Shown here: piece by piece, positions 1-64,000 of the stretch
Numbering within the stretch: position 1 is the stretch's first letter
How the letters are laid out: every line of letters begins with the position of its first letter
NCBI GenBank assembly: GCA_944322025.1
Contig: CALUOH010000028.1
Location: 1-64,000 of the forward strand
DNA from: an uncultured Bacteroidales bacterium
GTDB taxonomy: Bacteria > Bacteroidota > Bacteroidia > Bacteroidales > Paludibacteraceae
DNA: 64,000 bases
Direction: 5' to 3'
Notes under the pieces: generated by a model
Told to the model about the DNA's origin: nothing
Databases searched by the model: none
What the model saw: the letters and a program-made list of their open reading frames with translations, nothing else
Position numbers and translations under genes: made by a program

Positions 1-1502
1 GTGTATATCTCGGCGAGATACCCGAAGCGCGACAGACTTATAACGTCATCGGAAACATGAACGAACACCAGCTTACAATCGGAGAAACAACATTCGGAGG
101 CCGCCCGGAGCTTGTCGACACTACTGGAATGATAGACTACGGCAGCCTTATATACATCACATTACAGCGGGCGAAAACCGCCCGTGAAGCCATAAAAACC
201 ATGGCTGAACTGGTAAAGACATACGGTTATTACAGCTCGGGAGAATCATTCTCCATCGCCGACCCCAATGAGGTATGGATTATGGAGCTGATAGGCAAAG
301 GCCCAGGCAATAAGGGTGCTGTCTGGGTAGCGCGGCTAATGCCCTCCGACTGTGTGTCAGCACACGCCAATCAGGCCCGCATCACCACATTCCAGCTTGA
401 AAAAGGAAGCAAGGGCAAAAGCATATCGGACAAGAACCTGAAAAAAATATTCAACCCCGGGGTTGAAACCGTCTATGCCGAAGATGTGATTTCTTTCGCA
501 CGCGAAAAAGGCTATTTCAACGGCAGTGACGCTGAGTTCAGTTTCTCCGACACATACAACCCTCTCGACTGGAGCGGACTGCGTATATGCGAAGCCCGCG
601 TGTGGTCATTCTTCCGCGCCGTGAACCCCGAAATGGATAAATACTATTCATATATCAACGGCGAAACTAAGGAACGTATGCCGCTGTGGATTAAACCTGC
701 AAAGAAAGTGTCAGCCAAAGACCTCAGAGGCTACATGCGCGACCATTATGAGGGCACTCCGCTTGACATGACTCAGGGCATCGGTGCCGGGCCATACAAT
801 TCGCCATACCGTGCCACACCCCTCATCTTCACAGTCGACAGTGTGGACTACTACCACGAACGCCCTACCGCCACACAACAGACAGGCTTCACATTCGTTG
901 CACAGATGCGCGGCTGGCTGCCTGCACCCATTGGCGGACTTCTCTGGTTTGGCCTTGATGACGCAACATGCAATGTCTATGTACCTATGTACAGCTGCAT
1001 GACCGACGTACCGGAGTCTATGCGCGAAGGCAATGGTGATATGCTCTCATTCAGCTGGCGTTCTGCCTTCTGGGTAAACAACTGGATTGCCAACATGGTA
1101 TATGGACGCTACTCACAGATGATGCCTATAGTGGCTGCACGCCAGAGTGCTCTTGAAGAGCAGTTCTCCGAAGCGGTAAAAATGGCCGATGCCCAGGCAC
1201 TGAAACTCTATAAAGAGTCCACAGCTGAAGTCGTACCATACCTTACAGACTTTTCAAAGACTCAGGCTCGCGTGGCCATACGCACATGGAAACATCTCGG
1301 TGAATACCTGATTGTCAAGTTCATGGACGGAGTTGTCAAAGGGGAACAAGACGGTGAGTTCAAACGCACCCCCGAAGGCATACCGGCCGACATTCAGCGT
1401 CCTGGCTATCCGGCTGAGGGATACAACAAACGTGAGTTTGTTGACCCAGACCCTGAGCGTTTCCGCTTCAAGACAAAAGAGGAGATGGACAACAGAAAAT
1501 GA
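1..1502 (+). CDS. C69-family dipeptidase, 5' truncated
   Basis: This gene encodes a peptidase family C69 (PepD-like) dipeptidase that hydrolyses dipeptides. The reading frame is open from the first bases of the window (reading VYLGEIPEARQTYNVIGNMN before the first ATG at 57), so the true start and the N-terminal nucleophile cysteine typical of the family lie upstream and are missing. The segment with GNMNEHQLTIGETTFGG and the downstream text through WSGLRICEARVW are typical of the family. About 500 residues are visible and the stop is at 1500-1502. An export signal, if present, would be in the missing part. The next gene starts 11 bp later on the same strand, which suggests co-transcription with two further genes that end in another peptidase. 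Confidence 0.9.
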   Translation, partial: VYLGEIPEARQTYNVIGNMNEHQLTIGETTFGGRPELVDTTGMIDYGSLIYITLQRAKTAREAIKTMAELVKTYGYYSSGESFSIADPNEVWIMELIGKGPGNKGAVWVARLMPSDCVSAHANQARITTFQLEKGSKGKSISDKNLKKIFNPGVETVYAEDVISFAREKGYFNGSDAEFSFSDTYNPLDWSGLRICEARVWSFFRAVNPEMDKYYSYINGETKERMPLWIKPAKKVSAKDLRGYMRDHYEGTPLDMTQGIGAGPYNSPYRATPLIFTVDSVDYYHERPTATQQTGFTFVAQMRGWLPAPIGGLLWFGLDDATCNVYVPMYSCMTDVPESMREGNGDMLSFSWRSAFWVNNWIANMVYGRYSQMMPIVAARQSALEEQFSEAVKMADAQALKLYKESTAEVVPYLTDFSKTQARVAIRTWKHLGEYLIVKFMDGVVKGEQDGEFKRTPEGIPADIQRPGYPAEGYNKREFVDPDPERFRFKTKEEMDNRK

Positions 1503-1513
1503 CTTGAGTCCCA

Positions 1514-2833
1514 ATGACCCTCTGCCTCTCTGTTATCGTCATATTGACTGCCGCCTTTCTGTATGTGCTGCCTGCATGTGCGGAAAGGCCGCAGGTCAAA
1601 GACATTACCATAGAGAGAAATGGGTCATTCATCAAGAAGTCATTCACGTACAACGCTTCCGGAGACCCCACATTGACGACTGTCGCAATATCGTCCAACG
1701 GAGAGACTTGGGCAGATAGTGCATACATCCTCACCACCTACGATGGCCACAACGTCAGCAGTAGGACAATCAGAACTATGGGCAACCACGGTTGGCGAGA
1801 GAGCATGAGAGCGGATTACTGCTATCTCGACAACGTACTGACACGTGAAATCAGAACGGAATACGGCACAGGATGTGACTCCATACGCTCCGAAGCAACC
1901 ATCACCTACCGCTCCGGCAGACTGGAGAGTTGCAAGCGTACCACCGTGAGTAGCAACATGGAAATATACCAGACGGACAACTATGCCTACTACGGCAACG
2001 GGGGATTACTCTCACTGCGCACAGCGTATTCGGGAAGCGGCGTACCTCAATCCGTTTTCCTAGCCACATTTTCCACACCGTCTGCTGACGGGCGGGACAC
2101 GGTGACTATGCTTGAAGAGCGTGACTGCATAACAACCGCAACAGGCCGGGCTATAAGGATATTCGACAGTTCGGGCAGACTGCTCTCTGACAACCGCCAG
2201 AGCAACATTGACTGCTCTTGGCGCGATGTGGACAAAACGGAATACAGATATGACTACAGCGGAAGATTGATATTGGAAATCCACTACACTCGCGCACCTG
2301 AATTCTGGAAGCCCGACTACAAGACAGCATATTTGTACGACGGCGACCGTTTGACAGAACGGGTGTCGAGCCGCCATGACGGACGGCGGTGGAGAGAACA
2401 GCACAAAAGCGTCTTCTCATACACTGGCGACCGCATGACAGAGGGCGAATGCACACTCTCTTTCTGGTCCGACGAGTTGGTCTATGAGGACTATATGCCA
2501 CTCCCGTCAAACCTTACAGGCCTGTACGGACATGGCAGAAGACTCTTTGTCAACCACTACGACACCCCCATCGAGACCTCTGAAGATGAAGATGGTGCCT
2601 ACGCTGGTGCACTCTATCCTAATCCGTCACCGACTGGACTGTTTTACATTGACAGCCGCTATGATGTCGAGGAGGTGCTCATATACAGCCCCGCCGGTGC
2701 GCTCACATACGCCGGACGGCCTGAGGACGGCACATTGATAGACCTCTCCTCATGCCCCGCTGGCCTCTACATCGCCGTGCTCAAATGCCGGGGCTACACA
2801 GTCTCGACAAAGATAATAAAGACAGATATATAA
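1514..2833 (+). CDS. Secreted protein with T9SS type A C-terminal sorting domain
   Basis: A 439-residue secreted protein of unknown function. Residues 1-23 form a Sec signal peptide (hydrophobic run, then ACAE). The middle (about 90-340) has many tyrosine-rich strands such as YRYDYSGRLILEIHY and YLYDGDRLTERVSS that resemble YD/RHS-type repeats. Residues about 367-439 form a type IX secretion sorting domain: YPNPSPTGLFYI, a middle VLIYSPAGA and a final GLYIAVLKC..STKIIKTDI. In the family such a tail directs passage through the T9SS and anchoring or release at the surface. The gene sits between two peptidase genes with 11 and 18 bp gaps, so it is probably in their operon. Its ligand or substrate cannot be read from the sequence. 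Confidence 0.85.
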   Translation: MTLCLSVIVILTAAFLYVLPACAERPQVKDITIERNGSFIKKSFTYNASGDPTLTTVAISSNGETWADSAYILTTYDGHNVSSRTIRTMGNHGWRESMRADYCYLDNVLTREIRTEYGTGCDSIRSEATITYRSGRLESCKRTTVSSNMEIYQTDNYAYYGNGGLLSLRTAYSGSGVPQSVFLATFSTPSADGRDTVTMLEERDCITTATGRAIRIFDSSGRLLSDNRQSNIDCSWRDVDKTEYRYDYSGRLILEIHYTRAPEFWKPDYKTAYLYDGDRLTERVSSRHDGRRWREQHKSVFSYTGDRMTEGECTLSFWSDELVYEDYMPLPSNLTGLYGHGRRLFVNHYDTPIETSEDEDGAYAGALYPNPSPTGLFYIDSRYDVEEVLIYSPAGALTYAGRPEDGTLIDLSSCPAGLYIAVLKCRGYTVSTKIIKTDI

Positions 2834-2851
2834 TTACTTAATCCATTTATC

Positions 2852-4948
2852 ATGAGAAAAATCAATTCATTAGTAATCAGCTTATTGGTAAGCGTATCGC
2901 TTATGGCACAAAACCCATTCTTTACAAAACCCGAAACGCCGCACGGGACATTCCCGTTCGACAAGCTCAAGAACGAACACTTCATGCCGGCCCTGCAAGA
3001 GGGCATCAAGCAGCACAACGCTGAGATAGAGGCCATTGTAAACAACCCTGCTGCCCCGACTTTCGACAACACAATCGTCGCACTGGAGCGTTCCGGCATG
3101 CTGTACACCAAAGTGCTCACCGTTTTCTATGCTCTAAACAGCGCAGAGACAAACGACGGGATGCAGAAACTCTCTCTCGAATTCTCGCCCATAATCACCG
3201 AGCACAGCAACAACATCATGCTCAACGAGAAGCTCTTCGCGCGCGTCAAGGCCGTATACGAACAGCGTGACAAACTGAAACTCAACACAGAGGACAAGAT
3301 GCTCCTCCAAAAGACATACGACTCTTTCGCCATGAACGGCGCGGCTCTGCCCGATGACAAGAAAGAGCAATACAAGGAGCTCTCGCAGAAACTCAGCCTC
3401 GCATCCCTCCAGTTCGCACAGAACGCATTGCAGGAGATGAACGGTTACTCACTGCTAATCAAGGACAAGGAGGTACTATCCGGCATACCCGACAACGTAC
3501 TCTCCGCCGCAAAGAAGAATGCAGAAGAGGCAGGAAAGGAGGGATGGCTCCTCGACCTCCGCGCCACTTGCTACACGCCAATCATGATGTACGCCGACAA
3601 CCGCGACCTGCGCCGCGAGATATGGATGGCGTTCAACACCCAGTGCATGGACGGCAGCAAATATGACAACCGTGGGAACATCAGCACCATAATCAACTCA
3701 CGCCTCGAAATTGCCAAACTCTTCGGCTACTCCAACTACGCGGAATACGCGCTCCGCGACCGCATGGCGGAAAACCCCGCAAACGTCTACAACCTGCTCA
3801 ACCAGCTCCTCGACGCATACACATCAAAGGCCGAAGAGGAACTCGCCGAGGTGCAGGCATACGCCGACAACCACGGCGGATATTTCAAGATACAGCCGTG
3901 GGATTTCAGCTACTACAGCGAGAAACTGAAAAACGAGAAGTTCGACCTCAACGCGGACATGCTCAAACCCTATTTTGAACTGGAACACGTGAAAAGCGGT
4001 GTATTCGGCCTCGCCGGCAAGCTCTACGGTCTGAAATTCAATAAGAACGAGAAGATACCCGTCTACCACGATGAGGTAGAAGCCTATGATGTGACCGATG
4101 CCAACGGCAAATATCTCGCCGTCCTCTACACCGACTTCCATCCCCGCAAAGGCAAGCGCGCCGGCGCGTGGATGACCGAGTACAAGGCTCAGTATAAGGA
4201 TGAAAAAGGCCGTGACTCGCGCCCGCACATCACGATAGTGATGAACTTCACTCGCCCGACTGACGACAAGCCCGCACTCCTCACATTCGAGGAAGCCGAG
4301 ACATTCCTCCACGAGTTCGGCCACGCACTCCACGGCATGCTGTCCAAAGGCACATACGCCAGCATCTCAGGCACAAGCGTCTATCGCGACTTCGTAGAAC
4401 TGCCGTCGCAAATCATGGAGAACTGGGCCACGGAGACTGAATGGCTCAACGAATACGCCGTACACTATCAGACTGGCGAGAAGATGCCCGCAGAACTTGT
4501 ACAGAAGATAATCGATGCCTCAAACTTCAACTGCGGATATGCATGCCTGCGCCAACTCGGCTTCGGCCTTCAGGACATGGCATACCACACCATCACCACG
4601 CCCTACGATGGCGACGTGCTTGAGATGGAGCGCACATCCACAGCCAAAGCCAACGTCCTGCCCGACGTACCCGCCACTGGCCGTTGCACCACATTCTCGC
4701 ACATCTTCGCCGGAGGCTATGCGGCTGGCTATTACAGCTACAAATGGGCTGAGGTACTCGATGCCGATGCGTTCTCCCTCTTCAAGAAAAACGGCATATA
4801 TGACAAAAAGACAGCCACAAGCTTCCGCAAGAACATCCTTGAGAAGGGAGGCTCTGAGCATCCCATGACGCTCTACAAGCGTTTCCGTGGACAGGAGCCG
4901 ACCATCGACGCCCTCCTGCTCCGCAACGGCTTGAAGCCCGCTAAATGA
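2852..4948 (+). CDS. dcp: M3 family oligopeptidase / peptidyl-dipeptidase (Dcp-like)
   Basis: A zinc metallopeptidase of family M3 that cleaves short peptides, often releasing C-terminal dipeptides. The protein has 698 residues, the usual length for Dcp. A signal peptide (MRKINSLVISLLVSVSLMAQ) places it in the periplasm. The catalytic HEFGH is at residues 487-491, followed by ALHGMLS and then FVELPSQIMENW, which supplies the third zinc ligand. The N-terminal helical region and the C-terminal block with FSHIFAGGYAAGYYSYKWAE fit the M3A fold. It starts 18 bp after the preceding gene and is followed by a strong hairpin terminator. Together with the upstream C69 dipeptidase it suggests peptide scavenging. 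Dcp versus oligopeptidase A cannot be settled from sequence alone. Confidence 0.93.
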   Translation: MRKINSLVISLLVSVSLMAQNPFFTKPETPHGTFPFDKLKNEHFMPALQEGIKQHNAEIEAIVNNPAAPTFDNTIVALERSGMLYTKVLTVFYALNSAETNDGMQKLSLEFSPIITEHSNNIMLNEKLFARVKAVYEQRDKLKLNTEDKMLLQKTYDSFAMNGAALPDDKKEQYKELSQKLSLASLQFAQNALQEMNGYSLLIKDKEVLSGIPDNVLSAAKKNAEEAGKEGWLLDLRATCYTPIMMYADNRDLRREIWMAFNTQCMDGSKYDNRGNISTIINSRLEIAKLFGYSNYAEYALRDRMAENPANVYNLLNQLLDAYTSKAEEELAEVQAYADNHGGYFKIQPWDFSYYSEKLKNEKFDLNADMLKPYFELEHVKSGVFGLAGKLYGLKFNKNEKIPVYHDEVEAYDVTDANGKYLAVLYTDFHPRKGKRAGAWMTEYKAQYKDEKGRDSRPHITIVMNFTRPTDDKPALLTFEEAETFLHEFGHALHGMLSKGTYASISGTSVYRDFVELPSQIMENWATETEWLNEYAVHYQTGEKMPAELVQKIIDASNFNCGYACLRQLGFGLQDMAYHTITTPYDGDVLEMERTSTAKANVLPDVPATGRCTTFSHIFAGGYAAGYYSYKWAEVLDADAFSLFKKNGIYDKKTATSFRKNILEKGGSEHPMTLYKRFRGQEPTIDALLLRNGLKPAK

Positions 4949-4988
4949 CATACCTGCTTCAGGGCAATACGCCGTATACAACAGCAAA

Positions 4989-5025
4989 GCCCCGAACCAT
5001 TTTTCATGGTTCGGGGCACTCTTTA
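4989..5025 (+). terminator. Intrinsic terminator after the M3 peptidase gene
   Basis: A perfect 12-bp stem (4989-5000 GCCCCGAACCAT pairing with 5006-5017) with a 5-nt loop, followed by a T-containing tail. It lies 40 bp after the peptidase stop and closes the three-gene operon. Confidence 0.85.
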
Positions 5026-5113
5026 TTCTGCTCTCCATCAACGTATCCGCAACATCATCTGCAAATTCCTCAGCCTTCTTACACATCAGCGCACACTAAA
5101 TCGCACATCTCCG

Positions 5114-5315
5114 TCAAATTACCACTCTCACTACATACGTTTTCACCCTTATAACCCACTGATATACCTAGCATTCACCTTACCTCTCCTTACCTTTCCG
5201 CTACCCCTCCGCTACCCTCTCCTTAGCGGTTCGTTCTTATCTTGCATTTATTGACACAAAAGTGACAAAACGTAAAGCGCATCGCCGTATTGTCTATTTT
5301 ACACCTCAGCCGCCT
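5114..5315 (+). repeat. Dispersed intergenic repeat family A, copy A1
   Basis: This is one of five related copies in the window (others at 10559-10765, 27741-27915, 35470-35655 and, inverted, 48025-48232). It starts with TCAAATTACCACTCTCAC, passes through a pyrimidine-rich part with tandem CCGCTACC units ending CTACCCTCTCCTTAGC, and ends with GTGACAAAACGTAAAGCGCATC and a TATTTTAC motif. No gene is visible in 4949-5416 apart from the terminator and this repeat. Orientation and boundaries come from alignment by eye to the other copies. Confidence 0.75.
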
Positions 5316-5416
5316 CATGCCCGGCCTGCCCCGCCACATCAAGCAACTCCCCATATGAGCCTCCGCCCCCTCACTGCGCCACGTCCCACGCCGCCACCCG
5401 TCCGCCGTCCCTGCCT

Positions 5417-6520
5417 CTACTCCGCAGGCAGATATATCACGGCCGTCATCGGATAGTGGTCTGAAAACTTCTCCTTTATGACGCAGGCCTCTTTCACGTC
5501 TATGCTCTCGTCAACAAGTATATGGTCTATGGGAAAATACATCATGTTCTCGTGATAAGTCCAATAGTACCCCCAGCCGCCTGCCTCGGCATACACGTCT
5601 TTCAGCCCCCCCGACTTTATCCTATGGTACGTGTACGACTGGCACACATCGTTGAAGTCGCCGCACACCACCACTCTGTATGGCGACTCCTCCACCTCGC
5701 GCCCCACGGCTTCGGCTTGGGCTGCACGGCGCACCGCCGCCTCCCCCAACGTCATGGACACTGACTTCGTGGACGAAAGAAACTCCTCCGTCTCCCACTC
5801 CTCCGAAATGAGATTCTCTGCCCAACGCCGCTGCTCCCGCGTCAGCCGGTTGGATTCCAGATGGTTGTTTATCACCCTCAGCGTATCCTGCCCTACCCTG
5901 ACATCCGAATATATGGAATTATTGTATTGGGAGTCGTATGCCACATTCCCCTTCTTCACTATCGGATACTTCGAGAAAGTCGCAAGGCCGTTTGACGATG
6001 TACCCTTGCTGTTCTTATACCAAATATGCCTGTAAGGAAACATCTTGCGGAACTGCCGGAATAGGGCTGCCTCGCTCACGTCACCCTTCTCCCTCCTGTT
6101 GAAATACCCGAACTCCTGCAAGCACAGTATGTCCGGGTCTTCCCTCCTGATTAGCGCGCATATATCCTCGAAGCTCTTGTACCCGTTGAACAGGTGTATG
6201 TTGTATGTCATTATCTTCACCGGCTTGTCCGTCAGGCTGAGCACCTTCTCCGTAGGCAATACTATCGTGTTTCGCCATGCGGGCGCACTCACGGCCAGCA
6301 CTGCCGTCAATAGCAGTGCCACCCCCCACTTGCGGTTGAACAGCCAGAAAAGCGTTATCAGCACCAGCAGCAGCCACACTATCGGCAACCCCATACCGAG
6401 GAAACTGAACACCACGGTCATTTCCGGCGGCACCACTGTAGCCAGCAGCGCACCGCTGTACAGCAGAAGCAGCACCACCGTAATCACATACGCTATCAGT
6501 TTCACCAGCCCCCTAATCAT
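5417..6520 (-). CDS. Membrane-anchored endonuclease/exonuclease/phosphatase family protein
   Basis: A 367-residue protein of the EEP superfamily (phosphodiesterases and nucleases using a divalent metal). The first ~80 residues contain about three hydrophobic membrane segments. The catalytic domain begins near MTYNIHLF, carries ILCLQEF (metal-binding glutamate), GDFNDV and a terminal SDHYPM, all core EEP motifs. The start ATG overlaps the stop of the upstream rhomboid gene by 4 bp (ATGA), so translation is likely coupled and the gene is last in an operon with two rhomboids. The substrate (DNA, RNA, phospholipid or phosphoinositide-like) is not predictable. The active site probably faces the periplasm or the cytoplasmic membrane surface, depending on topology. 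Confidence 0.85.
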   Translation of the reverse strand: MIRGLVKLIAYVITVVLLLLYSGALLATVVPPEMTVVFSFLGMGLPIVWLLLVLITLFWLFNRKWGVALLLTAVLAVSAPAWRNTIVLPTEKVLSLTDKPVKIMTYNIHLFNGYKSFEDICALIRREDPDILCLQEFGYFNRREKGDVSEAALFRQFRKMFPYRHIWYKNSKGTSSNGLATFSKYPIVKKGNVAYDSQYNNSIYSDVRVGQDTLRVINNHLESNRLTREQRRWAENLISEEWETEEFLSSTKSVSMTLGEAAVRRAAQAEAVGREVEESPYRVVVCGDFNDVCQSYTYHRIKSGGLKDVYAEAGGWGYYWTYHENMMYFPIDHILVDESIDVKEACVIKEKFSDHYPMTAVIYLPAE

Positions 6521-7422
6521 AAATTCTTGCTCCGGTCGAACAGTTGGCGTTTCTCCTCTGCAGTCAGGCTCGCATAGCCCGAACGCTTGATTTTGTCGAG
6601 TATCTTGTCTATCGCAGCGTTGTTCGCGGCCTTCTCTTGGTTATACTCCGCATCACTCTTGGCATAGTGGTACTTGCTCCGGTTGTCCTTATAGACCTTC
6701 ACTTTCGGCCTCCTCCTGAACAGGTTGGCCAGCTTGTCCATCAGCTTGCTGACCGGGCGCGACATATCCTTGCCCCGCCTCAGGCCCGTGGCGTAAAGGT
6801 ATCCTATGGCTGCGCCGCCGAGATGCGCGAACTCCCCGCCCGCATTGCCTGATGTCACTCCTAACATACTGATAACCACCATCACTATGGCCATGTATTT
6901 CAGCTTGAGCTCCCCGAACAGGAAGAGCCTCACAGGATAGTTAGGCGCAGCCATGGCAGCCGACACTATCACCCCCATGATTGAAGCCGAAGCACCGAGA
7001 AGAAATGAAGTATCCACACTGCCGCGGAAATATGGGAACAGATTATACGCCAATATAAAAAACAGTGCACCTCCGAGTCCGCCGAGTATATACACGCCGA
7101 CAAGCTGTTTCTGCGAATGGAACTCGAGAAATATCCTGCCGAACCAATAGAGGCACAGCATGTTGAAGAACAGATGGAACACCTGCAAGTGCATGAACAT
7201 GTATGTCACAAGCGTCCACGGCTGACGTATCAGCAGCGGGAGCGAGGCCGGCAGCTCCAGATAGCTCTGGAACACCACTGGCGACACATTGAATAGCACC
7301 AGACACGCGCTGACGAGTTTCAGCACTATGAACACCCCCACATTTATATAAAGCAGCCGTATCATCGAAGACCCTTCGGCACACTGCCTTTTCAAAGAAG
7401 CCCAGAAATCACTCATATCCAT
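6517..7422 (-). CDS. Rhomboid family intramembrane serine protease
   Basis: An integral membrane serine protease that cuts transmembrane substrates inside the bilayer. Rhomboid signatures are present: HLFFNM in an early helix, the catalytic serine in GASAS, and the catalytic histidine in FAHLGGAAIGYLYA. About six membrane helices are followed by a basic cytosolic tail with FRRRPKVKVYKDNRSKYHYA and a final segment ending EEKRQLFDRSKNL. The start is placed at ATG 7422 (MDMSDFW). The frame is open upstream only through a TTG that overlaps the preceding stop, which is less likely. It lies 5 bp after the other rhomboid gene and overlaps the EEP gene by 4 bp, so the three form one transcript. Confidence 0.88.
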   Translation of the reverse strand: MDMSDFWASLKRQCAEGSSMIRLLYINVGVFIVLKLVSACLVLFNVSPVVFQSYLELPASLPLLIRQPWTLVTYMFMHLQVFHLFFNMLCLYWFGRIFLEFHSQKQLVGVYILGGLGGALFFILAYNLFPYFRGSVDTSFLLGASASIMGVIVSAAMAAPNYPVRLFLFGELKLKYMAIVMVVISMLGVTSGNAGGEFAHLGGAAIGYLYATGLRRGKDMSRPVSKLMDKLANLFRRRPKVKVYKDNRSKYHYAKSDAEYNQEKAANNAAIDKILDKIKRSGYASLTAEEKRQLFDRSKNL

Positions 7423-7427
7423 ATCTA

Positions 7428-8177
7428 TCAATTATAAAGCCTGCCTTGTTTCTTCCATATCAACAGCAGTATAGCTGCAAAAATCATCCCGCCGAGATGG
7501 GCGAAGTGCGCCACGTTGTCTACCGAGAAGCCCGACACTCCGAGCAACAGCTCTATGACAGCGTATAACGCCACGAATATCCTCGCCGGTATAGGCACAG
7601 GAAAGAATATTATAAACATCTTCTGCTCAGGGAATAGCCACCCGAACGCCAGCAGTATGCCGAACAGTGCGCCCGATGCCCCCACCGTGACCGGCATGGA
7701 GAAAAACTCATCCTTCAACCTCACCATGTCCGACAGCGTCATCTGACTCGCGTTCGTGATAATGGACGAAAGGTAACTGCCGTCGTTGTTCTCCATCGCC
7801 ATACGGAACATCTCCCCGTACTTGGCAAAGTCAATCATCCACGTCAGCTCCTGTATGACTCCCGCACCAACTCCTGTAAACAGATAGAAAAGAAGGAACT
7901 TCTTACCGCCCCACACCCTTTCGAGTACCACGCCGAACATCCAGAGGCCGAACATATTGAAGAATATGTGGGAAAACGAAGTCGTGTCATGCAGGAACAT
8001 GTACGTCAGAAACTGCCACGGCTTGAAAGCCGAGGACGACCAGTAGTGCAGTCCGAGGAGGTCATTGAGGTCAACACCGAACTTGGGCAGCACAAAACTC
8101 GCTGCCACCCAAAAAATCACATTGATTATTATAAGGTTCAACACCACAGGGGGTGTATTCATTCTTCCATACTCCAT
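7428..8177 (-). CDS. Rhomboid family intramembrane serine protease (second copy)
   Basis: A second rhomboid protease of about 249 residues. The visible signatures are HIFFNMFGLWMFG, the serine motif GASGALFG, and HFAHLGGMIFA with the catalytic histidine. An extra loop with SYLSSIITNASQMTLSDM lies before the serine helix. The start was set at ATG 8177 (MEYGRMNTPPVV), preceded by a GAGAAG purine stretch. ATG 8162 (MNTPPVV) is an alternative. A longer frame to 8261 adds a cysteine-rich lead with no membrane character and was not used. It is first in the rhomboid-rhomboid-EEP operon and divergent from the HU gene. Confidence 0.87.
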   Translation of the reverse strand: MEYGRMNTPPVVLNLIIINVIFWVAASFVLPKFGVDLNDLLGLHYWSSSAFKPWQFLTYMFLHDTTSFSHIFFNMFGLWMFGVVLERVWGGKKFLLFYLFTGVGAGVIQELTWMIDFAKYGEMFRMAMENNDGSYLSSIITNASQMTLSDMVRLKDEFFSMPVTVGASGALFGILLAFGWLFPEQKMFIIFFPVPIPARIFVALYAVIELLLGVSGFSVDNVAHFAHLGGMIFAAILLLIWKKQGRLYN

Positions 8178-8288
8178 AGCTTCTCGTTTTTCATCCTGAC
8201 AAACGCACTCTGACACACCGTATCTACATGTACAGCGCACCGTCTCTTGTGCGTCAACCAATATAATTCATTTTTTTCTTCGATAAAA

Positions 8289-8320
8289 TTTGTACAATAC
8301 AATTATTTCGTCTATTTTTG
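8289..8320 (+). promoter_or_regulatory. Bacteroidetes-type promoter of the HU gene
   Basis: TTTG at 8289-8292, then 20 bp, then TATTTTTG at 8313-8320 matches the -33/-7 consensus used by the Bacteroidetes primary sigma factor. It lies 58 bp before the HU start. Confidence 0.75.
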
Positions 8321-8377
8321 TCCCGTTATCAGTTGACCGTCGGAACTATATTCTTAAATTTTTAATACCATAAGTCT

Positions 8378-8650
8378 ATGAACAAAACAGATTTGATTGT
8401 CTCTGTCGCAGAGAAAACCGGGTTGAGCAAGGCAGATGCCAAAAAGGCTGTCGATGCCGTAGTGGAAAGCATTAGCGGTGCTCTCGTTGCCAACGAAAAA
8501 GTCATCCTCGTAGGTTTCGGCACATTCTCGATTAAAGAACACGGCGAACGCACTGCCATCAATCCCGCTACTAAGGAAAAGATCAATGTCCCCGCTAAGA
8601 AAACGGTCAAATTCAAAGTCGGGCGTGAGCTTGCCGATGCGGTGAAATGA
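8378..8650 (+). CDS. HU family DNA-binding protein
   Basis: A 90-residue nucleoid protein of the HU/IHF family that bends and compacts DNA as a dimer. The sequence has the usual layout: helical N-terminus MNKTDLIVSVAEKTGLSKADA, the VGFGTFSIKEHGER hinge, and the arm ending in VNVPAKKTVKFKVG-type residues (here INVPAKKTVKFKVGRELADAVK). Length is exactly that of the family. It has its own promoter and a strong terminator, so it is transcribed alone. A second, more divergent HU copy is encoded at 57429-57701. Confidence 0.95.
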   Translation: MNKTDLIVSVAEKTGLSKADAKKAVDAVVESISGALVANEKVILVGFGTFSIKEHGERTAINPATKEKINVPAKKTVKFKVGRELADAVK

Positions 8651-8689
8651 CTCGCCTGCTAATCCAGGCACGACTGAAAAAGTGACATG

Positions 8690-8725
8690 CGGCATCCGTT
8701 TTTCATACGGATGCCGTATCTTTTT
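8690..8725. terminator. Bidirectional terminator between HU and glycosyltransferase
   Basis: A 10-bp stem (8690-8699 CGGCATCCGT with 8707-8716) has a 7-nt loop and is followed on the plus strand by TATCTTTTT. The stop codon of the convergent minus-strand gene (8703-8705) lies inside the loop, so the terminator is overlapped by that gene's last codons. Confidence 0.8.
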
Positions 8726-9770
8726 GGCCCGCTCCCATATCCATTCCCGCGGCTCCGCCTGCCGCACTGACTATGCGCCTTGCCACATACGACGGAGAAA
8801 TATCCTTGCATGGATAGTTGCCATACCTGCACGGTTTGTTGCCGAACACCGAGCACGGCCTGCACGGCAACGGCAGTTGTATAGCGAGCTCCTCATCCAC
8901 TCCGTAGCCGAGAAAACCGGCGTATGGGTGCGTGGCCATCCACAGCGTCACCACCTTAGTTCCCGTCAGCGCGGCCAGATGCATATTGGCGGAGTCCATC
9001 GTCAGCATCACATCAAGCCGTGACATGAACATCAGCTCCTCCACCAGACTGTATCTGCCCACGAGACTTACCACACGCCCCTCGCTCTCTGCCTCAATCC
9101 GCCTGCATACCTCCCCTTCTTCCTTTCCCGAGCCGAAAAGATAGATGCGCACACCTGCCCCCTTGCCCAGCAACTCCTTGATTAGCTGCGAGACCTTTTC
9201 CCGAGGATATGCCTTACCCTCATGCTTTGCAAACGGGGCTATACCGACATTGAAACTCCCCGAAGGCAGCTCCACTCCCGCCTCAGCTATCTGTTTGTCC
9301 CCGAAACAGAAACCCGCGAATTCGAGTGTCACCGGGAAACCGAGCCGCAGGAACACATCCTCATACCTCTCCAGCGTACCCTTCAGCGGGGCGGACTTCT
9401 GGTAGCCCCGCTTCACAAGGCGGCGTTTCTCCCTGCGCCCTTTGTCTATGACGGCACAGCGCACGCCCCGCATCGCGTACATGATACGCAGGAAATGGCT
9501 GCGCAATACGCCATGCAAGTCAGCCACCCGGTTTATCCTGTACACCCGCAACTCCCTCATCAGCCTCCACAGCCCGGCTATCCCCTTATGTCTGCCCTTG
9601 AAATCCGCCTCCACAAACCTCACATTCTCAGGCATAAGCGCGAAAACGGAAGCCATACTCCCTCGGCTGAGCACCGTTATGTCCACATCGGGGTACTGCC
9701 TTGCGAGTGACCACACGACGGGCACGGTCATAGCCACATCGCCCAGCGCGGAAAAGCGCATGACGAGCAT
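8703..9770 (-). CDS. Glycosyltransferase family 9 (heptosyltransferase-like)
   Basis: A 355-residue GT9 enzyme, the family of ADP-heptose:LPS heptosyltransferases that build the inner core of lipopolysaccharide at the cytosolic face of the membrane. The N-terminus MLVMRFSALGDVAMTVPVV is the classic start of the family, and VTLWMATHPYAGFLGYG with TMDSANMHLAALTGT forms the nucleotide-sugar pocket. The start was set at ATG 9770. Extending to 9854 adds 28 arginine-rich residues overlapping the upstream gene. The C-terminus LPCRPCSVFGNKPCRYGNYPCK is cysteine-rich. The gene follows DUF4254 by 40 bp, a common pairing in Bacteroidales. Confidence 0.9.
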   Translation of the reverse strand: MLVMRFSALGDVAMTVPVVWSLARQYPDVDITVLSRGSMASVFALMPENVRFVEADFKGRHKGIAGLWRLMRELRVYRINRVADLHGVLRSHFLRIMYAMRGVRCAVIDKGRREKRRLVKRGYQKSAPLKGTLERYEDVFLRLGFPVTLEFAGFCFGDKQIAEAGVELPSGSFNVGIAPFAKHEGKAYPREKVSQLIKELLGKGAGVRIYLFGSGKEEGEVCRRIEAESEGRVVSLVGRYSLVEELMFMSRLDVMLTMDSANMHLAALTGTKVVTLWMATHPYAGFLGYGVDEELAIQLPLPCRPCSVFGNKPCRYGNYPCKDISPSYVARRIVSAAGGAAGMDMGAGQKDTASV

Positions 9771-9810
9771 CCGCGTCTCCCCGCGTCCCGTCCTCCCTCG
9801 TCGGGACAGC

Positions 9811-10422
9811 CTATCCCTTCGAGGCATAGAGCACCGGGTTAAGGGCCGGGTCATTATACATCTTCATCTGCTTGTACACCTTCATCACGCGCCGCCCCGC
9901 CTCATAGTCCTCCAGCAGGGTATCTATCGCGGCGGACAGGTCACGCTCCTGTTCCAGCAGGACATTCAGCTTGGCGCGGCACGCCTCCCTGTGCTCCTCC
10001 GTGCAGTCCGTCCTCTCCACCTCTATGCGCATATGGTATATCTTCAATTGCAGGATTGAAAGCCGGTCTATGGCCCACGCCGGGCTCTCCGTGTTGATGA
10101 CAGCCCCCGGCAGGGCATTCCTCCCGCCGTTGTACTTCTCCCAGAAATAGCTGTCTATCAGCTCCACGAGGTCTGTCCGCTCTTGGTTCGAGCGGTCTAT
10201 GCGCCGCTTCAGAGCCAGTGCCGCCACCGGGTCTATCTCCGGGTCCCGGATAATGTCCTCCAGATGCCACTGCACCGTGTCAATCCAGTTCTTCAGATAG
10301 AGGTAATACTCTATGCTCCTCACCTCGTAGGGATTATTGATTGGAGCGTCCACATCGTCATGCACATGATAGTCCCTTATCGACCTCCTGAAAATCTCAT
10401 TTGCAGTCCCTGTAAATGTCAT
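9811..10422 (-). CDS. DUF4254 domain-containing protein
   Basis: A 203-residue cytosolic protein of the DUF4254 family, function unknown. It is predicted mostly helical, with repeated charged segments such as YYLYLKNWIDTVQWHLEDII and LEQERDLSAAIDTLLEDYEAG. No signal peptide or membrane segment is present. In this window it precedes a GT9 glycosyltransferase by 40 bp on the same strand, which points to a role in LPS or other glycan assembly by association only. The start at ATG 10422 fits the conserved MTFTGTANEIFRRSI opening. Confidence 0.8.
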   Translation of the reverse strand: MTFTGTANEIFRRSIRDYHVHDDVDAPINNPYEVRSIEYYLYLKNWIDTVQWHLEDIIRDPEIDPVAALALKRRIDRSNQERTDLVELIDSYFWEKYNGGRNALPGAVINTESPAWAIDRLSILQLKIYHMRIEVERTDCTEEHREACRAKLNVLLEQERDLSAAIDTLLEDYEAGRRVMKVYKQMKMYNDPALNPVLYASKG

Positions 10423-10558
10423 AATATCACTATTGAATTTTCTAAATAATCCAACACATCACTCTCCGCCCGCAAAGCGGCGCACACCTCCCACCCCCGC
10501 AGCCGCACAACCGCTCTGCTCCTCGCACACCCACGTCATGCAAATCACACACCAAAGC

Positions 10559-10765
10559 TCAAATCACCACTCCCAGTCACCGCCCGCGCAGCCGTCTAAC
10601 CTCTTGTCTCTCAAGCCATCCACCTAAGCTCCCGCTACCTTTCAGCTATCCCCCGCTACCCTCTCCTTAGCAAAACGCCAATTATGCGACTGATTCGGTC
10701 TAAAAGTAACATAACTTACAGCGCATCCCCGCACTGCCCATATTGCACACCGCACAAACCCTCGG
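10559..10765 (+). repeat. Dispersed intergenic repeat family A, copy A2
   Basis: It aligns with the other copies from TCAAATCACCACTCCCAGTC (shared with the inverted copy at 48 kb), through CTCCCGCTACC and CCGCTACCCTCTCCTTAGC, to a diverged end reading AAAAGTAACATAACTTACAGC. The gap 10423-11051 holds no gene. It contains this repeat, a minus-facing -7 motif and the FKBP promoter. Confidence 0.75.
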
Positions 10766-10891
10766 CGCACCTCCCGCCTCATCTCGCCCCGCCAGTCTGC
10801 ACCTTCGCCACAAACCAAGATAGCGCAAGCCGTACATGATAGCGGCCAACCTGTCCGGTTGCCGCTGCCTGACCGCCGCCCATCTCCGTGA

Positions 10892-10899
10892 CAAAGGTA
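10892..10899 (-). promoter_or_regulatory. Minus-facing -7 motif reading into repeat A2
   Basis: TACCTTTG on the minus strand matches the -7 consensus TAnnTTTG, but no good TTTG is seen at the right distance upstream. It would drive transcription through repeat A2 toward DUF4254, roughly 470 bp away. Tentative. Confidence 0.35.
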
Positions 10900-10939
10900 A
10901 TATTTTTTTCAATATGATACTGTAATAGGAGCGGCACTC

Positions 10940-10970
10940 TTTGCATTGCGCCCTTTTTTCACTACCTTTG
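10940..10970 (+). promoter_or_regulatory. Promoter of the FKBP cluster
   Basis: TTTG (10940-10943), 19 bp, TACCTTTG (10963-10970): a full match to the Bacteroidetes promoter consensus. The leader to the first FKBP start is about 75 nt. Confidence 0.8.
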
Positions 10971-11051
10971 CCACGCATTCAGTCGAAAGTGCCCTCACTT
11001 TCCGGCTGACAAGCCACAGCATTAACTAACCTGACAACAATAAAAGAAAAG

Positions 11052-11648
11052 ATGGACAAAACGAGTTACGCCATAGGCCTGAGTTTCGGCCAGCACTTGG
11101 CGCAGAGCGGCATCAAAGGCCTTGACTACACATCATTCGCCAAAGGAGTGGAAGCCATGTGCGAAGGCAAGGCTCCGGAAATCGCGCTTGACGAGGCACA
11201 ACGCCTGCTCAACGCTTACTTCACGAAAATGGAAAACGACAAGAAAGAGGCGCACGCCGGCACACGCAAGGCAGGCGAGGACTTCCTCGCCGAAAACGCT
11301 AAGCGCGACAGCGTAACAGTGCTGCCGAGCGGTCTGCAATACGAAGTGCTGACTCCGGCCATAGGCCAGAAGCCCGTCGCCTCTGACAAGGTGAAAGTTC
11401 ACTACGAAGGCCGGCTCACCGACGGCACTATCTTCGACAGCTCCATCCGGCGCGGAGAGCCCGCCACATTCGGCGTCACACAGGTCATACAGGGCTGGGT
11501 AGAGGCATTGCAGCTCATGCCCGTAGGTTCAAAATGGAGGCTCTTCATCCCCTACAACCTCGCTTACGGCGAACACGGAGCAGGGCAGATGATACCTCCC
11601 TACGCCGCGCTGATTTTCGACGTCGAACTCCTCGGTATAGAGAAATAA
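11052..11648 (+). CDS. FKBP-type peptidyl-prolyl isomerase, cytosolic
   Basis: A 198-residue peptidyl-prolyl cis-trans isomerase that speeds proline isomerisation during folding. It has no signal peptide, unlike its two neighbours. Residues about 1-75 form the FKBP N-terminal dimerisation domain (SYAIGLSFGQHLAQSG). The catalytic FKBP domain follows: VKVHYEGRLTDGTIFDSS, FGVTQVIQGWVEALQLMPVGS and YGEHGAGQMIPPYAALIFDVELL. It is first of three FKBP genes in a row and has a clear promoter. The gap to the next gene is 32 bp, so they are probably co-transcribed. Confidence 0.93.
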   Translation: MDKTSYAIGLSFGQHLAQSGIKGLDYTSFAKGVEAMCEGKAPEIALDEAQRLLNAYFTKMENDKKEAHAGTRKAGEDFLAENAKRDSVTVLPSGLQYEVLTPAIGQKPVASDKVKVHYEGRLTDGTIFDSSIRRGEPATFGVTQVIQGWVEALQLMPVGSKWRLFIPYNLAYGEHGAGQMIPPYAALIFDVELLGIEK

Positions 11649-11680
11649 CGTCTAATTACTAAACACATAAACAACTTGAA

Positions 11681-12913
11681 ATGAAAAAATTAATCGGTCT
11701 GTTTGCCGCTGCGGTCATAGCCGCTCCGATGTTTGTAGGATGCGGTGGCCCGGCAAACGTAAAGGTAGAAACTGAAATCGACTCGCTGAACTACGCTTTC
11801 GGCTTTTTAAACGGCTACGGCATGCGCGAGTACACACTCAGAAACGACTCCGTTAACGTCGGGGAGAAAGCAGCCCTGCTCGCCAAAGGGTTCGATGAAT
11901 CATTCAAAAAGATGGAGGAGAAAGAGTTCGTGGCAAATGAGGCTATCCGCTTCGGTGCTCTCTTCCATCAGGATGTCATGAACGGATTTCTCATGGGCGA
12001 CTCCACTGCCAAAATCAATGAGGCACTCATAGAAAAGACCATCTTCGACTACCTCGAAGGCAAACCCGTTCCCATGACAGACGGGGAAGCTCAATCTTAT
12101 TTCATGAAGAACATGTCATTCGGTGCGCCGAAGCCCGCAACCCGCCCTGCCGGACAGATTGACTCGCTCAACATAGCGGTCGCCGTGGCAAACGCATCGA
12201 GCATACACCGCTACATCCTCAAAGGAGACTCCACTGGCAAATACATCACGGACTTCAAGGCCGGCTATGAAAAAGGCAAGAAACTCGCCGGGGAGGAAAA
12301 CGCCCCGTACCTCGAAGGTCTACGCTTCGGTTCATCCATGTTTGGCCAGATAAGCGGTGCTCAGGGCATAATGAACAAAGCCGAGCTGCCCTATAATCTT
12401 GACATCGTCAAAAGTGCAGTACTCGACGGTATAAACCATGCTGACAACGCTCTCATGACCAACGAAGAGGCAGAGGCATACTTTCAGGGAAAGATAACAG
12501 AGATACAGGAAGCCGAGGCAAAGGAGAAATCTGCCGAAGGCGAAGCGTTCCTCAAAGAGAACGCCACCAAGGAAGGCGTCGTGACCACCGAGTCGGGTCT
12601 CCAATACAAAGTTGTGCGCATGGGCGACGGTGCAAAGCCGACAGCCACTGACAAGGTTAAGGTCAACTACGAAGGCCGCCTCATCGACGGCACTGTATTC
12701 GACAGCTCTTATGAGCGCAAAGAGCCTGCCACCTTCGGCCTCAATCAGGTCATCAAAGGCTGGACAGAAGGCATACAGCTCATGCCAGTCGGCTCTAAGT
12801 TCACATTCTACATACCCTACACGCTCGGCTATGGAGAGCGCGGCGCAGGACAGGACATCCCGCCCTATGCCACACTCATATTCGATGTCGAACTCCTCGA
12901 AATTGTAAAGTAA
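11681..12913 (+). CDS. FKBP-type peptidyl-prolyl isomerase, lipoprotein with two N-terminal domains
   Basis: A 410-residue Mip-like prolyl isomerase. A lipoprotein signal (ends MFVGC, cysteine at about 21) anchors it in an envelope membrane. Two FKBP_N-type domains occur in tandem: IDSLNYAFGFLNGYGMREY near residue 30 and IDSLNIAVAVANASSIHRY near 160. The catalytic domain is at about 300-410 with VKVNYEGRLIDGTVFDSSY and YGERGAGQDIPPYATLIFDVELL. The domain order suggests a self-contained dimer-like scaffold with one catalytic head. It shares this architecture with the next gene, so the pair arose by duplication. A hairpin terminator follows. Confidence 0.92.
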   Translation: MKKLIGLFAAAVIAAPMFVGCGGPANVKVETEIDSLNYAFGFLNGYGMREYTLRNDSVNVGEKAALLAKGFDESFKKMEEKEFVANEAIRFGALFHQDVMNGFLMGDSTAKINEALIEKTIFDYLEGKPVPMTDGEAQSYFMKNMSFGAPKPATRPAGQIDSLNIAVAVANASSIHRYILKGDSTGKYITDFKAGYEKGKKLAGEENAPYLEGLRFGSSMFGQISGAQGIMNKAELPYNLDIVKSAVLDGINHADNALMTNEEAEAYFQGKITEIQEAEAKEKSAEGEAFLKENATKEGVVTTESGLQYKVVRMGDGAKPTATDKVKVNYEGRLIDGTVFDSSYERKEPATFGLNQVIKGWTEGIQLMPVGSKFTFYIPYTLGYGERGAGQDIPPYATLIFDVELLEIVK

Positions 12914-12934
12914 ACAGAGTACATCCATAACTAA

Positions 12935-12980
12935 ATGCCGTCAGTACACCGCCACAGTGCCGATACTGACGGCATTTTTA
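12935..12980 (+). terminator. Terminator between the second and third FKBP genes
   Basis: A perfect 12-bp stem (12935-12946 ATGCCGTCAGTA with 12964-12975), 17-nt loop, then TTTTATC. The third FKBP gene starts only 31 bp later, so read-through or an unseen promoter must feed it. Confidence 0.8.
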
Positions 12981-13006
12981 TCTGAAACATGTTACAGCCA
13001 GATATT

Positions 13007-14233
13007 ATGAACACCCTTAAAACCACACTCGCCACCCTGCTCCTTTCTACGGCCGTAGCCACTGCTGCCGCTCAGGGACAGGAGAGACCGCTGCTGCTCA
13101 AATCGCAGGTTGACTCGCTTAACTACGCTTTCGGCTATACCAACGGGATAGGCATGCGCAGCTACATGCTCAAGTCTGACTCGGCTGACGCGGAAGCCAA
13201 GATGAAAGCATTCTCCAAAGGGTTTGAAGAGACATTCAAGAGCCTGAGCCCCGAAGAGCGCATCTACACAGAGGGCATCCAGTTCGGTGCAATAATGAGC
13301 CGCGAGACTGAAAAGGGCTATCTCCTCAACGACTCTCTGATGCCGTTCAACAGGAAACTTTTTGAGAAAACGCTGTTCAACTGTATCAATGCCAAGAAAC
13401 TGTCCATGACACAAGACATCGCAAAGTCTTATATACAGGAGCACACGCGTGGCACAGCCGAGCACTCCAAGGCAAAAATCGACTCCATGAATACTGCGTT
13501 TGCCATTGCTAACGGCTCGGTCATACGACAATACGTACTGCGTGGAGACACCTCCCGGAAAGACTGCAAGACATTCAGAGACGGCTACCGCCGTGGCATC
13601 GAACTCTACAAAAGCCATGACACCATCTACATCGAAGCTATGCGTATAGGCGCCGGCTCATACGCCCAGCTATCCTCGTCGAAAGGAATAATGGACAATC
13701 CCGACCTGCCGTTCGACCTTGAAATATTCAGGAGCAGTACCCTCGACGGTCTGTCACTTTCCGACAGCGCACTGATGACCGCCGAGTCTGCAGAACTCTA
13801 TTTCATCAGCACCATGCAGGCAATAGAGAAAGAAAAGTCAGACAGACTGGCTGCCGAGGGCGAAGCGTTCCTCAAAGAAAATGCCGCCAAGGATGGAATC
13901 ATAACCACATCATCGGGTCTGCAATACAAGGTAGAGCGCATGGGCAACGGCGCACTTCCTAAAGCGACAGACCGGGTAAAAGTCCACTACGAAGGCCGGC
14001 TGATTGACGGCACGCTCTTCGACAGTTCGTACCAGCGTGGTGAACCGCTGACGTTTGCTCTAAATCAGGTGATAAAAGGATGGACGGAGGGAGTACAGCT
14101 CATGCCCGTTGGCTCCAAGTTCACATTCTACGTGCCATACACGCTCGGCTATGGAGAGCGCGGAGCGGGAAACGCCATACCTCCGTATGCCACACTCATA
14201 TTCACCATTGAGCTTCTGGACATCGAACAGTAA
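13007..14233 (+). CDS. FKBP-type peptidyl-prolyl isomerase, periplasmic, two N-terminal domains
   Basis: A 408-residue paralogue of the preceding gene. The start is set at ATG 13007 (MNTLKTTLATLLLSTAVATAA), which begins a Sec signal peptide with no lipobox cysteine. An upstream in-frame ATG at 12989 would add six residues and lies in the terminator tail. Two FKBP_N-like units (VDSLNYAFGYTNGIGMRSY and IDSMNTAFAIANGSVIRQY) precede the catalytic FKBP domain ending YGERGAGNAIPPYATLIFTIELL. The likely product is a soluble periplasmic folding factor, in contrast to the lipid-anchored neighbour. Confidence 0.91.
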   Translation: MNTLKTTLATLLLSTAVATAAAQGQERPLLLKSQVDSLNYAFGYTNGIGMRSYMLKSDSADAEAKMKAFSKGFEETFKSLSPEERIYTEGIQFGAIMSRETEKGYLLNDSLMPFNRKLFEKTLFNCINAKKLSMTQDIAKSYIQEHTRGTAEHSKAKIDSMNTAFAIANGSVIRQYVLRGDTSRKDCKTFRDGYRRGIELYKSHDTIYIEAMRIGAGSYAQLSSSKGIMDNPDLPFDLEIFRSSTLDGLSLSDSALMTAESAELYFISTMQAIEKEKSDRLAAEGEAFLKENAAKDGIITTSSGLQYKVERMGNGALPKATDRVKVHYEGRLIDGTLFDSSYQRGEPLTFALNQVIKGWTEGVQLMPVGSKFTFYVPYTLGYGERGAGNAIPPYATLIFTIELLDIEQ

Positions 14234-14250
14234 TGACAGTGAAAACAAAA

Positions 14251-14282
14251 AGGCGCGGACGGCCAAGAAACCGTCCGCGCCT
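14251..14282. terminator. Bidirectional terminator between FKBP and ferredoxin genes
   Basis: A perfect 12-bp stem (14251-14262 AGGCGCGGACGG with 14271-14282) with an 8-nt loop. On the minus strand it is followed by TTTTTGTTTTC, so it best serves the ferredoxin gene. Confidence 0.82.
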
Positions 14283-14302
14283 TAGATTAGTCGTGGTAAA
14301 GA

Positions 14303-14473
14303 TTATGCCTCCGGGTGGATAGCCTCCGAGGGGCAAACACTTGCGCAAGTACCGCACTCAGTGCATACATCAGGGTCAATCTTATAGATATCACCCTCTG
14401 AAATAGCCTCTACGGGACACTCGCTGATGCAAGTACCGCAAGCAATACAATCTTCTGAAATTACGTAAGCCAT
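14303..14473 (-). CDS. 2[4Fe-4S] ferredoxin, 56 residues
   Basis: A small bacterial-type ferredoxin that carries electrons between oxidoreductases. Two classic cluster motifs are visible: C9-x2-C12-x2-C15-x3-C19-P and C37-x2-C40-x2-C43-x3-C47-P, with the start MAYVISEDCIACGTC and the end PSEAIHPEA. The length of 56 residues is normal for clostridial-type ferredoxins. It has its own full-consensus promoter and terminator and is transcribed alone on the minus strand. A plausible redox partner in this window is the 2-oxoacid oxidoreductase IorAB at 49.5-51.7 kb, whose alpha subunit lacks a fused ferredoxin domain. That link is inference. Confidence 0.95.
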   Translation of the reverse strand: MAYVISEDCIACGTCISECPVEAISEGDIYKIDPDVCTECGTCASVCPSEAIHPEA

Positions 14474-14510
14474 GATTTTTGAAAATTTAGATTAGTACTA
14501 ATTAGCGGTG

Positions 14511-14541
14511 CAAAGATAGTGCAAACCGAACATATAGCAAA
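14511..14541 (-). promoter_or_regulatory. Promoter of the ferredoxin gene
   Basis: On the minus strand TTTG (14541-14538), 19 bp, then TATCTTTG (14518-14511) matches the full consensus. The leader is about 35 nt. Confidence 0.8.
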
Positions 14542-14624
14542 AATAAAAAGGACTTTTATTTTTACCCCATGCCAAGGTACAGCCCATGTCACAATATTTC
14601 CAGGACAATTACGTTTTTACTTTG

Positions 14625-15323
14625 ATGAAAAGAACCGTTATATATATAGTGATGTCGCTCTGCGTGCTAAGCATAAAATCACAGAACCTCTTCACCGCGG
14701 ACGATAAACTGATACATTTTGGATTCAATGTAGGCATCAATGTGATGGACTTCGGCATAAAAAACTCCATGCTATCCATCGACGGCAAGACATATCAGAG
14801 CGAAGTGTCCTCACTGATACCCGGATTCTCGGTTGGGGTCATAGGAGACCTGCGCCTGCACAAATACTTCAACCTCAGGCTTGTGCCGTCACTGCACCTC
14901 GGAGAGCGTACCCTCACATACATGAATGACCTTGATGACGAGCTCTTCAAGACAACCATAAAGTCCACATATATCACCGTACCTATATACATCAAGTATA
15001 GCGCGGTACGTATAAAAAACTATCGGCCTTATCTGCTCTTCGGAGGTGGCGTCAATTTCGACTTGGCTCATGACAAGACAAAGCCCGTACTGCTTGACTA
15101 CACCGACTATTTCATCGAATTCGGATTCGGATGGACCATATATTTCGAATACTTCCGCTTCTCTCCTGAGATAAAGTTTGCAATCGGGTTTAACAACGTA
15201 CACACTCCGTGGGACGAACGCAAGCTCGAAAACGGTTATCTCGACCCTGAGCACCAGAAATATAACGATGCGCTATCACGCCTCACGTCACGCATGTTCA
15301 CTCTCGTGTTCAACTTCGAATAA
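14625..15323 (+). CDS. porT: PorT-like outer-membrane beta-barrel (type IX secretion)
   Basis: A 232-residue predicted outer-membrane barrel resembling PorT/SprT, a protein needed for type IX secretion. The start is ATG 14625 (MKRTVIYIVMSLCVLSIKSQ), a signal peptide. An upstream frame adds 13 residues with no signal character. The mature start LFTADDKLIHFGFNVGINVMDF is the most family-like stretch, followed by alternating strands with aromatic ends and a final LTSRMFTLVFNFE. Presence of a T9SS-sorted protein at 1514-2833 agrees with this role. A general PorT-family barrel of other function remains possible. Confidence 0.75.
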   Translation: MKRTVIYIVMSLCVLSIKSQNLFTADDKLIHFGFNVGINVMDFGIKNSMLSIDGKTYQSEVSSLIPGFSVGVIGDLRLHKYFNLRLVPSLHLGERTLTYMNDLDDELFKTTIKSTYITVPIYIKYSAVRIKNYRPYLLFGGGVNFDLAHDKTKPVLLDYTDYFIEFGFGWTIYFEYFRFSPEIKFAIGFNNVHTPWDERKLENGYLDPEHQKYNDALSRLTSRMFTLVFNFE

Positions 15324-15366
15324 CCAGCAAGGCACTCGTTTTACTCTCTACTGAACAAGCTTATTT

Positions 15367-15846
15367 CTATAACTTCCTGCGCAGTTCAGCCATAAGACCT
15401 GTACAAGCATCCTCCAAAATATCAATCACATATTCAAACCCCTCCTCTCCACCATAATACGGGTCCGGCACAGCCTCCTCAAACATGAAACGGTCACAGT
15501 AATTCGTCATGCGGCTCAGTTTCTTAGTATGAGCAACTGACGGAGCACGTTGTTCCAACGCCCTCATATTCTGAGTATCCATGCCTATTATCATGTCGAA
15601 TTGCTCCCAATCACAGCCTCTCATAGGGCGCGATATATGCGTTATCTCATACCCACGTCTTGCGGCATGCGCCCTCATGCGAGAATCGGCACGGTCACCA
15701 TTGTGATAACTCTCCAACCCTGCGGAATCAACTTCAACACACCCGTCAAGACCCGCCTCCACGAGGTATCTTCTCATGATAGTCTCTGCCATTGGCGAAC
15801 GGCAGATGTTACCCAAACAAATGAACAATACGCTTATCTTCCTCAT
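15367..15846 (-). CDS. Low molecular weight protein-tyrosine phosphatase
   Basis: A 159-residue cytosolic phosphatase of the LMW-PTP family. The phosphate loop C10-LGNIC-R16-S is intact near the N-terminus (MRKISVLFICLGNICRSPMAE) and the general acid lies in VPDPYYGG. In other bacteria such enzymes often reverse tyrosine kinases of capsule or exopolysaccharide systems, but none is seen here. The start was set at ATG 15846. A longer frame to 15876 runs into the recA terminator. It lies 76 bp after recA on the same strand, beyond a hairpin terminator. Confidence 0.92.
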   Translation of the reverse strand: MRKISVLFICLGNICRSPMAETIMRRYLVEAGLDGCVEVDSAGLESYHNGDRADSRMRAHAARRGYEITHISRPMRGCDWEQFDMIIGMDTQNMRALEQRAPSVAHTKKLSRMTNYCDRFMFEEAVPDPYYGGEEGFEYVIDILEDACTGLMAELRRKL

Positions 15847-15858
15847 ATCATTATCCAC

Positions 15859-15899
15859 AAAAAGCCCGGGCTCCATCTCTTTGGACAGAAATCCGGGCT
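15859..15899 (-). terminator. Terminator of recA
   Basis: On the minus strand a 7-bp GC-rich stem (AGCCCGG with CCGGGCT, 15863-15899) is followed by TTTTTG. It ends 12 bp before the start of the phosphatase gene. Confidence 0.65.
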
Positions 15900-15921
15900 G
15901 TATAAATGTCGCAATATCGGC

Positions 15922-16935
15922 TTACTTGTTTTTCAGCACCTCCATGATTTTCTCCTCTATCTCGGCAGCAAGCTCTATGTTATCCTCCATCAGTTTCTTG
16001 GCGGCATCACGTCCCTGACCGAGTTTTGTGTCTCCATAGCTGAACCACGAGCCGCTCTTCTTGATTATGCCGTGTTCCACACCGAGATCTATCAGTTCGC
16101 CAGAACGCGATATGCCTTCGCCATACATGATGTCGAACTCCGCCTTGCGGAACGGGGGAGCTACTTTATTCTTCGTCACCTTCACGCGAGTCTGGCTACC
16201 TATGGCCGTATCGCCGTCCTTCAAAGTTCCAATCTTACGTATGTCGAGACGCACTGACGCATAGAATTTAAGCGCATTACCTCCCGTGGTCGTTTCCGGG
16301 CTACCGAACATCACACCTATCTTTTCGCGCAACTGGTTGATGAAGATACATGTGGTATTAGTTTTGTTTATGCTTGCCGTCAACTTCCTAAGAGCCTGAG
16401 ACATCAGCCGTGCCTGGAGTCCCACTTTCGAGTCCCCCATATCGCCTTCTATTTCCGATTTCGGAGTCAGTGCCGCCACTGAATCTATCACGATAATATC
16501 AATTGCGGATGAGCGGATGAGCTGGTCTGCCACTTCCAGAGCCTGCTCACCGTTGTCCGGCTGCGAAATAAACAGATTATCCGTATCCACACCAAGCTTT
16601 TCAGCATAGAAACGGTCGAACGCATGTTCCGCATCGATGATAGCGGCTATGCCCCCAAGCTTCTGGGCTTCGGCTATGGCGTGTATAGCCAATGTAGTCT
16701 TACCACTCGACTCAGGGCCGTATATCTCTATGATACGTCCACGAGGATAACCGCCTACACCGAGTGCGGCATTTAGCCCGATAGACCCTGTGGGTATGAC
16801 ACTTACATCCTCTACCCGGTCATCGCCGAGTTTCATGATTGTACCTTTACCATGATCTTTCTCAATTTTTTCTAACGCCAGTTGAAGGGCTTTCAGTTTC
16901 TCTGGAGACGGCTGTCTTAGCTCTGTATCTGCCAT
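15922..16935 (-). CDS. recA: Recombinase RecA
   Basis: RecA, 337 residues, forms filaments on single-stranded DNA, drives homologous recombination and triggers the SOS response. The Walker A motif GPESSGKTT, the segment [18 protein letters not shown], loop L1/L2 text ([25 protein letters not shown], read in parts) and the variable acidic-basic tail are all present. The start is ATG 16935 ([20 protein letters not shown]). An extension of 14 residues to 16977 overlaps the upstream gene and is unlikely. It follows the thiol peroxidase gene by 38 bp. No obvious LexA-type operator was recognised. Confidence 0.97.
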
Positions 16936-16973
16936 AATCTTATTTTTAATGGTTATTATATTGGTCTTTATTC

Positions 16974-17438
16974 TCATTTCAGGCCTACGGCCTTCATTAT
17001 CTGATTGGCATGGTCGGACGTTTTAACCTCCTTACTGCCAATGACATGCGTCAAGACCCCTTCCTCATTGAAGATGAATGTGGTACGCAACGTACCCATA
17101 TATGTCCTGCCGTACATCTTTTTCTCTGCCCACACTCCGAAAGCGGAGACAAGGCTCTTGTCCGTATCGGCTATAAGGTCGAAAGGCAAACCGTTCTTCT
17201 CGATGAACTTACGGTGCTTGGCCGCATCGTCCACACTTACGCCTATCACACGGTAACCCGCATCGCGCAATTCCCTGTAATTATCCCTTATGTTACAGGC
17301 TTGAGCCGTACAACCAGAGGTCATGTCCTTAGGGTAGAAATACAACACTGTCTTTTGCCCTTTCAAGTCGGCGGCCTTTATCACATTGCCGTTCTGGTCT
17401 GTGCCAAGTACCTCGGGCATCTTATCTCCTATCTGCAT
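16974..17438 (-). CDS. bcp: Thioredoxin-dependent thiol peroxidase (BCP)
   Basis: A 154-residue peroxiredoxin of the BCP/PrxQ subfamily that reduces hydroperoxides using thioredoxin. The peroxidatic cysteine is in [13 protein letters not shown], with a second cysteine five residues later as resolving cysteine, typical of BCP. The start is ATG 17438 ([14 protein letters not shown]). A longer frame to 17498 begins inside a 40-bp inverted repeat and is rejected. It lies upstream of recA on the same strand, so a shared stress-responsive transcript is possible. Confidence 0.94.
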
Positions 17439-17488
17439 AGAATTCTGATTTACGATATGTTTTATACTTTGTATAGAATAAACGCTGC

Positions 17489-17528
17489 GCCTCAACATAA
17501 TCCAAGTGAACTTGGATTATGTTGAGGC
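17489..17528. other. 19-bp perfect inverted repeat after floA
   Basis: The arms 17489-17507 (GCCTCAACATAATCCAAGT) and 17510-17528 are perfect reverse complements with a 2-nt centre. It lies 12 bp after the floA stop in its transcription direction, in the position of a terminator, but lacks a clear U-tract. It could be a terminator, an RNA-stabilising hairpin or a protein site. Confidence 0.7.
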
Positions 17529-17540
17529 TTGCAGTTTATT

Positions 17541-18530
17541 TTACTTATCTTTCTTCTCGGGTTTCCCTTGCTGTGCGGGACGGCCAATAGACTCCCGCAT
17601 CTGAGTGTCAGCCTCGATGTTCTTCATACGGTAATAGTCCATTACTCCAAGATTTCCGCTACGGAACGCCTCCGCCATAGCCAACGGTACTTCCGCTTCG
17701 GCCTCAATCACTTTCGCGCGAGCCTCCTGTGCCTTGGCCTTCATCTCCTGTTCAAGAGCTATGGCCATCGCACGGCGTTCCTCGGCACGCGCCTGAGCAA
17801 TGTTCTTGTCCGCCTCGGCCTGATCCATCTGAAGTTTAGCACCGATGTTCTTACCGACATCCACATCAGCTATATCTATGGAGAGTATCTCAAACGCCGT
17901 ACCCGCATCAAGTCCCTTGCTCAACACGAGCTTGGAAATGGAGTCCGGATTTTCAAGCACCATCTTATGGGTCTCCGAAGAACCGATGGACGAGACTATT
18001 CCCTCACCCACACGAGCAAGCACAGTCTCCTCGCCCGCACCACCGACAAGCTGCTTGATATTGGCGCGCACAGTCACACGCGCCTTGGCGAGAAGCTGTA
18101 TACCGTCCTTCGCCACGGAAGAGACCACCGGAGTGTCAATCACTTTCGGATTGACAGACATCTGCACAGCCTCAAAGACATCACGCCCTGCAAGGTCTAT
18201 ACCAGTGGCAGTCTTGAACGATAGGTCTATGTTGGCCTTGGCAGCTGAGACAAGCGCGTGAACCACACGTACCACATGGCCGCCGGCAAGATAGTGCGCT
18301 TCAAGGTCATCGCGTGTAATGCTGTTAAGGCCAGCCTTGTGAGCCTCAATCATAGCATTGACTATGGTCGAGGGCGGCACATGGCGTATACGCATCATGA
18401 ACAACTGGATGAGCGATATATTCACTCCGGAAGCCTTAGCCGAAATCCACAGGAAGAACGGCACGAAATGGAAAAACACGGCGAGCAGCAGTACTATTAC
18501 CACAACGCCGACAATAACAAATACTGTCAT
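17541..18530 (-). CDS. floA: Flotillin-like protein FloA
   Basis: A 329-residue membrane-associated scaffold of the FloA (UPF0365) family, which organises membrane microdomains. It has one N-terminal membrane segment ([20 protein letters not shown]), then the conserved block starting [16 protein letters not shown] and [20 protein letters not shown], an SPFB-like domain, and a long alanine/glutamate-rich coiled region with repeated [20 protein letters not shown]. It is 11 bp downstream of an NfeD-family gene, the standard partner in Bacteria. A perfect hairpin follows the stop. Confidence 0.94.
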
Positions 18531-18541
18531 AATGATACTAT

Positions 18542-19021
18542 TTAGTTTTGATTGTCTTTTACCCTACTTACTATGACATGATGTGCGTTCGCCTCGCAGA
18601 CCACTACCTCCGTGCCACGGTCAAGCAGTCCATCGTCAGACTTGGCCTCGAAATCAGTGCCGTTTATACGCACCATCCCGATAGGAGCCATACGAGTGAC
18701 CGTCACACCCTTATCCCCAACAGAGACAGAGACATGCTCCAACGGATTGGCCACCCCGTCAATCTCCTTAGTAAGGGAAACACGCTCTATGACCTTCATT
18801 TTAAGGAATGCCCACACGGCAAACACGAAAGCCAATAGGCCTCCAGCCAGCGTAATCCATCCAGCCATCATGCCTATATGCTCAAAAGCCCACCAGACAG
18901 AGAGGACCACAAACGCCACTCCGGCCACTCCGCTTACCGTTATGCCCGGCAACAGGAATATCTCCAACAGGAAGAACAATATCCCCAACAACATAAAAAT
19001 TACGACCAATGCTATATCCAT
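18542..19021 (-). CDS. NfeD-family membrane protein
   Basis: A 159-residue NfeD-type protein with about four N-terminal membrane helices ([37 protein letters not shown], and so on) and a C-terminal OB-fold-like domain with [20 protein letters not shown] and [21 protein letters not shown]. Such proteins act with flotillins in membrane quality control. The gene is 11 bp upstream of floA, forming the expected nfeD-floA operon. It is the short form without the ClpP-like protease domain. Confidence 0.92.
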
Positions 19022-19036
19022 AAAACTATATTTTAT

Positions 19037-20461
19037 TTACTGACCATCCTCCGCAGCCAATGCTTTCAGCTCTTCGACCCGGACATCATTAGCCAAGGCC
19101 CGGATTTCAAGCTGCAACTTGTTTATCTCCGCCTCCAACGCGATTATCTCGCTTTCCGCCTGAGCGGCATCGCCATCAGCACTCATATATTCACGGCGTT
19201 TGCCGTCGAGCGTACGCTGCGCCTCATCAAGCTCACGCTCCTTCGCCCGCATGTCCGTAAACAGTTGCCCCGCCGCAGGACTGACAAAATCGGACTCATC
19301 ATAGTAAACAGCATCGTCACTGATGATGAATGCCTTGCCGTCATCAGCAGCACGTGCAGGCACAGACGGCCTGCCGGTATGCGTCCACTCACCGTATCCC
19401 GCAGGGGCATCGGCCTTACGACATGTTTTCAGACACGCCACATCCCTGAGATAGGCCGTGTCGGCAGTCTGCAACAGAGTACGCTCCGCATTCGGCACAA
19501 AGCGGTAGACCACCACGGAGTCAGGCTTCTGCCCCCGGTCAGTGGCAAACCATCCCACATGGCTCTGCTCATCGACCACCATCATATAGTCGTTTGCAGG
19601 GGAGTTGAACGGCATCCCTATATTCTGCGGCAATGTGTAGCCGTCGGTAGCGGAGTTGTACCGCGACATGAATATGTCATACCCCCCAAGAGAATTGAAG
19701 CCCTTGGAGGCGAAGTAGAGGGTCACGCCGTCGGACAAGACAAAGGGGTAGTTCTCATCCTCCCCAGTAGTCAGTTCCCGAGCCAGAAGGGCGGGGCGGC
19801 TCCATCCGTCTATCAGCTGATAGGATATTTTCAGGTTCAGCACGCTGTCCTCTACCGACGCGAAGACCATGCGGTCTTCCCGCCCGGAGACAAACGCCAC
19901 GGCATCAGCACTGCCCTCTCCGGGGAATATCTCCCGCGTGTATCTGACTGTACCGAAATCAGGGTTAAGGCCGTAAGCAGAGAGGAACTCCCCCTTGCCA
20001 ACCTTCACACTGTCTATTATGGCGACATCCTCCACCCTGTTCAGCATGGACGCACCGAGCCGTGCCTTAGCAACAGCGGCCTCTACGGCCACAGCCTCCG
20101 CGCTGTCTATCTTCTCGCCCCGCTTTTCGGTGTAGGTACGGTAGGCCCTAAGGGCATCATCGAAGCGGTACAGATGGAAGCAGGTCTCGCCGAGGTAGCG
20201 GTAAGCGCGGTAGACCTTCTTCTCCGCCGCAAACCTGAAATAGGGCAGAGCCTCATCATAACGCCCGGCTTCAAAAAGCGACCGCGCGGCCTTGTATTGC
20301 AACAGCGCGTCTTTCGGCTTGGCCTCCAGAAGCCTGCTGTATTCGATATATGCAGAATCGAACTCGCCCCTGTTGAACAGTCCTTCCGCCTGCGAAAGGC
20401 TCTGCCCGCACAAAGCGACAGCCGACAATGAGCCCAGTATAAACAGCAAAAACCTCTTCAT
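19037..20461 (-). CDS. TPR protein with PD40-like propeller segment and coiled-coil tail
   Basis: A 474-residue exported protein. A signal peptide (MKRFLLFILGSLSAVALCGQ) begins at ATG 20461, and the longer frame to 20578 overlaps the upstream gene. TPR-like helices span about residues 20-150 (SQAEGLFNRGEFDSAYIEY, YDEALPYFRFAAEKKVYRA). The middle has PD40/WD40-like strands such as YPFVLSDGVTLYFASKG and LGGYDIFMSRYNSATDGY. The last ~65 residues are a charged coiled coil (REYMSADGDAAQAESEIIAL). The layout recalls OmpA-type envelope proteins but the peptidoglycan-binding OmpA domain is absent. It is 28 bp after rnz and 15 bp before nfeD. Function is unknown. Confidence 0.8.
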   Translation of the reverse strand: MKRFLLFILGSLSAVALCGQSLSQAEGLFNRGEFDSAYIEYSRLLEAKPKDALLQYKAARSLFEAGRYDEALPYFRFAAEKKVYRAYRYLGETCFHLYRFDDALRAYRTYTEKRGEKIDSAEAVAVEAAVAKARLGASMLNRVEDVAIIDSVKVGKGEFLSAYGLNPDFGTVRYTREIFPGEGSADAVAFVSGREDRMVFASVEDSVLNLKISYQLIDGWSRPALLARELTTGEDENYPFVLSDGVTLYFASKGFNSLGGYDIFMSRYNSATDGYTLPQNIGMPFNSPANDYMMVVDEQSHVGWFATDRGQKPDSVVVYRFVPNAERTLLQTADTAYLRDVACLKTCRKADAPAGYGEWTHTGRPSVPARAADDGKAFIISDDAVYYDESDFVSPAAGQLFTDMRAKERELDEAQRTLDGKRREYMSADGDAAQAESEIIALEAEINKLQLEIRALANDVRVEELKALAAEDGQ

Positions 20462-20489
20462 AAACATAAGTCCTTCTCTATTCTGATTT

Positions 20490-21407
20490 TCAAAAAAAGA
20501 ATACATCGCCGTCCTTGGCGGCGCACGTATCGGCAAAGAGAGCCTGCGCCTCAGCAAGGAAAGGGGCTGTATCGCCATTGTGCCGCGCCGAATAGTGGCC
20601 TATAATCAGCCGCTTGACACCGGCTTTGGCCGCTATGGTGGCAGCCTGCGCCGCCGAGCTGTGGAGCGTGGCTGCCATACGCGCCCTGTCCTCGGTCAGG
20701 AAGGTAGCCTCGTGGTACAGACAGTCCACGCCCTCAATGAGCGGTATAATCTTCTCGTTGTATGCAGTGTCCGAACAATAGGCGTACCTCTTGGGGGGCG
20801 TGGGGGGCAGCGTGAGGCGGGCGTTAGGCACAACCTCGCCATCGGCAGTCACAAAATCGGCTCCCGCCTTCAAATCCTTCATGAAACTTACCGGCACGCC
20901 GTAAGCATCGGTCATCTTCCGGACGATATGCCTCTCGCCCTCCTTTTCCTCAAAGAGAAATCCGCTGGACGGCACCCTGTGCTTCAACGGGATGGTCGTG
21001 ACGCGGACACTGCGGTCGTCATATATTACCTCGCTCCTGTGCGGGGAGAATGAGTGGAACTTCACGGAGAATGGGAAGTCAGAGCAGAAGTGAGCAATCA
21101 GCGGGGCATAGAGGCGTTCGAGCTCCGGATGGGCGTGTATCTCAATGTCGGCCGTGCGACCCAGCATACCGAGCGTGGAGATTAGCCCCACGAGGCCGAA
21201 GCAGTGGTCGCCGTGCAGATGGGATATGAATATGTGGTTGAGGCGCGCGGTTTTGAGGTGGTAGCGCACCATGCGAGCCTGCGTCCCCTCGCCGCAGTCT
21301 ATCATGAACTGCTTGTTCCTGAACTCCAAGACCTGAGAGGAGTGGCCAAAGCCGGTCAGCGGCAATGCCGACCCGCAGCCCAATACCGTGAGTTTCATCT
21401 GCTCCAT
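20490..21407 (-). CDS. rnz: Ribonuclease Z
   Basis: An endonuclease of the metallo-beta-lactamase fold that trims the 3' ends of tRNA precursors, which matters here because both visible tRNA genes lack an encoded CCA. The zinc motif SHLHGDHCFGL, the early GTQARMVRYH, LKHRVPSSGF, YCSDTAYN and HYSARH are all present. It has about 305 residues, normal for the short-form enzyme. The start was set at ATG 21407 (MEQMKLTVLGCGSALP). ATG 21398 is equally possible. The gene follows the SPOR lipoprotein by 26 bp. Confidence 0.94.
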   Translation of the reverse strand: MEQMKLTVLGCGSALPLTGFGHSSQVLEFRNKQFMIDCGEGTQARMVRYHLKTARLNHIFISHLHGDHCFGLVGLISTLGMLGRTADIEIHAHPELERLYAPLIAHFCSDFPFSVKFHSFSPHRSEVIYDDRSVRVTTIPLKHRVPSSGFLFEEKEGERHIVRKMTDAYGVPVSFMKDLKAGADFVTADGEVVPNARLTLPPTPPKRYAYCSDTAYNEKIIPLIEGVDCLYHEATFLTEDRARMAATLHSSAAQAATIAAKAGVKRLIIGHYSARHNGDTAPFLAEAQALFADTCAAKDGDVFFF

Positions 21408-21433
21408 AGTTACGCCACGTGATGTTCCGCCAT

Positions 21434-22042
21434 TCACTTCTGTACCAGCACCCAAGCGTCGGCAAAGTTATCCTTTACAGCAGCAATCTGCGTACGTGCC
21501 TCCTTGTAGGTGTCGAACGAGGCAAGTATCACACGGAACATGCCCCTGTCATTGACCACAATCACGGGCTTGTAGCCCTCGGCTGTCATGCGCTGTTTGA
21601 GGCCGTCGGCATTCTCCCTGCGGCCGAAGCTGCCAATGACGACGTTGTAGTCTTTGAGCGGGTTTTCGGGCTGAGCCTCGACCACGGTGAACTGCTCGGC
21701 GCGGGTCACCTCCTTTTCCTCGGGGAGGGGCGCGGCGGGCACGGTGTCGACTACGGGGAGAGGCGCGACAGTCTCTATGACTTCGGGCTCGACAACGGTC
21801 ACGGGTTCGGGCTTATCGGCCTTGAAGACTATCTTCTCCTCCTCCACGGGAGGGGCCACGGGTTTCGCCTCACGGGGCAACTCAGTGTCGGCCACGGGCT
21901 GCTCAGGCTGCACGGGCGACTCTTTTACGGGTTCTTTCTTTCCTCCGGCAACTGCATAGGCTCCGGGTGCTCTCTGTATGGTGCATCCCCCGAGAAAGAG
22001 GGAGACACACAATGCCGCTATCAGCAAATAAGGTATTCTCAT
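21434..22042 (-). CDS. SPOR-domain lipoprotein
   Basis: A 202-residue envelope lipoprotein. The signal peptide MRIPYLLIAALCVSLFLGGC has a lipobox ending at cysteine 20. A long linker rich in proline, valine and glutamate follows, then a C-terminal SPOR domain (about 125-202) with NVVIGSFGRRENADGLKQR, KPVIVVNDRGMFRVILASF and a final FADAWVLVQK. SPOR domains bind glycan strands lacking stem peptides at division sites. The start is ATG 22042. The longer frame to 22186 crosses the promoter and is rejected. It heads a minus-strand run with rnz, the TPR protein, nfeD and floA. Confidence 0.88.
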   Translation of the reverse strand: MRIPYLLIAALCVSLFLGGCTIQRAPGAYAVAGGKKEPVKESPVQPEQPVADTELPREAKPVAPPVEEEKIVFKADKPEPVTVVEPEVIETVAPLPVVDTVPAAPLPEEKEVTRAEQFTVVEAQPENPLKDYNVVIGSFGRRENADGLKQRMTAEGYKPVIVVNDRGMFRVILASFDTYKEARTQIAAVKDNFADAWVLVQK

Positions 22043-22091
22043 AATAGAAATTTGGTTTTCATTATATGTAGTCCGCACAATACGCGCTTTG

Positions 22092-22099
22092 CAAAGATA
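22092..22099 (-). promoter_or_regulatory. -7 element of the SPOR-rnz-TPR-nfeD-floA run
   Basis: TATCTTTG on the minus strand matches TAnnTTTG, about 50 bp before the lipoprotein start. No TTTG at 19-20 bp was found, so only the -7 half is supported. Confidence 0.55.
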
Positions 22100-22225
22100 A
22101 GAAAACTCGCCCAAATACGGATAGAATTCAGAGGAATAATGCGCAGGAGGGGTCATGAGAGGGGAAGAGGGCGGGGCGAAGTCCATGCGAGGTCAGCGCG
22201 AGGGGATGGGGAGGAGGTGCGTAAG

Positions 22226-22402
22226 GGCTTCGGAGGGGTTGGCTTAGGGCTGGCCTGCCGCTGGCGCGAGAGTACGTCTTTTTAACCACTTTTTGCGTTT
22301 GAGGGGCTGAGGGGTGGGGTGAGGGTGTGGAGAGGCTCCGTAGGGTATCCGTAGCCGCTCCGTCGAGAGTACGTGTTTTTAACTCTGTTTAGCAGTTGAG
22401 GA
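22226..22402 (-). repeat. Dispersed repeat family B, two copies in tandem
   Basis: Two minus-strand copies. One (about 22320-22402) reads CCTCAACTGCTAAAC, then GTTAAAAACACGTACTCTCG, ACGGAGCGGCTACGG and GGAGCCTCTCC. The other (about 22226-22295) reads GGTTAAAAAGACGTACTCTC followed by GCGCCAGC. Related copies occur at 35322-35398, 52606-52680 and 52767-52845. The gap 22100-22741 has no supportable gene. Confidence 0.75.
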
Positions 22403-22404
22403 TA

Positions 22405-22448
22405 GGGGGGAGGGGGGGGTGTTTGCAGGGGAAGAGGAAGGGGCGGGG
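22405..22448 (+). other. G-run cluster with quadruplex potential
   Basis: Runs of 6, 8, 4, 4 and 4 guanines occur within 44 bp on the plus strand. The whole 22388-22740 stretch is purine-rich on this strand, so a minus-strand transcript leaving the FAD oxidoreductase gene is C-rich there. Confidence 0.55.
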
Positions 22449-22741
22449 AGAGAGGGGTGGCTCTATGCTATGGAGGGAGGTAGAGAAAGGAAAAGGCTGC
22501 CGCCACAATGGAAGAGCGATGGAGGAGGTGGAGATGAGGACGGGAGGGCATAGGGGATGGAGGGGGATGGATGTGCGCGTGAGGGGGAGAAAAAAACTCC
22601 CCCGGAAGGCCGTGCCGAGGCAGGCGTTCCGAGGGAGGGACAACATTATAATCACAAAAACAAAGCCAAGAGAGGCACACAGTCCTGCCCATGCGGAGGG
22701 CAGAGGCCCTCACGAGAGGGAGAGAAGAGGTGCAGCGGGCA

Positions 22742-24259
22742 TCAGCGCCACGTCACGCCGTAGCCGACAAAGGGGATGTGCTCCCTGCGGCAGAGGCGTT
22801 GTATGGCGAACTTGCCTGTCAGCACGGCATTGGGCAGTCCGCCGGGGGGCTGCAACCACTGCCCCGCGAGGTAGAGGTTGGAGATGTCTTTGAGCACTCC
22901 GCGATGGACCACTTTGGGGGCGTGGGGAGTGAGGATGAAGCTCATGTATGAGCCACGGTATGCACCGCAATAGCGGTTGAAGCTGGCGGGGGTGACTGCC
23001 TCGACGCATGTCAGCCTGCCGCGCAGGGAGGGGTAGCGGGTCTCGATGCGGGCGATGACTTGGGCGGCGACGCGCGCCTTTTCACGGCGGTAGGCGTCCA
23101 AGTCGGAGGCGCGGAGGCGGCTCCAGAATTCGTATTCGCCATCGTATTGCAGGTGGAGTGTCTGCAATACGGTGTGGCCTTCGGGGGCGAATGTGGGTTC
23201 GCTGTTGAAGTTCTTGAGCAGCACGGTGTCGTGCTTCTGTCCGGCTATGGTGTATGGCTCACATTCAAAGACGGAGGTGTCGGGGAGCATGGCGCAGGGG
23301 TCTGCCACGTCGAAATAGAGGTTGAGTGAGGAGTGGACGGGGTAGCTGCGCGGGAGGCCGTACCAGAGGCGGAAGAGCTTGTCCATGCGGTCGCTGCCGA
23401 TGAGCCGGTGGAAAGTGACGGCGGTGTCGCACGCGCATACGATGAAGTCGAAGTCCGCGCTGTCGCCGTTGGAGAACAGCACGCGGCGCGCCCTGCCGCC
23501 GTCAATCTCTATCTTCACCGCCTTGCGGGAGGTGATGATGCGCCCGCCCAGCTCCTCGTAGCGGCGTGCCATGCGCATTGCCATGGCGAGAGAGCCTCCG
23601 CGCGGGAGTGCGGCGTTGCCGTTGGAGAATATTGCCAATACGTACATCAGCGAGGAGATGTTGTACTGCGGGGGGAAGTAGACTGTCAACATCTTACGTA
23701 TGACGTCGCTCTTGAACTGCGCGGCGTAGTCGGCGATGGAGATTCTGCCGCACCGCCTGTGTATCTTCGCCAGCCGCCGCATCCGCCTGAAGAGCCGCCA
23801 GAGCTCGGAGAGGGGGAGCTGTCCGGGAGGGAACTTTGAGGGCAGCTCTACGCAGCGATAGGCTTTCACCTCGCGTATGAACCTGTCGGTCATAGGCTTG
23901 TCCTCGGGGGAGACGGCCAGCATGTCGCGGTGCAGGCGGTCGAGGTCCTGCCACATGTCGAGACGCTCGCCCCCGGCCGTCTCGACGCGGAGGAATGCCT
24001 CGTTCTGTATGGTCTCTCCCTCAACACCGGTGAGTACGCCGACTTCGCGCCATACGTTGTAGAGTTCGCTGTCGGGGGATGTGCCGGTCATCCAGTGGAC
24101 GCAGTTGTCTATGTGACAACCGCCGCGTGTCCAACCTGACAACTCACCGCCCACTATCGTGTGCTGTTCGTATATGGTACAGTCCAATCCGCACAAGCGT
24201 GCGTATATGCCTGCGGCGAGGCCTGAGACCCCGCCGCCTATAATGGCCAGACGTTTCAT
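22742..24259 (-). CDS. CrtI-like FAD-dependent oxidoreductase
   Basis: A 505-residue flavoprotein of the phytoene desaturase/amine oxidase superfamily. The dinucleotide-binding motif GGGVSGLAAG (residues 8-17) is at the N-terminus, followed by YEQHTIVGGELSGWTRGG, and the C-terminal FAD motif is LYLAGQWLQPPGGLPNAVLTGKFA (read in parts). Such enzymes desaturate isoprenoid or polyene chains or isomerise carotenoids. It is the last gene of a minus-strand run with lolA-like, fabG and glmS, near a ketosynthase/ACP set, which suggests a role in polyene or other pigment-like lipid synthesis. The substrate is inference. G+C and G-richness on the plus strand are high here. Confidence 0.85.
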   Translation of the reverse strand: MKRLAIIGGGVSGLAAGIYARLCGLDCTIYEQHTIVGGELSGWTRGGCHIDNCVHWMTGTSPDSELYNVWREVGVLTGVEGETIQNEAFLRVETAGGERLDMWQDLDRLHRDMLAVSPEDKPMTDRFIREVKAYRCVELPSKFPPGQLPLSELWRLFRRMRRLAKIHRRCGRISIADYAAQFKSDVIRKMLTVYFPPQYNISSLMYVLAIFSNGNAALPRGGSLAMAMRMARRYEELGGRIITSRKAVKIEIDGGRARRVLFSNGDSADFDFIVCACDTAVTFHRLIGSDRMDKLFRLWYGLPRSYPVHSSLNLYFDVADPCAMLPDTSVFECEPYTIAGQKHDTVLLKNFNSEPTFAPEGHTVLQTLHLQYDGEYEFWSRLRASDLDAYRREKARVAAQVIARIETRYPSLRGRLTCVEAVTPASFNRYCGAYRGSYMSFILTPHAPKVVHRGVLKDISNLYLAGQWLQPPGGLPNAVLTGKFAIQRLCRREHIPFVGYGVTWR

Positions 24260-24276
24260 GGCATCATACTGTGTCT

Positions 24277-24903
24277 CTAAGGTTTAAGTTTAACGTTGAA
24301 GAGTCCGTTGTCGAGGGAGTGGTTGAGCCGGGGCTCACCGGTGAGGGTGTAGTCGGTGCTGTTGCCTGTGGCCTCTGTGATGGTCAACGAGGAGAGACGC
24401 ATGGTGCGGGAGTCGTAGCGTATGATGAAGCCGTTGTAGAGCTGACGCTTGTCGGCGGCCGTCACGGTGAATACGTGCAGCCCGTCCTGCTGTGAATAGG
24501 AGATCTGAGCGGAGTTTTCGTCCGCGATGGCCTGCACATCGCCTTTGAAGCTGTTGAGGAGCGCATTGCGCAGCAGCCTCATGCCGTCGTTTTTCCTTGT
24601 GTCGAACCTGTTTGTCCTTTTCCCGTTGCGCACGATGAAGTCATCGCCGTTTATCAGAATGACATTGCCCTCGGGAGTGGAATATGTCATGTTCAGCTTG
24701 CCCGTGCGGTCGAAGTAGAGCCGTCCGGCAGAGGGGACGGTGCGGTTCATCATCTTTATCAGTTTCTCCTGCGCGAAATCGCTTTCGAGTGTGCTCAGGG
24801 TACTGTTAGCCTGAGCCACGGCCTTTATAGCCTGCTCCTTTGTCATGGCCGGGGCTGCCAAGGCGAAGGTAAGGAGCAGCACGGCCAGCATTGTTTTTCT
24901 CAT
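24277..24903 (-). CDS. LolA-like outer-membrane lipoprotein carrier
   Basis: A 208-residue periplasmic protein of the LolA family. It has a signal peptide MRKTMLAVLLLTFALAAPAM and a LolA-type open-barrel core: STLSTLESDFAQEKLIKMMN, SAGRLYFDRTGKLNMTYSTP, FIVRNGKRTNRFDTRKN and a terminal LDNGLFNVKLKP. Classical LolA carries lipoproteins. Paralogues placed in aryl-polyene or flexirubin clusters are thought to carry the lipid product, and its location between FabG and the FAD oxidoreductase fits the second role. The start is ATG 24903 (ATG 24912 is an alternative). Confidence 0.83.
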   Translation of the reverse strand: MRKTMLAVLLLTFALAAPAMTKEQAIKAVAQANSTLSTLESDFAQEKLIKMMNRTVPSAGRLYFDRTGKLNMTYSTPEGNVILINGDDFIVRNGKRTNRFDTRKNDGMRLLRNALLNSFKGDVQAIADENSAQISYSQQDGLHVFTVTAADKRQLYNGFIIRYDSRTMRLSSLTITEATGNSTDYTLTGEPRLNHSLDNGLFNVKLKP

Positions 24904-25001
24904 ATTGCCCATTTTCCTATTTCTTAAAATGCAATGTAAGCCGCCGACCGCTGAAAACCAGCAGTCGACGGCTGCATCAACTGTGTCCACTTATAAATTC
25001 G

Positions 25002-25727
25002 TCAGTTCAGGCCTCCCGTTATAGATATGCACTCTCCTGTTATGTAGGAAGCCTTTTCGGATGCAAGGAATGCGACAAGGTCAGCCACCTCCTCGGGATT
25101 GCCGAAGCGTCCGGCGGGGATGGTCTTCACGAGGGCCTCCTCGTCAAGCCCCTCCACCATGTCGGTCTTGATGAAGCCCGGAGCAATGGCGTTGACCGTT
25201 ATCCTCTTCGGCGCGACCTCTTTGGCAAGCGCCTTTGTCGCGGCAATGATGCCACCCTTGCTTGCCGAGTAGTTGGTCTGTCCGGGCAGGCCTATGATGC
25301 CGGAGACTGACGCCATGTTAATGACGCGCCCGAACTTCTTCCTTATCATGGGCTGTATCACCTGCTTTGTTACGTTGTAGAATCCGTTGAGCGATGTGCC
25401 TATCACCCTGTACCAGTCGGTCTCCTCCATGAGCGGCAGGAGGTTGTCGCGGCGTATGCCTGCATTGTTGACAAGCACGGAGATGTTCTCCCCCTTATGC
25501 TGCTCCTTCCACTGGTCTATGGCGGCTGCCGTCTGCCCTGCATCGCTTACATCGAAGCGGAGCAGCTCGCCGTCGCCTCCGGCCTCGCGCACCATATCCA
25601 GAGTGCGCCGCGCCTCGTCTTCGTTACTCACATAATTGATTATCACCGAATAGCCCTCCGCCGCAAGCCTCACGCATATCGCGCGGCCTATTCCGCGGCT
25701 GCCTCCGGTCACTAATGCGTACTTCAT
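25002..25727 (-). CDS. fabG: 3-oxoacyl-ACP reductase (FabG-type SDR)
   Basis: A 241-residue short-chain dehydrogenase that reduces 3-oxoacyl-ACP with NADPH. The cofactor motif TGGSRGIG is at residues 7-14, NNAG follows, and the catalytic Ser-Tyr-Lys are in MASVSGIIGLPGQTNYSASK. The C-terminal GFIKTDMVEGLDEE and YITGECISITGG are typical. It may be pathway-dedicated rather than the main fatty acid enzyme, since it sits beside a LolA-like carrier and an oxidoreductase, with a ketosynthase, ACP and dehydratase on the far side of glmS. Confidence 0.93.
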   Translation of the reverse strand: MKYALVTGGSRGIGRAICVRLAAEGYSVIINYVSNEDEARRTLDMVREAGGDGELLRFDVSDAGQTAAAIDQWKEQHKGENISVLVNNAGIRRDNLLPLMEETDWYRVIGTSLNGFYNVTKQVIQPMIRKKFGRVINMASVSGIIGLPGQTNYSASKGGIIAATKALAKEVAPKRITVNAIAPGFIKTDMVEGLDEEALVKTIPAGRFGNPEEVADLVAFLASEKASYITGECISITGGLN

Positions 25728-25783
25728 AACTTCCTATGCTTTTTATACTTGTATATCTTCGTCCATGCTGATGCGCCCGCCGA

Positions 25784-27631
25784 CTACTCCACCGTCACCG
25801 ATTTGGCGAGGTTGCGCGGCTGGTCCACATTGCACCCCCTGCCCACTGCCACATGATAAGCCAGCAGCTGCAACGGCACTACCGTCAGTATGGGCATGAG
25901 CAACGGATGGGTGTCAGGCACATAAATCACGTTGTCCACCATCTTCTCCAGCACCGTGTCGCCCTTCGTGGCGATGGCGGTGATGCGCCCCTGCCGTGCC
26001 ATTATCTCCTGTATGTTCGACACCGTCTTGTCATACTCGCCGCACTTAGTGGCTATCACCACAGAGGGCACTTCCGGCTCAATCAGCGCGATAGGCCCGT
26101 GCTTCATCTCCCCTATCGGGTAACCCTCGGCGTGTATATATGATATCTCCTTTATTTTCAGTGCGCCCTCCAATGCTATCGGATACTGGTTGCCGCGCCC
26201 CAGATAGAGCATGCTGCGGCACGGCAGGAGCGTCGCGGCGAAACGCCTTATCGCGCTCTCGTCAGAGAGTATGTACTCCATGTACTGGGGCAGCTGCACC
26301 ATGTCGTTTATCAACGCGCTGTACTCCCCGCCGCCCATCACGCCCTTGGCACGGCCAATCTCCGCAGCGAGCATCGTGAGCACAAGCACCTGCGCCGTAA
26401 ACGCCTTCGTCGAAGCCACGCCTATCTCTATCCCCGCCTTGGTGAGCGTGCATGCGTCCGCCATGCGCACTATCGTCGAGTTGTCCACATTGCACACGGC
26501 ATAGACAAACGCCCCGCGCTCCTTGGCCGGGCCAATGGCGGCTATCGAGTCGGCCGTCTCGCCCGACTGAGAAATCACCACCACCACGTCAGTCGGCAGT
26601 ATCACCGGACGGCGGTATCTGTACTCCGAGGCATACTCCACGACACACGGCGTATGCGCGTACTGCTCAAACGCATAGCGCGCCACGAGACCCGCGTGCC
26701 ACGACGTGCCGCACGCCACTATCACAATGCGCGACGCGTTCATGAACCGCTCCCTGTTCGCCTCAAACGCCTCGATGTATATCCTGTTCTCCCCAAGCAG
26801 CACACGCCCCGCCATGCACTCCCTCATCACCTGCGGCTGCTGGTGTATCTCTTTCTCCATGTAATGGTCATAGCCGTCCTTCTCCACCTGGTCGGCCGTC
26901 ATCTCCACATGCGTCACAGCAGGCGTAAGCCGCACGCCGTCCATATTCATCATCTCCATCTCCCCGCCTGCCGACAGGCGTACTATCTCGTCATCGTCCG
27001 GATAGACCACATCCTTCGTGTGCGGCAATATAGGGGTTATGTCCGACGCTATGTAATAGCTCCCGTCCTTACCCACGCCCACCGCCAGAGGGCAGCTGCG
27101 CCGCGCCACGACAACAGCCTCCGGCTCACGGTCGTCCACCACGGCTATGGCAAACGAGCCCGTCACCCCGTGCAGGCTTATGCGCACCGCCTCCGCCAGC
27201 GGACAGCGGTATCTCTGCCTGTTGTACGAGATGAACTGCACAAGCACCTCACTGTCAGTATCCGACTTGAAGCCGTAGCCCAGCCCTGCCAGCTCCCTTT
27301 TCAGCACCGTGTAGTTCTCTATTATACCGTTGTGCACCAGCGATATATGCCCGTCCTGCGACTGATGCGGATGGGCGTTCGCCACATTCGGCGCGCCGTG
27401 CGTAGCCCACCGTGTATGCGCTATGCCGACATGCCCGCCGTGCTCCTGCACATCAGCCACCTCTTTCAGCCGCGACACATTGCCCTGCACCTTGTACAGA
27501 TGAAACTCCTTCCTCTCGTCCAGCACACCGACCCCGGCACTGTCATAACCCCTGTATTCCAGAAGTTTCAGCCCCGAAATCAGCACCGGATACGCCTCAC
27601 CCTTTCCTATATATCCTACTATTCCACACAT
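25784..27631 (-). CDS. glmS: Glutamine-fructose-6-phosphate transaminase (GlmS)
   Basis: GlmS makes glucosamine-6-phosphate from fructose-6-phosphate and glutamine, the first step to UDP-GlcNAc for peptidoglycan and LPS. The start ATG 27631 gives MCGIVGYIG with the essential N-terminal cysteine. The frame further upstream is not used because that cysteine must be residue 1 after Met removal. The glutaminase domain (HTRWATHGAPNVANAHPH) is followed by two SIS domains (VVVISQSGETADSIAA and CRSMLYLGRGNQYPIALEG) and the end CNVDQPRNLAKSVTVE. Length 615 is normal. No glmS ribozyme was recognised upstream. It interrupts the lipid-synthesis gene set. Confidence 0.96.
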   Translation of the reverse strand: MCGIVGYIGKGEAYPVLISGLKLLEYRGYDSAGVGVLDERKEFHLYKVQGNVSRLKEVADVQEHGGHVGIAHTRWATHGAPNVANAHPHQSQDGHISLVHNGIIENYTVLKRELAGLGYGFKSDTDSEVLVQFISYNRQRYRCPLAEAVRISLHGVTGSFAIAVVDDREPEAVVVARRSCPLAVGVGKDGSYYIASDITPILPHTKDVVYPDDDEIVRLSAGGEMEMMNMDGVRLTPAVTHVEMTADQVEKDGYDHYMEKEIHQQPQVMRECMAGRVLLGENRIYIEAFEANRERFMNASRIVIVACGTSWHAGLVARYAFEQYAHTPCVVEYASEYRYRRPVILPTDVVVVISQSGETADSIAAIGPAKERGAFVYAVCNVDNSTIVRMADACTLTKAGIEIGVASTKAFTAQVLVLTMLAAEIGRAKGVMGGGEYSALINDMVQLPQYMEYILSDESAIRRFAATLLPCRSMLYLGRGNQYPIALEGALKIKEISYIHAEGYPIGEMKHGPIALIEPEVPSVVIATKCGEYDKTVSNIQEIMARQGRITAIATKGDTVLEKMVDNVIYVPDTHPLLMPILTVVPLQLLAYHVAVGRGCNVDQPRNLAKSVTVE

Positions 27632-27740
27632 CTTCTTTTCTCCTCTGTCATTACCTTCATGCCCGCCGTAGCGGAACATCCACTCACACTCTCCTAAATA
27701 TACTCCTCCCTTTTATTCCACACTCCTGATGGTTGCAGAA

Positions 27741-27915
27741 TTACGGGCTTAACCTATTGATATACACAACCCTTACCTAATCTCCCGCTACCTTCCCGCT
27801 ACCCCGCAGCAACCCTCAAGCAAGCAAAACGCTCATCTTGCGCGTTATTCTTTCAAAAAGTGACAAAACGTACAGCTCATCGTCCCGATAGCTGTTTTAC
27901 GCAGCCGGTACAAAA
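27741..27915 (+). repeat. Dispersed intergenic repeat family A, copy A3
   Basis: It starts near GGGCTTAACCTATTGATATAC (shared with A1), contains CCCGCTACCTTCCCGCTACC, then AAAAAGTGACAAAACG and TACAGCTCATCG, and ends in a GCTGTTTTACG hairpin arm. It fills most of the gap between the thioesterase and glmS, starting 12 bp after the thioesterase stop. Confidence 0.75.
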
Positions 27916-27927
27916 TCCGCTGCCCAG

Positions 27928-28365
27928 TCAAAGGCCGTGCGCCGCCCGCCAGTTCTCTATGAACTCCGGAGTCGAGGCTATGAGGTTGCCCTCCGTATCG
28001 GTAAACAGCTGCGTCGTCTCCGCCGTAGCTATCAGTGCGCCGTCCGCAGGGCGCGTTATCGTGTAGTCAAACATCAGCTTGCTCCCGCGGCACCTGTGGT
28101 ATGCTATCTCCACGCTCAGTTCGTCATCTATCGTCGCCACGCTCTTGTACGCTATGTGCATATCCACCACCGGAGCGAGCAGCCCCTCTTTCAGATACGT
28201 AGTATATGCCAGCCCAAACTGCCGTCCGAACTCCTCGCGTGCGTCTTCGAGATACTTGACGTAAGCCCCGTGCCACACCATCCGTATCGAATCCACCTCG
28301 CTGAACCTCACCCGCACAGTCACCGCCGTCCTCAACGCTCCGTCCGCGCCTCTCTCCTCTGCCAT
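27928..28365 (-). CDS. Acyl-CoA/ACP thioesterase, 4HBT hotdog family
   Basis: A 145-residue hotdog-fold thioesterase. The catalytic region VRFSEVDSIRMVWHGAYVKY carries the aspartate, and LEDAREEFGRQFGL is typical of 4-hydroxybenzoyl-CoA thioesterase-like enzymes such as YbgC. It would release an acyl chain from ACP or CoA. The start ATG lies 1 bp after the dehydratase stop, so translation is coupled. It is last in the five-gene block of acyltransferase, ketosynthase, ACP and dehydratase. Confidence 0.86.
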   Translation of the reverse strand: MAEERGADGALRTAVTVRVRFSEVDSIRMVWHGAYVKYLEDAREEFGRQFGLAYTTYLKEGLLAPVVDMHIAYKSVATIDDELSVEIAYHRCRGSKLMFDYTITRPADGALIATAETTQLFTDTEGNLIASTPEFIENWRAAHGL

Positions 28366-28366
28366 G

Positions 28367-28801
28367 TCACTTGTCTGTAATGAATATCTTCATCTGGCAC
28401 TCGCAGACAGTCTCTCCGTCCACCCGTGTCACCGCCCGCGCAAGCGATATGTCGCCCACCTCGGACACTATGTCAATCTCCGTCACAAGGCTCTCCCCCG
28501 TCTTCGGCAGACGCGATATGACGCACTTCTTTATCTCGCCTATATAGCCCACCGGCGCAGGCTCTCCGCGCCTGACGGCCTTATATCCGGCAAGGACGGA
28601 GGCCGACTGAGCCTCATGCTCAATCAGCCCCGCCTCCATGAAACGTCCTTCCTGTACAAAGATGTTCTCCGGCCTGAGCGTCAGTCCAGTCTCCGCATGG
28701 GTGTCGTCTGCCTCATACAGACTGTCCACCATGACGATAGGCTCGCGCTGCGGGATGAACCGCTTTATCTCATCGCCCTCGAACAGACACTCTTTCCGCA
28801 T
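28367..28801 (-). CDS. Hotdog 3-hydroxyacyl-ACP dehydratase-like protein, atypical active site
   Basis: A 144-residue FabZ-like hotdog protein. Alignment by eye places RFIPQREPIVMVD over the FabZ LLPHRYPFLLVD segment, so the catalytic histidine position is glutamine. The acidic position survives in QEGRFMEAGLIEHEAQSAS. Flexirubin-type clusters of Bacteroidetes carry such variants, so this may be a family feature and not a damaged gene. The role could be dehydration by a different mechanism or a structural/isomerase role. It lies 5 bp downstream of the ACP gene and is coupled to the thioesterase. Confidence 0.8.
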   Translation of the reverse strand: MRKECLFEGDEIKRFIPQREPIVMVDSLYEADDTHAETGLTLRPENIFVQEGRFMEAGLIEHEAQSASVLAGYKAVRRGEPAPVGYIGEIKKCVISRLPKTGESLVTEIDIVSEVGDISLARAVTRVDGETVCECQMKIFITDK

Positions 28802-28806
28802 CGCGT

Positions 28807-29052
28807 TCAGGCGTTTATCCTTTCCCAGATGAAATCGTACAGCGCACCGAATGTCTTCACGCCGCTCACGTCCGTGCCTTTCAGCTTCACGCCGAACGTC
28901 TCCTCTATCAGAGCCACGAGGTCTACGAGCGACAGGCTGTCCAGTTCAAGCGTAGCCTTGATGTCCGCGTCCGGAGTAAGGTCCGCCACTTCCACTTCAA
29001 ACTCTTCGGCGATTACTGCATTCGCCTTCTCAATCATCTCTTCTTTATTCAT
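28807..29052 (-). CDS. Acyl carrier protein
   Basis: An 81-residue acyl carrier protein that holds the growing chain on a phosphopantetheine arm. The attachment serine is Ser39 in ELDSLSLVDLVALIEETFGV, matching the DSL motif. It is divergent from housekeeping AcpP and is encoded between a ketosynthase and a dehydratase, so it is probably dedicated to this pathway. The start gives MNKEEMIEKANAVIAEEFEV. The gene follows the ketosynthase by 85 bp. Confidence 0.92.
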   Translation of the reverse strand: MNKEEMIEKANAVIAEEFEVEVADLTPDADIKATLELDSLSLVDLVALIEETFGVKLKGTDVSGVKTFGALYDFIWERINA

Positions 29053-29137
29053 ATAGTGTATCTTAATTTGCGCCCACTCACGCGGGCCGGTTAATAAATA
29101 AGTCTTCTGTCTCCTAAGCCGGCAGCTGCCGTGCTGA

Positions 29138-30355
29138 CTACATATTCTTGACTATCAGCGTACTGTTCGTACCTCCGAAGCCGAACGAGTTAGAGAGGAA
29201 TATGTCGAAATGCTTGTCCACCCTCTTGCCTGAGATATTCAGTTTGGCGGAATCCTCATCCGGATTCTCGAAGTTGAGGTTCGGGGCAATGAAGCCGTTC
29301 TTCATCATCAGCATCGAATATATTATCTCGCTCGCGCCTGCCATCCACATCTCGTGGCCGGTCTGTGACTTCGTTGAACTTACCTCCACGCGGTAGTCTC
29401 CGAACACGTCATATATGGCCTTGGCCTCATTCTTGTCTCCCACCGGAGTACTCGTGGCATGGGCATTGATGTAGCCTATCTCGCGCAGGTCTATCCCCGC
29501 GTCCTTTATCGCCATGCGGAGCGAACGCGCCGGGCCGTCCACATTGGGCACTGATATATGGTCGCCGTTCGACGAGAAGCCGTAGCCGAGTACCTCTCCG
29601 AGTATTGGGGCACCACGGCGCACAGCAGACTCATAGCTTTCGAGTATGACCGTGGCCGCACCGCCGCCCGGCACAAGACCGTCCCTGTCGCGGTCAAACG
29701 GACGGCTCGCCGCCGCCGGATTGTCCTCACGTACGGAGAATGCGCTGATGCCGTCGAAACTTCCTATCGAGAAGGGGTTGACCTCCTGCGCACCGCCGCA
29801 TACGACCATCTCCTGCAAACCGTTGCGTATGAGCAGCGCACCCAGACCTATGGCGTGAGAGCCGCTGGCACATGCGCCGGACACCGTGAGGTTCATGCCT
29901 TTCAGCTTGAATATGCAGGCGAGGTTCATGGTCACCGTCGAGTTCATCGACTGGAATATCGCGCCAGAGCCTACAAGTGTAGTGTCTTTCTTCTCGCGCA
30001 TAGTGTCCACGGCCTTGACCACAGGCTCCGCGCTGCTGTCGTTGCCGTACATGACGCCAACCTCATGGCTGTCCAGATAGTCCTGGTCAATGCCGGCGTT
30101 CTTCAACGCCTGTGCCGTGGCGCAATAAGCATACTTCGCCTGTTCCGGCATATAGACTCTCTGGCTTCTGCTAAGCTCCTTCTTCAAGTCAGGCACTTCC
30201 AGCTTCGCCGTCAGTGCCGAACGGAACCCCATCTCCTTGCGTGCAGGGTCAAACACTATACCTGACCGCCCTGTGTAGAGCGACTCTCTGACTTCATCCA
30301 AGTCCTTACCCAGACAGGAATATATACCCATCCCTGTAATTACTACTCTATTCAT
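29138..30355 (-). CDS. Beta-ketoacyl-ACP synthase family protein
   Basis: A 405-residue condensing enzyme of the KAS II/FabF fold that extends an acyl-ACP by two carbons. The catalytic triad is intact: Cys162 in SGACASG (159-165), histidine in NAHATSTPVGD, and histidine in SQTGHEMWMAGASE. A lysine-bearing C-terminus (SNSFGFGGTNSTLIV) completes the fold. It lacks the usual housekeeping neighbour acpP-rnc and lies in a TetR-headed operon with ACP and an acyltransferase, which points to specialised lipid or aryl-polyene type synthesis. Confidence 0.92.
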   Translation of the reverse strand: MNRVVITGMGIYSCLGKDLDEVRESLYTGRSGIVFDPARKEMGFRSALTAKLEVPDLKKELSRSQRVYMPEQAKYAYCATAQALKNAGIDQDYLDSHEVGVMYGNDSSAEPVVKAVDTMREKKDTTLVGSGAIFQSMNSTVTMNLACIFKLKGMNLTVSGACASGSHAIGLGALLIRNGLQEMVVCGGAQEVNPFSIGSFDGISAFSVREDNPAAASRPFDRDRDGLVPGGGAATVILESYESAVRRGAPILGEVLGYGFSSNGDHISVPNVDGPARSLRMAIKDAGIDLREIGYINAHATSTPVGDKNEAKAIYDVFGDYRVEVSSTKSQTGHEMWMAGASEIIYSMLMMKNGFIAPNLNFENPDEDSAKLNISGKRVDKHFDIFLSNSFGFGGTNSTLIVKNM

Positions 30356-30405
30356 ATATCGTATTTTTCAATTTATGATTTACACCATTGCCAATACCGC
30401 CACAC

Positions 30406-31779
30406 TCACCTCTTCATCACTTCGTCAAGCCTGCTCCACAGGCTCTCCCTCAGGCGGATAGCCTCCTGCATATCGCCGCACGATGCCGCACGCGCAAAAC
30501 GCCTCTCTCCCCTCCATTTGATATACCACAGGCGGTAGTGCCACGCGAACACCCCCAGCCACGGCAACGCCAGCAGATGCGCCACCGCATATATCCAATG
30601 GTAAGAGAACAGGTCTATGACAAACACCGCCCCGTACAATATGGGAAGCACCAGCAGCGCGTTCAGCGCAAACTGTATTCCACCAGCGAAGAGCCTGAAC
30701 GGCCCGCCCATCGCGTCAAACTTGCCCACTATCCTTTTCGGCGCGAAGTATGCTACCACATTTGGTATCAGCGCATAGACGAACAACGGGAGCAACAGCA
30801 CCATTATCGCCGCCCACAAAACCTTGGCCGCCTTGCCATAGCGACGGTCATAGTTCCAATCGCGCACACGGTACTTTTCTGTCACCTCTTTCAGTCTCAG
30901 CGCGTCCCGGTATATCTCGGCAGCTTCATCAGGATGCTCCTGCCTGAGCGCGTCAAGGCGTGAGACAAACAGCTTGTCCGCCTCTAATTTCTCTGGCAAT
31001 ACTCCGGGGCGGAAACCGTTGTCGCGTGCAAACCTGACACCGTAGCTGCCGCGCAGATAGTCTATTGCGTCATAGTTCTCCAAGTCGGTGATGTTCAGCA
31101 TCATGTCCGACACTGAATCCCTCACCTTGTGGTTCACCTCCCTCATGGCAGTGCGCGGCTTCACCTTGTAAAGCTCATAATACGGCATAAGCGATATTGG
31201 CTCGCCGCTGACCATCATCATGTCACTCTGCATGTGGAAGTAGTTGCTGTAATGTATCGCCGTAGGCAATATCTTTATCTCCTCCGTGAAACCGCTCTTC
31301 TCCGCCGCCCCGAACGCCATGCGCAGATAGCCCTGCGAGAAGTCGCCCAGCCAATGCTTGTCCTGATTCGTCCCTTCAGGGAAAATGGCCACTGTACCTC
31401 CGCGCAGCAGACGGTCGTGCGCCTCGTCAAACGACTCACGGTTACGCCCCACACTCTCCAGTCCCTCTGTCTTCATCCTGTATGCCGGCAGTATATACAG
31501 GAACTTCATAAAGTTGCCGACAAACTTATTGGAGAAAATATCGGCCCTCGCGAATATACTCACTATCCTGCTGCGGAAGCCGAACTCTATCGCAAGAGGG
31601 TCATTGAGGGCGTTCTGATGGTTGGCCACCACGACAAGCGGTTCACCCGGACGCGGCACCCGCTCCTTATGCACAAAGTATATCCTGCGGTAGTACACGG
31701 TATCATGCATCCACCCCAGATAGCTGAACAATATCCAGTAGCGGAAATCTCTCCAAGTAAACTTCTTCTTGAGCAGCAT
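30406..31779 (-). CDS. PlsC-type acyltransferase, long form
   Basis: A 457-residue lysophospholipid/glycerol-phosphate acyltransferase. The acceptor motif is NHQNALND (His54 to Asp60, spacing HX5D rather than the usual HX4D), as in fungal Gat/Sct-type enzymes and some Bacteroidetes homologues. FPEGTNQDK gives the second block. Near the C-terminus are two or three hydrophobic helices (VLWAAIMVLLLPLFVYALIP and others) that would anchor it. The start is preceded by an unusually good Shine-Dalgarno (GGAGGAT) inside the intergenic gap of 6 bp after the TetR gene. It may attach the finished chain to a lipid anchor. Confidence 0.87.
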   Translation of the reverse strand: MLLKKKFTWRDFRYWILFSYLGWMHDTVYYRRIYFVHKERVPRPGEPLVVVANHQNALNDPLAIEFGFRSRIVSIFARADIFSNKFVGNFMKFLYILPAYRMKTEGLESVGRNRESFDEAHDRLLRGGTVAIFPEGTNQDKHWLGDFSQGYLRMAFGAAEKSGFTEEIKILPTAIHYSNYFHMQSDMMMVSGEPISLMPYYELYKVKPRTAMREVNHKVRDSVSDMMLNITDLENYDAIDYLRGSYGVRFARDNGFRPGVLPEKLEADKLFVSRLDALRQEHPDEAAEIYRDALRLKEVTEKYRVRDWNYDRRYGKAAKVLWAAIMVLLLPLFVYALIPNVVAYFAPKRIVGKFDAMGGPFRLFAGGIQFALNALLVLPILYGAVFVIDLFSYHWIYAVAHLLALPWLGVFAWHYRLWYIKWRGERRFARAASCGDMQEAIRLRESLWSRLDEVMKR

Positions 31780-31785
31780 ATCCTC

Positions 31786-32439
31786 CTACCGATTATTTAC
31801 ATCTCCATTGACACATCCCGTTTCTCCGGCCGCCTGCCTGTCGCTCTTTATAAGCCCGTAAAGGAACAGAAGCAGCTCCCTGTACGAGCTGACCTCTTCG
31901 TCCACACTCCTCTTTACGTGTACGCCAGCCTCCCTGCTCTCCCGGACATCGGTGAACAGCATGACCATCTTGTCCACATCAAGGTCATTCCTCAGCTCCC
32001 CGGACTCCACACCTCGGATAATGGCAGCCCGCACAAACGACGCCATCTCCCCACGGTGATTCCAGATATACTCGCGCAGTCTCCGGTCATTGGCATACGC
32101 ATGTTGCAGCAACGCCCCGAGGTTCGACATGTCAGAACTTGGCGAACACTCCTCTATCCTCATCCTTACCCGTCTGAACGACTCCACAACCCACTCCAGA
32201 AGCTCCCTGAGCGGCAAGGCTTTCTCTGCAATCCTCTTCATCGTATTATCCCACTCCTCAATGACAAAATGCCTCACCGTCTCTATAAACAGCTCCTCTT
32301 TCGATTGGAAATAATAATACATGGTCGCCCGCCCGATATGCATCTTCTCCTGCAACATTGACACCGACGCATCCGAATACCCGTGTTCAAGGTAAACGGC
32401 AAATGCCTTGCTCATTATCATCTCCCTCGTTATCTTCAT
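31786..32439 (-). CDS. TetR/AcrR family transcriptional regulator
   Basis: A 217-residue repressor. Residues about 1-50 form the TetR helix-turn-helix (FAVYLEHGYSDASVSMLQEK then GRATMYYYFQSKEELF), and the remaining helical part would bind a ligand, probably an acyl compound given the neighbours. The start is ATG 32439 (MKITREMIMSKAF). The longer frame to 32496 adds a cysteine-bearing lead with no homology. It is the first gene of the operon with the acyltransferase, ketosynthase, ACP, dehydratase and thioesterase. A palindromic operator lies over its promoter, so autorepression is likely. Confidence 0.9.
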   Translation of the reverse strand: MKITREMIMSKAFAVYLEHGYSDASVSMLQEKMHIGRATMYYYFQSKEELFIETVRHFVIEEWDNTMKRIAEKALPLRELLEWVVESFRRVRMRIEECSPSSDMSNLGALLQHAYANDRRLREYIWNHRGEMASFVRAAIIRGVESGELRNDLDVDKMVMLFTDVRESREAGVHVKRSVDEEVSSYRELLLFLYGLIKSDRQAAGETGCVNGDVNNR

Positions 32440-32507
32440 ATCTCGTCCAATTGCCTTGCCGACAGGCAAGCCACATGCGAACTGCACTCCCTCCATGGGT
32501 TACGCCG

Positions 32508-32549
32508 CAAAGGTAGATATTATTTTCGAACGACCGTTCTAAAATAATA
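32508..32549 (-). promoter_or_regulatory. TetR operator overlapping the operon promoter
   Basis: A 32-bp palindrome at 32518-32549 has 15-bp arms (TATTATTTTCGAACG and CGTTCTAAAATAATA) with one mismatch and a 2-bp centre. Directly downstream on the minus strand is a -7 box TACCTTTG (32515-32508). The palindrome fills the spacer and the -33 area, so bound TetR would block RNA polymerase. Confidence 0.8.
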
Positions 32550-32670
32550 CGCACTTAATCCTAATTCTAATTAATACAATCTCAGTATAACCAAAGAAAA
32601 TTTAATGTATGAAAGTAGGCCACATCCTACTGTCTGGCACAAAGAAAAGCGTGAATAATAAGGTATATAA

Positions 32671-32702
32671 TACAGTGTCATTCACCGTCTGCCGACACTG
32701 TA
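32671..32702. other. 9-bp inverted repeat in the TetR-PfkB gap
   Basis: TACAGTGTC (32671-32679) and GACACTGTA (32694-32702) with a 14-nt loop. It lies about 110 bp past the PfkB stop in its direction. No U-tract adjoins it, so its role is unclear. The rest of 32550-32812 shows no gene. Confidence 0.4.
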
Positions 32703-32812
32703 GCGACATCAGACGAAGAAATTATTAACATTTGGAGTAATCCTCAACGGCAAAACGGGAAAGGAAAAACCGCATATCCGTACTCTGCCCCACCACGGCC
32801 AGCGGCCATAGC

Positions 32813-33784
32813 CTATAACGAAAAGCAGCCCTTTATCCGCGACCACTCGCTCTCCGGCAACTTCGCGCCGACTCTCTGTATGACTGCCTCCGCACACATC
32901 GCACCCAGCCGCGCACACACGCCGAGCGGCAGACTGTGCGCCATTCCGAAGAGAAAGCCCGACGCATATATATCCCCCGCCCCGGTAGCGTCTACGCACT
33001 TCACAGGATTAGGCGATACACGTTCCACTGTCCCGCGCGAACATACTACAGACCCTCGGCTGCCCATCTTGACCACGGCAATACCAGCGCAGGCGGCCAT
33101 TGCCTCCGCCGCACCCTCCCCGCGCATACCGGTAAAGGCGTATGCCTCCTCCTCATTGGCGAATATGACATCTACGTACCTCTCTGCAAACGCTTTGAGG
33201 AAGTCAAGCTCCTCCTCCACTATATTGAAACTCGCCATGTCTATCGACACCGTGAGACCCGCCTCCTTGGCCATACGCCCCGCGCACTCCATTAGCGCAT
33301 GGTTCTGCACGAGATAACCCTCTATATGGAATATGTCATACCCCCTGAACATCTCGGGGCTGAGGTCTTCGGCGCACAGTTCGTTTGCCGCGCCCAGATA
33401 TGTAAACATAGTGCGCTCCCCGTCCTCCGAAACCAGCACATTGCACCGCCCCGACGGCAGTCCGCCGCATAGCAGCATGGGCCTCACGCCGTTCGCCTCC
33501 ATATCCTTCTTGAAGAAATCGCCCTCCGCGTCGCGCCCCACCTTGCCTATGAATGCCGCCGCCGCGCCCAGCTTCGCCACACCGTTTATGGTGTTGGCCG
33601 CCGACCCGCCAGTGACGATATGCCGCTCCAGTGGCGACACGGCATGCTCTATCGCGCGCATTGTCTCCACCCCTATCAGCTGCATACTCCCCTTCGGGTA
33701 ACCCGCAGTGCAGGGCACAGCCTCGCTCCCTGTCAGGGAGAGTATGTCCACAAGCGCATTGCCTATTCCGAGCACTCTTCTCAT
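32813..33784 (-). CDS. PfkB-family sugar/nucleoside kinase
   Basis: A 323-residue ribokinase-like kinase. The N-terminal GNALVDIL, the glycine-rich TGGSAANTINGVAKLG, and the catalytic DATGAGDIYASGFLFG are hallmarks of PfkB enzymes. The overall pattern (GNALVDI, PKGSMQL, YLGAANEL) is closest to the adenosine kinase-like branch common in Bacteroidales. The substrate is not certain. It is monocistronic between the TetR operon and the tRNA genes. Confidence 0.9.
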   Translation of the reverse strand: MRRVLGIGNALVDILSLTGSEAVPCTAGYPKGSMQLIGVETMRAIEHAVSPLERHIVTGGSAANTINGVAKLGAAAAFIGKVGRDAEGDFFKKDMEANGVRPMLLCGGLPSGRCNVLVSEDGERTMFTYLGAANELCAEDLSPEMFRGYDIFHIEGYLVQNHALMECAGRMAKEAGLTVSIDMASFNIVEEELDFLKAFAERYVDVIFANEEEAYAFTGMRGEGAAEAMAACAGIAVVKMGSRGSVVCSRGTVERVSPNPVKCVDATGAGDIYASGFLFGMAHSLPLGVCARLGAMCAEAVIQRVGAKLPESEWSRIKGCFSL

Positions 33785-33896
33785 CGTGAAACTTAGAAAC
33801 TGTTTTGATTTTACCGTCTACATGGATTGTGATGGCCTGCCGTGCCATATCACGCACTCATGGCCGGAGCAATCCCGGGCCACCCACATGGACATG

Positions 33897-33925
33897 AAAA
33901 AAGCCGCTCATCTTCACTCGCGGCT
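33897..33925 (-). terminator. Terminator of the tRNA-Asn transcript
   Basis: On the minus strand AGCCGC pairs with GCGGCT (33925-33902), followed by TTTTTT. It lies 11 bp past the second tRNA. Confidence 0.75.
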
Positions 33926-33936
33926 CTCCTCTCTCG

Positions 33937-34010
33937 CTCTCCCTCTTGGACTTGAACCAAGGACCCTCTGATTAACAGTCAGATGCTCTAACCAACTGAG
34001 CTAAGGAAGA
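33937..34010 (-). tRNA. tRNA-Asn (GTT)
   Basis: A 74-nt cloverleaf on the minus strand. The acceptor TCTTCCT pairs with AGGGAGA (one G-T wobble). The D stem is GCTC/GAGC, the anticodon loop CTGTTAA between TCTGA/TCAGA gives anticodon GTT, and the T stem is CTTGG/CCAAG with loop TTCAAGT. No CCA is encoded. It is identical to the copy 170 bp upstream. Confidence 0.96.
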
Positions 34011-34106
34011 ATTTTAACCCATATCTATTCGGATACATCCGACTGCCGCCTTACACCAAAGCCTCTGACGGCCACCCCACGGCAATCTTCCGCATCCTCT
34101 TTCTTG

Positions 34107-34180
34107 CTCTCCCTCTTGGACTTGAACCAAGGACCCTCTGATTAACAGTCAGATGCTCTAACCAACTGAGCTAAGGAAGA
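34107..34180 (-). tRNA. tRNA-Asn (GTT), second identical copy
   Basis: The same 74-nt sequence and structure as the copy at 33937-34010. It is the promoter-proximal member of the tandem pair. The 96-nt spacer between the copies shows no other gene. Confidence 0.96.
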
Positions 34181-34222
34181 ATATCACATCATCCGACGGA
34201 TTCCCGTCCCTCAAATGCTCGG

Positions 34223-34254
34223 CAAAATTACTGCTTTTCGCCGGATTGCACAAC
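34223..34254 (-). promoter_or_regulatory. Promoter of the tandem tRNA-Asn genes
   Basis: TAATTTTG (34230-34223, minus strand) matches TAnnTTTG, with GTTG 20 bp further upstream as an approximate -33. It lies about 43 bp before the first tRNA. Confidence 0.65.
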
Positions 34255-34367
34255 AGTTGTGCGCAAAAAAAGAATAAAAATATTTCCGACCGCTCCAAAC
34301 TCCTGTCCGCCAAAGCCTTACCGCCTAATCTCATGCATCCGTCACCACCGCCTCTGCCCCTCCCTGC

Positions 34368-35186
34368 TCATGGCGCGGGGTTATAATGGCGGAACACATA
34401 CACCTTCGACGGCAGCATCCTGTCGAGTGGCTGTATGAGTTCCAGCTCTATACCCTTCTCCCTCAGTGCCTCCTCCACAGTCGCCCGCGCCACCTCCGGC
34501 GTATTGTTCTCCTGCGACAAGTGGCAGAGAAAAAGATGCGAGAGCCGCCCGTTCGGGTTATCAGCGAGGAAACGCGCCGCATGCTCATTGCTCAGATGCC
34601 CCACGTGCGAGCGCACCCTCTGCTTCAGCGGATACGGGTACGGCCCGTTCTTCAGCATATTCTCGTCATAGTTGGCCTCCAGCACCAGATAGTCCGCCTT
34701 CGCTATGTGGTCTGCCGCCTCCTTGTTTATATACCCCAAGTCCGTCGCTATGACAAAACACTGGTCGCCGTACGTGAATGAATAGCCCACGCTGTCCGTC
34801 GCGTCATGCGACACGGGAAACGACTGTATCTGAAAATCACGTATCTCTATATGCTCCCCCTTGTTGAAATACATGCACGCCGACGGCGGCAGCTTCTCCG
34901 TCACGCGGTAATTCCGGTCAATCCCCTTGTGCATGTCCGCCGTCAGGTATATCGGACGGTAATACTTGCACGCCAGCGTCCCCACGCACTTTATGTGGTC
35001 CGTATGGTCATGGGTGATAAACACGCCCCAGATATTGTCCAGCGACAGCCCCCTCTCCTTCAACGCCTTCTTTATGGCGCGGATGCCTATGCCCGCATCT
35101 ATCAGGAAACCATATTCCCCCGTACCTATATAATAGCAGTTGCCGCTGCTGCCGCTGCCCATGCTGAAAAAGCGAAGTCTGTCCAT
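34368..35186 (-). CDS. MBL-fold metallohydrolase (WalJ/YycJ-like)
   Basis: A 272-residue metallo-beta-lactamase fold protein. The start ATG 35186 gives MDRLRFFSMGSGSSGNCYYI, the typical opening of the YycJ/WalJ family, while the longer frame to 35282 crosses a promoter. The metal ligands are in FITHDHTDHIKCV, with PVSHDATDSVGYSF, IATDLGY and FLCHLSQENN downstream. In Firmicutes such proteins affect cell wall and DNA repair responses and show exonuclease activity. The role in Bacteroidetes is unproven. No signal peptide is seen. Confidence 0.89.
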   Translation of the reverse strand: MDRLRFFSMGSGSSGNCYYIGTGEYGFLIDAGIGIRAIKKALKERGLSLDNIWGVFITHDHTDHIKCVGTLACKYYRPIYLTADMHKGIDRNYRVTEKLPPSACMYFNKGEHIEIRDFQIQSFPVSHDATDSVGYSFTYGDQCFVIATDLGYINKEAADHIAKADYLVLEANYDENMLKNGPYPYPLKQRVRSHVGHLSNEHAARFLADNPNGRLSHLFLCHLSQENNTPEVARATVEEALREKGIELELIQPLDRMLPSKVYVFRHYNPAP

Positions 35187-35246
35187 CGAGCCTGAATTAA
35201 AGAATCTCCCATCGTCCTGCCCCGCAAGGGATAGCACAATGCGGCG

Positions 35247-35254
35247 CAAAGGTA
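35247..35254 (-). promoter_or_regulatory. -7 element of the WalJ-like gene
   Basis: TACCTTTG on the minus strand, 61 bp before the start. The -33 half is not recognisable. Confidence 0.5.
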
Positions 35255-35321
35255 AAAGAAAAAATCCGTCCGCACCGCCCACTCTCCATACTCATTTTTA
35301 ACCCAAATCGGCCATTAGGTT

Positions 35322-35398
35322 CTAAGTTAATCAAGGTTAAAAAGTCGTACTCTCGATGGAGCGGCTACGGACACCATACGGAGCGTCTCCCCAGCCCC
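35322..35398 (+). repeat. Dispersed repeat family B, single copy
   Basis: It contains AAGGTTAAAAAGTCGTACTC, then TCGATGGAGCGGCTACGG and CATACGGAGCGTCTCCCC. It matches the copies at 22.3 and 52.6-52.8 kb in the same order of blocks. Confidence 0.75.
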
Positions 35399-35469
35399 CG
35401 GCAAATCCGCACAACACTCTCCCGCACCAAAACGCACATCCTCCTCAATATGCACACTGCCAATACCCA

Positions 35470-35655
35470 CAAAATCGCGCATCCAACCCTTTGACAACCA
35501 AAATCTTCACCTACCCCTCAGCCACCTTTCAGCTACCTCCCCGCTACCCTCAACCAAGCAAGTCTGCATTCTTCGCGCTTATCCGTTCAATTTGTACCGA
35601 AAACAGCAACTCATCTTCTCGGTATCCATTTCATATACCCGCCGCCGCTCCGCCC
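35470..35655 (+). repeat. Dispersed intergenic repeat family A, copy A4 (most diverged)
   Basis: It aligns through ATCCAACCCTTTGACAACC, CCTTTCAGCTACC, CCCCGCTACCCTCAACCAAGC and AACAGCAACTCATCTTCTCGG to TTTCATATACCCGCCGCC. The gap 35283-35764 contains only the B copy, this A copy and a promoter. Confidence 0.65.
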
Positions 35656-35720
35656 TCCCCGTCCACAGCCCCCCGCACATATTACGTGCCATTAAGCCCG
35701 TTTCCTAACCGAACTTTTAT

Positions 35721-35728
35721 TACCTTTG
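35721..35728 (+). promoter_or_regulatory. -7 element of the barrel-phosphoesterase-Nudix operon
   Basis: TACCTTTG 37 bp before the start at 35765. No clear TTTG at the expected distance. Confidence 0.5.
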
Positions 35729-35764
35729 CCAATTCAAAGACATGGAGCTGAAAAACATACCCCG

Positions 35765-36517
35765 ATGAAAACAAGAACCTCACTGGCAATCATACTGATA
35801 CTGGTCTGCACGCTCTCCTCCGTGGCGCAGTGCCCCGCCTCCGTGGCGGCATGCGGCGGCAGCGGGCTGACTGGCAGCGGGGCGCGGCACACATTAGTGC
35901 CGGAGCTGGGCTATGGATATAACACCGCCGAACGCTCCTACGGCACTGCCGCACTCACATACACCGGCACGGTAGCCCCGTGGGCATGGCTCTCCGCAGG
36001 CGCACAGGCCTCCACATCAGACAGCTACGCACTGAAACTTAGGGCCGACTTCGGATGGAAGCTCGGCAGGCAGGGACGCATGGGACTGCGCAACCACTAC
36101 ATGTACACCGCATACGCCTTCGCCGGGATGCAGGGCTTCGACGCCGCGCTCATGGCCGCCTACGACCACGACTACTTCTACGTCGGCATCGGCATACTGA
36201 CGCGCCTCTTCGCCCCTCTGCACGGCAACGGAGTGATACACGAGCCACTCGACATGGCCTATGACGTGGAGGGAAGGATATTCCCCAAAAGCCATCCGTG
36301 GAACATGGCGCTGCAAATCACAAACGTACAGCCCTTCCGCACTGGGCACTTCTTTGAACCGGAACTGATACTGAAAGGAAACTGCACCGTATATGAAAGG
36401 CGCGGCTCACGCTACCGCGCCACCCTCCGCGCCGCATACAGGCCGGCGGGAACCATGAGCATAGCGGCATCGTTTTATGGGATAGAGATAACTGCGGGGG
36501 TAATATGCGAGATATAA
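35765..36517 (+). CDS. Predicted outer-membrane beta-barrel protein
   Basis: A 250-residue exported protein, family not recognised. The start ATG 35765 gives a signal peptide MKTRTSLAIILILVCTLSSV. The mature part alternates short strands rich in glycine and aromatics (ELGYGYNTAERSYGTAALTY, FYVGIGILTRLFAPL, SIAASFYGIEITAG), fitting a small outer-membrane barrel. Two cysteines occur in QCPASVAACGG just after the signal. It overlaps the next gene by 13 bp, so it is coupled to a metallophosphoesterase lipoprotein and a Nudix hydrolase. Function is unknown. Confidence 0.75.
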   Translation: MKTRTSLAIILILVCTLSSVAQCPASVAACGGSGLTGSGARHTLVPELGYGYNTAERSYGTAALTYTGTVAPWAWLSAGAQASTSDSYALKLRADFGWKLGRQGRMGLRNHYMYTAYAFAGMQGFDAALMAAYDHDYFYVGIGILTRLFAPLHGNGVIHEPLDMAYDVEGRIFPKSHPWNMALQITNVQPFRTGHFFEPELILKGNCTVYERRGSRYRATLRAAYRPAGTMSIAASFYGIEITAGVICEI

Positions 36518-37359
36518 TGATTGCGGCATTGGCCGCTGTGCTGTTGACAGCCTGCGAACAGTATGACGTCAAAGGCTTCTTCGCCTCGCCGAGTTCAGGC
36601 GTGGACATCCGTTATGAGCAATCGTCCGCCATGGCGGAGCCGGACAACATTGACATAGCGGACACCGACACCTACACCGTCTGGTGCTGCGGCGACATAC
36701 ACTGCATGGACAGCGCGGACAACTTCCGCTCCATGCTCCGCTCTGCCGTAGAGGGCAATGGCGACCCGCTGATTGTCATCGCTAACGGCGACCTCACCGA
36801 CCGCGAAGGAGGCCTCTATGAGGTAAGGAGGATTATCGACAGCGAAACCCATGGGAGTGAGACTCCGCACATATTCACCTCCATAGGCAATCACGACCTC
36901 TTCTTCAATCAGTGGGAAGTATACCGGACGCTCTTCGGACGCTCCTTTTACAGCTTTGACGTAAAGACCTCCGGAGGCACTGACCTCTTCATATGCCTCG
37001 ACACGGGTAACGCACAGCTCGGCAGTAGCCAGAAAGAGTGGCTCGAAAACCTCTTGCGCCAAAACCGTAACCGATATCGCCACTGCACCATATTCACCCA
37101 TACGAACCTTTGGCTCTCTGACTACTCGCAGTTCCCGACAGGCAGCATGCCCACACAGGAGACCATCTACCTCGCCGGGCTGGCGGCAGAATACAGCGTG
37201 CAGCTTTTCATACAGTCACATGACCACCACCGCGACGAACGCGAAATGAATGGAGTGACCTACGTGACACTCGACGCTATAAATGACGGCGCGGAAAATG
37301 CGTCATACCTCGAAGTGACGTACGGCGACACCCTTTCATACAGATTTATAGATATATGA
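36505..37359 (+). CDS. Metallophosphoesterase lipoprotein
   Basis: A 284-residue calcineurin-like phosphoesterase. The signal MRDIMIAALAAVLLTAC has a lipobox cysteine at about residue 17, so it is membrane-anchored. Metal-binding motifs follow in order: CGDIHCMD, ANGDLTDREG, GNHDLF, and QSHDHHRDE. An FTHTNLW segment fills the remaining histidine motif. It overlaps the upstream barrel gene by 13 bp and the Nudix gene by 4 bp. The substrate (nucleotide, sugar phosphate or lipid) cannot be called. Confidence 0.88.
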   Translation: MRDIMIAALAAVLLTACEQYDVKGFFASPSSGVDIRYEQSSAMAEPDNIDIADTDTYTVWCCGDIHCMDSADNFRSMLRSAVEGNGDPLIVIANGDLTDREGGLYEVRRIIDSETHGSETPHIFTSIGNHDLFFNQWEVYRTLFGRSFYSFDVKTSGGTDLFICLDTGNAQLGSSQKEWLENLLRQNRNRYRHCTIFTHTNLWLSDYSQFPTGSMPTQETIYLAGLAAEYSVQLFIQSHDHHRDEREMNGVTYVTLDAINDGAENASYLEVTYGDTLSYRFIDI

Positions 37360-37883
37360 CACACCCGTTTGAGACATTCCGCTATTGCCCCCAGTGCGGC
37401 TCTGCACTGTTCGGACATCACGACCTGCGCAGTAACATGTGCCGACAGTGCGGCTTCCTGTTCTACGCCAACTGTGCCTCGGCAGTGGCGGCAGTCATCA
37501 CAGACAGTGAAAAGCGCATTCTGCTCTGCACAAGGGCGGAAGAACCGCAGAAGGGCATGCTCGACCTGCCCGGCGGCTTTGTCGAGTTCGACGAGACAGC
37601 CGAGGAGGCCGTGCGCAGGGAGCTGCATGAGGAACTTGGCATAGAGGTACATGATGTGTGCTACCTCTTCTCCCGCCCTAACAGATATACATATTCAGGC
37701 TATACCGTACATACCTTGGACTTGTTCTTCCGCGTGACGGTGGACGACCTCGGCGATATATGCTGTGCCGATGACGTGAAGGAGGCCCGCTTCTTCTCTG
37801 CCAATGACATAGATTTCAGCATGATAGGGTTCGACTCTATGAAAACCGCACTGCGCAAGGTCATAGACGAAGGACTGATATAA
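37356..37883 (+). CDS. Nudix hydrolase with N-terminal zinc ribbon
   Basis: A 175-residue hydrolase of nucleoside diphosphates linked to another moiety. The N-terminus holds a zinc ribbon, CPQCGSALF and CRQCGFLFY, as in NudC-type NADH pyrophosphatases and related enzymes. The Nudix box fits GX5EX7REUXEEXGU exactly, between GGFVEF and ELGIE. The start ATG overlaps the upstream stop (ATGA), showing translational coupling with the phosphoesterase. NudC's usual SQPWPFPxS motif was not seen, so this is probably a distinct subgroup. Confidence 0.9.
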   Translation: MTHPFETFRYCPQCGSALFGHHDLRSNMCRQCGFLFYANCASAVAAVITDSEKRILLCTRAEEPQKGMLDLPGGFVEFDETAEEAVRRELHEELGIEVHDVCYLFSRPNRYTYSGYTVHTLDLFFRVTVDDLGDICCADDVKEARFFSANDIDFSMIGFDSMKTALRKVIDEGLI

Positions 37884-37951
37884 TCCGTGCCAAACAGGGG
37901 CAGGCTGCTGCCCGCCCAATATGCGCAAGAATAAAAACAAGTAAAATTCAG

Positions 37952-37982
37952 TTTCATATATACCCGAATTACATTAACTTTG
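37952..37982 (+). promoter_or_regulatory. Promoter of the large TPR gene
   Basis: TTTC (37952-37955), 19 bp, TAACTTTG (37975-37982). The -33 differs from consensus at one base. The leader is about 70 nt. Confidence 0.65.
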
Positions 37983-38055
37983 TACTCGTGGAGTATATGC
38001 CCGCTGGGGTTGCTCCTCACAGTACACACATAGACATCAATACTATAACCATAAC

Positions 38056-41000
38056 ATGAAAAAAGGGATAATACTATTGGCGGCACTCCTCTCATCCGCC
38101 GTATGGGCAAATGCGCAGGAGACATACTCCGCCAACAATCCGGACAGGGACTTCATCCGGGGAAAGGAGCTTTATGAACAGGGCAAACACGGGGTCAGTA
38201 AGACATATCTGACAAGGTATATAAAAGAGAACGGCGACAGCGATGCTTCCACCTACCAGATGGCACGGTACTATCTGGCGTGCAACGCGTTCACGCTCAA
38301 GGACAAGGATGCGCTCGACCTGCTGACCGGCTATCTGGACGATTACCCGTACAGCCCGGTACGTGGCCGCGTATGCTACATGATAGGCCGCATATACTAC
38401 GAGAAAAAAGACTATGAGAAGGCACTGAAATGGTTCAATGGCCTGAAAGGCAATCAGCTCAACGCGGAGGAAAACAACGACTACCTCTTCGCCAAAGCCT
38501 ATGCAGGCATGACCGTCGGTGAGTATGCGCAGGCAAGCCCCATCTTTGAGGCTCTGAGCGGCGGAGACAATAAATACCGGGACGATGCGGCCTACTATCA
38601 CGCCTACTCCGAATTCTGCATGAAAGACTATGACAATGCGCTAGTGCTTTTCAGCAGAGTCGACACTACCGGACGCTACGGCGAAGCGGCAAGATACCAC
38701 ATACTGCAAATATACGACCGTAAGGGGGATAGGGATAGAGCCGTGAATTACGGTAAAATGCTCATCGCCCGCTACCCCGAAAGCAAATACAACTCCGAGG
38801 CATACAGGATATTGGGAGAGAACTCATACTATAACGGCGACTGGGCATCAGCCGCCGGGTACCTCAGCCGATACGCTTCAGCGGAAGAGAAGGTACAACG
38901 CCCCGACATGTTCATGCTCGGCATGGCGTATTATCGGGAAAACCGCTATCCAGAGGCGGTCAAGTCGCTCGGCATTGTGACTGCCGGACAGGACTCGCTG
39001 GCACAGGCCGCATATCTCTATATCGGATACAGTTACCTGAAAGACAACAGTATAAGCAATGCGCGTATGGCATTCCAGTCTGCCGTCAAAAACGGCTCCG
39101 ACCCCGCAATGACAGAGACCGCATCGTACAATTATGCCATGGCCACCTATCAGGACAACACCCCGTTCGGAGAAGCACTGACCGCATTCGAGAACTTCAT
39201 AACACACTATCCGGAGTCTCAGCATCTCGATGCCGTCTACCGCCACATGGCAAGCATCTATATGAACGAGAAAGACTATGCGTCCGCTCTCCGTTCGATA
39301 GAAAAAGTGGAAACACCAAACGCGCAAATCCGACAGGCGAAAGAAAACGCCCTCTTCCAGTTGGGAGTCAGCGCGTTCCTCTCGAAAGACTACACCGGAG
39401 CGGAAGACTATTTCAGCAGGTCGATAGCGGAATACACCCCTAACTCCTTTTCTGCGCAGGCATTCCTTTGGCGCGGTGAGACATACTACCGCCTCGGCAA
39501 ACAGGAGTTGTGCCGTAAGGACATCGAAACATACTTGAACAAGACACAGCCAAAGGACGTAAACGACGTGCTCAAAGCGTACTACACTATGGGGTACTCA
39601 TACTTCGAAGCGAAAGACTACAACACGGCCATGAACTGGTTTTCCAAATTCCTGTCCATAAAGAATGCTGACCGCAACAAGCTCTATCCCGATGTGCTCA
39701 ACCGCACGGCTGACTACTATTTCAACAGACGCGACTTCAACCGCGCATTGGAGACCTATGCCAAAGTGAATCCAGGCTCTGCCTCCGCCCCATACGCCCT
39801 CTATCAGTACGCTTTCATACTCGGACTGCAAAAGAGGTACGACGAGAAAATAGCATCGCTTAACAAACTCATTGACAAATACGCTGCGTCAGACTATGCA
39901 GACATAGCGGCATACGAGCTTGGGCGTACATACTTCATAATGGAACGCCACGACAAGGCAGTTGACACATATCGTAAAATTGTGGAGCGCGGCGGGAAAA
40001 ATCAGCTCACACGCAAGGCCGCCCTCGAAATAGGCATGGTCTATGCCAACATGAATGAACCCCAAAAGGCTATAGACGCATACAAATATGTAGTGGAAAA
40101 ATTCCCCAATAGCGAAGAGACGAAAGTCGCGTTGGAAAGCATGCAGTCCATATACATCGAACACAACAAGGTAGATGACTATCTGGCATATCGAGAGTCT
40201 ATCGCGGGGAGCACAATTTCAACCATTGCTCCCAGCCAGGAAGACTCAATAACATTCATCGCTGCCGAAAGAGTCTATGCCAAAGGCGATTACAAGACAG
40301 CGATTGCTTCACTCAATAATTACATCGTGAAATTCTGTGACATACCAACGCTTAACTGCATCACGGCACAATATTACATAGCCGAATGTTACTACTCGTT
40401 ACATGACTACGACAAGGCGTTGTCGTTCTACGACAAGTTGACTGAATACGATGGCAACTCATACATGGAGAAAGCACTAATCCGTGCATCAGAAATCACA
40501 TATGACCAGAAGGCATATTCCGAAGCGGCATACTATTTCAGACAACTTTTGCGGACGGCAAACAGCAGTGAAGAAAAATCCATTGCACGCCTCGGTATAC
40601 TCAGATGTGACTACTATACCGACAATTACAGAGAAGCTATAGACATCGCCACCGAGATAATCGCCGCTGACACATCCGACATTAACCTCGTCCGAGAAGC
40701 ACGCTATTGTCGTGCCAAGTCCTATTGGGCTCTCGAAGAGAAAGACTCCGCTGCAACGGATCTCGTACTCCTCTCTGGCGATGTGCGCCACGAAATGGGA
40801 GCCGAGGCAACATACATGTATGCAGACTACCTGACAGAAAAACAGGACTATGATACCGCAGAGAGCACAATAATGAAGTTCATACAGGAAAACACACCGC
40901 ACCAGTACTGGCTCGCGAAATGTTTTGTCCTGCTTTCCGACATATACATCGCAAAAGGAGACGACTTCATGGCAAAACAATATCTCATCTCGCTACAAGA

Positions 41001-41094
41001 GAATTATACTGACACAACAAATGACATCAGACCGCTCATAAACGAACGGCTCGACTCGATACAGTCAAGGGAGGAAGCGACGATATTGCAATAA
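38056..41094 (+). CDS. Large exported TPR protein (1012 residues)
   Basis: A 1012-residue protein made almost wholly of tetratricopeptide repeats after a signal peptide (MKKGIILLAALLSSAVWANA). Repeats of the type YEKALKWFNGL, YDNALVLFSRV, YPEAVKSLGIV, YTGAEDYFSRS, YNTAMNWFSKF, FNRALETYAKV and YDKALSFYDKL occur along its whole length. It should form a long periplasmic solenoid that binds other proteins. It is followed after 39 bp by a gene for an outer-membrane barrel, so the two likely share an operon and work together. The exact function is unknown. Similar TPR-barrel pairs are common in Bacteroidales. Confidence 0.88.
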   Translation: MKKGIILLAALLSSAVWANAQETYSANNPDRDFIRGKELYEQGKHGVSKTYLTRYIKENGDSDASTYQMARYYLACNAFTLKDKDALDLLTGYLDDYPYSPVRGRVCYMIGRIYYEKKDYEKALKWFNGLKGNQLNAEENNDYLFAKAYAGMTVGEYAQASPIFEALSGGDNKYRDDAAYYHAYSEFCMKDYDNALVLFSRVDTTGRYGEAARYHILQIYDRKGDRDRAVNYGKMLIARYPESKYNSEAYRILGENSYYNGDWASAAGYLSRYASAEEKVQRPDMFMLGMAYYRENRYPEAVKSLGIVTAGQDSLAQAAYLYIGYSYLKDNSISNARMAFQSAVKNGSDPAMTETASYNYAMATYQDNTPFGEALTAFENFITHYPESQHLDAVYRHMASIYMNEKDYASALRSIEKVETPNAQIRQAKENALFQLGVSAFLSKDYTGAEDYFSRSIAEYTPNSFSAQAFLWRGETYYRLGKQELCRKDIETYLNKTQPKDVNDVLKAYYTMGYSYFEAKDYNTAMNWFSKFLSIKNADRNKLYPDVLNRTADYYFNRRDFNRALETYAKVNPGSASAPYALYQYAFILGLQKRYDEKIASLNKLIDKYAASDYADIAAYELGRTYFIMERHDKAVDTYRKIVERGGKNQLTRKAALEIGMVYANMNEPQKAIDAYKYVVEKFPNSEETKVALESMQSIYIEHNKVDDYLAYRESIAGSTISTIAPSQEDSITFIAAERVYAKGDYKTAIASLNNYIVKFCDIPTLNCITAQYYIAECYYSLHDYDKALSFYDKLTEYDGNSYMEKALIRASEITYDQKAYSEAAYYFRQLLRTANSSEEKSIARLGILRCDYYTDNYREAIDIATEIIAADTSDINLVREARYCRAKSYWALEEKDSAATDLVLLSGDVRHEMGAEATYMYADYLTEKQDYDTAESTIMKFIQENTPHQYWLAKCFVLLSDIYIAKGDDFMAKQYLISLQENYTDTTNDIRPLINERLDSIQSREEATILQ

Positions 41095-41133
41095 TACATT
41101 ACATGTCAAAAACAAACGAATAAAGGTACAGCG

Positions 41134-42927
41134 ATGATTAAAAAAATAATATTGTCAGCAGCGGCATTGGCACTATGCCTCATTGTCCGCGCTCAACATA
41201 TAGACACTACATCAGTAGATATGAAAAGTAACCCCGCAGTCCCTGCGGACAGCACACAGACAACTGTGCAGGACACAACGTTCATTTCTCGCAACATAAA
41301 GATAGAAAAAGACTATATTCCTGAAATAAAGGAAGCCAAACGTCCTGACATAGAACTGAAAGCACACGCCATTCCCGTATCTAAATCCGACATAGAGTAC
41401 AGCGTAGCCTCGCTACATATAACACCGCGCTCAGAATTCCATCCGATGAAACCCACAGAGTTTAACAGTATGAGGCGCAGGACACCCAAAGAAGGTTATG
41501 CGTCGGCCTCAATAGGCTATCCCTTGCAATGGAACGCACAGGCGTTCACCCCCATAATCAACTCAGGCAGAACCTATCTCGACATAAACGCCTACCATAA
41601 CGGCATATATACCGACAAACGGTTTATTGACACGGATTTGCTGTTCAACTTTAACCACAAGTTCAATCGCAACATGGCCATATATGCCTCAGCGGGATAC
41701 AACAACGACTATTACAACTATTACGGCAATGCAGCCACACTTGACGGCAACGGTTTTATAACAAGTGTAGTGGACAGTTCTTTAAGTGTGCGCATACGTT
41801 CAGTCCATCATGCCACAGCGGAAATAGGACTACGTACATTGTCGCCCTCACAAGGATGGACATACGATGCATCGTTCAATTATGACATGACAGCACTGCA
41901 ATCCGACGGTTTGTCTGAACACCAGATTAATCTCTCAGGTATTGCGGCTACGCAACTCGGAGGACATACTCTGCGTATTGGTCTTGACTTCATGAGTGCT
42001 CTGTACAGCACATCCATCAGCCGCAGAAACCTTGACAACAATGCCGTGCTCGGACTATCTCCCGCATATGACATGGAGTTCGCAAAATATAATCTAAAAC
42101 TCCGCGTGGGTGCCAAGCTCTTCTTCTCGTTCCTGAACGGGAGGATAATCAATGCCATGCCCGACGTGAAGCTGACATACGACCACGGAAACCTGCTCCG
42201 CTTCTATGCCGGTGCAGGAGGAGATTACAGGATGAACACTCTCTCTACGACACTCGCCGAATGCCGCTACTACTCTCCGTACAGCGCAGTGAAGTACAAT
42301 ACATACACACCGCTCGACGCGTTCGCTGGCATAGACATAAAGCCGGTGAGCGGACTGCTCATCAACGCCCACTTGAGCTACAGAATGATGCTTGACGCGC
42401 ACTTCCTGCGCAACGAAACCACACCATACGCCAACAGCCTATATAACAGTTCCACGGCATTATTTAACAACACATTCACAGCGGAATACTCCAACGCAGG
42501 GGTCTTCAATGTCGGAGTAAGGGCGGACTATACACTGCGCGACAAGTTCAATTTCTTCGCCGCGTTCGACTACAACCACTGGAGTCTGAACAACCCCGAT
42601 ATGAAGGCGTGGTACAAACCTACAATCGAAGTCCTATTCGGCACAGATGCGGAGATAATCAAAGGACTGCGCCTCAAAGCGGACTTCTATCTTGCGACAG
42701 GCCGCACTGCCGGATTCCGGATGCCTAATGGCACTATACTCTCGGCAGATATGCGTAACATCTACGACCTCAACATATCGGCATCGTACACGTTCCTCCG
42801 CGACTGGACTGTTTTCCTGGCTGCAAACAACATACTTGGCGCATCAGACAAACTCAACTACCAGTGGTTCTACGGATATGACACATTGGGCTTCAATATA
42901 ATGGCAGGATTTAACGTAGCATTTTAA
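41134..42927 (+). CDS. TonB-receptor-like outer-membrane barrel protein
   Basis: A 597-residue predicted outer-membrane barrel. The signal peptide MIKKIILSAAALALCLIVRA is followed by a polar linker (about 20-120) and many amphipathic strands with aromatic girdles such as IYASAGYNNDYYNYYGNA, LRIGLDFMSALYSTSISR and WTVFLAANNILGASDKLN. The end (YDTLGFNIMAGFNVAF) finishes in an aromatic residue, as barrels need for BamA. The NIL and tail resemble TonB-dependent receptors, but no plug domain or TonB box is evident, so it may be a plug-less relative. It is paired with the upstream TPR protein. Confidence 0.78.
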   Translation: MIKKIILSAAALALCLIVRAQHIDTTSVDMKSNPAVPADSTQTTVQDTTFISRNIKIEKDYIPEIKEAKRPDIELKAHAIPVSKSDIEYSVASLHITPRSEFHPMKPTEFNSMRRRTPKEGYASASIGYPLQWNAQAFTPIINSGRTYLDINAYHNGIYTDKRFIDTDLLFNFNHKFNRNMAIYASAGYNNDYYNYYGNAATLDGNGFITSVVDSSLSVRIRSVHHATAEIGLRTLSPSQGWTYDASFNYDMTALQSDGLSEHQINLSGIAATQLGGHTLRIGLDFMSALYSTSISRRNLDNNAVLGLSPAYDMEFAKYNLKLRVGAKLFFSFLNGRIINAMPDVKLTYDHGNLLRFYAGAGGDYRMNTLSTTLAECRYYSPYSAVKYNTYTPLDAFAGIDIKPVSGLLINAHLSYRMMLDAHFLRNETTPYANSLYNSSTALFNNTFTAEYSNAGVFNVGVRADYTLRDKFNFFAAFDYNHWSLNNPDMKAWYKPTIEVLFGTDAEIIKGLRLKADFYLATGRTAGFRMPNGTILSADMRNIYDLNISASYTFLRDWTVFLAANNILGASDKLNYQWFYGYDTLGFNIMAGFNVAF

Positions 42928-42939
42928 TTTCATCGGCAT

Positions 42940-42971
42940 ATTGTACAATCAAAAATAAGTTAGTAAATTTG
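42940..42971 (+). promoter_or_regulatory. Promoter of rplU-rpmA
   Basis: ATTG (42940-42943), 20 bp, TAAATTTG (42964-42971). The ~100-nt leader contains a compact hairpin GCGGGA-CAG-TCCCGC (43013-43027), which could be a regulatory fold but has no family match known to me. Confidence 0.65.
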
Positions 42972-43078
42972 CAACCCGATTCGCAAAGAGGTATTGCAAA
43001 GCAGCAATGGCGGCGGGACAGTCCCGCTGTGAAACTCACCTCCCGGTCGTAATACATTAAAATACATCGATTAAAGAA

Positions 43079-43393
43079 ATGTACGCAATTGTAGAAATCC
43101 TCGGACAGCAGTTCAAGGTAGAGGCGGGCAGACGTCTATTCGTTCACCGCATGGAAAAGGCTGAGCGTGGCTCTCAGGTAGAATTCGACAATGTGATGCT
43201 CATCGACAAAGAGGGGCAAATAACAGTTGGCGCACCCAAAGTAGAGGGTGCAAAGGTAGTGGCTGAAGTTCTCTCGCACGTGCGTGGCGATAAAGTACTT
43301 GTATTCCACAAGAAACGCCGCAAAGGTTACCGCAAACTCAACGGTCACCGTCAGAACTTCACCGAGTTAATGATTAAAGAAATTGTTGCTTAA
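43079..43393 (+). CDS. rplU: 50S ribosomal protein L21
   Basis: Ribosomal protein bL21, 104 residues, a 23S rRNA-binding component of the large subunit. The start [17 protein letters not shown] and the end [19 protein letters not shown] are diagnostic. It is followed after 21 bp by rpmA (L27), the universal partner, and has a promoter of its own. Confidence 0.97.
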
Positions 43394-43414
43394 CCGTTTT
43401 AATTTTCAAAAGAA

Positions 43415-43678
43415 ATGGCACATAAGAAAGGAGTTGGTAGTTCGAAAAACGGTCGTGAGTCAGAGAGCAAACGACTCGGAGTGAAAATATTCGGCGGACA
43501 GTATGCAAAAGCGGGCAACATCATCGTCCGTCAGCGCGGGACAGTTCACAATCCCGGCGAAAACGTTGGCCTCGGCAGAGACCACACATTGTTCGCTCTC
43601 ATTGACGGCATAGTTGTATTCCGCAAAAAGCGTAACAACAAATCGTTCGTATCGATACAGCCTGTCACTGAGAACTGA
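43415..43678 (+). CDS. rpmA: 50S ribosomal protein L27
   Basis: Ribosomal protein bL27, 87 residues, whose N-terminus reaches the peptidyl transferase centre. [20 protein letters not shown] is the canonical start, so no N-terminal prosequence of the Firmicutes type is present. [23 protein letters not shown] follows in order. A strong terminator lies 30 bp after the stop. Confidence 0.97.
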
Positions 43679-43707
43679 TTCTGTGTCCGCACAGACAAAC
43701 CATTAAG

Positions 43708-43745
43708 GCATTGGGTTTTACATAGCGTAAAGCCCAATGCTTTTT
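43708..43745 (+). terminator. Terminator of rplU-rpmA
   Basis: A 14-bp stem with one G-T wobble (43708-43721 with 43727-43740), 5-nt loop, then TTTTT. Confidence 0.9.
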
Positions 43746-43774
43746 GCATTGACCCTTTCAGATTTATAATTTAG

Positions 43775-44077
43775 ATGTATATTTACAACACCACATTCCT
43801 TGTGAAGAACTCCCGGTTCGAGCAATGGAGGGAATTCATAAACAGCGAACTCACACCAATGCTTACAGACGAGCTGGGTTTCTCCGAGCCTACGCTCATG
43901 CGCATCCACTGTCCGTCAGAAGAAGGTCACACATCGTTCGCCTATCAGATAAAGGCGCAGAACATGAAGCAAATAGAACGGTGGCAGACACTCTATGAGA
44001 CATCATTTAAGAATCGCCTGTTCCAGATATTCGGAGAAGAGGCCTTGCCGTTCAGCACGATAATGGAAATCATCTGA
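43775..44077 (+). CDS. DUF4286 family protein
   Basis: A 100-residue cytosolic protein of the DUF4286 family, function unknown. The sequence begins [20 protein letters not shown] and has a ferredoxin-like alternation of strands and helices ending in [15 protein letters not shown]. It lies 2 bp upstream of ruvC, an arrangement typical of Bacteroidales, so a link to DNA repair is possible by association only. Confidence 0.85.
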
Positions 44078-44079
44078 GC

Positions 44080-44643
44080 ATGGAAAAGATTATAATGGGC
44101 ATAGACCCCGGCACCACATACATGGGCTACGGGGTAATTCGCGCTGACGGAAGTAAGGCATCGCTCATGACACTAGGAGTCATAGATTTGCACAAAATCA
44201 AAGACCCATACCTGACACTCCGAGAAGTATTCAGCAGTGTCACCCGGCTTATAGAGGAACATCTGCCCGATGAACTTGCCATAGAAGCTCCGTTTTTCGG
44301 AAAAAACGTGCAGTCCATGCTAAAACTGGGGCGCGCTCAAGGAGTGGCAATCACTGCAGCTCTGCTACGCGACATACCCATTACGGAATATGCACCGCTG
44401 AAAATAAAGATGGCCATAACAGGCAACGGTTCTGCATCGAAAGAACAAGTGGCAGACATGCTGCGCCGCATGCTCCACATTCCGCAAGACCTTATACCTC
44501 AGCACCTCGATGCAACCGACGGCCTCGCCGCCGCGTACTGCCATTTCCTGCAAAGCAAATCGCCTGTTCCTGAAATAAAATACCGTGGGTGGAAAGAGTT
44601 TCTGACAAAGAACCCGGAAAAAATATCCACGCGAAAACGATAA
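44080..44643 (+). CDS. ruvC: Holliday junction resolvase RuvC
   Basis: RuvC, 187 residues, cuts Holliday junctions with the RuvAB motor. The metal-binding aspartate is in [13 protein letters not shown], the second acidic residue in [19 protein letters not shown], and the C-terminal pair in [14 protein letters not shown]. Length and motif order are normal. The tail ([14 protein letters not shown]) is basic. Start 2 bp after DUF4286 suggests coupling. recA lies elsewhere in this window. Confidence 0.95.
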
Positions 44644-44710
44644 CCTCACTCAAAAAAGGCATGACACCAAGATAGCACCATGCCCCAAAACGTACTGTAA
44701 GAACCATGCC

Positions 44711-44992
44711 TTACAGCCTGAGATACTCTTTCAAAGCATCCACATAGTCAGCAAAAGCACGCCGCCCAGTGTCGGTCATGCGGCACGAAGTGCGGGGTTT
44801 CTTGCCTACGAACTCTTTCGTTGTCTCGATATAGCCCGCCTGAGCGAGCTTATCAAGCTGCACACTCAAATTGCCTGCCGTTGCCCCGGTCGCCTCGCGC
44901 AAATAGACAAAGTCAGCCTCTTCCACACCCATAAGTATTGACACTATGGCCAGCCTCAGTTCCGAGTGAAGCAACGGGTCAAGCTCTCTCAT
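44711..44992 (-). CDS. Winged-helix transcriptional regulator
   Basis: A 93-residue DNA-binding protein with a single winged-helix domain. The helix-turn-helix is near ATAGNLSVQLDKLAQAGYIE and the wing at TTKEFVGKKPRTSCRMTDTGRRAF. It resembles small ArsR/MarR-like one-domain regulators (HTH_27 type). The start ATG 44992 (MRELDPLLHSELRLAIVSIL) overlaps the membrane-protein gene by 14 bp, so it is translated after it. The twin palindromes at 45647-45661 and 45746-45760 upstream of that gene are good candidates for its binding sites. Confidence 0.85.
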   Translation of the reverse strand: MRELDPLLHSELRLAIVSILMGVEEADFVYLREATGATAGNLSVQLDKLAQAGYIETTKEFVGKKPRTSCRMTDTGRRAFADYVDALKEYLRL

Positions 44993-45581
44993 AATCACCC
45001 CTCCTGCGGTCGCCACGGCACATAATAACACCCGGAAGTACAATGTCCAAAAGCACTATGCCCGCTGCCACCAATATGATATCAACACCGGAAACCACAG
45101 CGGCCAAAAGCGGCACAAACACGCATATAGTCAGTACACCTACCAACATCACAAGCCGCCGTTTCAGCATTATCCCCGTAACCGTAGTGGCAAATCCCAC
45201 CAGCAAAGTGATACAGATATTTATAGGCAACACCCTTATACCCAACGCATAAAGTGCGGCAAACACCATACACGAGGCACCAAACACAAACCATACCCAG
45301 CCGACAGACTCCGTCACATAGTCACGCACGTTATCCGTATGCTTCTTCGCCCATACCCAATGGATGGGAAAGCCTATCAGCAATAGGAACCACAGATAGT
45401 ACCACGCATTATCGCCAGTGTACTTCACTCCTGCCCATACGACTACGCCAATAAGCGCAGAAGCCACCCCCCACAGCACGAGAGGCCATCCAGCCTGTTT
45501 TTCTAGCCTCGCCCTACTCTTTGTAATCATCTGAGAAATAAGTTCCAAACTCTCTTTCTCTGTCATTTTTCTCTCTTCCAT
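44979..45581 (-). CDS. Six-helix membrane protein paired with a winged-helix regulator
   Basis: A 200-residue membrane protein, family not recognised. After a charged start (MEERKMTEKESLELISQMI) there are about five to six hydrophobic helices: WPLVLWGVASALIGVVVWAG, AWYYLWFLLLIGFPIHWVW, WVWFVFGASCMVFAALYALG, two near INICITLLVGFATTVTGIML and LVGVLTICVFVPLLAAVVSG, and a last one near IILVAAGIVLLDIVLPGVIM. The end is basic (CRGDRRRGDYERA). It overlaps the regulator gene by 14 bp. Such pairs may form a small envelope-sensing module, but no function is established. Confidence 0.75.
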   Translation of the reverse strand: MEERKMTEKESLELISQMITKSRARLEKQAGWPLVLWGVASALIGVVVWAGVKYTGDNAWYYLWFLLLIGFPIHWVWAKKHTDNVRDYVTESVGWVWFVFGASCMVFAALYALGIRVLPINICITLLVGFATTVTGIMLKRRLVMLVGVLTICVFVPLLAAVVSGVDIILVAAGIVLLDIVLPGVIMCRGDRRRGDYERA

Positions 45582-45646
45582 AATTCCAATGTATTAATAG
45601 TTAAACAATCAATTTACATAGCCCATCTTTGAGGTTTTACAAATCA

Positions 45647-45661
45647 GTTTATTTTATAAAC
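45647..45661. promoter_or_regulatory. Palindromic operator, proximal copy
   Basis: GTTTATTTTATAAAC: perfect 6-bp arms with a 3-bp centre (extends to 7 bp with flanking A/T). It is 66 bp before the membrane-protein start, inside the predicted leader. The same 15-mer recurs at 45746-45760. Confidence 0.7.
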
Positions 45662-45732
45662 TATAGATAGAAAATATAAGCGATTTGCTCTCGCCTACAT
45701 ACAGTCAACTTTCTGCTTGTCCTTTGACACCG

Positions 45733-45764
45733 CAAAGATAGAGTAGTTTATTTTATAAACCAAC
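45733..45764 (-). promoter_or_regulatory. Promoter with embedded palindromic operator
   Basis: On the minus strand TATCTTTG (45740-45733) is the -7, and GTTG sits 20 bp upstream as a -33. The 15-bp palindrome GTTTATTTTATAAAC (45746-45760) occupies the spacer between them, so a bound regulator would block initiation. Confidence 0.72.
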
Positions 45765-45861
45765 ATCCCGTAAGTTAAATATCAATAAAACTGCATTCTC
45801 CATTCTCGACGACGGCCGCACAGGGAAATGAATCTACCGCAACTAACAGCGGGACAGGAGG

Positions 45862-46575
45862 CTACACGCCCCTCCTGACTGCATCGGCCACGGCGACAAG
45901 GTGGGCAGCCACTACACCCGCCGTCTCTGTCCGCAGGCGGCTGCCGCCAAGAGAGACACCCACAAATCCCGCAGCCACTGCCTCACCCACCTCATCTTCA
46001 GAGAAATCGCCCTCAGGGCCTACCATGACAACAGCATCGCGTGCAGCGACACAGGCACGCAGCAGATATTGCTTCTCCATATCATAACAATGGGCTATGA
46101 AACGACCTTCGGCCTTCACCCCAGGCACAAAATCGGAGAACTCTACTGCCGGGTTCAGACGCGGCACTTTGGCATGGAGGCTCTGCTTTGAGGCGGAGAG
46201 GAGTATCTTCTCTATACGCTCCATTTTCAGCGTCCTGCGCTCCGAATAGCGGCAGATGACAGGGGTAAGTTCGTCCAGCCCTATCTCCGTGGCCTTCTCG
46301 ACGAACCACTCGAAACGGTCGATGTTCTTAGTCGGTGCCACGGCCATGTGGAGCGAATAGCGGCGCGCGCCGTACTCTCGCACAACTGACAGCACCCGCA
46401 CCTCGGTGCGCTTAGGATGTGCAGCGAGTATCTCAGCTTCATACAGACTTCCCCGTCCATCTATAAGATGTATGGTATCGCCCGTCTTGTGACGCAAGAC
46501 CTTCACACAATGCAACGACTCCTCTTCTGGCAGAAGAGGAGTCGTCTCTATATCAGGTGCATAGAACAGGTTCAT
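45862..46575 (-). CDS. rsmE: 16S rRNA m3U1498 methyltransferase RsmE
   Basis: RsmE, 237 residues, a SPOUT methyltransferase that methylates N3 of U1498 in 16S rRNA using S-adenosylmethionine. The N-terminal PUA-like part (MNLFYAPDIETTPLLPEEES..HCVKVLRHKTGD) and the knot motifs VGPEGDFSEDEV and VSLGGSRLRTETAGVVAAH are diagnostic. Start 12 bp after the META lipoprotein stop. A 7-bp inverted repeat surrounds the stop. Confidence 0.94.
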   Translation of the reverse strand: MNLFYAPDIETTPLLPEEESLHCVKVLRHKTGDTIHLIDGRGSLYEAEILAAHPKRTEVRVLSVVREYGARRYSLHMAVAPTKNIDRFEWFVEKATEIGLDELTPVICRYSERRTLKMERIEKILLSASKQSLHAKVPRLNPAVEFSDFVPGVKAEGRFIAHCYDMEKQYLLRACVAARDAVVMVGPEGDFSEDEVGEAVAAGFVGVSLGGSRLRTETAGVVAAHLVAVADAVRRGV

Positions 46576-46587
46576 AGCACCACTGTA

Positions 46588-47256
46588 TTATTGTGCAACG
46601 GCGTTCTCATTGACCTTCATGGCCTGCATCTGCACCCTCTTAGGGCAGGCAGCTTTTACCTGCGAGCACTTCGCGCTGTCATTAACGCACTTGCGCATAC
46701 CGTCCTTACAGCATGGCTTTTTAGCACAGGCCGCGCTGTCACCCTTGCAGCACTTGGCTTTCTCGCATGCGGCACTATCCTTTACACAAGGTTTCTGGCA
46801 GGGCTTGTCACATGCCTTTTTGCACTCAGCCTTGCAGCACTCGCGTACAGCGAAAACGGCTATCGCCTCCTCGCCCTTGTAGAACGTCACGGCTGTGTCA
46901 GCCACAGAGAAGCGGTCAGCCTCGCCCATCATCTTGACCATCAGGCTCTCGGCCTCCATCGATGCGGGATCGCACATCATACGGGTCATGCCGGCAGCAC
47001 CGAACTTGATGGCATCACCTTCGGTCTCGTAGCCGCCGAAGAAATTATTGCATCCGGCCGCGCCGTTCACCTTGTTTGCAGTGTCGAGCACCATAAACAC
47101 CCCTTTCATCATGGCTTTCTGGTCAATGGACTTGCCATAGAGGCTCACTGCGTCAAGCCTTTTGCCTACGAACGCCGAAGCGTCCGCCTTTTTCGCACAA
47201 GAACTGAAAACGGCGACTGTCACGAGAGCCGCCATAAGAAAAAACACTTTTCTCAT
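46588..47256 (-). CDS. META-domain lipoprotein with cysteine-rich tail
   Basis: A 222-residue lipoprotein (MRKVFFLMAALVTVAVFSSC, lipobox cysteine at 20). Residues about 30-130 form a META/HslJ-like domain with VNGAAGCNNFFGGYE and MTRMMCDPASMEAESLM, the family seen in heat-shock protein HslJ. The last ~75 residues are unusual: 15 cysteines in lysine/alanine/proline repeats such as CCKAEC, KKACDKPCQKPC, KCCKGDSAAC and KKPCCKDG. This tail could bind metal or form a disulphide-rich surface. It is upstream of rsmE by 12 bp and 28 bp downstream of another lipoprotein. Confidence 0.85.
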   Translation of the reverse strand: MRKVFFLMAALVTVAVFSSCAKKADASAFVGKRLDAVSLYGKSIDQKAMMKGVFMVLDTANKVNGAAGCNNFFGGYETEGDAIKFGAAGMTRMMCDPASMEAESLMVKMMGEADRFSVADTAVTFYKGEEAIAVFAVRECCKAECKKACDKPCQKPCVKDSAACEKAKCCKGDSAACAKKPCCKDGMRKCVNDSAKCSQVKAACPKRVQMQAMKVNENAVAQ

Positions 47257-47293
47257 ACAATACACATTTTATAATTAGTGATTTAACTTTCAA

Positions 47294-47809
47294 TCACTCA
47301 ACTGTGAAACCTATCTTCATCCTCGGCAGGACAAAGTCCATCTCACCACAACAGGTGTGGAAGTCGCCCGCATAGACCGTGTAGTACTCTCCGGGTTTCA
47401 AAAAGTCAGTCTCACTATGCGGCGCACAACCTAACCTGTACTTATATGAGCCATGCGGAGGTATTTTATTTACACCAGCGACATGTGACCTTGCCCATCC
47501 TGCGCTATAAACCTCATTCCCGTCCAAATCATATACTTTGCCGTAATAGTTACGGTCAAAATCAGGGTGGTGTACATACAATTCCGTATGGCAGAGAGTG
47601 TCATTCCTCAAATTCTCTATCTCGAAGACCATCTCTATTGTCTCTCCCACCTTGAATGTATTACATTTCTCACCAGCCTCATTTTCAAGTCTGTAAGTGA
47701 ACTTCACCCCATCGTAGAGATAGGTGCATTCGCCCATCGGTACATCGTCACGCGAACTACACGCAGCCAACAGCAGTACCGGAAAGAGGAGTAAGGAAAG
47801 TTTTTTCAT
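47294..47809 (-). CDS. Hypothetical lipoprotein
   Basis: A 171-residue lipoprotein of unknown family. The signal MKKLSLLLFPVLLLAAC has a lipobox cysteine at 17. The rest is rich in strands and cysteines (GECTYLYDGVKFTYRL, GETIEMVFEIENLRNDTL, YRLGCAPHSETDF, DFHTCCGEMDF), resembling an immunoglobulin-like fold. It is the first gene of a run with the META lipoprotein and rsmE. Confidence 0.8.
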   Translation of the reverse strand: MKKLSLLLFPVLLLAACSSRDDVPMGECTYLYDGVKFTYRLENEAGEKCNTFKVGETIEMVFEIENLRNDTLCHTELYVHHPDFDRNYYGKVYDLDGNEVYSAGWARSHVAGVNKIPPHGSYKYRLGCAPHSETDFLKPGEYYTVYAGDFHTCCGEMDFVLPRMKIGFTVE

Positions 47810-47916
47810 AGCAAACAGTTTTGTACGTGAGAATGAGGGTGCGGCACGTGGCAGAGAAAACCAGCGAACAGGCTTCCGTTAGTCCATACACTCACCTCCT
47901 ACCATATTTTCAGTGG

Positions 47917-47924
47917 CAAAGATA
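47917..47924 (-). promoter_or_regulatory. -7 element upstream of the hypothetical lipoprotein
   Basis: TATCTTTG on the minus strand, 108 bp before the lipoprotein start. No -33 TTTG at the expected spacing. It is back to back with the plus-strand promoter at 47944-47974. Confidence 0.5.
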
Positions 47925-47943
47925 AGTATTTTCCACTAAACAA

Positions 47944-47974
47944 TTTGCCCGACGGGGAAAAAACTGTAACTTTG
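47944..47974 (+). promoter_or_regulatory. Full-consensus promoter with no close gene
   Basis: TTTG (47944-47947), 19 bp, TAACTTTG (47967-47974). The next coding start (DUF4494, 48336) is 360 bp away, with repeat A5 in between, so a long leader or a noncoding RNA is implied. Confidence 0.7.
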
Positions 47975-48024
47975 TATCTGTATCGGCCTGCGGACAGCCC
48001 CCGCGACGGACACGGGCAGGACGC

Positions 48025-48232
48025 GGAGACCCAGCCGGATGCGTAAAACAGGCATCTGTACGATGGGGTTTACGTTCTGACACTTTTGCGTAGAATAAGG
48101 CCGGAAAAGTGCTTTCCGCTAAGGAGAGGGTAGCAGAGGGGGTAACGGCAAGGTAGCGGCAGGCTAAGGAGAAGCCTTGTAAAACAAGGGGTTAGGACAC
48201 AGACAACGCATACACTGGCAGTGGTGATTTGA
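48025..48232 (-). repeat. Dispersed intergenic repeat family A, copy A5 (inverted)
   Basis: Read on the minus strand it runs TCAAATCACCACTGCCAGTG, CTAACCCCTTGTTTTAC, CCGCTACC, GCTACCCTCTCCTTAGCGG, AAAAGTGTCAGAACG, CCCCATCG and TGTTTTACGCATCCGGCTG. It is the only copy in the opposite orientation. The gap 47810-48335 has no other gene. Confidence 0.78.
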
Positions 48233-48335
48233 TAATAGGCTTGTATTTTGACACGCGCCACGGTGCATGACCTCTGCCGTGAGGAGAGGCGGAAATCGGA
48301 GAGAGAGATTTTATTGTCAGATTTATACTACATAT

Positions 48336-48773
48336 ATGAATACATGGTTTGAATGTAAGGTGACGTTTGACCGCACGGGCGAGGACGGGCTGATAAAGAA
48401 GGTGACAGAGCCTTATCTCGTCGACGCGCTCTCGTTCACCGAGGCGGAGACGCGCATCTGCAAGGAGGTGCAGCCGTTCGCCACGGGGGAGTTTACTGTG
48501 GCGAACATCAAGCGGTGCAAGATAGCGGAGATGTTCTACAACGAGGATGGCGACAAATGGTATCGCTGTAAGGTGAACTACCTCTCGGTGGACGAGGAGA
48601 AGGGCGTGGAGAAACGCATAGCGCAGACGATGATGGTGCAGGCATCGGACTTCAAGAATGCCGTGGACACACTCATCAAGGGCATGGAGACCGCGCTGGG
48701 CGACTACGAGATAGCAAACGTGACGGAGACGGCCATACTCGACGTGTTCCAATACGAAGCTCCGGAGCAGTAG
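48336..48773 (+). CDS. DUF4494 domain-containing protein
   Basis: A 145-residue cytosolic protein of the DUF4494 family, function unknown. It opens MNTWFECKVTFDRTGEDG and has two halves that look alike: WFECKV..LVDALSFTEAETRI and WYRCKVNYL..MMVQASDFKNAVD, suggesting an internal duplication. The start ATG 48336 is used. A longer frame to 48267 has no support. It is 23 bp upstream of yggS on the same strand, an arrangement that suggests co-expression. Confidence 0.83.
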   Translation: MNTWFECKVTFDRTGEDGLIKKVTEPYLVDALSFTEAETRICKEVQPFATGEFTVANIKRCKIAEMFYNEDGDKWYRCKVNYLSVDEEKGVEKRIAQTMMVQASDFKNAVDTLIKGMETALGDYEIANVTETAILDVFQYEAPEQ

Positions 48774-48796
48774 GCCGCAGGAGGAGGGGCAACAGG

Positions 48797-49477
48797 ATGT
48801 CAATAGCAGAGAATATCAAGGAGATACGCAGGCATATACCCGAAGGGGTGCAGCTTGTCTGCGTGTCGAAGTTCCACCCGTGCGAGGCCATCATGGAGGC
48901 ATACGCGGCGGGGGAACGCCTGTTCGGAGAGAACCGCCCGCAGGAGATGCGGCAGAAAGCACCGCAGCTGCCGCAGGACATAGAGTGGCACTTCATAGGC
49001 AACCTACAGACGAACAAGGTGAAGAGCGTCGTGCCAATAGCGACACTGATACACAGCGTGTCGAACGAACGGCTGTTCGCCGAGATAGAGCGTTGCGCGG
49101 CGAAGGCAGGCAAGGTGCAGGACGTGCTGATAGAACTGCATGTGGCAGCTGAGGAGAGCAAGCAGGGATTCACGCCCGACGAGGCGGCCGCGCTCGTCAC
49201 GCCGGAGTTTATAGCCGCACACCCGCACACCCGTATCTGCGGGGTGATGGGCATGGCTTCGCACACCGATGACGAGGCACGTATCAGAGAGGACTTCCGC
49301 ACCATAGCGCAGACATTCAACCGGCTGAAAGAGACGGTGTTTAGCAATGCACCGCATTTCCGCCACCTGTCGATGGGCATGTCGTCGGACTACGCGATAG
49401 CCATCGAGGAGGGGGCTACGATAGTGCGCGTGGGCAGTTCGATTTTCGGCGCACGCGACTATGGCAACAGGCAGTAA
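48797..49477 (+). CDS. yggS: PLP homeostasis protein, YggS family
   Basis: A 226-residue pyridoxal-phosphate-binding protein (PLPBP family) that buffers vitamin B6. The PLP lysine is Lys25 in LVCVSKFHP. The N-terminal MSIAENIKEIRRHIPE, FGENRPQE, HFIGNLQTNKVK and HLSMGMSSDYAIAIEEGATIVRVGS are typical motifs (read in parts). It is slightly short, as is common. It lies after DUF4494 and before the 2-oxoacid oxidoreductase pair. Confidence 0.94.
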   Translation: MSIAENIKEIRRHIPEGVQLVCVSKFHPCEAIMEAYAAGERLFGENRPQEMRQKAPQLPQDIEWHFIGNLQTNKVKSVVPIATLIHSVSNERLFAEIERCAAKAGKVQDVLIELHVAAEESKQGFTPDEAAALVTPEFIAAHPHTRICGVMGMASHTDDEARIREDFRTIAQTFNRLKETVFSNAPHFRHLSMGMSSDYAIAIEEGATIVRVGSSIFGARDYGNRQ

Positions 49478-49526
49478 CAGAGGAATATATCCAATACAAA
49501 TATCTTAATTTTTAAGGAATCAATAC

Positions 49527-51140
49527 ATGGAAAAGCTTTTATTGTTAGGCGATGAGGCCATCGCCTTGGGAGCGATTGACGCCGGGCTTTCGGGCGTGTA
49601 TGCCTACCCCGGAACCCCGTCAACCGAAATCACAGAGTACATCCAAGAGTCCAAGCTGGCGAAAGAGCGCGGCATACGCAGCGAATGGTGCGCCAACGAG
49701 AAGACCGCCATGGAGGCCGCTCTAGGCATGAGCTATGCCGGCAAACGCGCGCTCTACTGCTGTAAGCACGTGGGTATAAACGTTGCGGCGGACTGCTTTG
49801 TCAATTCAGCTATAACCGGCACAAACGGCGGACTGGTCTACCTCGCGGCGGACGACCCGTCGATGCACTCCAGCCAGAACGAACAGGACTCGCGCTTCTA
49901 CGCCGACTTCGCGCTCATACCCGCACTCGAACCGTCCAACCAGCAGGAGGCATACGACATGGTACGCTACGGCTTTGAACTCTCAGAAAAGCACAAAGTA
50001 CCCGTGATGATGCGCGTCACGACACGCATGGCGCACTCCCGCGCCGGCGTTGAGCGCAGAGAGATGCTCCCGCAGAACGAGAAATCGTACCCCGCAGACA
50101 AGATGCAGTACATTCTCCTGCCCGCCGTGGCACGCCGCCAGTACAAAGCGTTGCTCGACAAGCAGGCTCACCTCATAGAAGCCTCTGAGACAAGCGGATA
50201 CAACCGCTACATCGACGGCACGGACAAGAAACTCGGCATAATAGCATGCGGCATAGCGTTCAACTATCTCATGGAGAACTATCCAGACCGCAAATGCCCG
50301 CACCCGGTAGTGAAGATAAGCCAGTACCCGATGCCGGAGAAGATGATTAACCGCCTATTCGACGAGTGCGACGAGATACTCGTACTGGAAGAGGGACAGC
50401 CTCTCTACGAACGTCTGCTGCGCGGACTGCTCAACCGTGGGGGCAAGCCAATTCACGGCCGTCTTGACGGTGCGCTGCCACGCACGGGCGAACTCAGCCC
50501 CAACCTCGTGGGCAAGGCTCTCGGCATGACCGTCTCCGAAGGCATGCCCGTACCATCGCTCGTAGCCCCGCGCCCGCCGAAGCTCTGTGACGGATGCCCG
50601 CACATCGACTCATACACTGCCCTCAACGAGGCAATGAAGTCATTCCCGGGAGGCCGCGTGTTCTCCGACATAGGCTGCTACACACTCGGCGCACTACCCC
50701 CATTCGAGGCCATCTACTCCACTGTGGACATGGGTGCATCCATCACAATGGCGAAAGGCGCGTCGGAGGCCGACCTCCTGCCGTCTGTTGCCGTGATAGG
50801 CGACTCCACTTTCACCCACAGCGGCATGACTGGCCTCCTCGACTGCTGCGTGGACAACGCCAACGTGACAATAGTCATCCTCGACAACGAGATTACAGGC
50901 ATGACCGGCTCGCAGAAATCATCGGCCACAGGCCGCATCGAGAGCATCTGTCAGGGCATAGGCGTAGCCCCGGAGCACATCCGCGTCATCAACCCCCTCA
51001 AAAAATACTTCGAGGAAAACGTACAGGTATTCAAAGAGGAGATAGGCTACAACGGCGTATCGGTCATCATCCCGCGCCGCGAATGCATAGTCGCGCTCAA
51101 CAAACGCCTCAAAGCGGCCAAGAAAAACCAGACAAAGTAA
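49527..51140 (+). CDS. iorA: Indolepyruvate ferredoxin oxidoreductase alpha subunit, no fused ferredoxin domain
   Basis: A 537-residue thiamine-diphosphate enzyme that decarboxylates aryl pyruvates to aryl acetyl-CoA and passes electrons to ferredoxin. The N-terminal domain (LLLGDEAIALGAIDAGLSG, YPGTPSTEITEYI) and the C-terminal TPP-binding domain (GDSTFTHSGMTGLLDC, TIVILDNEITGMTG) are complete. LCDGCPHIDSYTALNE is also present. Many archaeal IorA proteins carry two [4Fe-4S] clusters in a C-terminal ferredoxin domain. Here the protein ends RLKAAKKNQTK without one, so a separate ferredoxin must accept electrons. It is followed after 21 bp by iorB. Confidence 0.92.
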   Translation: MEKLLLLGDEAIALGAIDAGLSGVYAYPGTPSTEITEYIQESKLAKERGIRSEWCANEKTAMEAALGMSYAGKRALYCCKHVGINVAADCFVNSAITGTNGGLVYLAADDPSMHSSQNEQDSRFYADFALIPALEPSNQQEAYDMVRYGFELSEKHKVPVMMRVTTRMAHSRAGVERREMLPQNEKSYPADKMQYILLPAVARRQYKALLDKQAHLIEASETSGYNRYIDGTDKKLGIIACGIAFNYLMENYPDRKCPHPVVKISQYPMPEKMINRLFDECDEILVLEEGQPLYERLLRGLLNRGGKPIHGRLDGALPRTGELSPNLVGKALGMTVSEGMPVPSLVAPRPPKLCDGCPHIDSYTALNEAMKSFPGGRVFSDIGCYTLGALPPFEAIYSTVDMGASITMAKGASEADLLPSVAVIGDSTFTHSGMTGLLDCCVDNANVTIVILDNEITGMTGSQKSSATGRIESICQGIGVAPEHIRVINPLKKYFEENVQVFKEEIGYNGVSVIIPRRECIVALNKRLKAAKKNQTK

Positions 51141-51161
51141 CAACCTTAAACTGACATCATT

Positions 51162-51737
51162 ATGAAGATAGACATTATATTGTGCGGTGTCGGCGGCATG
51201 GGAGCTCTCAGCTCGGCCGCCATCATATCAGAAGCTGCCCTTGAGATGGGCTGGTACATGAAACAGGCCGAGACCCACGGCATGAGCCAGCGCGGCGGCG
51301 ACGTCCAGTCGCACCTCCGCCTCAGCGACGAGCCCATAGCGTCCGACCTCATCCCCGAAGGACAGTGTGACATCATCCTCTCCGTAGAGCCGATGGAGGC
51401 ACTCCGCTACCTCCCATTCCTCCACAAGGACGGATGGGTCATCACAAACGAAAAGCCATTCGTCAACATCCCAAACTATCCCGACTTCGACGCGGTACTG
51501 GCCGAGGTGAAAAAGATACCCCACCACATACTGCTCGACGCCGACGCGATAGCCAAAGAAGTCAAAAACCCCAAAGGTGCTAACATGGTAGTACTCGGAG
51601 CCGCATCGAAATACCTCAAAATAGACATCGAAAAACTCGAAAACGCCGTGCGCAGCATCTTCGGCAAAAAAGGCGACGCTGTCGTCGAGGCCAACATAGC
51701 CGCCCTCCGCGCAGGACGCGCCGTAGCCGACAAATAA
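51162..51737 (+). CDS. iorB: Indolepyruvate oxidoreductase beta subunit
   Basis: The 191-residue gamma-like/beta subunit of the 2-oxoacid:ferredoxin oxidoreductase. It starts MKIDIILCGVGGMGALSSAA, has MKQAETHGMSQRGGDVQSHL and ends KGDAVVEANIAALRAG. It binds CoA and pairs with IorA. The gene order iorA-iorB and a bidirectional terminator downstream are normal. In gut Bacteroidales this enzyme can work in reverse, fixing CO2 to make aromatic amino acids from aryl acetates. Confidence 0.93.
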   Translation: MKIDIILCGVGGMGALSSAAIISEAALEMGWYMKQAETHGMSQRGGDVQSHLRLSDEPIASDLIPEGQCDIILSVEPMEALRYLPFLHKDGWVITNEKPFVNIPNYPDFDAVLAEVKKIPHHILLDADAIAKEVKNPKGANMVVLGAASKYLKIDIEKLENAVRSIFGKKGDAVVEANIAALRAGRAVADK

Positions 51738-51760
51738 CACTTTGCCTTAGGGCAAAAGAA

Positions 51761-51805
51761 AAGCGGTGTACCGTGAACAACACTTCCGGTACACCGCTTC
51801 TCTTT
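51761..51805. terminator. Bidirectional terminator after iorB
   Basis: A perfect 13-bp stem (51761-51773 AAGCGGTGTACCG with 51787-51799) and a 13-nt loop. Both strands have T-rich tails, CTCTTTTC on plus and TTCTTTTG on minus. Confidence 0.82.
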
Positions 51806-51820
51806 TCTTCCTCCCAAGAC

Positions 51821-51848
51821 ACAAAAAAGGCCGGACAACCGCCCGGCC
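51821..51848 (-). terminator. Terminator of efp
   Basis: On the minus strand GGCCGG (51848-51843) pairs with CCGGCC (51834-51829), followed by TTTTTTG. It starts 14 bp after the efp stop. Confidence 0.8.
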
Positions 51849-51861
51849 CCAAAAACTCAAA

Positions 51862-52428
51862 TTACGAACGCACACGCTCCACGTATGAGCCGTCGCGGGT
51901 GTCAATCTTGATTTTGTCTCCCGTATTGATAAACAGCGGCACACGCACCTCAGCCCCGTTCTCCACAGTCGCCGGCTTCAACGTATTCGTAGCCGTATCC
52001 CCCTTCAGGCCCGGCTCCGTATACGTCACCTCCATAACCACGTGCGTCGGCATATCCGCGTAAAGTATCGTCTCCGACTCCGCATGCACAACCACCTCAA
52101 GGTTATCACCCTCCTTCATGAAAGCCACGCCGTTGATAAGATCCGGCGAAATCGTCACCTGCTCGAACGTCTCGTTATTCATCAGCACACAGCCCATATC
52201 GTCCTTATACAGATACTGGTACGGACGACGCTCGATGCGCACCTCCTCCACCTTCACACCCGAGTTCCACGTCTTGTCGAGTATGCGGCCCGTAGTCACA
52301 TTCTTCAGCTTCGTGCGCACGAAAGCCGGCCCCTTACCCGGCTTAACATGCAGAAATTCAACAATGAAATAATATTGCCCGTCTATATTTAGGCACATTC
52401 CGTTTCTAAAATCAGCAGTAGTTGCCAT
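51862..52428 (-). CDS. efp: Elongation factor P
   Basis: EF-P, 188 residues, helps ribosomes stalled at polyproline runs. The domain I loop carries Lys32 in VKPGKGPAF, the residue that is modified in Lys-type EF-Ps. The arginine of EarP-type EF-Ps is absent. The OB-fold tail with [20 protein letters not shown] is complete. No modification enzyme gene lies nearby. It is monocistronic with a good terminator and is convergent with iorB. Confidence 0.96.
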
Positions 52429-52467
52429 AAAAATATTGTTCCGTTAAGTGATTTCAAAATTACCGTG

Positions 52468-52499
52468 CAAAGATAACTGTTTTTTTCTTAATCCACAAG
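52468..52499 (-). promoter_or_regulatory. Promoter of efp
   Basis: TATCTTTG (52475-52468, minus) with CTTG at 52499-52496 after a 20-bp spacer. Leader about 35 nt. Confidence 0.65.
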
Positions 52500-52605
52500 C
52501 AGATAGACCATTTGCTCCACGTCCCCCTCAGCCGGCCCGCCCGTCAGCCTCCGCAATACTCACCAGAAACCTCCCTCCCCAAGCCCCTCACCCCTCCTCT
52601 GGCCC

Positions 52606-52680
52606 ATCTGCAAATTAAGGTTAAAAACACGTACTCTCGCGCCAGCCCTCAGCCAGCCCCTACGGAACTCCTCCCAAGCC
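52606..52680 (+). repeat. Dispersed repeat family B, copy B2a
   Basis: It contains GGTTAAAAACACGTACTCTC then GCGCCAGCCCTCAGCCAGCC. It is closest to the 22.26 kb copy, which also has GCGCCAGC after the core. Confidence 0.72.
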
Positions 52681-52766
52681 ACTTCCCCACCTCACCCAAG
52701 CTTCACCCCGACTTCTTCCCAACCCCTTTCCTTCTCCGGGCTGCCTCCCTCCAAAACCCCTCCTTT

Positions 52767-52845
52767 CCTCAAGTGCTAACCAAGGTTAAAAACACGTACT
52801 CTCGACGGAGCAGCTACGGAGCCCATACGGACACTCTCCCCACCC
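52767..52845 (+). repeat. Dispersed repeat family B, copy B2b
   Basis: It reads CCTCAAGTGCTAACCAAGG, TTAAAAACACGTACTCTCG, ACGGAGCAGCTACGGAGCCC and ATACGGACACTCTCCCC. The core is 165 bp after that of B2a. The gap 52429-53026 has no gene apart from these repeats and two promoters. Confidence 0.75.
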
Positions 52846-52977
52846 AGTCGCCCCGTCACCTCATGCCGCACAGCCACAACAGAGGCCACAAACGCAACCT
52901 CACCCCCTACACACTCACGGCACGGACGGCCGCAGCACACACCCCAAAGACATAACGCAAATAAAAATGCAACACAA

Positions 52978-53008
52978 TTTGTCAAATCAAAAAAAGTTCG
53001 TATCTTTG
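52978..53008 (+). promoter_or_regulatory. Promoter of the zapB-like/zapA operon
   Basis: TTTG (52978-52981), 19 bp, TATCTTTG (53001-53008): full consensus, 18 bp before the first start. Confidence 0.8.
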
Positions 53009-53026
53009 TGTGTTTGAATTTTTACA

Positions 53027-53323
53027 ATGGAAGAGTATAGCAGCCACGAATCGCCCGACGAGTTTGCAGCCAAAATACACGCCCTGATTGACAAGTTGCA
53101 GCAGACACAGGCAGACAACAGACGGCTCACTGCTGAACTCGAAAAACGCACCGGCGAACTCGAAAGCGCGCGGGCCGACATTGTAAAACTGAAAAACGAC
53201 TACGGGAGACTGAAACTGGCCAAGGCATTCGGGCTGTCCGAAAACAGCAAGAAGCAGGCACACAACAGAATCTCCAAACTAGTGCGTGATATAGACACTT
53301 GTATAGCGTTGCTGAAAAAATAA
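53027..53323 (+). CDS. Small coiled-coil protein (ZapB-like), upstream of zapA
   Basis: A 98-residue coiled-coil protein. The central part is a heptad-rich helix (KIHALIDKLQQTQADNRRL then LEKRTGELESARADIVKLKN) followed by a helical tail AKAFGLSENSKKQAHNRISK. It is not homologous by motif to any family that I can name with certainty. Its place 19 bp before zapA and its coiled coil suggest a division-ring cofactor similar in role to ZapB. Confidence 0.75.
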   Translation: MEEYSSHESPDEFAAKIHALIDKLQQTQADNRRLTAELEKRTGELESARADIVKLKNDYGRLKLAKAFGLSENSKKQAHNRISKLVRDIDTCIALLKK

Positions 53324-53342
53324 AGTCAGCAGTCTGTCATAT

Positions 53343-53669
53343 ATGGACAACAAGAGTGGCGGTGAGGAAAGCGAAAAAAGAACCATCAAAATCAACATCA
53401 ACGGGTTCTGCACGGCACTGCGCATCAATCCTGACGAGGAAGAAGCGTACCGGCGTGCATGCACACTGCTGAAAGAGAGGCTGAATGTTTACACAAAGCG
53501 TTTCTCCGCCTTTCCCTATGACGACATACTTCACATGGTGGCCTACGAGTTTGCCGTCGAATACTGCAAACTCGAACAGAGGCAGCAGTCCGCTCCGCTG
53601 AACACCATGAAAAGACTGACCGACGCAATCGACGCCGCTCTCGGAGACAACAGCACCTCCGTCGGGTGA
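53343..53669 (+). CDS. zapA: Cell division protein ZapA
   Basis: A 108-residue ZapA-family protein that crosslinks FtsZ filaments at midcell. The start MDNKSGGEESEKRTIKINING is followed by the typical LRINPDEEEAYRRACTLLKERLN and an FPYDDILHMVAYEFAVEY helix. It is 19 bp downstream of the coiled-coil gene in the same operon. A terminator follows before rny. Confidence 0.87.
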   Translation: MDNKSGGEESEKRTIKININGFCTALRINPDEEEAYRRACTLLKERLNVYTKRFSAFPYDDILHMVAYEFAVEYCKLEQRQQSAPLNTMKRLTDAIDAALGDNSTSVG

Positions 53670-53733
53670 CACTCCCCCGGCGTGACAGCAACCTGAACGG
53701 GATACATTATTATAACCATATAAATTTTTATAT

Positions 53734-53774
53734 CGCGCATTTTCCGCCTCACTGACGGAGAGTGTGCGTTTTTT
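53734..53774 (+). terminator. Terminator of the zapA operon
   Basis: A 13-bp stem with three wobbles (53734-53746 CGCGCATTTTCCG with 53756-53768), 9-nt loop, then TTTTTTA. It ends 27 bp before rny. Confidence 0.8.
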
Positions 53775-53800
53775 ATTCACTTAACCAACAAAACCAACAC

Positions 53801-55345
53801 ATGTGGACTGAGATTTTAATAGGAGTAGCCGCCCTGATAGGCGGAGGGCTTGCCGGGTACTTCGTTACCCGCACGGCAACAAAAAATACGCTGAAACAGG
53901 CGGAAGAGAAAGGCGAAGCCATAAAACGGAACAAACTGCTGGAAGCCAAGGAGAAATTCCTCAACATGAAAGCCGAATTTGAAAAGGAGGTGGCCGACCG
54001 CAATGCGAAAATCCATGCCATCGAGACAAAAGCGCAGCAGATGGAGTCGCGCATACAGCAGAAAGAGCAGTCGCTCAACCAGAAACAGAATGAGCTTCAA
54101 CGCCGCAACTCGGAGATTGACGCCATCAAGGACAACCTCGACAAGCAGCTTCAGCTCGTCGACGCGAAGAAACAGGAGCTCGAGAAGCTGCACTTTCAGG
54201 CGACTGAGAAACTCGCCGCCATTTCAGGCCTCTCGGCTGAGCAGGCAAAGGCGCAGCTGATTGAGAACATCAAGGACGAAGCCAAGACAGAGGCCATGGC
54301 ATACGTCAACGAGATGATGGAGGAGGCTAAAATGACGGCCAACCGCGAGGCGAAGAAAATCATCGTACAGACCATACAGCGCGTGGCCACGGAGACCGCG
54401 ATAGAGAACTCCGTCACGGTGTTCAACATCGAATCCGACGAGGTGAAAGGCCGCATCATAGGCCGCGAGGGCCGCAACATACGCGCCCTCGAAGCCGCCA
54501 CTGGTGTGGAAATCATCGTTGACGACACCCCTGAGGCCATAGTACTTTCTGGCTTCGACCCCGTACGCCGTGAGATAGCGCGCCTCGCGCTGCACCAGCT
54601 CGTGGTTGACGGACGCATACACCCCGCCCGCATAGAAGAGGTGGTTGCCAAAACGCGTAAGCAGGTAGAGGAAGAGATTATCGAAGTGGGCAAGCGCACC
54701 ACGATAGACCTCGGCATACACGGCCTGCACCCCGAACTCATACGCCTCGTCGGCAAGATGAAATACCGCTCGTCCTACGGACAGAACCTCTTGCAGCACG
54801 CACGCGAGACAGCCAACCTCTGCGCCATCATGGCATCAGAACTCGGTCTCAACCCGCAGAAAGCCAAACGCGCCGGACTCCTGCACGACATAGGCAAAGT
54901 GCCCGATGACCAGCCCGAACTGCCACACGCAATACTCGGCATGAACCTCGCGGAAAAATACAAGGAAAAGCCCGATGTATGCAACGCCATCGGCGCACAC
55001 CACGACGAGATAGAGATGACCACACTTCTTGCACCCATCGTACAGGTCTGCGATGCCATCTCCGGCGCACGCCCCGGAGCACGCCGTGAGATTGTGGAGG
55101 CATACATCAAACGTCTCAATGACCTCGAAAACCTCGCGCTTTCATATCCCGGAGTGATAAAGACCTATGCCATACAGGCCGGCCGCGAACTCCGCGTCAT
55201 TGTCGGTGCAGACAAAGTGGACGACAAGACCGTCGAGACACTCTCTTACGACATAGCAAAGAAGATACAGGACGAGATGACCTATCCCGGACAGGTGAAA
55301 ATCACCGTCATCCGCGAGACACGCTCTGTCAGCTACGCGAAATAA
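53801..55345 (+). CDS. rny: Ribonuclease Y
   Basis: RNase Y, 514 residues, a membrane-anchored endonuclease that starts mRNA decay. The N-terminal helix ([21 protein letters not shown]) is followed by a long coiled coil (about 30-150), a KH domain ([20 protein letters not shown]), and an HD domain with HDIGKVPDD and GAHHDEIEM. The start is ATG 53801. An earlier frame to 53762 overlaps the zapA terminator. It is convergent with rng, sharing an 18-bp terminator. Having both RNase Y and RNase G neighbours is notable for RNA turnover. Confidence 0.95.
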
Positions 55346-55367
55346 ATACGTCCCTCCACGGGACACA

Positions 55368-55406
55368 AAAACAGGGAGGCAAGATTTCATCTTGCCTCCC
55401 TGTTTT
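55368..55406. terminator. Bidirectional terminator between rny and rng
   Basis: A perfect 18-bp stem (55368-55385 AAAACAGGGAGGCAAGAT with 55389-55406) and a 3-nt loop. The A/T ends serve as U-tracts in both directions. Confidence 0.92.
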
Positions 55407-55432
55407 ATTAAAGTCCAGAGCCATTCAAGGCC

Positions 55433-57031
55433 TCACTTATACATATCAGACTTCACAAGTTTCTCGCTATCAAGCAAATTACACATAGCCACCGGGTTAA
55501 TCGTATCACCGGAAGCATCTATGAACCTATACTCCACCAGTCCGGATTCATCGGAACTGACAAGCCGCATGGACAGGCTATATTTCAGCAGCCATTTCGT
55601 CCAAAGTGAAGGCAAGCCCCTCTTCATATACGCATAAATGAACGGATGCACTATGACATCGAATTTCTTTATGTTCAATGTCTTGACGAGCATCTCTATC
55701 TTCTCCTCTATCTGGTCGACTACCAGTATGGACGGACCTGCATGACCTGTGCCGTTACAAGTCGGGCACTTCTCCGTAGTGTCAACCACCATGGCCGGAC
55801 GCACGCGCTGGCGCGTTATCTGCATCAGTCCGAACTTACTCAGAGGAAGTATGTTGTGCTTCGCCCTGTCAGTCGACATGAGAGAGACCATGTGTTCGAA
55901 GAGTTTCTGCCTGTTCGCCGCCTCAGACATGTCTATGAAGTCTATGACTACTATGCCGCCTATATCGCGCAGGCGCAACTGGCGGGCAATCTCCACGGCA
56001 GCGGCCATATTGACCTCTATAGCGTTCTCTTCCTGAGTCTGGTTAGAGCGCGTGCGCGTGCCGCTGTTCACGTCGATGACATGCATGGCCTCCGCCTGGT
56101 CAAGTATCAGATATGCGCCGCGCTTGAACGACACTGTGCGCCCGAAGAGCGACTTCATCTGTTTCGTGATGGCGAAGTGGTCGAAAATGGAGAGCTCGCC
56201 ACGGTACATCTTCACAATGTTCTTAACCTCCGGGGCAATCATCTCCACATAGGACTGCACCTCATCGAAGACGGCATAGTCGTTAACATGTATGGCCGCG
56301 AACTCGGGATTGAACAAATCCCTCAATATGGAGACGGTGCGCCCGCTCTCTTCGAGCAGGAGCGATATACCTCTCGACTTTCTGAGCTCCGCGATGGCTT
56401 TCTCCCACCGCTTCATCATCAGCTTCAACTCCCCGTCAAGCTCCGCCACGCGCTTGCCTTCAGCCACGGTGCGGACTATCACGCCGAAATTAGGAGTGCG
56501 TATGCTCTGCAACAGCTTTCTGAGGCGCGTGCGCTCTTCGCCCTGTCTGATTTTCTGCGAGACTGAAACCTTGTCGCCGAAAGGCAGAAGCACCATGTTA
56601 CGCCCCGCGATGGATATCTCGCCCGTCAGGCGCGGCCCTTTTGTGCTGATAGACTCCTTGACCACCTGAACCATTATGTACTGCCCCTGCTGGAGTATGC
56701 CGCTGATATTGCCGTCCTTGTCTATGTCGGGCTGCCGTTTGACTTTAGGCTCGCGCTTCCTGTCGTTCAGTATCTGCGAGACGTAGTTGTTGAGTGTCTG
56801 GAACTGCGACCCTAAGTCATGATAATGGATAAAAGCCTCTTTCTCACATCCTATGTCGACAAAGGCTGCATTCAGGCCGGGCATTATCTTTTTGACCCGC
56901 CCCAAATATATGTTGCCGACAGCGAACGAGTGCGTCAGTGAGTCCTTGTGCAACTCCACGAGGCTGCCATCTTCCAATAAAGCTATGGAAATCTGGTCTT
57001 TTTCCGCATTGATAACTAACTCTTTTGTCAC
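55433..57031 (-). CDS. rng: Ribonuclease G/E family protein
   Basis: A 532-residue Rne/Rng-family endoribonuclease for rRNA processing and mRNA decay. An S1 domain lies at about 35-120 (VGNIYLGRVKKIMPGLNAAF). The catalytic core has HVIDVNSGT and IVVIDFIDM (metal-binding aspartates) and the zinc-link motif CPTCNGTG. It lacks the long C-terminal degradosome scaffold of RNase E, so RNase G-type. The start codon is GTG (57031), and no ATG fits the conserved opening MTKELVINAEKDQISIALLE. A structured leader lies directly upstream. Confidence 0.93.
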   Translation of the reverse strand: MTKELVINAEKDQISIALLEDGSLVELHKDSLTHSFAVGNIYLGRVKKIMPGLNAAFVDIGCEKEAFIHYHDLGSQFQTLNNYVSQILNDRKREPKVKRQPDIDKDGNISGILQQGQYIMVQVVKESISTKGPRLTGEISIAGRNMVLLPFGDKVSVSQKIRQGEERTRLRKLLQSIRTPNFGVIVRTVAEGKRVAELDGELKLMMKRWEKAIAELRKSRGISLLLEESGRTVSILRDLFNPEFAAIHVNDYAVFDEVQSYVEMIAPEVKNIVKMYRGELSIFDHFAITKQMKSLFGRTVSFKRGAYLILDQAEAMHVIDVNSGTRTRSNQTQEENAIEVNMAAAVEIARQLRLRDIGGIVVIDFIDMSEAANRQKLFEHMVSLMSTDRAKHNILPLSKFGLMQITRQRVRPAMVVDTTEKCPTCNGTGHAGPSILVVDQIEEKIEMLVKTLNIKKFDVIVHPFIYAYMKRGLPSLWTKWLLKYSLSMRLVSSDESGLVEYRFIDASGDTINPVAMCNLLDSEKLVKSDMYK

Positions 57032-57048
57032 TGCTATATATTTATGTC

Positions 57049-57096
57049 AACGCCAGTCCGACGGATTTGTTCCGTCCGTTCAGGCGGGCTGGCGTT
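57049..57096 (-). other. Long hairpin in the rng leader
   Basis: AACGCCAGTCCG (57049-57060) and CGGGCTGGCGTT (57085-57096) are complementary with one wobble, and the interior holds GACGGA/TCCGTC. On the minus-strand RNA it ends 18 nt before the GTG start, where it could affect initiation or act as an RNase G site. Confidence 0.55.
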
Positions 57097-57202
57097 ATGT
57101 TATTACCAAAGTGACCTCTCCTTTCCGGTACGGCGGCCGGTTGGAAGGGCACCGCCGCAATGCCCCGCCGCGCGGGATGTATGCCCGCGCCCGGCTATGG
57201 GC

Positions 57203-57257
57203 AAAAAAAAAACAAACTTAAAGTCTGACTCGCAATTAACGGTAAGACTTTAAATTT
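57203..57257 (-). terminator. Terminator of the HU-COX24 operon
   Basis: On the minus strand a 13-bp stem with one G-U (57257-57245 with 57226-57214) is followed by a run of about ten Ts interrupted once by G (57213-57203). It lies 30 bp after the small gene's stop. Confidence 0.85.
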
Positions 57258-57286
57258 GCTTTTACCAAAATCCTGAGTGCAAAGAC

Positions 57287-57379
57287 CTATTTTTTCTTCT
57301 TATGTCTGTCCTTTCTCAGTCTTTTTTTACGCTTGTGAGTTGACATCTTATGTCTTTTTCTTTTCTTACCGCTTGGCAT
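57287..57379 (-). CDS. AURKAIP1/COX24-type basic protein, 30 residues
   Basis: A very short, very basic protein: MPSGKKRKRHKMSTHKRKKR followed by LRKDRHKKKK. It matches the small AURKAIP1/COX24 (mS38-like) proteins found throughout Bacteroidetes, which in mitochondria are part of the small ribosomal subunit. A ribosome-associated role is therefore likely. It lies 49 bp after an HU gene and before rng on the same strand, a common order in the phylum. It is too short for ordinary ORF cut-offs. Confidence 0.88.
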   Translation of the reverse strand: MPSGKKRKRHKMSTHKRKKRLRKDRHKKKK

Positions 57380-57428
57380 AGTTGTAAATTTATTTGATGA
57401 TTAAACGTCTATCCGTGTTCAGAGCGAG

Positions 57429-57701
57429 TCACTTTACTTTGGCAGTAAACTCCTTAGAAGGTTTGAATGCCGGGATGTTGTGAGCAGGTATCTTTATCGT
57501 TATGTTCTTTGAGATGTTGCGCGCGGTCTTTTCGGCGCGTTCCTTGATGATGAAGCTGCCGAATCCTCTCAGATATACATTGTCTTTCTTGGCCAATGAA
57601 TCTTTTACGCACTCCATAAACGCCTCGACAGTGTTCAGGACGTCCTCCTTATTCAAACCAGTAGATCTTGAAATCTCATTTACGATGTCTGCCTTAGTCA
57701 T
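57429..57701 (-). CDS. HU/IHF family DNA-binding protein (second copy)
   Basis: A 90-residue HU/IHF protein. The start is MTKADIVNEISRSTGLNKED, the hinge YLRGFGSFIIKERAEKTARN, and the arm KIPAHNIPAFKPSKEF, with the IHF-like proline in PAHNIPAFKPS. It is distinct from the HU at 8378-8650 and may be IHF-like. It forms an operon with the COX24-type protein. Confidence 0.94.
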   Translation of the reverse strand: MTKADIVNEISRSTGLNKEDVLNTVEAFMECVKDSLAKKDNVYLRGFGSFIIKERAEKTARNISKNITIKIPAHNIPAFKPSKEFTAKVK

Positions 57702-57773
57702 TTTGATAACAGTTTTAAATTGGTTTATTTTATACTTTTGATTTATATCACATTACATCGGAATTTCGGACTG

Positions 57774-57781
57774 CAAATATA
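57774..57781 (-). promoter_or_regulatory. -7 element of the second HU gene
   Basis: TATATTTG on the minus strand, 73 bp before the start. The -33 element is not clear. Confidence 0.5.
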
Positions 57782-57839
57782 CGACTTTATTTCAAAACCA
57801 AGAAACGTAACGGATGTTTTTTTCAAACATTGAGCACGC

Positions 57840-58220
57840 TCATATGGTCATAACCATTTACTGCGGGTCGAATAGAACAGACAGGAGGTATGGGTTCCGC
57901 AGGGGCGGGGGCTCAATCCGCGCAGACGGCAGGGGTGAAAATGGACCGCTGCGCACAAGGATGGCGAGAGGGATATGAGGAAATAATTGAGGGAGTTTGA
58001 AAGGGAAAGGGAAGGGTGGATGGAGGGGGACAGAGGTAAGGTTTTGCAGGGGAAAATGGCTTTGGCGCGAAAATGTCGGGAGAGGATTTGCGGAGCAAAA
58101 GCGGCATTTCCGTAAAAAAGAGGGGTCAAAAAGAGGAGGGATGGGGGACGGGAGCGGATTTTTCGGGCGGAGCGGAGGGCGGCTTATAATGTCAAGCCGG
58201 GACATGTAGCTAACTGACAG
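57840..58220. other. Gene-free purine-rich stretch
   Basis: No supportable gene between the HU promoter and the tsaD terminator (about 57782-58417). The plus strand is rich in G and A (GGGTGGATGGAGGGGGACAG, GTTTTGCAGGGGAAAATGG), similar in composition and in the phrase TTTGCAGGGGAA to 22420-22435. A 15-codon ORF at 58323-58370 (MKKKGLLYSVGRTDV) is not supported further. Confidence 0.5.
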
Positions 58221-58417
58221 CGGATTAAAGGCCGTACAAAGTACAAGAATAGGAAGAGGGGTTATAAATCAAAATAATTTTACGGAAATATGTTTTATAA
58301 CATGTCAGAAAATTGTGCCGCAATGAAGAAAAAAGGCTTACTTTACAGCGTAGGTCGAACAGACGTATAAGCTTAATCTTTTTTACCTTAAAAAACTAAT
58401 ACTAGAAATTACCATTG

Positions 58418-58447
58418 AAAAAGGGCCTTTGTGAAAAGGCCCTTTTT
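58418..58447. terminator. Bidirectional terminator downstream of tsaD
   Basis: A perfect 13-bp stem AAAAAGGGCCTTT (58418-58430) with 58435-58447 and a 4-nt loop. It lies 25 bp after the tsaD stop on the minus strand and could also stop a plus-strand transcript. Confidence 0.88.
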
Positions 58448-58471
58448 GTTTTGCCGTCACGGACGGGAAGT

Positions 58472-59491
<1,020 letters not shown>

Positions 59492-59546
59492 ACAACAATA
59501 TTTTCCTATCTTAGTAAAAATAAACAGCAAACCAAGGGGTGCGCCG

Positions 59547-59577
59547 ATTGCGGATTGGCGATTAATCAGTAACTTTG
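59547..59577 (+). promoter_or_regulatory. Promoter of the TamB-like gene
   Basis: ATTG (59547-59550), 19 bp, TAACTTTG (59570-59577). A 13-bp inverted repeat, TTGCGGATTGGCG (59548-59560) and 59605-59617, flanks the -7 and could be a regulatory site or a leader hairpin. Confidence 0.65.
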
Positions 59578-59658
59578 CAAAGGGTAGCCCCGAGCGGAAA
59601 GGCGCGCCAATCCGCAAGAGAGCGTCGCCGCCAACCGTAAAATTGAGGAGTCAAAGGT

Positions 59659-62600
59659 ATAAAAAAAACAGCGAAGATATTGACCATAGTGGCGATAAGT
59701 TTAACGTTTCTGTTCGTCACACCCGTTATCTTGCTAAACAACAGCAAGATACAGAACTATGTGGTCAAGCGGCTGACCGAATGGCTGACGGGGGAACTCG
59801 GCACGAGCGTGAAGATAGGGCATGTGAACATCAGGCTGCCCAACCGCGTGGGCATCGAAAGGCTGTACATAGAAGACCTCAGCGGGGACACGCTGCTGTA
59901 TGCGGAGGATTTCTACGCGCACATGCGTCTCAGGCCTCTGCTGAAAGAGGGGCGCATCATCATCAGCAGTGTGAGGCTGCACGACTTTTACGCCAACCTG
60001 CGGACAGACACGGCGGGGGTGAGCAACATGGAGTTCTTCATCGACTACCTGAACATAAAGCCCAATCCCGACCTGCGGCTGCATCTGGAGGTAGAGCATG
60101 TCTCACTGGAGAGAGGCAAGGTGGGCTACCGCGACATGCGCACGCCGAAAGGGAAGGAGGGTGTGTTCAGCCAGGGGGACATGCGCATCTATGACATAGG
60201 GGCTGAGCTGGACATTGACTTTGACAAGGGGAATTTCCTGCGGGGGAACATCGGGAAGCTCACACTGCGCGAACAGTCGGGCTTCGCACTCGACCGCATG
60301 TCGTTAGGGTTTGACCTGTCGGACACAGTGCTGTCAGTCAGCGGTCTTTCGGCTGGTACACCCCGCTCGTGGATAGCGATAGAGAGGGCCACATTGCGTC
60401 CGGACAGCGCGTCGGAGAGGAGCAGGCGGCTGGCACAGTCGGCATGTGACCTGAAAATCAGCGGGAGCAGCCTGTATCTGCCGGACTTCAAGGCGTTTGT
60501 GCCGCAGTTTGCCAACATGAGGGAGAGGCTCACGGTGAGCGGGAGCGTGAACGGGAAGATAAACAACATCAAGGCAGAGGGGATAAGGGTGAGGTACGGC
60601 AACGACATCACGTTCGAGTGCAGCGCGCAGGCATCGGGACTGCCGAAGATAGGAGAGACGTTCTTCTACGGCGACATACGCAGGCTGACATTCAACAGGA
60701 GTTCGGTGCAGGACATAATAGGCAACCTGAGCGGGCAGCCGTTTGTCCTTCCGGAGGAGACAGAGAGGCTTGGGAGCTGCACCTACAAGGGGAACATATC
60801 GGGCTTCATTGGGAACATGGTGCTGTACGGCAACCTGAATACGGGGATAGGCAACGTCAGCACGGACGTGTCGCTGCAAGCGGACAAGGAGTTCAAACGC
60901 CTGCTCATCAACGGGAAAATCGGCACAGACCGCCTCGCGCTCGGGAGACTGCTGCCGGAGAGCGGACTAGGGGATGCGGCATTCTCCATCACGGCAAAGG
61001 TGCAAACGGGGAAACAGACGGCATTCAACAGCCTCGCCTCGATAGACATACACCACATATCGTATAACAGCTACCGCTATAAAGGCATCAACATCAGCGG
61101 GAAGATAAGCGACAAGGATTTCTCCGGAGACATAAGCCTCAAAGACAAGAACGGCAGCCTGCGCTTCAACGGGGCAGTGATGCTCGACAAGAGCTACAAG
61201 TACTGCCACTTCACCGCCGCCATAGACAGCGTGAACTTCCACAAGCTGCACCTGACGGAGGAATATCCAGAACTCAGGCTCTCACTGAAAATGGACGCGG
61301 CGTTTGAGGGCAGCCAGTGGGACAACCTCAACGGCTCACTGAGTATAGACTCCATAGATATAGAAAACCACGGGGAGCGTTACACCATAGACAGCCTGCA
61401 CGTCTACTCGCGCAACAACGGCAACAACCGGGTGGAGATACGCAGCGACCTAATCAACGGCGAGATGCAGGGCATGTACACCGTATCGTCACTCAAAAAC
61501 AGCCTGCTGTCGATAGTGTCGTTGCAGATGCCCATAATCAAGAGCAGCACGGACATAAAAGAGCCGGGAGAGGAGAACGTGTTTTTCTATCACATAGACA
61601 TTGCACCGACAGACAGGCTGACGCACATACTCGACATACCGTGGTCAACAACAGGCCAGACGACCATACACGGCCAGTATGACGACATCAACAACACATT
61701 CATTGGACGGATATCTGTCCCCCAGCTGAGCAACGGCACAACGGACATAAACAACATAGTGCTCTCAGTGGACAACAGGGAGAAGATAAACCTGACATTC
61801 CGCGCAGAGACAAAGATGAAGAACGACTCGCTGTATGCCGGGCTGAGCATCAACGCGCTGAACGACACGGTGATGGCCGCCATCAGCATAGATAACAGAC
61901 GCGACAGCAATATGCTCAACGGCGAGATTATCACCCGGACAGTGCTGTCGTGCACACAGTCTGACTCCCTGCTTGTGAAGATGTCGATACTGCCGTCCGA
62001 ACTTATAATCAAAGACCAGCCGTGGCATATAGACAGGAGTGAAATAGTCAGCGACCTGAAGAATTTCGACATACGCAAGCTGAAGATACACAGCGCAGAG
62101 CAGATGATAGCGATAGACGGCAAGGCGTCGGCCAACAAGGAGGACAGCATCAGCGTGGAGCTGAACCAGATAAGTCTGGACTACATCAGCGAACTGCTGC
62201 CGGAGGAGACAGCCAAGAGCCTGCATTTCGGCGGCGACGTATCGGGACACGCGTCGGTCAAGGACGTATTCGGCACACCACAACTCACAGCCGACATATA
62301 CGGCGACCGCTTCATGTTCAACAAATCGTACTTCGGGCGGCTGCACGCCACGTCGTATTTCGACAATGAGCTCGGCAGCCTTGTCTTCGGAGGCACAGTA
62401 GTCCCCGAAGGAGAGCAGGACACGTCGGCCGTCATACTGGGAAAGTATTTCTTCGCCAAAGACTCGCTCGACATAGTGGGCAAAGCAACAGGGCTTGACC
62501 TGCAATTCCTCAACTACTATCTGGCCGGGGTGCTAGACGAGGTGCGCGGCAAGGCCACGGGGAATGTACACATATACGGCATCACGAAGAGCAAGAATGT

Positions 62601-64000
62601 GGCAGTGGAGACCACGGCGTTCGTGGAAGGAGGAGAGGTGGGCATAGACTTCCTGCAAACAAAATATTTCTTCTCCGACACTATAAAGGTGACCAAAGAG
62701 CTGATTTCATTCAACGACATATCCTTGACCGACACGGAGGGCAACCACGGGACGCTCAACGGACGGATAGAGCACTCGTATTTCCGTGACATGTCATACA
62801 ATATCGACATCTCCATGGACAATATGCTCGTGCTCAACACGGACAAAAAGAAGAGCGAAAGTTTCTACGGCAGGGCATACGCCACAGGAAGCGTGAATAT
62901 ATCAGGCAATGAACAAGGGACAAACATAAGTTGCAGGGCGACTACCAACAGAAATACCAAGGTGGTAATCCCAATGGACCAATACAGCGCGGCAGACAAC
63001 TCATTCATCACGTTCATATCACCCGATGACGACGAGACAGAAGAGATAGCGGCCATCGCAAAGCCGAAGTCCAACCTCATGCTCGACCTCATGCTGGACG
63101 TGACCCCGGAAGCCGAGATACAGCTGAACATCAACTCAAAATCGGGCGACATGATAAGAGCGACGGGCGGAGGCAGCATAAGAATTGCCTTCGACGTGAA
63201 CAGCTCAGACCTGAAAATGTACGGCACGTACAACATTGAGCAGGGGATGTATCTGTTCAATTTCCAGAACGCCATACGCAAATATTTTAACGTGCAGGAG
63301 GGAAGCTCACTCTCATGGGCGGGCGACCCGCTTTCCGCAGACATAAACATCAACGCATATTACCAGTTGACCGCCTCACTGTCAGACCTCATGCAGCCGG
63401 AGGAACTTGTCAACGTCAGCCGAACAAGCGTGCCGATACAGTGCGTGCTTAACCTGACCGGCAGTCTGACACAGCCAAACATCAAGTTCGACCTCAATCT
63501 GCCAAACTCGGACGAGGAGCTGAACCGCCTGCTGAAAAACAAGGTCAACACGACAGAGCTGATGAACCGCCAGATAATCAGCCTCCTGATATTGGGCAAG
63601 TTTACAGACCAAGAGTCGACCAACACGGCATCGATAATCAATCAGAACGAATTGTACTCGGTAGTATCGTCCACACTCTCATCACAGCTGAACAACTGGG
63701 CATCGCAGATGTTCACGAACTGGAACTTCGGACTTAATTTCCGCACGACAGGCGAAGGGCAGGACAGGACAAACGAATATGAGTTCAATTTTCTCTATAC
63801 GCCAAACGACCGTATAGTATTGAACGGCAATGTCGGATACCGCGATGATGTACTGTCCAGTTCTAAATTCATAGGTGACTTTGACTTTGAATATAAGCTC
63901 GTACGTTCGGGCAAACTGAGTGCTAAGGCATACACGCACACAAACGACTATCGCGAGTTTAAGAAATCGCTCACTACACAAGGCATAGGTCTTGTATTCC
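59659..64000 (+). CDS. tamB: TamB-like translocation/assembly module protein, 3' truncated
   Basis: A very long envelope protein (over 1440 codons in view, running off the window) of the TamB/AsmA-like superfamily, which bridges inner and outer membranes and moves phospholipid or helps barrel assembly. It has an N-terminal membrane anchor (KKTAKILTIVAISLTFLFVT), many beta-rich repeats, and the C-terminal DUF490 domain (from about 62.9 kb: TGSLTQPNIKFDLNLPNSDE, VLNGNVGYRDDV, KLSAKAYTHTNDYREF). The frame has a stop at 59644 and no ATG before residue ~88. The homologous start aligns to ATA at 59659 after a GAGGAG-like Shine-Dalgarno. TTG 59680 is the alternative. Confidence 0.9.
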   Translation, partial: MKKTAKILTIVAISLTFLFVTPVILLNNSKIQNYVVKRLTEWLTGELGTSVKIGHVNIRLPNRVGIERLYIEDLSGDTLLYAEDFYAHMRLRPLLKEGRIIISSVRLHDFYANLRTDTAGVSNMEFFIDYLNIKPNPDLRLHLEVEHVSLERGKVGYRDMRTPKGKEGVFSQGDMRIYDIGAELDIDFDKGNFLRGNIGKLTLREQSGFALDRMSLGFDLSDTVLSVSGLSAGTPRSWIAIERATLRPDSASERSRRLAQSACDLKISGSSLYLPDFKAFVPQFANMRERLTVSGSVNGKINNIKAEGIRVRYGNDITFECSAQASGLPKIGETFFYGDIRRLTFNRSSVQDIIGNLSGQPFVLPEETERLGSCTYKGNISGFIGNMVLYGNLNTGIGNVSTDVSLQADKEFKRLLINGKIGTDRLALGRLLPESGLGDAAFSITAKVQTGKQTAFNSLASIDIHHISYNSYRYKGINISGKISDKDFSGDISLKDKNGSLRFNGAVMLDKSYKYCHFTAAIDSVNFHKLHLTEEYPELRLSLKMDAAFEGSQWDNLNGSLSIDSIDIENHGERYTIDSLHVYSRNNGNNRVEIRSDLINGEMQGMYTVSSLKNSLLSIVSLQMPIIKSSTDIKEPGEENVFFYHIDIAPTDRLTHILDIPWSTTGQTTIHGQYDDINNTFIGRISVPQLSNGTTDINNIVLSVDNREKINLTFRAETKMKNDSLYAGLSINALNDTVMAAISIDNRRDSNMLNGEIITRTVLSCTQSDSLLVKMSILPSELIIKDQPWHIDRSEIVSDLKNFDIRKLKIHSAEQMIAIDGKASANKEDSISVELNQISLDYISELLPEETAKSLHFGGDVSGHASVKDVFGTPQLTADIYGDRFMFNKSYFGRLHATSYFDNELGSLVFGGTVVPEGEQDTSAVILGKYFFAKDSLDIVGKATGLDLQFLNYYLAGVLDEVRGKATGNVHIYGITKSKNVAVETTAFVEGGEVGIDFLQTKYFFSDTIKVTKELISFNDISLTDTEGNHGTLNGRIEHSYFRDMSYNIDISMDNMLVLNTDKKKSESFYGRAYATGSVNISGNEQGTNISCRATTNRNTKVVIPMDQYSAADNSFITFISPDDDETEEIAAIAKPKSNLMLDLMLDVTPEAEIQLNINSKSGDMIRATGGGSIRIAFDVNSSDLKMYGTYNIEQGMYLFNFQNAIRKYFNVQEGSSLSWAGDPLSADININAYYQLTASLSDLMQPEELVNVSRTSVPIQCVLNLTGSLTQPNIKFDLNLPNSDEELNRLLKNKVNTTELMNRQIISLLILGKFTDQESTNTASIINQNELYSVVSSTLSSQLNNWASQMFTNWNFGLNFRTTGEGQDRTNEYEFNFLYTPNDRIVLNGNVGYRDDVLSSSKFIGDFDFEYKLVRSGKLSAKAYTHTNDYREFKKSLTTQGIGLVF

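What the first reader, a model, noticed from the sequence alone, without database searches (positions are those of the whole stretch)
5114..5315. Five-copy dispersed intergenic repeat family A (about 170-210 bp)
Copies at 5114-5315, 10559-10765, 27741-27915, 35470-35655 (same strand) and 48025-48232 (inverted) align over their whole length. Shared blocks in order: TCAAATCACCACTCCCAGT, CTAACCCCTTG, tandem CCGCTACC units, CCGCTACCCTCTCCTTAGC, a variable ~45 bp, AAAAGTGACAAAACGTACAGC-type text (in parts), CATCG, TGTTTTACGCA. All lie between genes, none contains a transposase, and two (A1, A3) begin or end within about 100 bp of an operon end. In A3 the end can fold (ACAGCTCATCG with CGATAGCTGT), and in A5 different bases pair at the same place (GTAAAC with GTTTTAC, CATC with GATG), which hints at a conserved fold. 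I recognise no known family. A genome-wide structural RNA, a MITE-like relic or a nucleoid/replication site are all possible.
Basis: seen in the sequence. Interest (0 to 1): 0.75.

Follow-up and report, generated by a model that had tools for sequence, protein, structure and literature searches.

The report
Phased intergenic repeat also carried by MITEs
About ninety copies of a 230-base non-coding DNA element lie between the genes of this gut bacterium and of one sister species; some copies travel inside a small transposable element, but most have no transposon ends and yet keep their exact length and a phased 11-base array that changed at the same base throughout each genome, as if an unknown protein reads it.

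Summary
In detail: all five copies are real and belong to a family of ~89 copies in this genome and ~91 in its sister species, Candidatus Aphodosoma intestinipullorum (Bacteroidales). The family is not a structural RNA: 164 aligned copies show only neighbour-to-neighbour covariation and RNAalifold finds no pairs. About 40 of 160 full copies are flush ~330-bp MITEs with terminal inverted repeats (ACGTSAGTTCGAYATAA) matching 14/17 bases of a multi-copy IS982-family element in the sister genome, and matching published ISPg3/MITE239 ends. The other ~120, including all five in the window, have no such ends. They keep a ~230-bp core of almost fixed length (152/160 copies within 1 nt) although copies are only ~55% identical. 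The core holds five exact 11-bp units (CMGCTACCYYC). At 13 orthologous loci one array base differs between the species every time (C>T 11, C>G 2), while the rest of the array keeps locus-specific similarity. This fits a double-stranded, helically phased binding array read by an unknown trans-acting factor and also carried by an IS982-type MITE. The factor, and which came first, are unknown. TIR-less phased core: new variant of a known kind; MITE form: new member.

The parts
5080..5340 (+). copy A1, TIR-less core, between an M3 peptidase gene (+) and an Exo_endo_phos gene (-); orthologous copy at G006 C67:19269
10523..10785 (+). copy A2, TIR-less core, between divergent DUF4254 (-) and FKBP (+) genes; orthologous copy at G006 C67:24747
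27676..27942 (+). copy A3, TIR-less core, between a thioesterase-like gene (-) and a glmS-like gene (-)
35414..35678 (+). copy A4, TIR-less core, between divergent metallo-beta-lactamase-fold (-) and unnamed (+) genes
48005..48267 (-). copy A5, TIR-less core, next to a DUF4494 gene (+); orthologous copy at G006 C31:4943
5171..5227 (+). A1: 11-bp phased array ending in CCCTCTCCTTAGC
10616..10671 (+). A2: 11-bp phased array (one unit 1 bp short)
27769..27825 (+). A3: 11-bp phased array, last unit in the AA.CA-type state (CTCAAGCAAGC)
35503..35559 (+). A4: 11-bp phased array, last unit in the AACCA state (CTCAACCAAGC)
48118..48175 (-). A5: 11-bp phased array (one unit 1 bp long)

Best explanation
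Shown: the family has two forms. About a quarter of the full copies are complete non-autonomous MITEs (~330 bp) with IS982-type terminal inverted repeats around the core. The rest, including all window copies, are the bare ~230-bp core at intergenic sites, many kept since before the two species split. Inferred: the core is a double-stranded DNA site. Its five 11-bp units put the same YTA/CC contacts on one face of the helix about once per turn, so that several subunits of a trans-acting DNA-binding protein (a regulator or nucleoid-type protein) can bind side by side, with fixed-distance contacts in the flanking A/T tracts. Copies are kept for that binding; length is held because contacts must stay in phase, while most single bases are free to drift. 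The specificity of the factor changed after the species split, so every array shifted at the same base. MITE transposition by an IS982-family transposase supplies new copies, which can lose their ends later. The order of events (core captured by a MITE, or MITE ends lost from old copies) is not settled.
For: Two forms: 11-copy flush subfamily; TIR scores in 37 of 159 copies at fixed distance (left ~52, right ~50 bp), 0 in the reversed control at the same threshold. Mobilizer: IS982 transposase (NF033520, E 2.8e-65), 8 pieces in G006, nearly all at contig edges, ends ACGCGAGTTCGGGATAA on both sides. Empty sites in the other species for TIR+ and some TIR- copies. Constraint on the core: 152/160 full copies within 1 nt of the model length at ~55% mean identity; at 22 orthologous loci in the same orientation, 78 substitutions per gap event inside the element against 20 in the 80-bp flanks at equal identity; TIR- copies keep 0.41-0.71 identity to the MITE consensus in the core but 0.32-0.41 at the outermost ends, while TIR+ ends are as conserved as their core. 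DNA, not RNA: covariation only over 1-16 nt, no RNAalifold pairs on either strand; A/T period 5.5 bp in the array above the shuffle limit; larger length changes are mostly about one turn (-9 to -13, +11 unit). Trans-acting reader: 12 of 225 columns differ between species at p<1e-4 against 0 in permutations, most of them in or next to the array; position 132 differs at 13/13 old TIR- orthologous pairs, while the other array columns are more alike between orthologs than between paralogs of one species (0.751 against 0.684, p=0.005), which speaks against gene conversion of the array.
Against: No binding protein has been identified and no expression or binding data exist. The elements lie in tandem, convergent and divergent gene pairs in about the proportions of intergenic length, so no single regulatory role fits the positions. 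Only 13-16 old orthologous pairs carry the coordinated-shift test, and the shifted columns were chosen after seeing the data. Outside the array the periodicity is not significant. No IS982 copy was found in the window's own genome; target-site duplications were not resolved.
Confidence: 0.5

Rival explanations
1. Plain MITE relics: all copies descend from IS982-type MITEs that decayed neutrally; the core has no function for the host.
For: TIR+ copies exist in both genomes at ~80% identity, insertion-like presence/absence between the species, intergenic only, an IS982 partner in G006.
Against: Neutral decay should erase ends and core alike, but TIR- ends are at background while the core is not; indels are four times rarer in the core than next to it; coordinated base shift at orthologous loci.
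Confidence: 0.25
2. The C-rich strand acts as a Rho utilisation (rut) site / terminator zone, mostly suppressing antisense or read-through transcripts.
For: The C-rich strand has 34% C, 12.5% G and passes a simple rut-like rule in 159/161 copies against 2/161 on the other strand; it is antisense to tandem genes 74 times against 25; unstructured.
Against: The rule follows from base composition alone and was not controlled; flanks are also C-rich; Rho sites need neither fixed length nor a fixed base at one position; orientation bias is strongest in the young MITE copies (25:2), so it may be an insertion preference.
Confidence: 0.12
3. Structural or regulatory RNA encoded by the element.
Against: No long-range covariation in 164 sequences (effective number 141), RNAalifold 0 pairs on both strands; no Rfam match in the window other than two tRNAs; present between convergent and divergent genes alike.
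Confidence: 0.04
4. Concerted evolution by gene conversion, or C>T hypermutation from a lineage-specific methyltransferase, rather than a trans-acting reader, explains the species-wide array shift.
For: All copies of one species share the base, as conversion or mutation pressure would give; 11 of 13 changes are C/T.
Against: Other array columns keep locus-specific similarity, two of 13 changes are C/G, and local covariation shows multi-base word switches (TCCTT/AACCA).
Confidence: 0.15

Closest known systems
MITE239 / MITE700 of Porphyromonas gingivalis, with ISPg3-type ends (PMC4596501, Table 2)
   Same: TIR+ copies have nearly the same terminal inverted repeat (ACGTSAGTTCGAYATAA against ACGTGAGTTCGATATAA.. 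and ACGTCAGTTCGA); short, non-coding, intergenic, tens of copies, Bacteroidales.
   Different: Internal sequence could not be compared here; window copies have no TIRs at all; an 11-bp phased, length-constrained core is not described for them in the passages read of that paper. That paper files ISPg3 under IS5; the partner found here is IS982 family by NCBIfam.
BrickBuilt (P. gingivalis MITE with a minisatellite)
   Same: Intergenic MITE with internal tandem repeats.
   Different: 23-bp repeats in variable number and GAGACC ends; here 11-bp units almost always five in number and IS982-type ends or none.
Correia/NEMIS elements with an IHF site; REP/BIME elements that bind gyrase, Pol I or IHF
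   Same: Dispersed intergenic repeats that carry sites for nucleoid or topology proteins (what it works like, as inferred; IHF site in a Correia element: PMC10969869; REP/BIME from own knowledge).
   Different: No palindrome, no RAYT transposase in the genome; array of direct 11-bp units.

Membership tests
MITE | terminal inverted repeats at flush ends | tested here: not met
   not met for the five window copies and ~120 others; met for ~37-40 copies elsewhere in the two genomes
MITE | short, non-coding, multi-copy, intergenic | tested here: met
MITE | matching autonomous element | tested here: met
   for TIR+ copies: IS982 element in sister genome, ends 14/17 identical; none found in the own genome
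MITE | target-site duplication | tested here: inconclusive
   flanks of TIR+ copies read by eye only; empty sites too diverged for base-level reading
Structural RNA family (Rfam-type) | conserved base pairs with compensatory changes | tested here: not met
   no Rfam match
BrickBuilt | tandem 23-bp minisatellite between leader and tail with GAGACC-type ends | tested here: not met
   11-bp units, other ends (PMC4596501)
REP/BIME | short palindrome and a RAYT (Y1_Tnp) transposase | tested here: not met
   no inverted structure in the array; PF01797 absent in G000 and G006
Multi-site DNA-binding array for a nucleoid or regulatory protein (works like) | helically phased repeated motif with constrained spacing | tested here: met
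   11-bp units, 5.5-bp A/T period, length constraint
Multi-site DNA-binding array for a nucleoid or regulatory protein (works like) | bound by a specific protein in the cell | not testable with these tools
   needs DNA pull-down or ChIP

The most novel reading that the evidence does not exclude
The core is the genome-wide binding site of an unknown, fast-evolving Bacteroidales DNA-organising protein that reads 11-bp phased TACC units; each lineage has its own site version (palindromic arrays in two distant genomes, a 50-bp three-unit version in two congeners), and a MITE has captured the site and spreads it.
Probability: 0.3. Interest if true: 0.85.

Novelty: new variant of a known kind. Interest (0 to 1): 0.62.

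Why it matters
Bacterial MITEs are usually seen as decaying parasites. Here most copies of the family have no transposon ends, yet one internal module persists at the same places and orientation in two species with fixed length, and shows a coordinated, species-wide base change. That gives a concrete handle (a 57-bp array as bait) to look for a protein that reads ~90 sites per genome in Bacteroidales, where genome-wide architectural proteins and their sites are poorly known (own knowledge).

Tried and rejected
Protein coding: stops in the plus-strand frames of most copies and throughout the minus strand, rejected. RNA structure: rejected. Diversity-generating retroelement-like adenine mutagenesis: considered because of substitution-only divergence; rejected because several A columns are nearly invariant. 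REP/RAYT: rejected. Bacteroidales promoter reading of TANNTTTG: looked for by eye, not convincing. PF01609 transposases in the own genome turned out IS1380 and IS1182 without matching ends. Wider distribution: profile absent from 392 other Bacteroidales genomes apart from weak hits in G357, though only the best four candidates per genome were scored there. Literature search for 11-bp tandem repeats in Bacteroidetes: 0 papers with all terms. Minus-strand all-frame stops (132/164 copies against 34 in shuffles): real, but probably a by-product of a YTA every 11 bp.

Full report
The five reported copies exist and align; their shared blocks are far above chance. They overlap no predicted protein gene and are not coding. 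A search with one copy found 21 places in the 2.44 Mb genome, a profile from 22 copies found 90, and a final profile over the DNA held found 89 copies here and 91 in one congener. The profile finds nothing in the other congeners except one weak hit, and nothing in 392 other Bacteroidales apart from two weak hits in G357.

Two forms. A search with one locus revealed a flush subfamily of ~330 bp with imperfect terminal inverted repeats (TAACGTCAGTTCGACATAA...). A position matrix of these ends finds them in 37 of 159 copies, at ~52 bp left and ~50 bp right of the core, and never at that score in reversed flanks. The ends match those published for ISPg3, MITE239 and MITE700 of Porphyromonas gingivalis (PMC4596501). 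In G006 an IS982-family transposase occurs as eight pieces, nearly all at contig edges, as expected of a repeated IS in a draft assembly, with ends ACGCGAGTTCGGGATAA on both sides. So the TIR+ copies are best read as IS982-type MITEs. Empty sites in the other species exist for TIR+ and for some TIR- copies. The five window copies have no such ends; conservation falls to zero outside their core.

Constraint. 160 full-length copies differ by substitutions, not by length: net change 0 in 116, -1 in 31, +1 in 5, at a mean pairwise identity of 55% (126 copies). Most one-base gaps sit at one or two columns, and most of the few larger changes are close to one helical turn: -9 to -13, and a gain of one 11-bp unit. 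At 22 orthologous intergenic sites with conserved orientation, element and flanks are equally diverged (65% and 64.5%), but gap events are 0.45 per 100 nt in the element and 1.79 in the flanks. One of these 22 pairs (C18_8201/C3_16753) later proved to lie in neighbouring gaps, each with an empty partner site; it is left out of the tests below. In TIR- copies the core keeps similarity to the MITE consensus while the ends are at background; in TIR+ copies ends and core are alike. Neutral decay of whole MITEs does not predict this.

Not an RNA. On 164 aligned copies mutual information is confined to neighbours (1-16 nt, mostly 1-4), RNAalifold gives no pair on either strand, and Rfam gives nothing but two tRNAs. 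The local signals are switches between short words, e.g. CCCTC[TCCTT or AACCA]AGC.

Anatomy. The best-conserved part is an array of five units of exactly 11 bp (about CMGCTACCYYC) with an A/T period of 5.5 bp above the shuffle limit; outside the array the period is not significant. Similar arrays occur in other Bacteroidales: 82 pattern hits in G357 and 5 in G148, palindromic in the loci read, and a 50-bp three-unit repeat in congeners G007 and G008. These are leads, not shown to be homologous.

Coordinated change. Between TIR- copies of the two species 12 of 225 columns differ at p<1e-4 (0 after label permutation), mostly in the array; position 132 is C in 63/70 here and T in 45/54 there. At 13 old orthologous loci without TIRs it differs 13 times (11 C>T, 2 C>G), while the other array columns and the rest of the core are more alike between orthologs than between paralogs of one species. 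Gene conversion of the array would erase that locus memory. The columns were chosen after seeing the data and the pairs are few, so this is strong but not final.

Context. Elements occur in tandem, convergent and divergent gene pairs in about the proportions of intergenic length. The C-rich strand is antisense to tandem genes (74:25), most strongly in young MITE copies (25:2), whose right end faces a gene's 3' end in 34 of 38 cases: probably an insertion preference. A Rho-site function cannot be excluded, but the supporting rule follows from base composition.

Conclusion. Shown: a large two-species family, a MITE form and a TIR-less form, fixed length, phased array, no RNA fold, coordinated array change. 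Inferred: a dsDNA binding array for an unknown factor. Unknown: the factor, the physiological role, and whether the MITE captured the core or old copies lost their ends.

Noticed in passing
G000 C53:29186 / G006 C132:17095: An orthologous pair whose flanks are >99% identical for over 1 kb upstream, yet whose element differs at 22 of ~226-239 positions without gaps; no closer donor copy was found among the copies compared. Unexplained: local hypermutation or replacement by an unseen copy.
   Followed up: partly
L262, L263, L270, L275, L278, L284, L286, L288, L294 (genome G357); L276, L282 (G148): Dispersed palindromic arrays of 11-bp TACC units, e.g. (GTTACCCTTTA)n with a mirrored half, in two distant Bacteroidales genomes; the loci looked at lie outside long ORFs.
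   Followed up: partly
L305, L309, L312 (L306 in part): A ~50-bp repeat CTCCYTACCCTGTAGYTACCTTCAAGCAACCTTCACCGAAGAAGACTGACA in congeners G007 and G008, again with 11-bp phasing.
   Followed up: partly
L302: An IS982 copy in G006 ends directly against array sequence of the family, i.e. it appears inserted inside one element copy.
   Followed up: no
window 33936-34180 (-): Two tRNA-Asn (GTT) genes in tandem with the same covariance score.
   Followed up: no
G000 C16:39930, C24:11403; G006 C34:12444: Short forms of the element (~119 nt, model positions 68-196); C16:39930 and C34:12444 are orthologous, suggesting a minimal module.
   Followed up: no

Follow-up and report, generated by a model that had tools for sequence, protein, structure and literature searches.

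Why should a small lipoprotein of the META (HslJ-like) family, which is widespread and tied to envelope stress, end in a long tail crowded with cysteines? The question is raised by a gene on the minus strand of the window, as we call the whole 64,000-nt stretch of DNA from an uncultured Bacteroidales bacterium analysed here. The gene occupies positions 46588..47256 exactly as a sequence-only reading had placed it, from ATG to stop, and encodes 222 aa; its open frame aligns over the whole CDS, at 83% identity, with an ortholog (L026) from Candidatus Aphodosoma intestinipullorum, the nearest relative and a name that occurs in work on chicken and pig gut metagenomes. The META domain and the lipoprotein family are known; judged from its sequence, the Cys-rich tail appears to be a new variant on that domain, and the literature searched, a body of work outside which most subscription papers lie, yielded no description of a tail of this kind on a META protein.

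The protein starts with a predicted signal peptide and lipobox (47197..47256, minus strand, read from the sequence), in which the motif FSSC20 ends the hydrophobic stretch and the presumed lipidated cysteine, C20, stands at the same place in all nine positional orthologs. Surface export signals of lipoproteins follow a rule that calls for an acidic stretch after the lipobox cysteine; read by eye, the sequence at that place is AKKADAS, with no acidic stretch. The signal peptide and lipobox would place the META domain, residues 35-130 (46867..47154, minus strand), on the outer face of a membrane. This domain matches Pfam PF03724 with an E-value of 5.7e-20 and a score of 71.8 bits, where the cut-off is 24, which makes the protein a member of the META family, and scores 18.5 bits against a cut-off of 168 with the HslJ equivalog NF007766 (NCBIfam), which leaves it outside that narrower group. 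With the META/HslJ-like proteins of PF03724, such as E. coli HslJ and Leishmania META1, themselves related to each other (PMC3270026), the window protein shares the signal peptide, the domain and a conserved pair of cysteines (C69 and C95 here), and it differs from them in the low equivalog score and in its tail of 84 residues. The tail spans residues 139-222 (46591..46842, minus strand); its 84 amino acids include 15 Cys, 17 Lys and 14 Ala and lack aromatic residues. The sequence-only reading had described a META protein that is lipid-anchored and has a Cys-rich tail, and the sequence bears this out as a prediction, with the count of 15 cysteines correct and the tail length, put at about 75 residues, too short. 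An AlphaFold model built from 6 alignment rows had a mean pLDDT of 44.7 and was unusable.

The cysteine content of the tail is far above what the surrounding genes would lead one to expect. Eleven ordinary nearby genes, picked by hand, hold 40 Cys in 2725 residues, and at that rate 15 or more cysteines in 84 residues would arise with P = 1.8e-12. Among the 287 stop-to-stop segments of at least 80 aa in the window, the tail provides the 80-aa stretch richest in cysteine, the runner-up containing 11. Successive cysteines are spaced 1, 4, 4, 4, 4, 7, 5, 1, 7, 5, 1, 7, 7 and 7 residues apart, so that CC is present and CxC absent. The stretch CDKPCQKPC (46786..46812, minus strand), located by motif scan, follows the pattern C-x2-P-C-x2-P-C, which it has in common with the tails of a second genus; in about 1.41 million six-frame residues, all the DNA examined, this pattern matched 13 times, and every match was a copy of one of four tailed META genes (G000, G006, G378 and G379). 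Its position is not conserved: in genus g1 it comes early in the tail, in genus g57 at the end. PC pairs exceed those of shuffled sequences in each of these four tails (p 0.017, 0.006, 0.004 and 0.003), and no enrichment of CxxxC over shuffles was found in them (p 0.20 to 0.51).

Codon comparison of the window gene with L026 yielded pS 0.58 and pN 0.054 for the head of the protein, and pS 0.87 and pN 0.17 for the tail (pN 0.10 for the tail core, without the divergent last 18 residues); dS of the tail was not computable because its synonymous sites are saturated at this pS. All 15 cysteines of the window tail are kept in L026, which has two more (17 Cys), and 42 of the 65 aligned tail positions other than cysteine are identical. 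The corresponding Fisher p is 0.004 when the window cysteines alone are counted and 0.078 when the two extra cysteines of L026 are taken as changes. The last residues of the tail, which are Cys-free in the window, are poorly conserved. By this comparison the tail is real coding sequence held under purifying selection, and its cysteines are likely, but not firmly, under stronger constraint than the residues beside them.

The repeated units of the tail had been read as a sign of expansion by slippage, a proposal borne out in part. Base comparison revealed two adjacent 39-nt units of 13 aa each (46702..46779, minus strand), DSAACEKAKCCKG and DSAACAKKPCCKD, which share 23 of their 39 bases in the window and are 72% identical in L026. 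Since both species have both units, the duplication predates their split and is, on this comparison, an old one. Tandem Repeats Finder detected no array in the tail, and this, together with the saturated synonymous sites across which all 15 cysteines have nevertheless been kept, speaks against recent slippage as the origin of the tail.

Downstream of the META gene, at a distance of 12 nt, lies rsmE (45862..46575, minus strand; Pfam PF04452, E 1.6e-36), encoding a 16S rRNA methyltransferase, and the other flank conserved by synteny is a DUF4494 gene (48267..48773, plus strand; PF14902, E 8.2e-56). Adjacency of rsmE and a META gene was observed in nine genomes and defines the positional orthologs; these are tailed in 5 of the 9 genomes and in 3 of the 4 genera, and all five tailed genes adjoin rsmE with the DUF4494 gene nearby. 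The META genes at the same place in two members of the window's genus, G002 and G007, encode proteins that stop directly after the domain, and tailless genes also adjoin rsmE in G019 and G239 (genus g12). No META gene lies beside rsmE in three further genomes of the window's genus (G003, G004 and G005), and rsmE was not found in two others (G001 and G008). A tree of META domains joins G023, G000/G006 and G002/G007 in a supported group (99/88) but does not resolve where the genes of g57 and g12 belong, so that the orthology of the latter two sets rests on synteny; at least two changes of tail label are required on this tree.

The distribution of tails was assessed with a full-length model searched against 358 genomes of the family, of which 70 matched at an E-value of 0.001 or better. 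Of the 71 matches listed, 68 were read (all save G270, G273 and G368), and these, joined by loci from other searches, make up a set of 128 loci with 80 META ORFs. Only five of the 80 carry a long Cys-bearing tail, with 15 (G000), 17 (G006), 11 (G378), 7 (G379) and 4 (G023) cysteines beyond the domain, the last accompanied by several histidines (HQHCGKHQ..HKHECQGHNHG), and these five are also the only tailed genes among the 68 family matches read. In a sample of the order, 41 of 393 genomes matched at E 1e-6, and in a sample of the phylum 68 of 395 matched; the loci read, 28 of the best from each sample, contained no Cys-rich tail, and since only those were read, tails outside the family could be missed. 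The earlier remark that META proteins usually end after their domain agrees with all of these counts. A model of four tails (A4) scored convincingly, among the 358 genomes, only in the four tailed META genes, with two further matches at E 0.07 and 0.08. The idea of the tail as a mobile module attached to other proteins was rejected: beyond G000/G006, the matches in the genome of origin and the 358 family genomes were limited to 27 weak ones, with E from 0.002 to 0.1, and the 22 read by eye (all except L033, L036, L038, L041 and L042) contained no comparable tail. A plasmid search gave no match, and transfer by plasmid was likewise discarded.

Taken together, these data lead us to propose that the tail is an envelope-anchored, thiol-rich buffer that binds metal in the manner of a metallothionein and is carried on an HslJ-like domain, a reading to which we assign a probability of about 0.45. 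Behind the META domain, the protein would extend into a flexible, positively charged and probably disordered segment, whose clustered CC, CxxPC and C-x6-C thiolates may bind soft metal ions, perhaps Cu(I), Zn or similar. The cell might then benefit from a membrane-tethered buffer of metal or thiols joined to a stress-related, chaperone-like domain. We favour metal-thiolate binding because of the density of thiols, the CC pairs, the lysines beside cysteines, the mixed Cys/His tail of a second lineage and the lack of a VKOR or DsbB match in the genome. Several observations speak against it: none of the neighbours of the META gene was identified as a metal gene, the flanks being rsmE, the DUF4494 gene and a gene for a small lipoprotein; CxC is missing; the tails matched no family in Pfam (five tails, E up to 10) or NCBIfam (two tails) and no sequence in the PDB; and four positional orthologs are tailless.

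Comparison with known thiol-rich proteins yields a similarly mixed picture. The tail resembles metallothioneins in its very high cysteine content (15/84, about 18%) without F, W or Y, in its CC pairs and in having lysine beside cysteine. It differs from them in being fused to a lipoprotein domain that would lie outside the cytoplasm and in lacking both a family-model match and arrays that combine CC with CxC, the latter being common in metallothioneins. The copper storage proteins Csp1 and Csp3 also have many cysteines per chain, in CxxxC spacing, and Csp1 is located outside the cytoplasm; unlike them, the tail has proline beside cysteine, places its cysteines on no single helix face and has no Pfam match. 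An amphipathic helix striped with cysteines, as in Csp, was rejected on a moment at 100 degrees of 0.16 (p 0.63) for the window tail and p 0.68 for that of G006. PcoB, an outer-membrane copper channel, contains a disordered His/Met-rich region that is needed for copper resistance and serves copper efflux (PMC12509749). NlpE is tied to copper resistance and lipoprotein traffic, and since its CXXC is dispensable for Cpx activation, the analogy with NlpE is weakened (PMC6538781). Fusion lipoproteins of NlpE and META (as at locus L084) are comparable in joining the META domain of an envelope lipoprotein to a Cys-bearing module, and dissimilar in that the NlpE domain stands in front, as opposed to a low-complexity tail behind.

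A wider evolutionary scenario, possible rather than probable in our estimation, would have an extracytoplasmic, membrane-tethered metallothionein arise by tail growth: at a fixed locus (DUF4494 - META - rsmE), Cys or Cys/His tails acting as metal sponges would have taken on a shifting make-up in several genera, and be absent in others, within one family of the Bacteroidales. Whatever its chemistry, a selected and naturally varying thiol-rich tail at one locus furnishes tailed and tailless pairs within a single genus, G000/G006 as against G002/G007, which suit direct testing of metal or redox handling by the META family.

The tail might instead be oxidised, either as a compact, protease-resistant knot of disulphide bonds or as a reversibly oxidised sink for oxidants that extends an oxidative-stress role of HslJ. 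Such a role is documented for A. baumannii HslJ, which acts under OxyR control and protects against H2O2 (PMC11724541). The loci read supplied 148 META domains, of which 139 have both cysteines of the conserved pair (C69 and C95 in the window protein), 9 have neither and none has a single one; the nine pairless domains have V with G, S or A at the two sites, a subgroup that lost both. This pattern is a strong sign that the pair forms a disulphide, and, the two positions covarying as the partners of a disulphide do, the compartment may well oxidise thiols and probably makes disulphides. The genome of origin (94.6% complete) gave no match to VKOR or DsbB, so that no standard periplasmic partner for thiol oxidation is seen; of 14 control genomes, 3 and 6 gave matches in these searches. 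In view of the covarying pair, some envelope proteins are nevertheless likely to be oxidised, by another route. Against an oxidised tail stand this lack of VKOR and DsbB, the odd number of tail cysteines in both species (15 and 17) and the histidines alongside cysteine in the G023 tail, which suit metal better, and we consider it rather unlikely. That this locus has tails time and again, including one rich in Cys and His, together with the missing VKOR and DsbB matches, makes us lean towards free thiols or bound metal.

An interaction segment, in which lysines would bind anionic surfaces or a partner and cysteines would serve covalent anchoring or cross-linking, would account for the excess of positive charge in the window tail (19 K+R versus 9 D+E) and in that of G006 (22 versus 9); this charge is not shared, the G378 and G379 tails being by sequence reading rich in E, D and H, whereas cysteine is common to all, which makes such a segment an improbable explanation. 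Least probable by far, and largely contradicted already, is a neutral extension born of slippage after loss of an old stop codon and tolerated without function: the internal 39-nt duplication and the close relatives G002 and G007, which end at the domain, would agree with it, but the retention of every cysteine across saturated synonymous sites, the lack of a tandem array and the reappearance of tails at the same locus in other genera do not.

Beside the META gene, a minus-strand gene at 47294-47809 encodes a small lipoprotein-like product with a sub-threshold Pfam match to a lipoprotein signal; it is 80% conserved in L026, whereas the seven remaining loci of the comparison gave no match. A 285-aa open frame on the plus strand (46417-47274) runs antisense to the META gene; it is partly open in L026 as well, and codon usage on the opposite strand most likely accounts for it.

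The loci read also contained META proteins of other layouts. Three loci of the order and phylum samples carry a nitroreductase domain rather than a Cys tail; in two of them, L156:931-1890 and L153:931-1890 (both minus strand), from one genus of the order (g100), META and nitroreductase form a single-frame, lipoprotein-like fusion (PF00881, E 4e-27 and 1.5e-27; META, E 2.4e-19 and 5.4e-20), and L151, from a third g100 genome, shows by eye the same layout. A META lipoprotein of G327 (L092:1316-1792, plus strand) has 8 Cys, six of them, including the lipobox cysteine, clustered before the domain (CCNGGSCPKG..), so that here the Cys-rich stretch separates lipobox and domain, and its domain has lost the conserved pair. 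The NlpE-META fusion lipoprotein at L084:1075-1869 (plus strand) matches PF04170 with E 3e-22 and PF03724 with E 5.9e-23, and similar layouts with LPCADC occur in several other loci.
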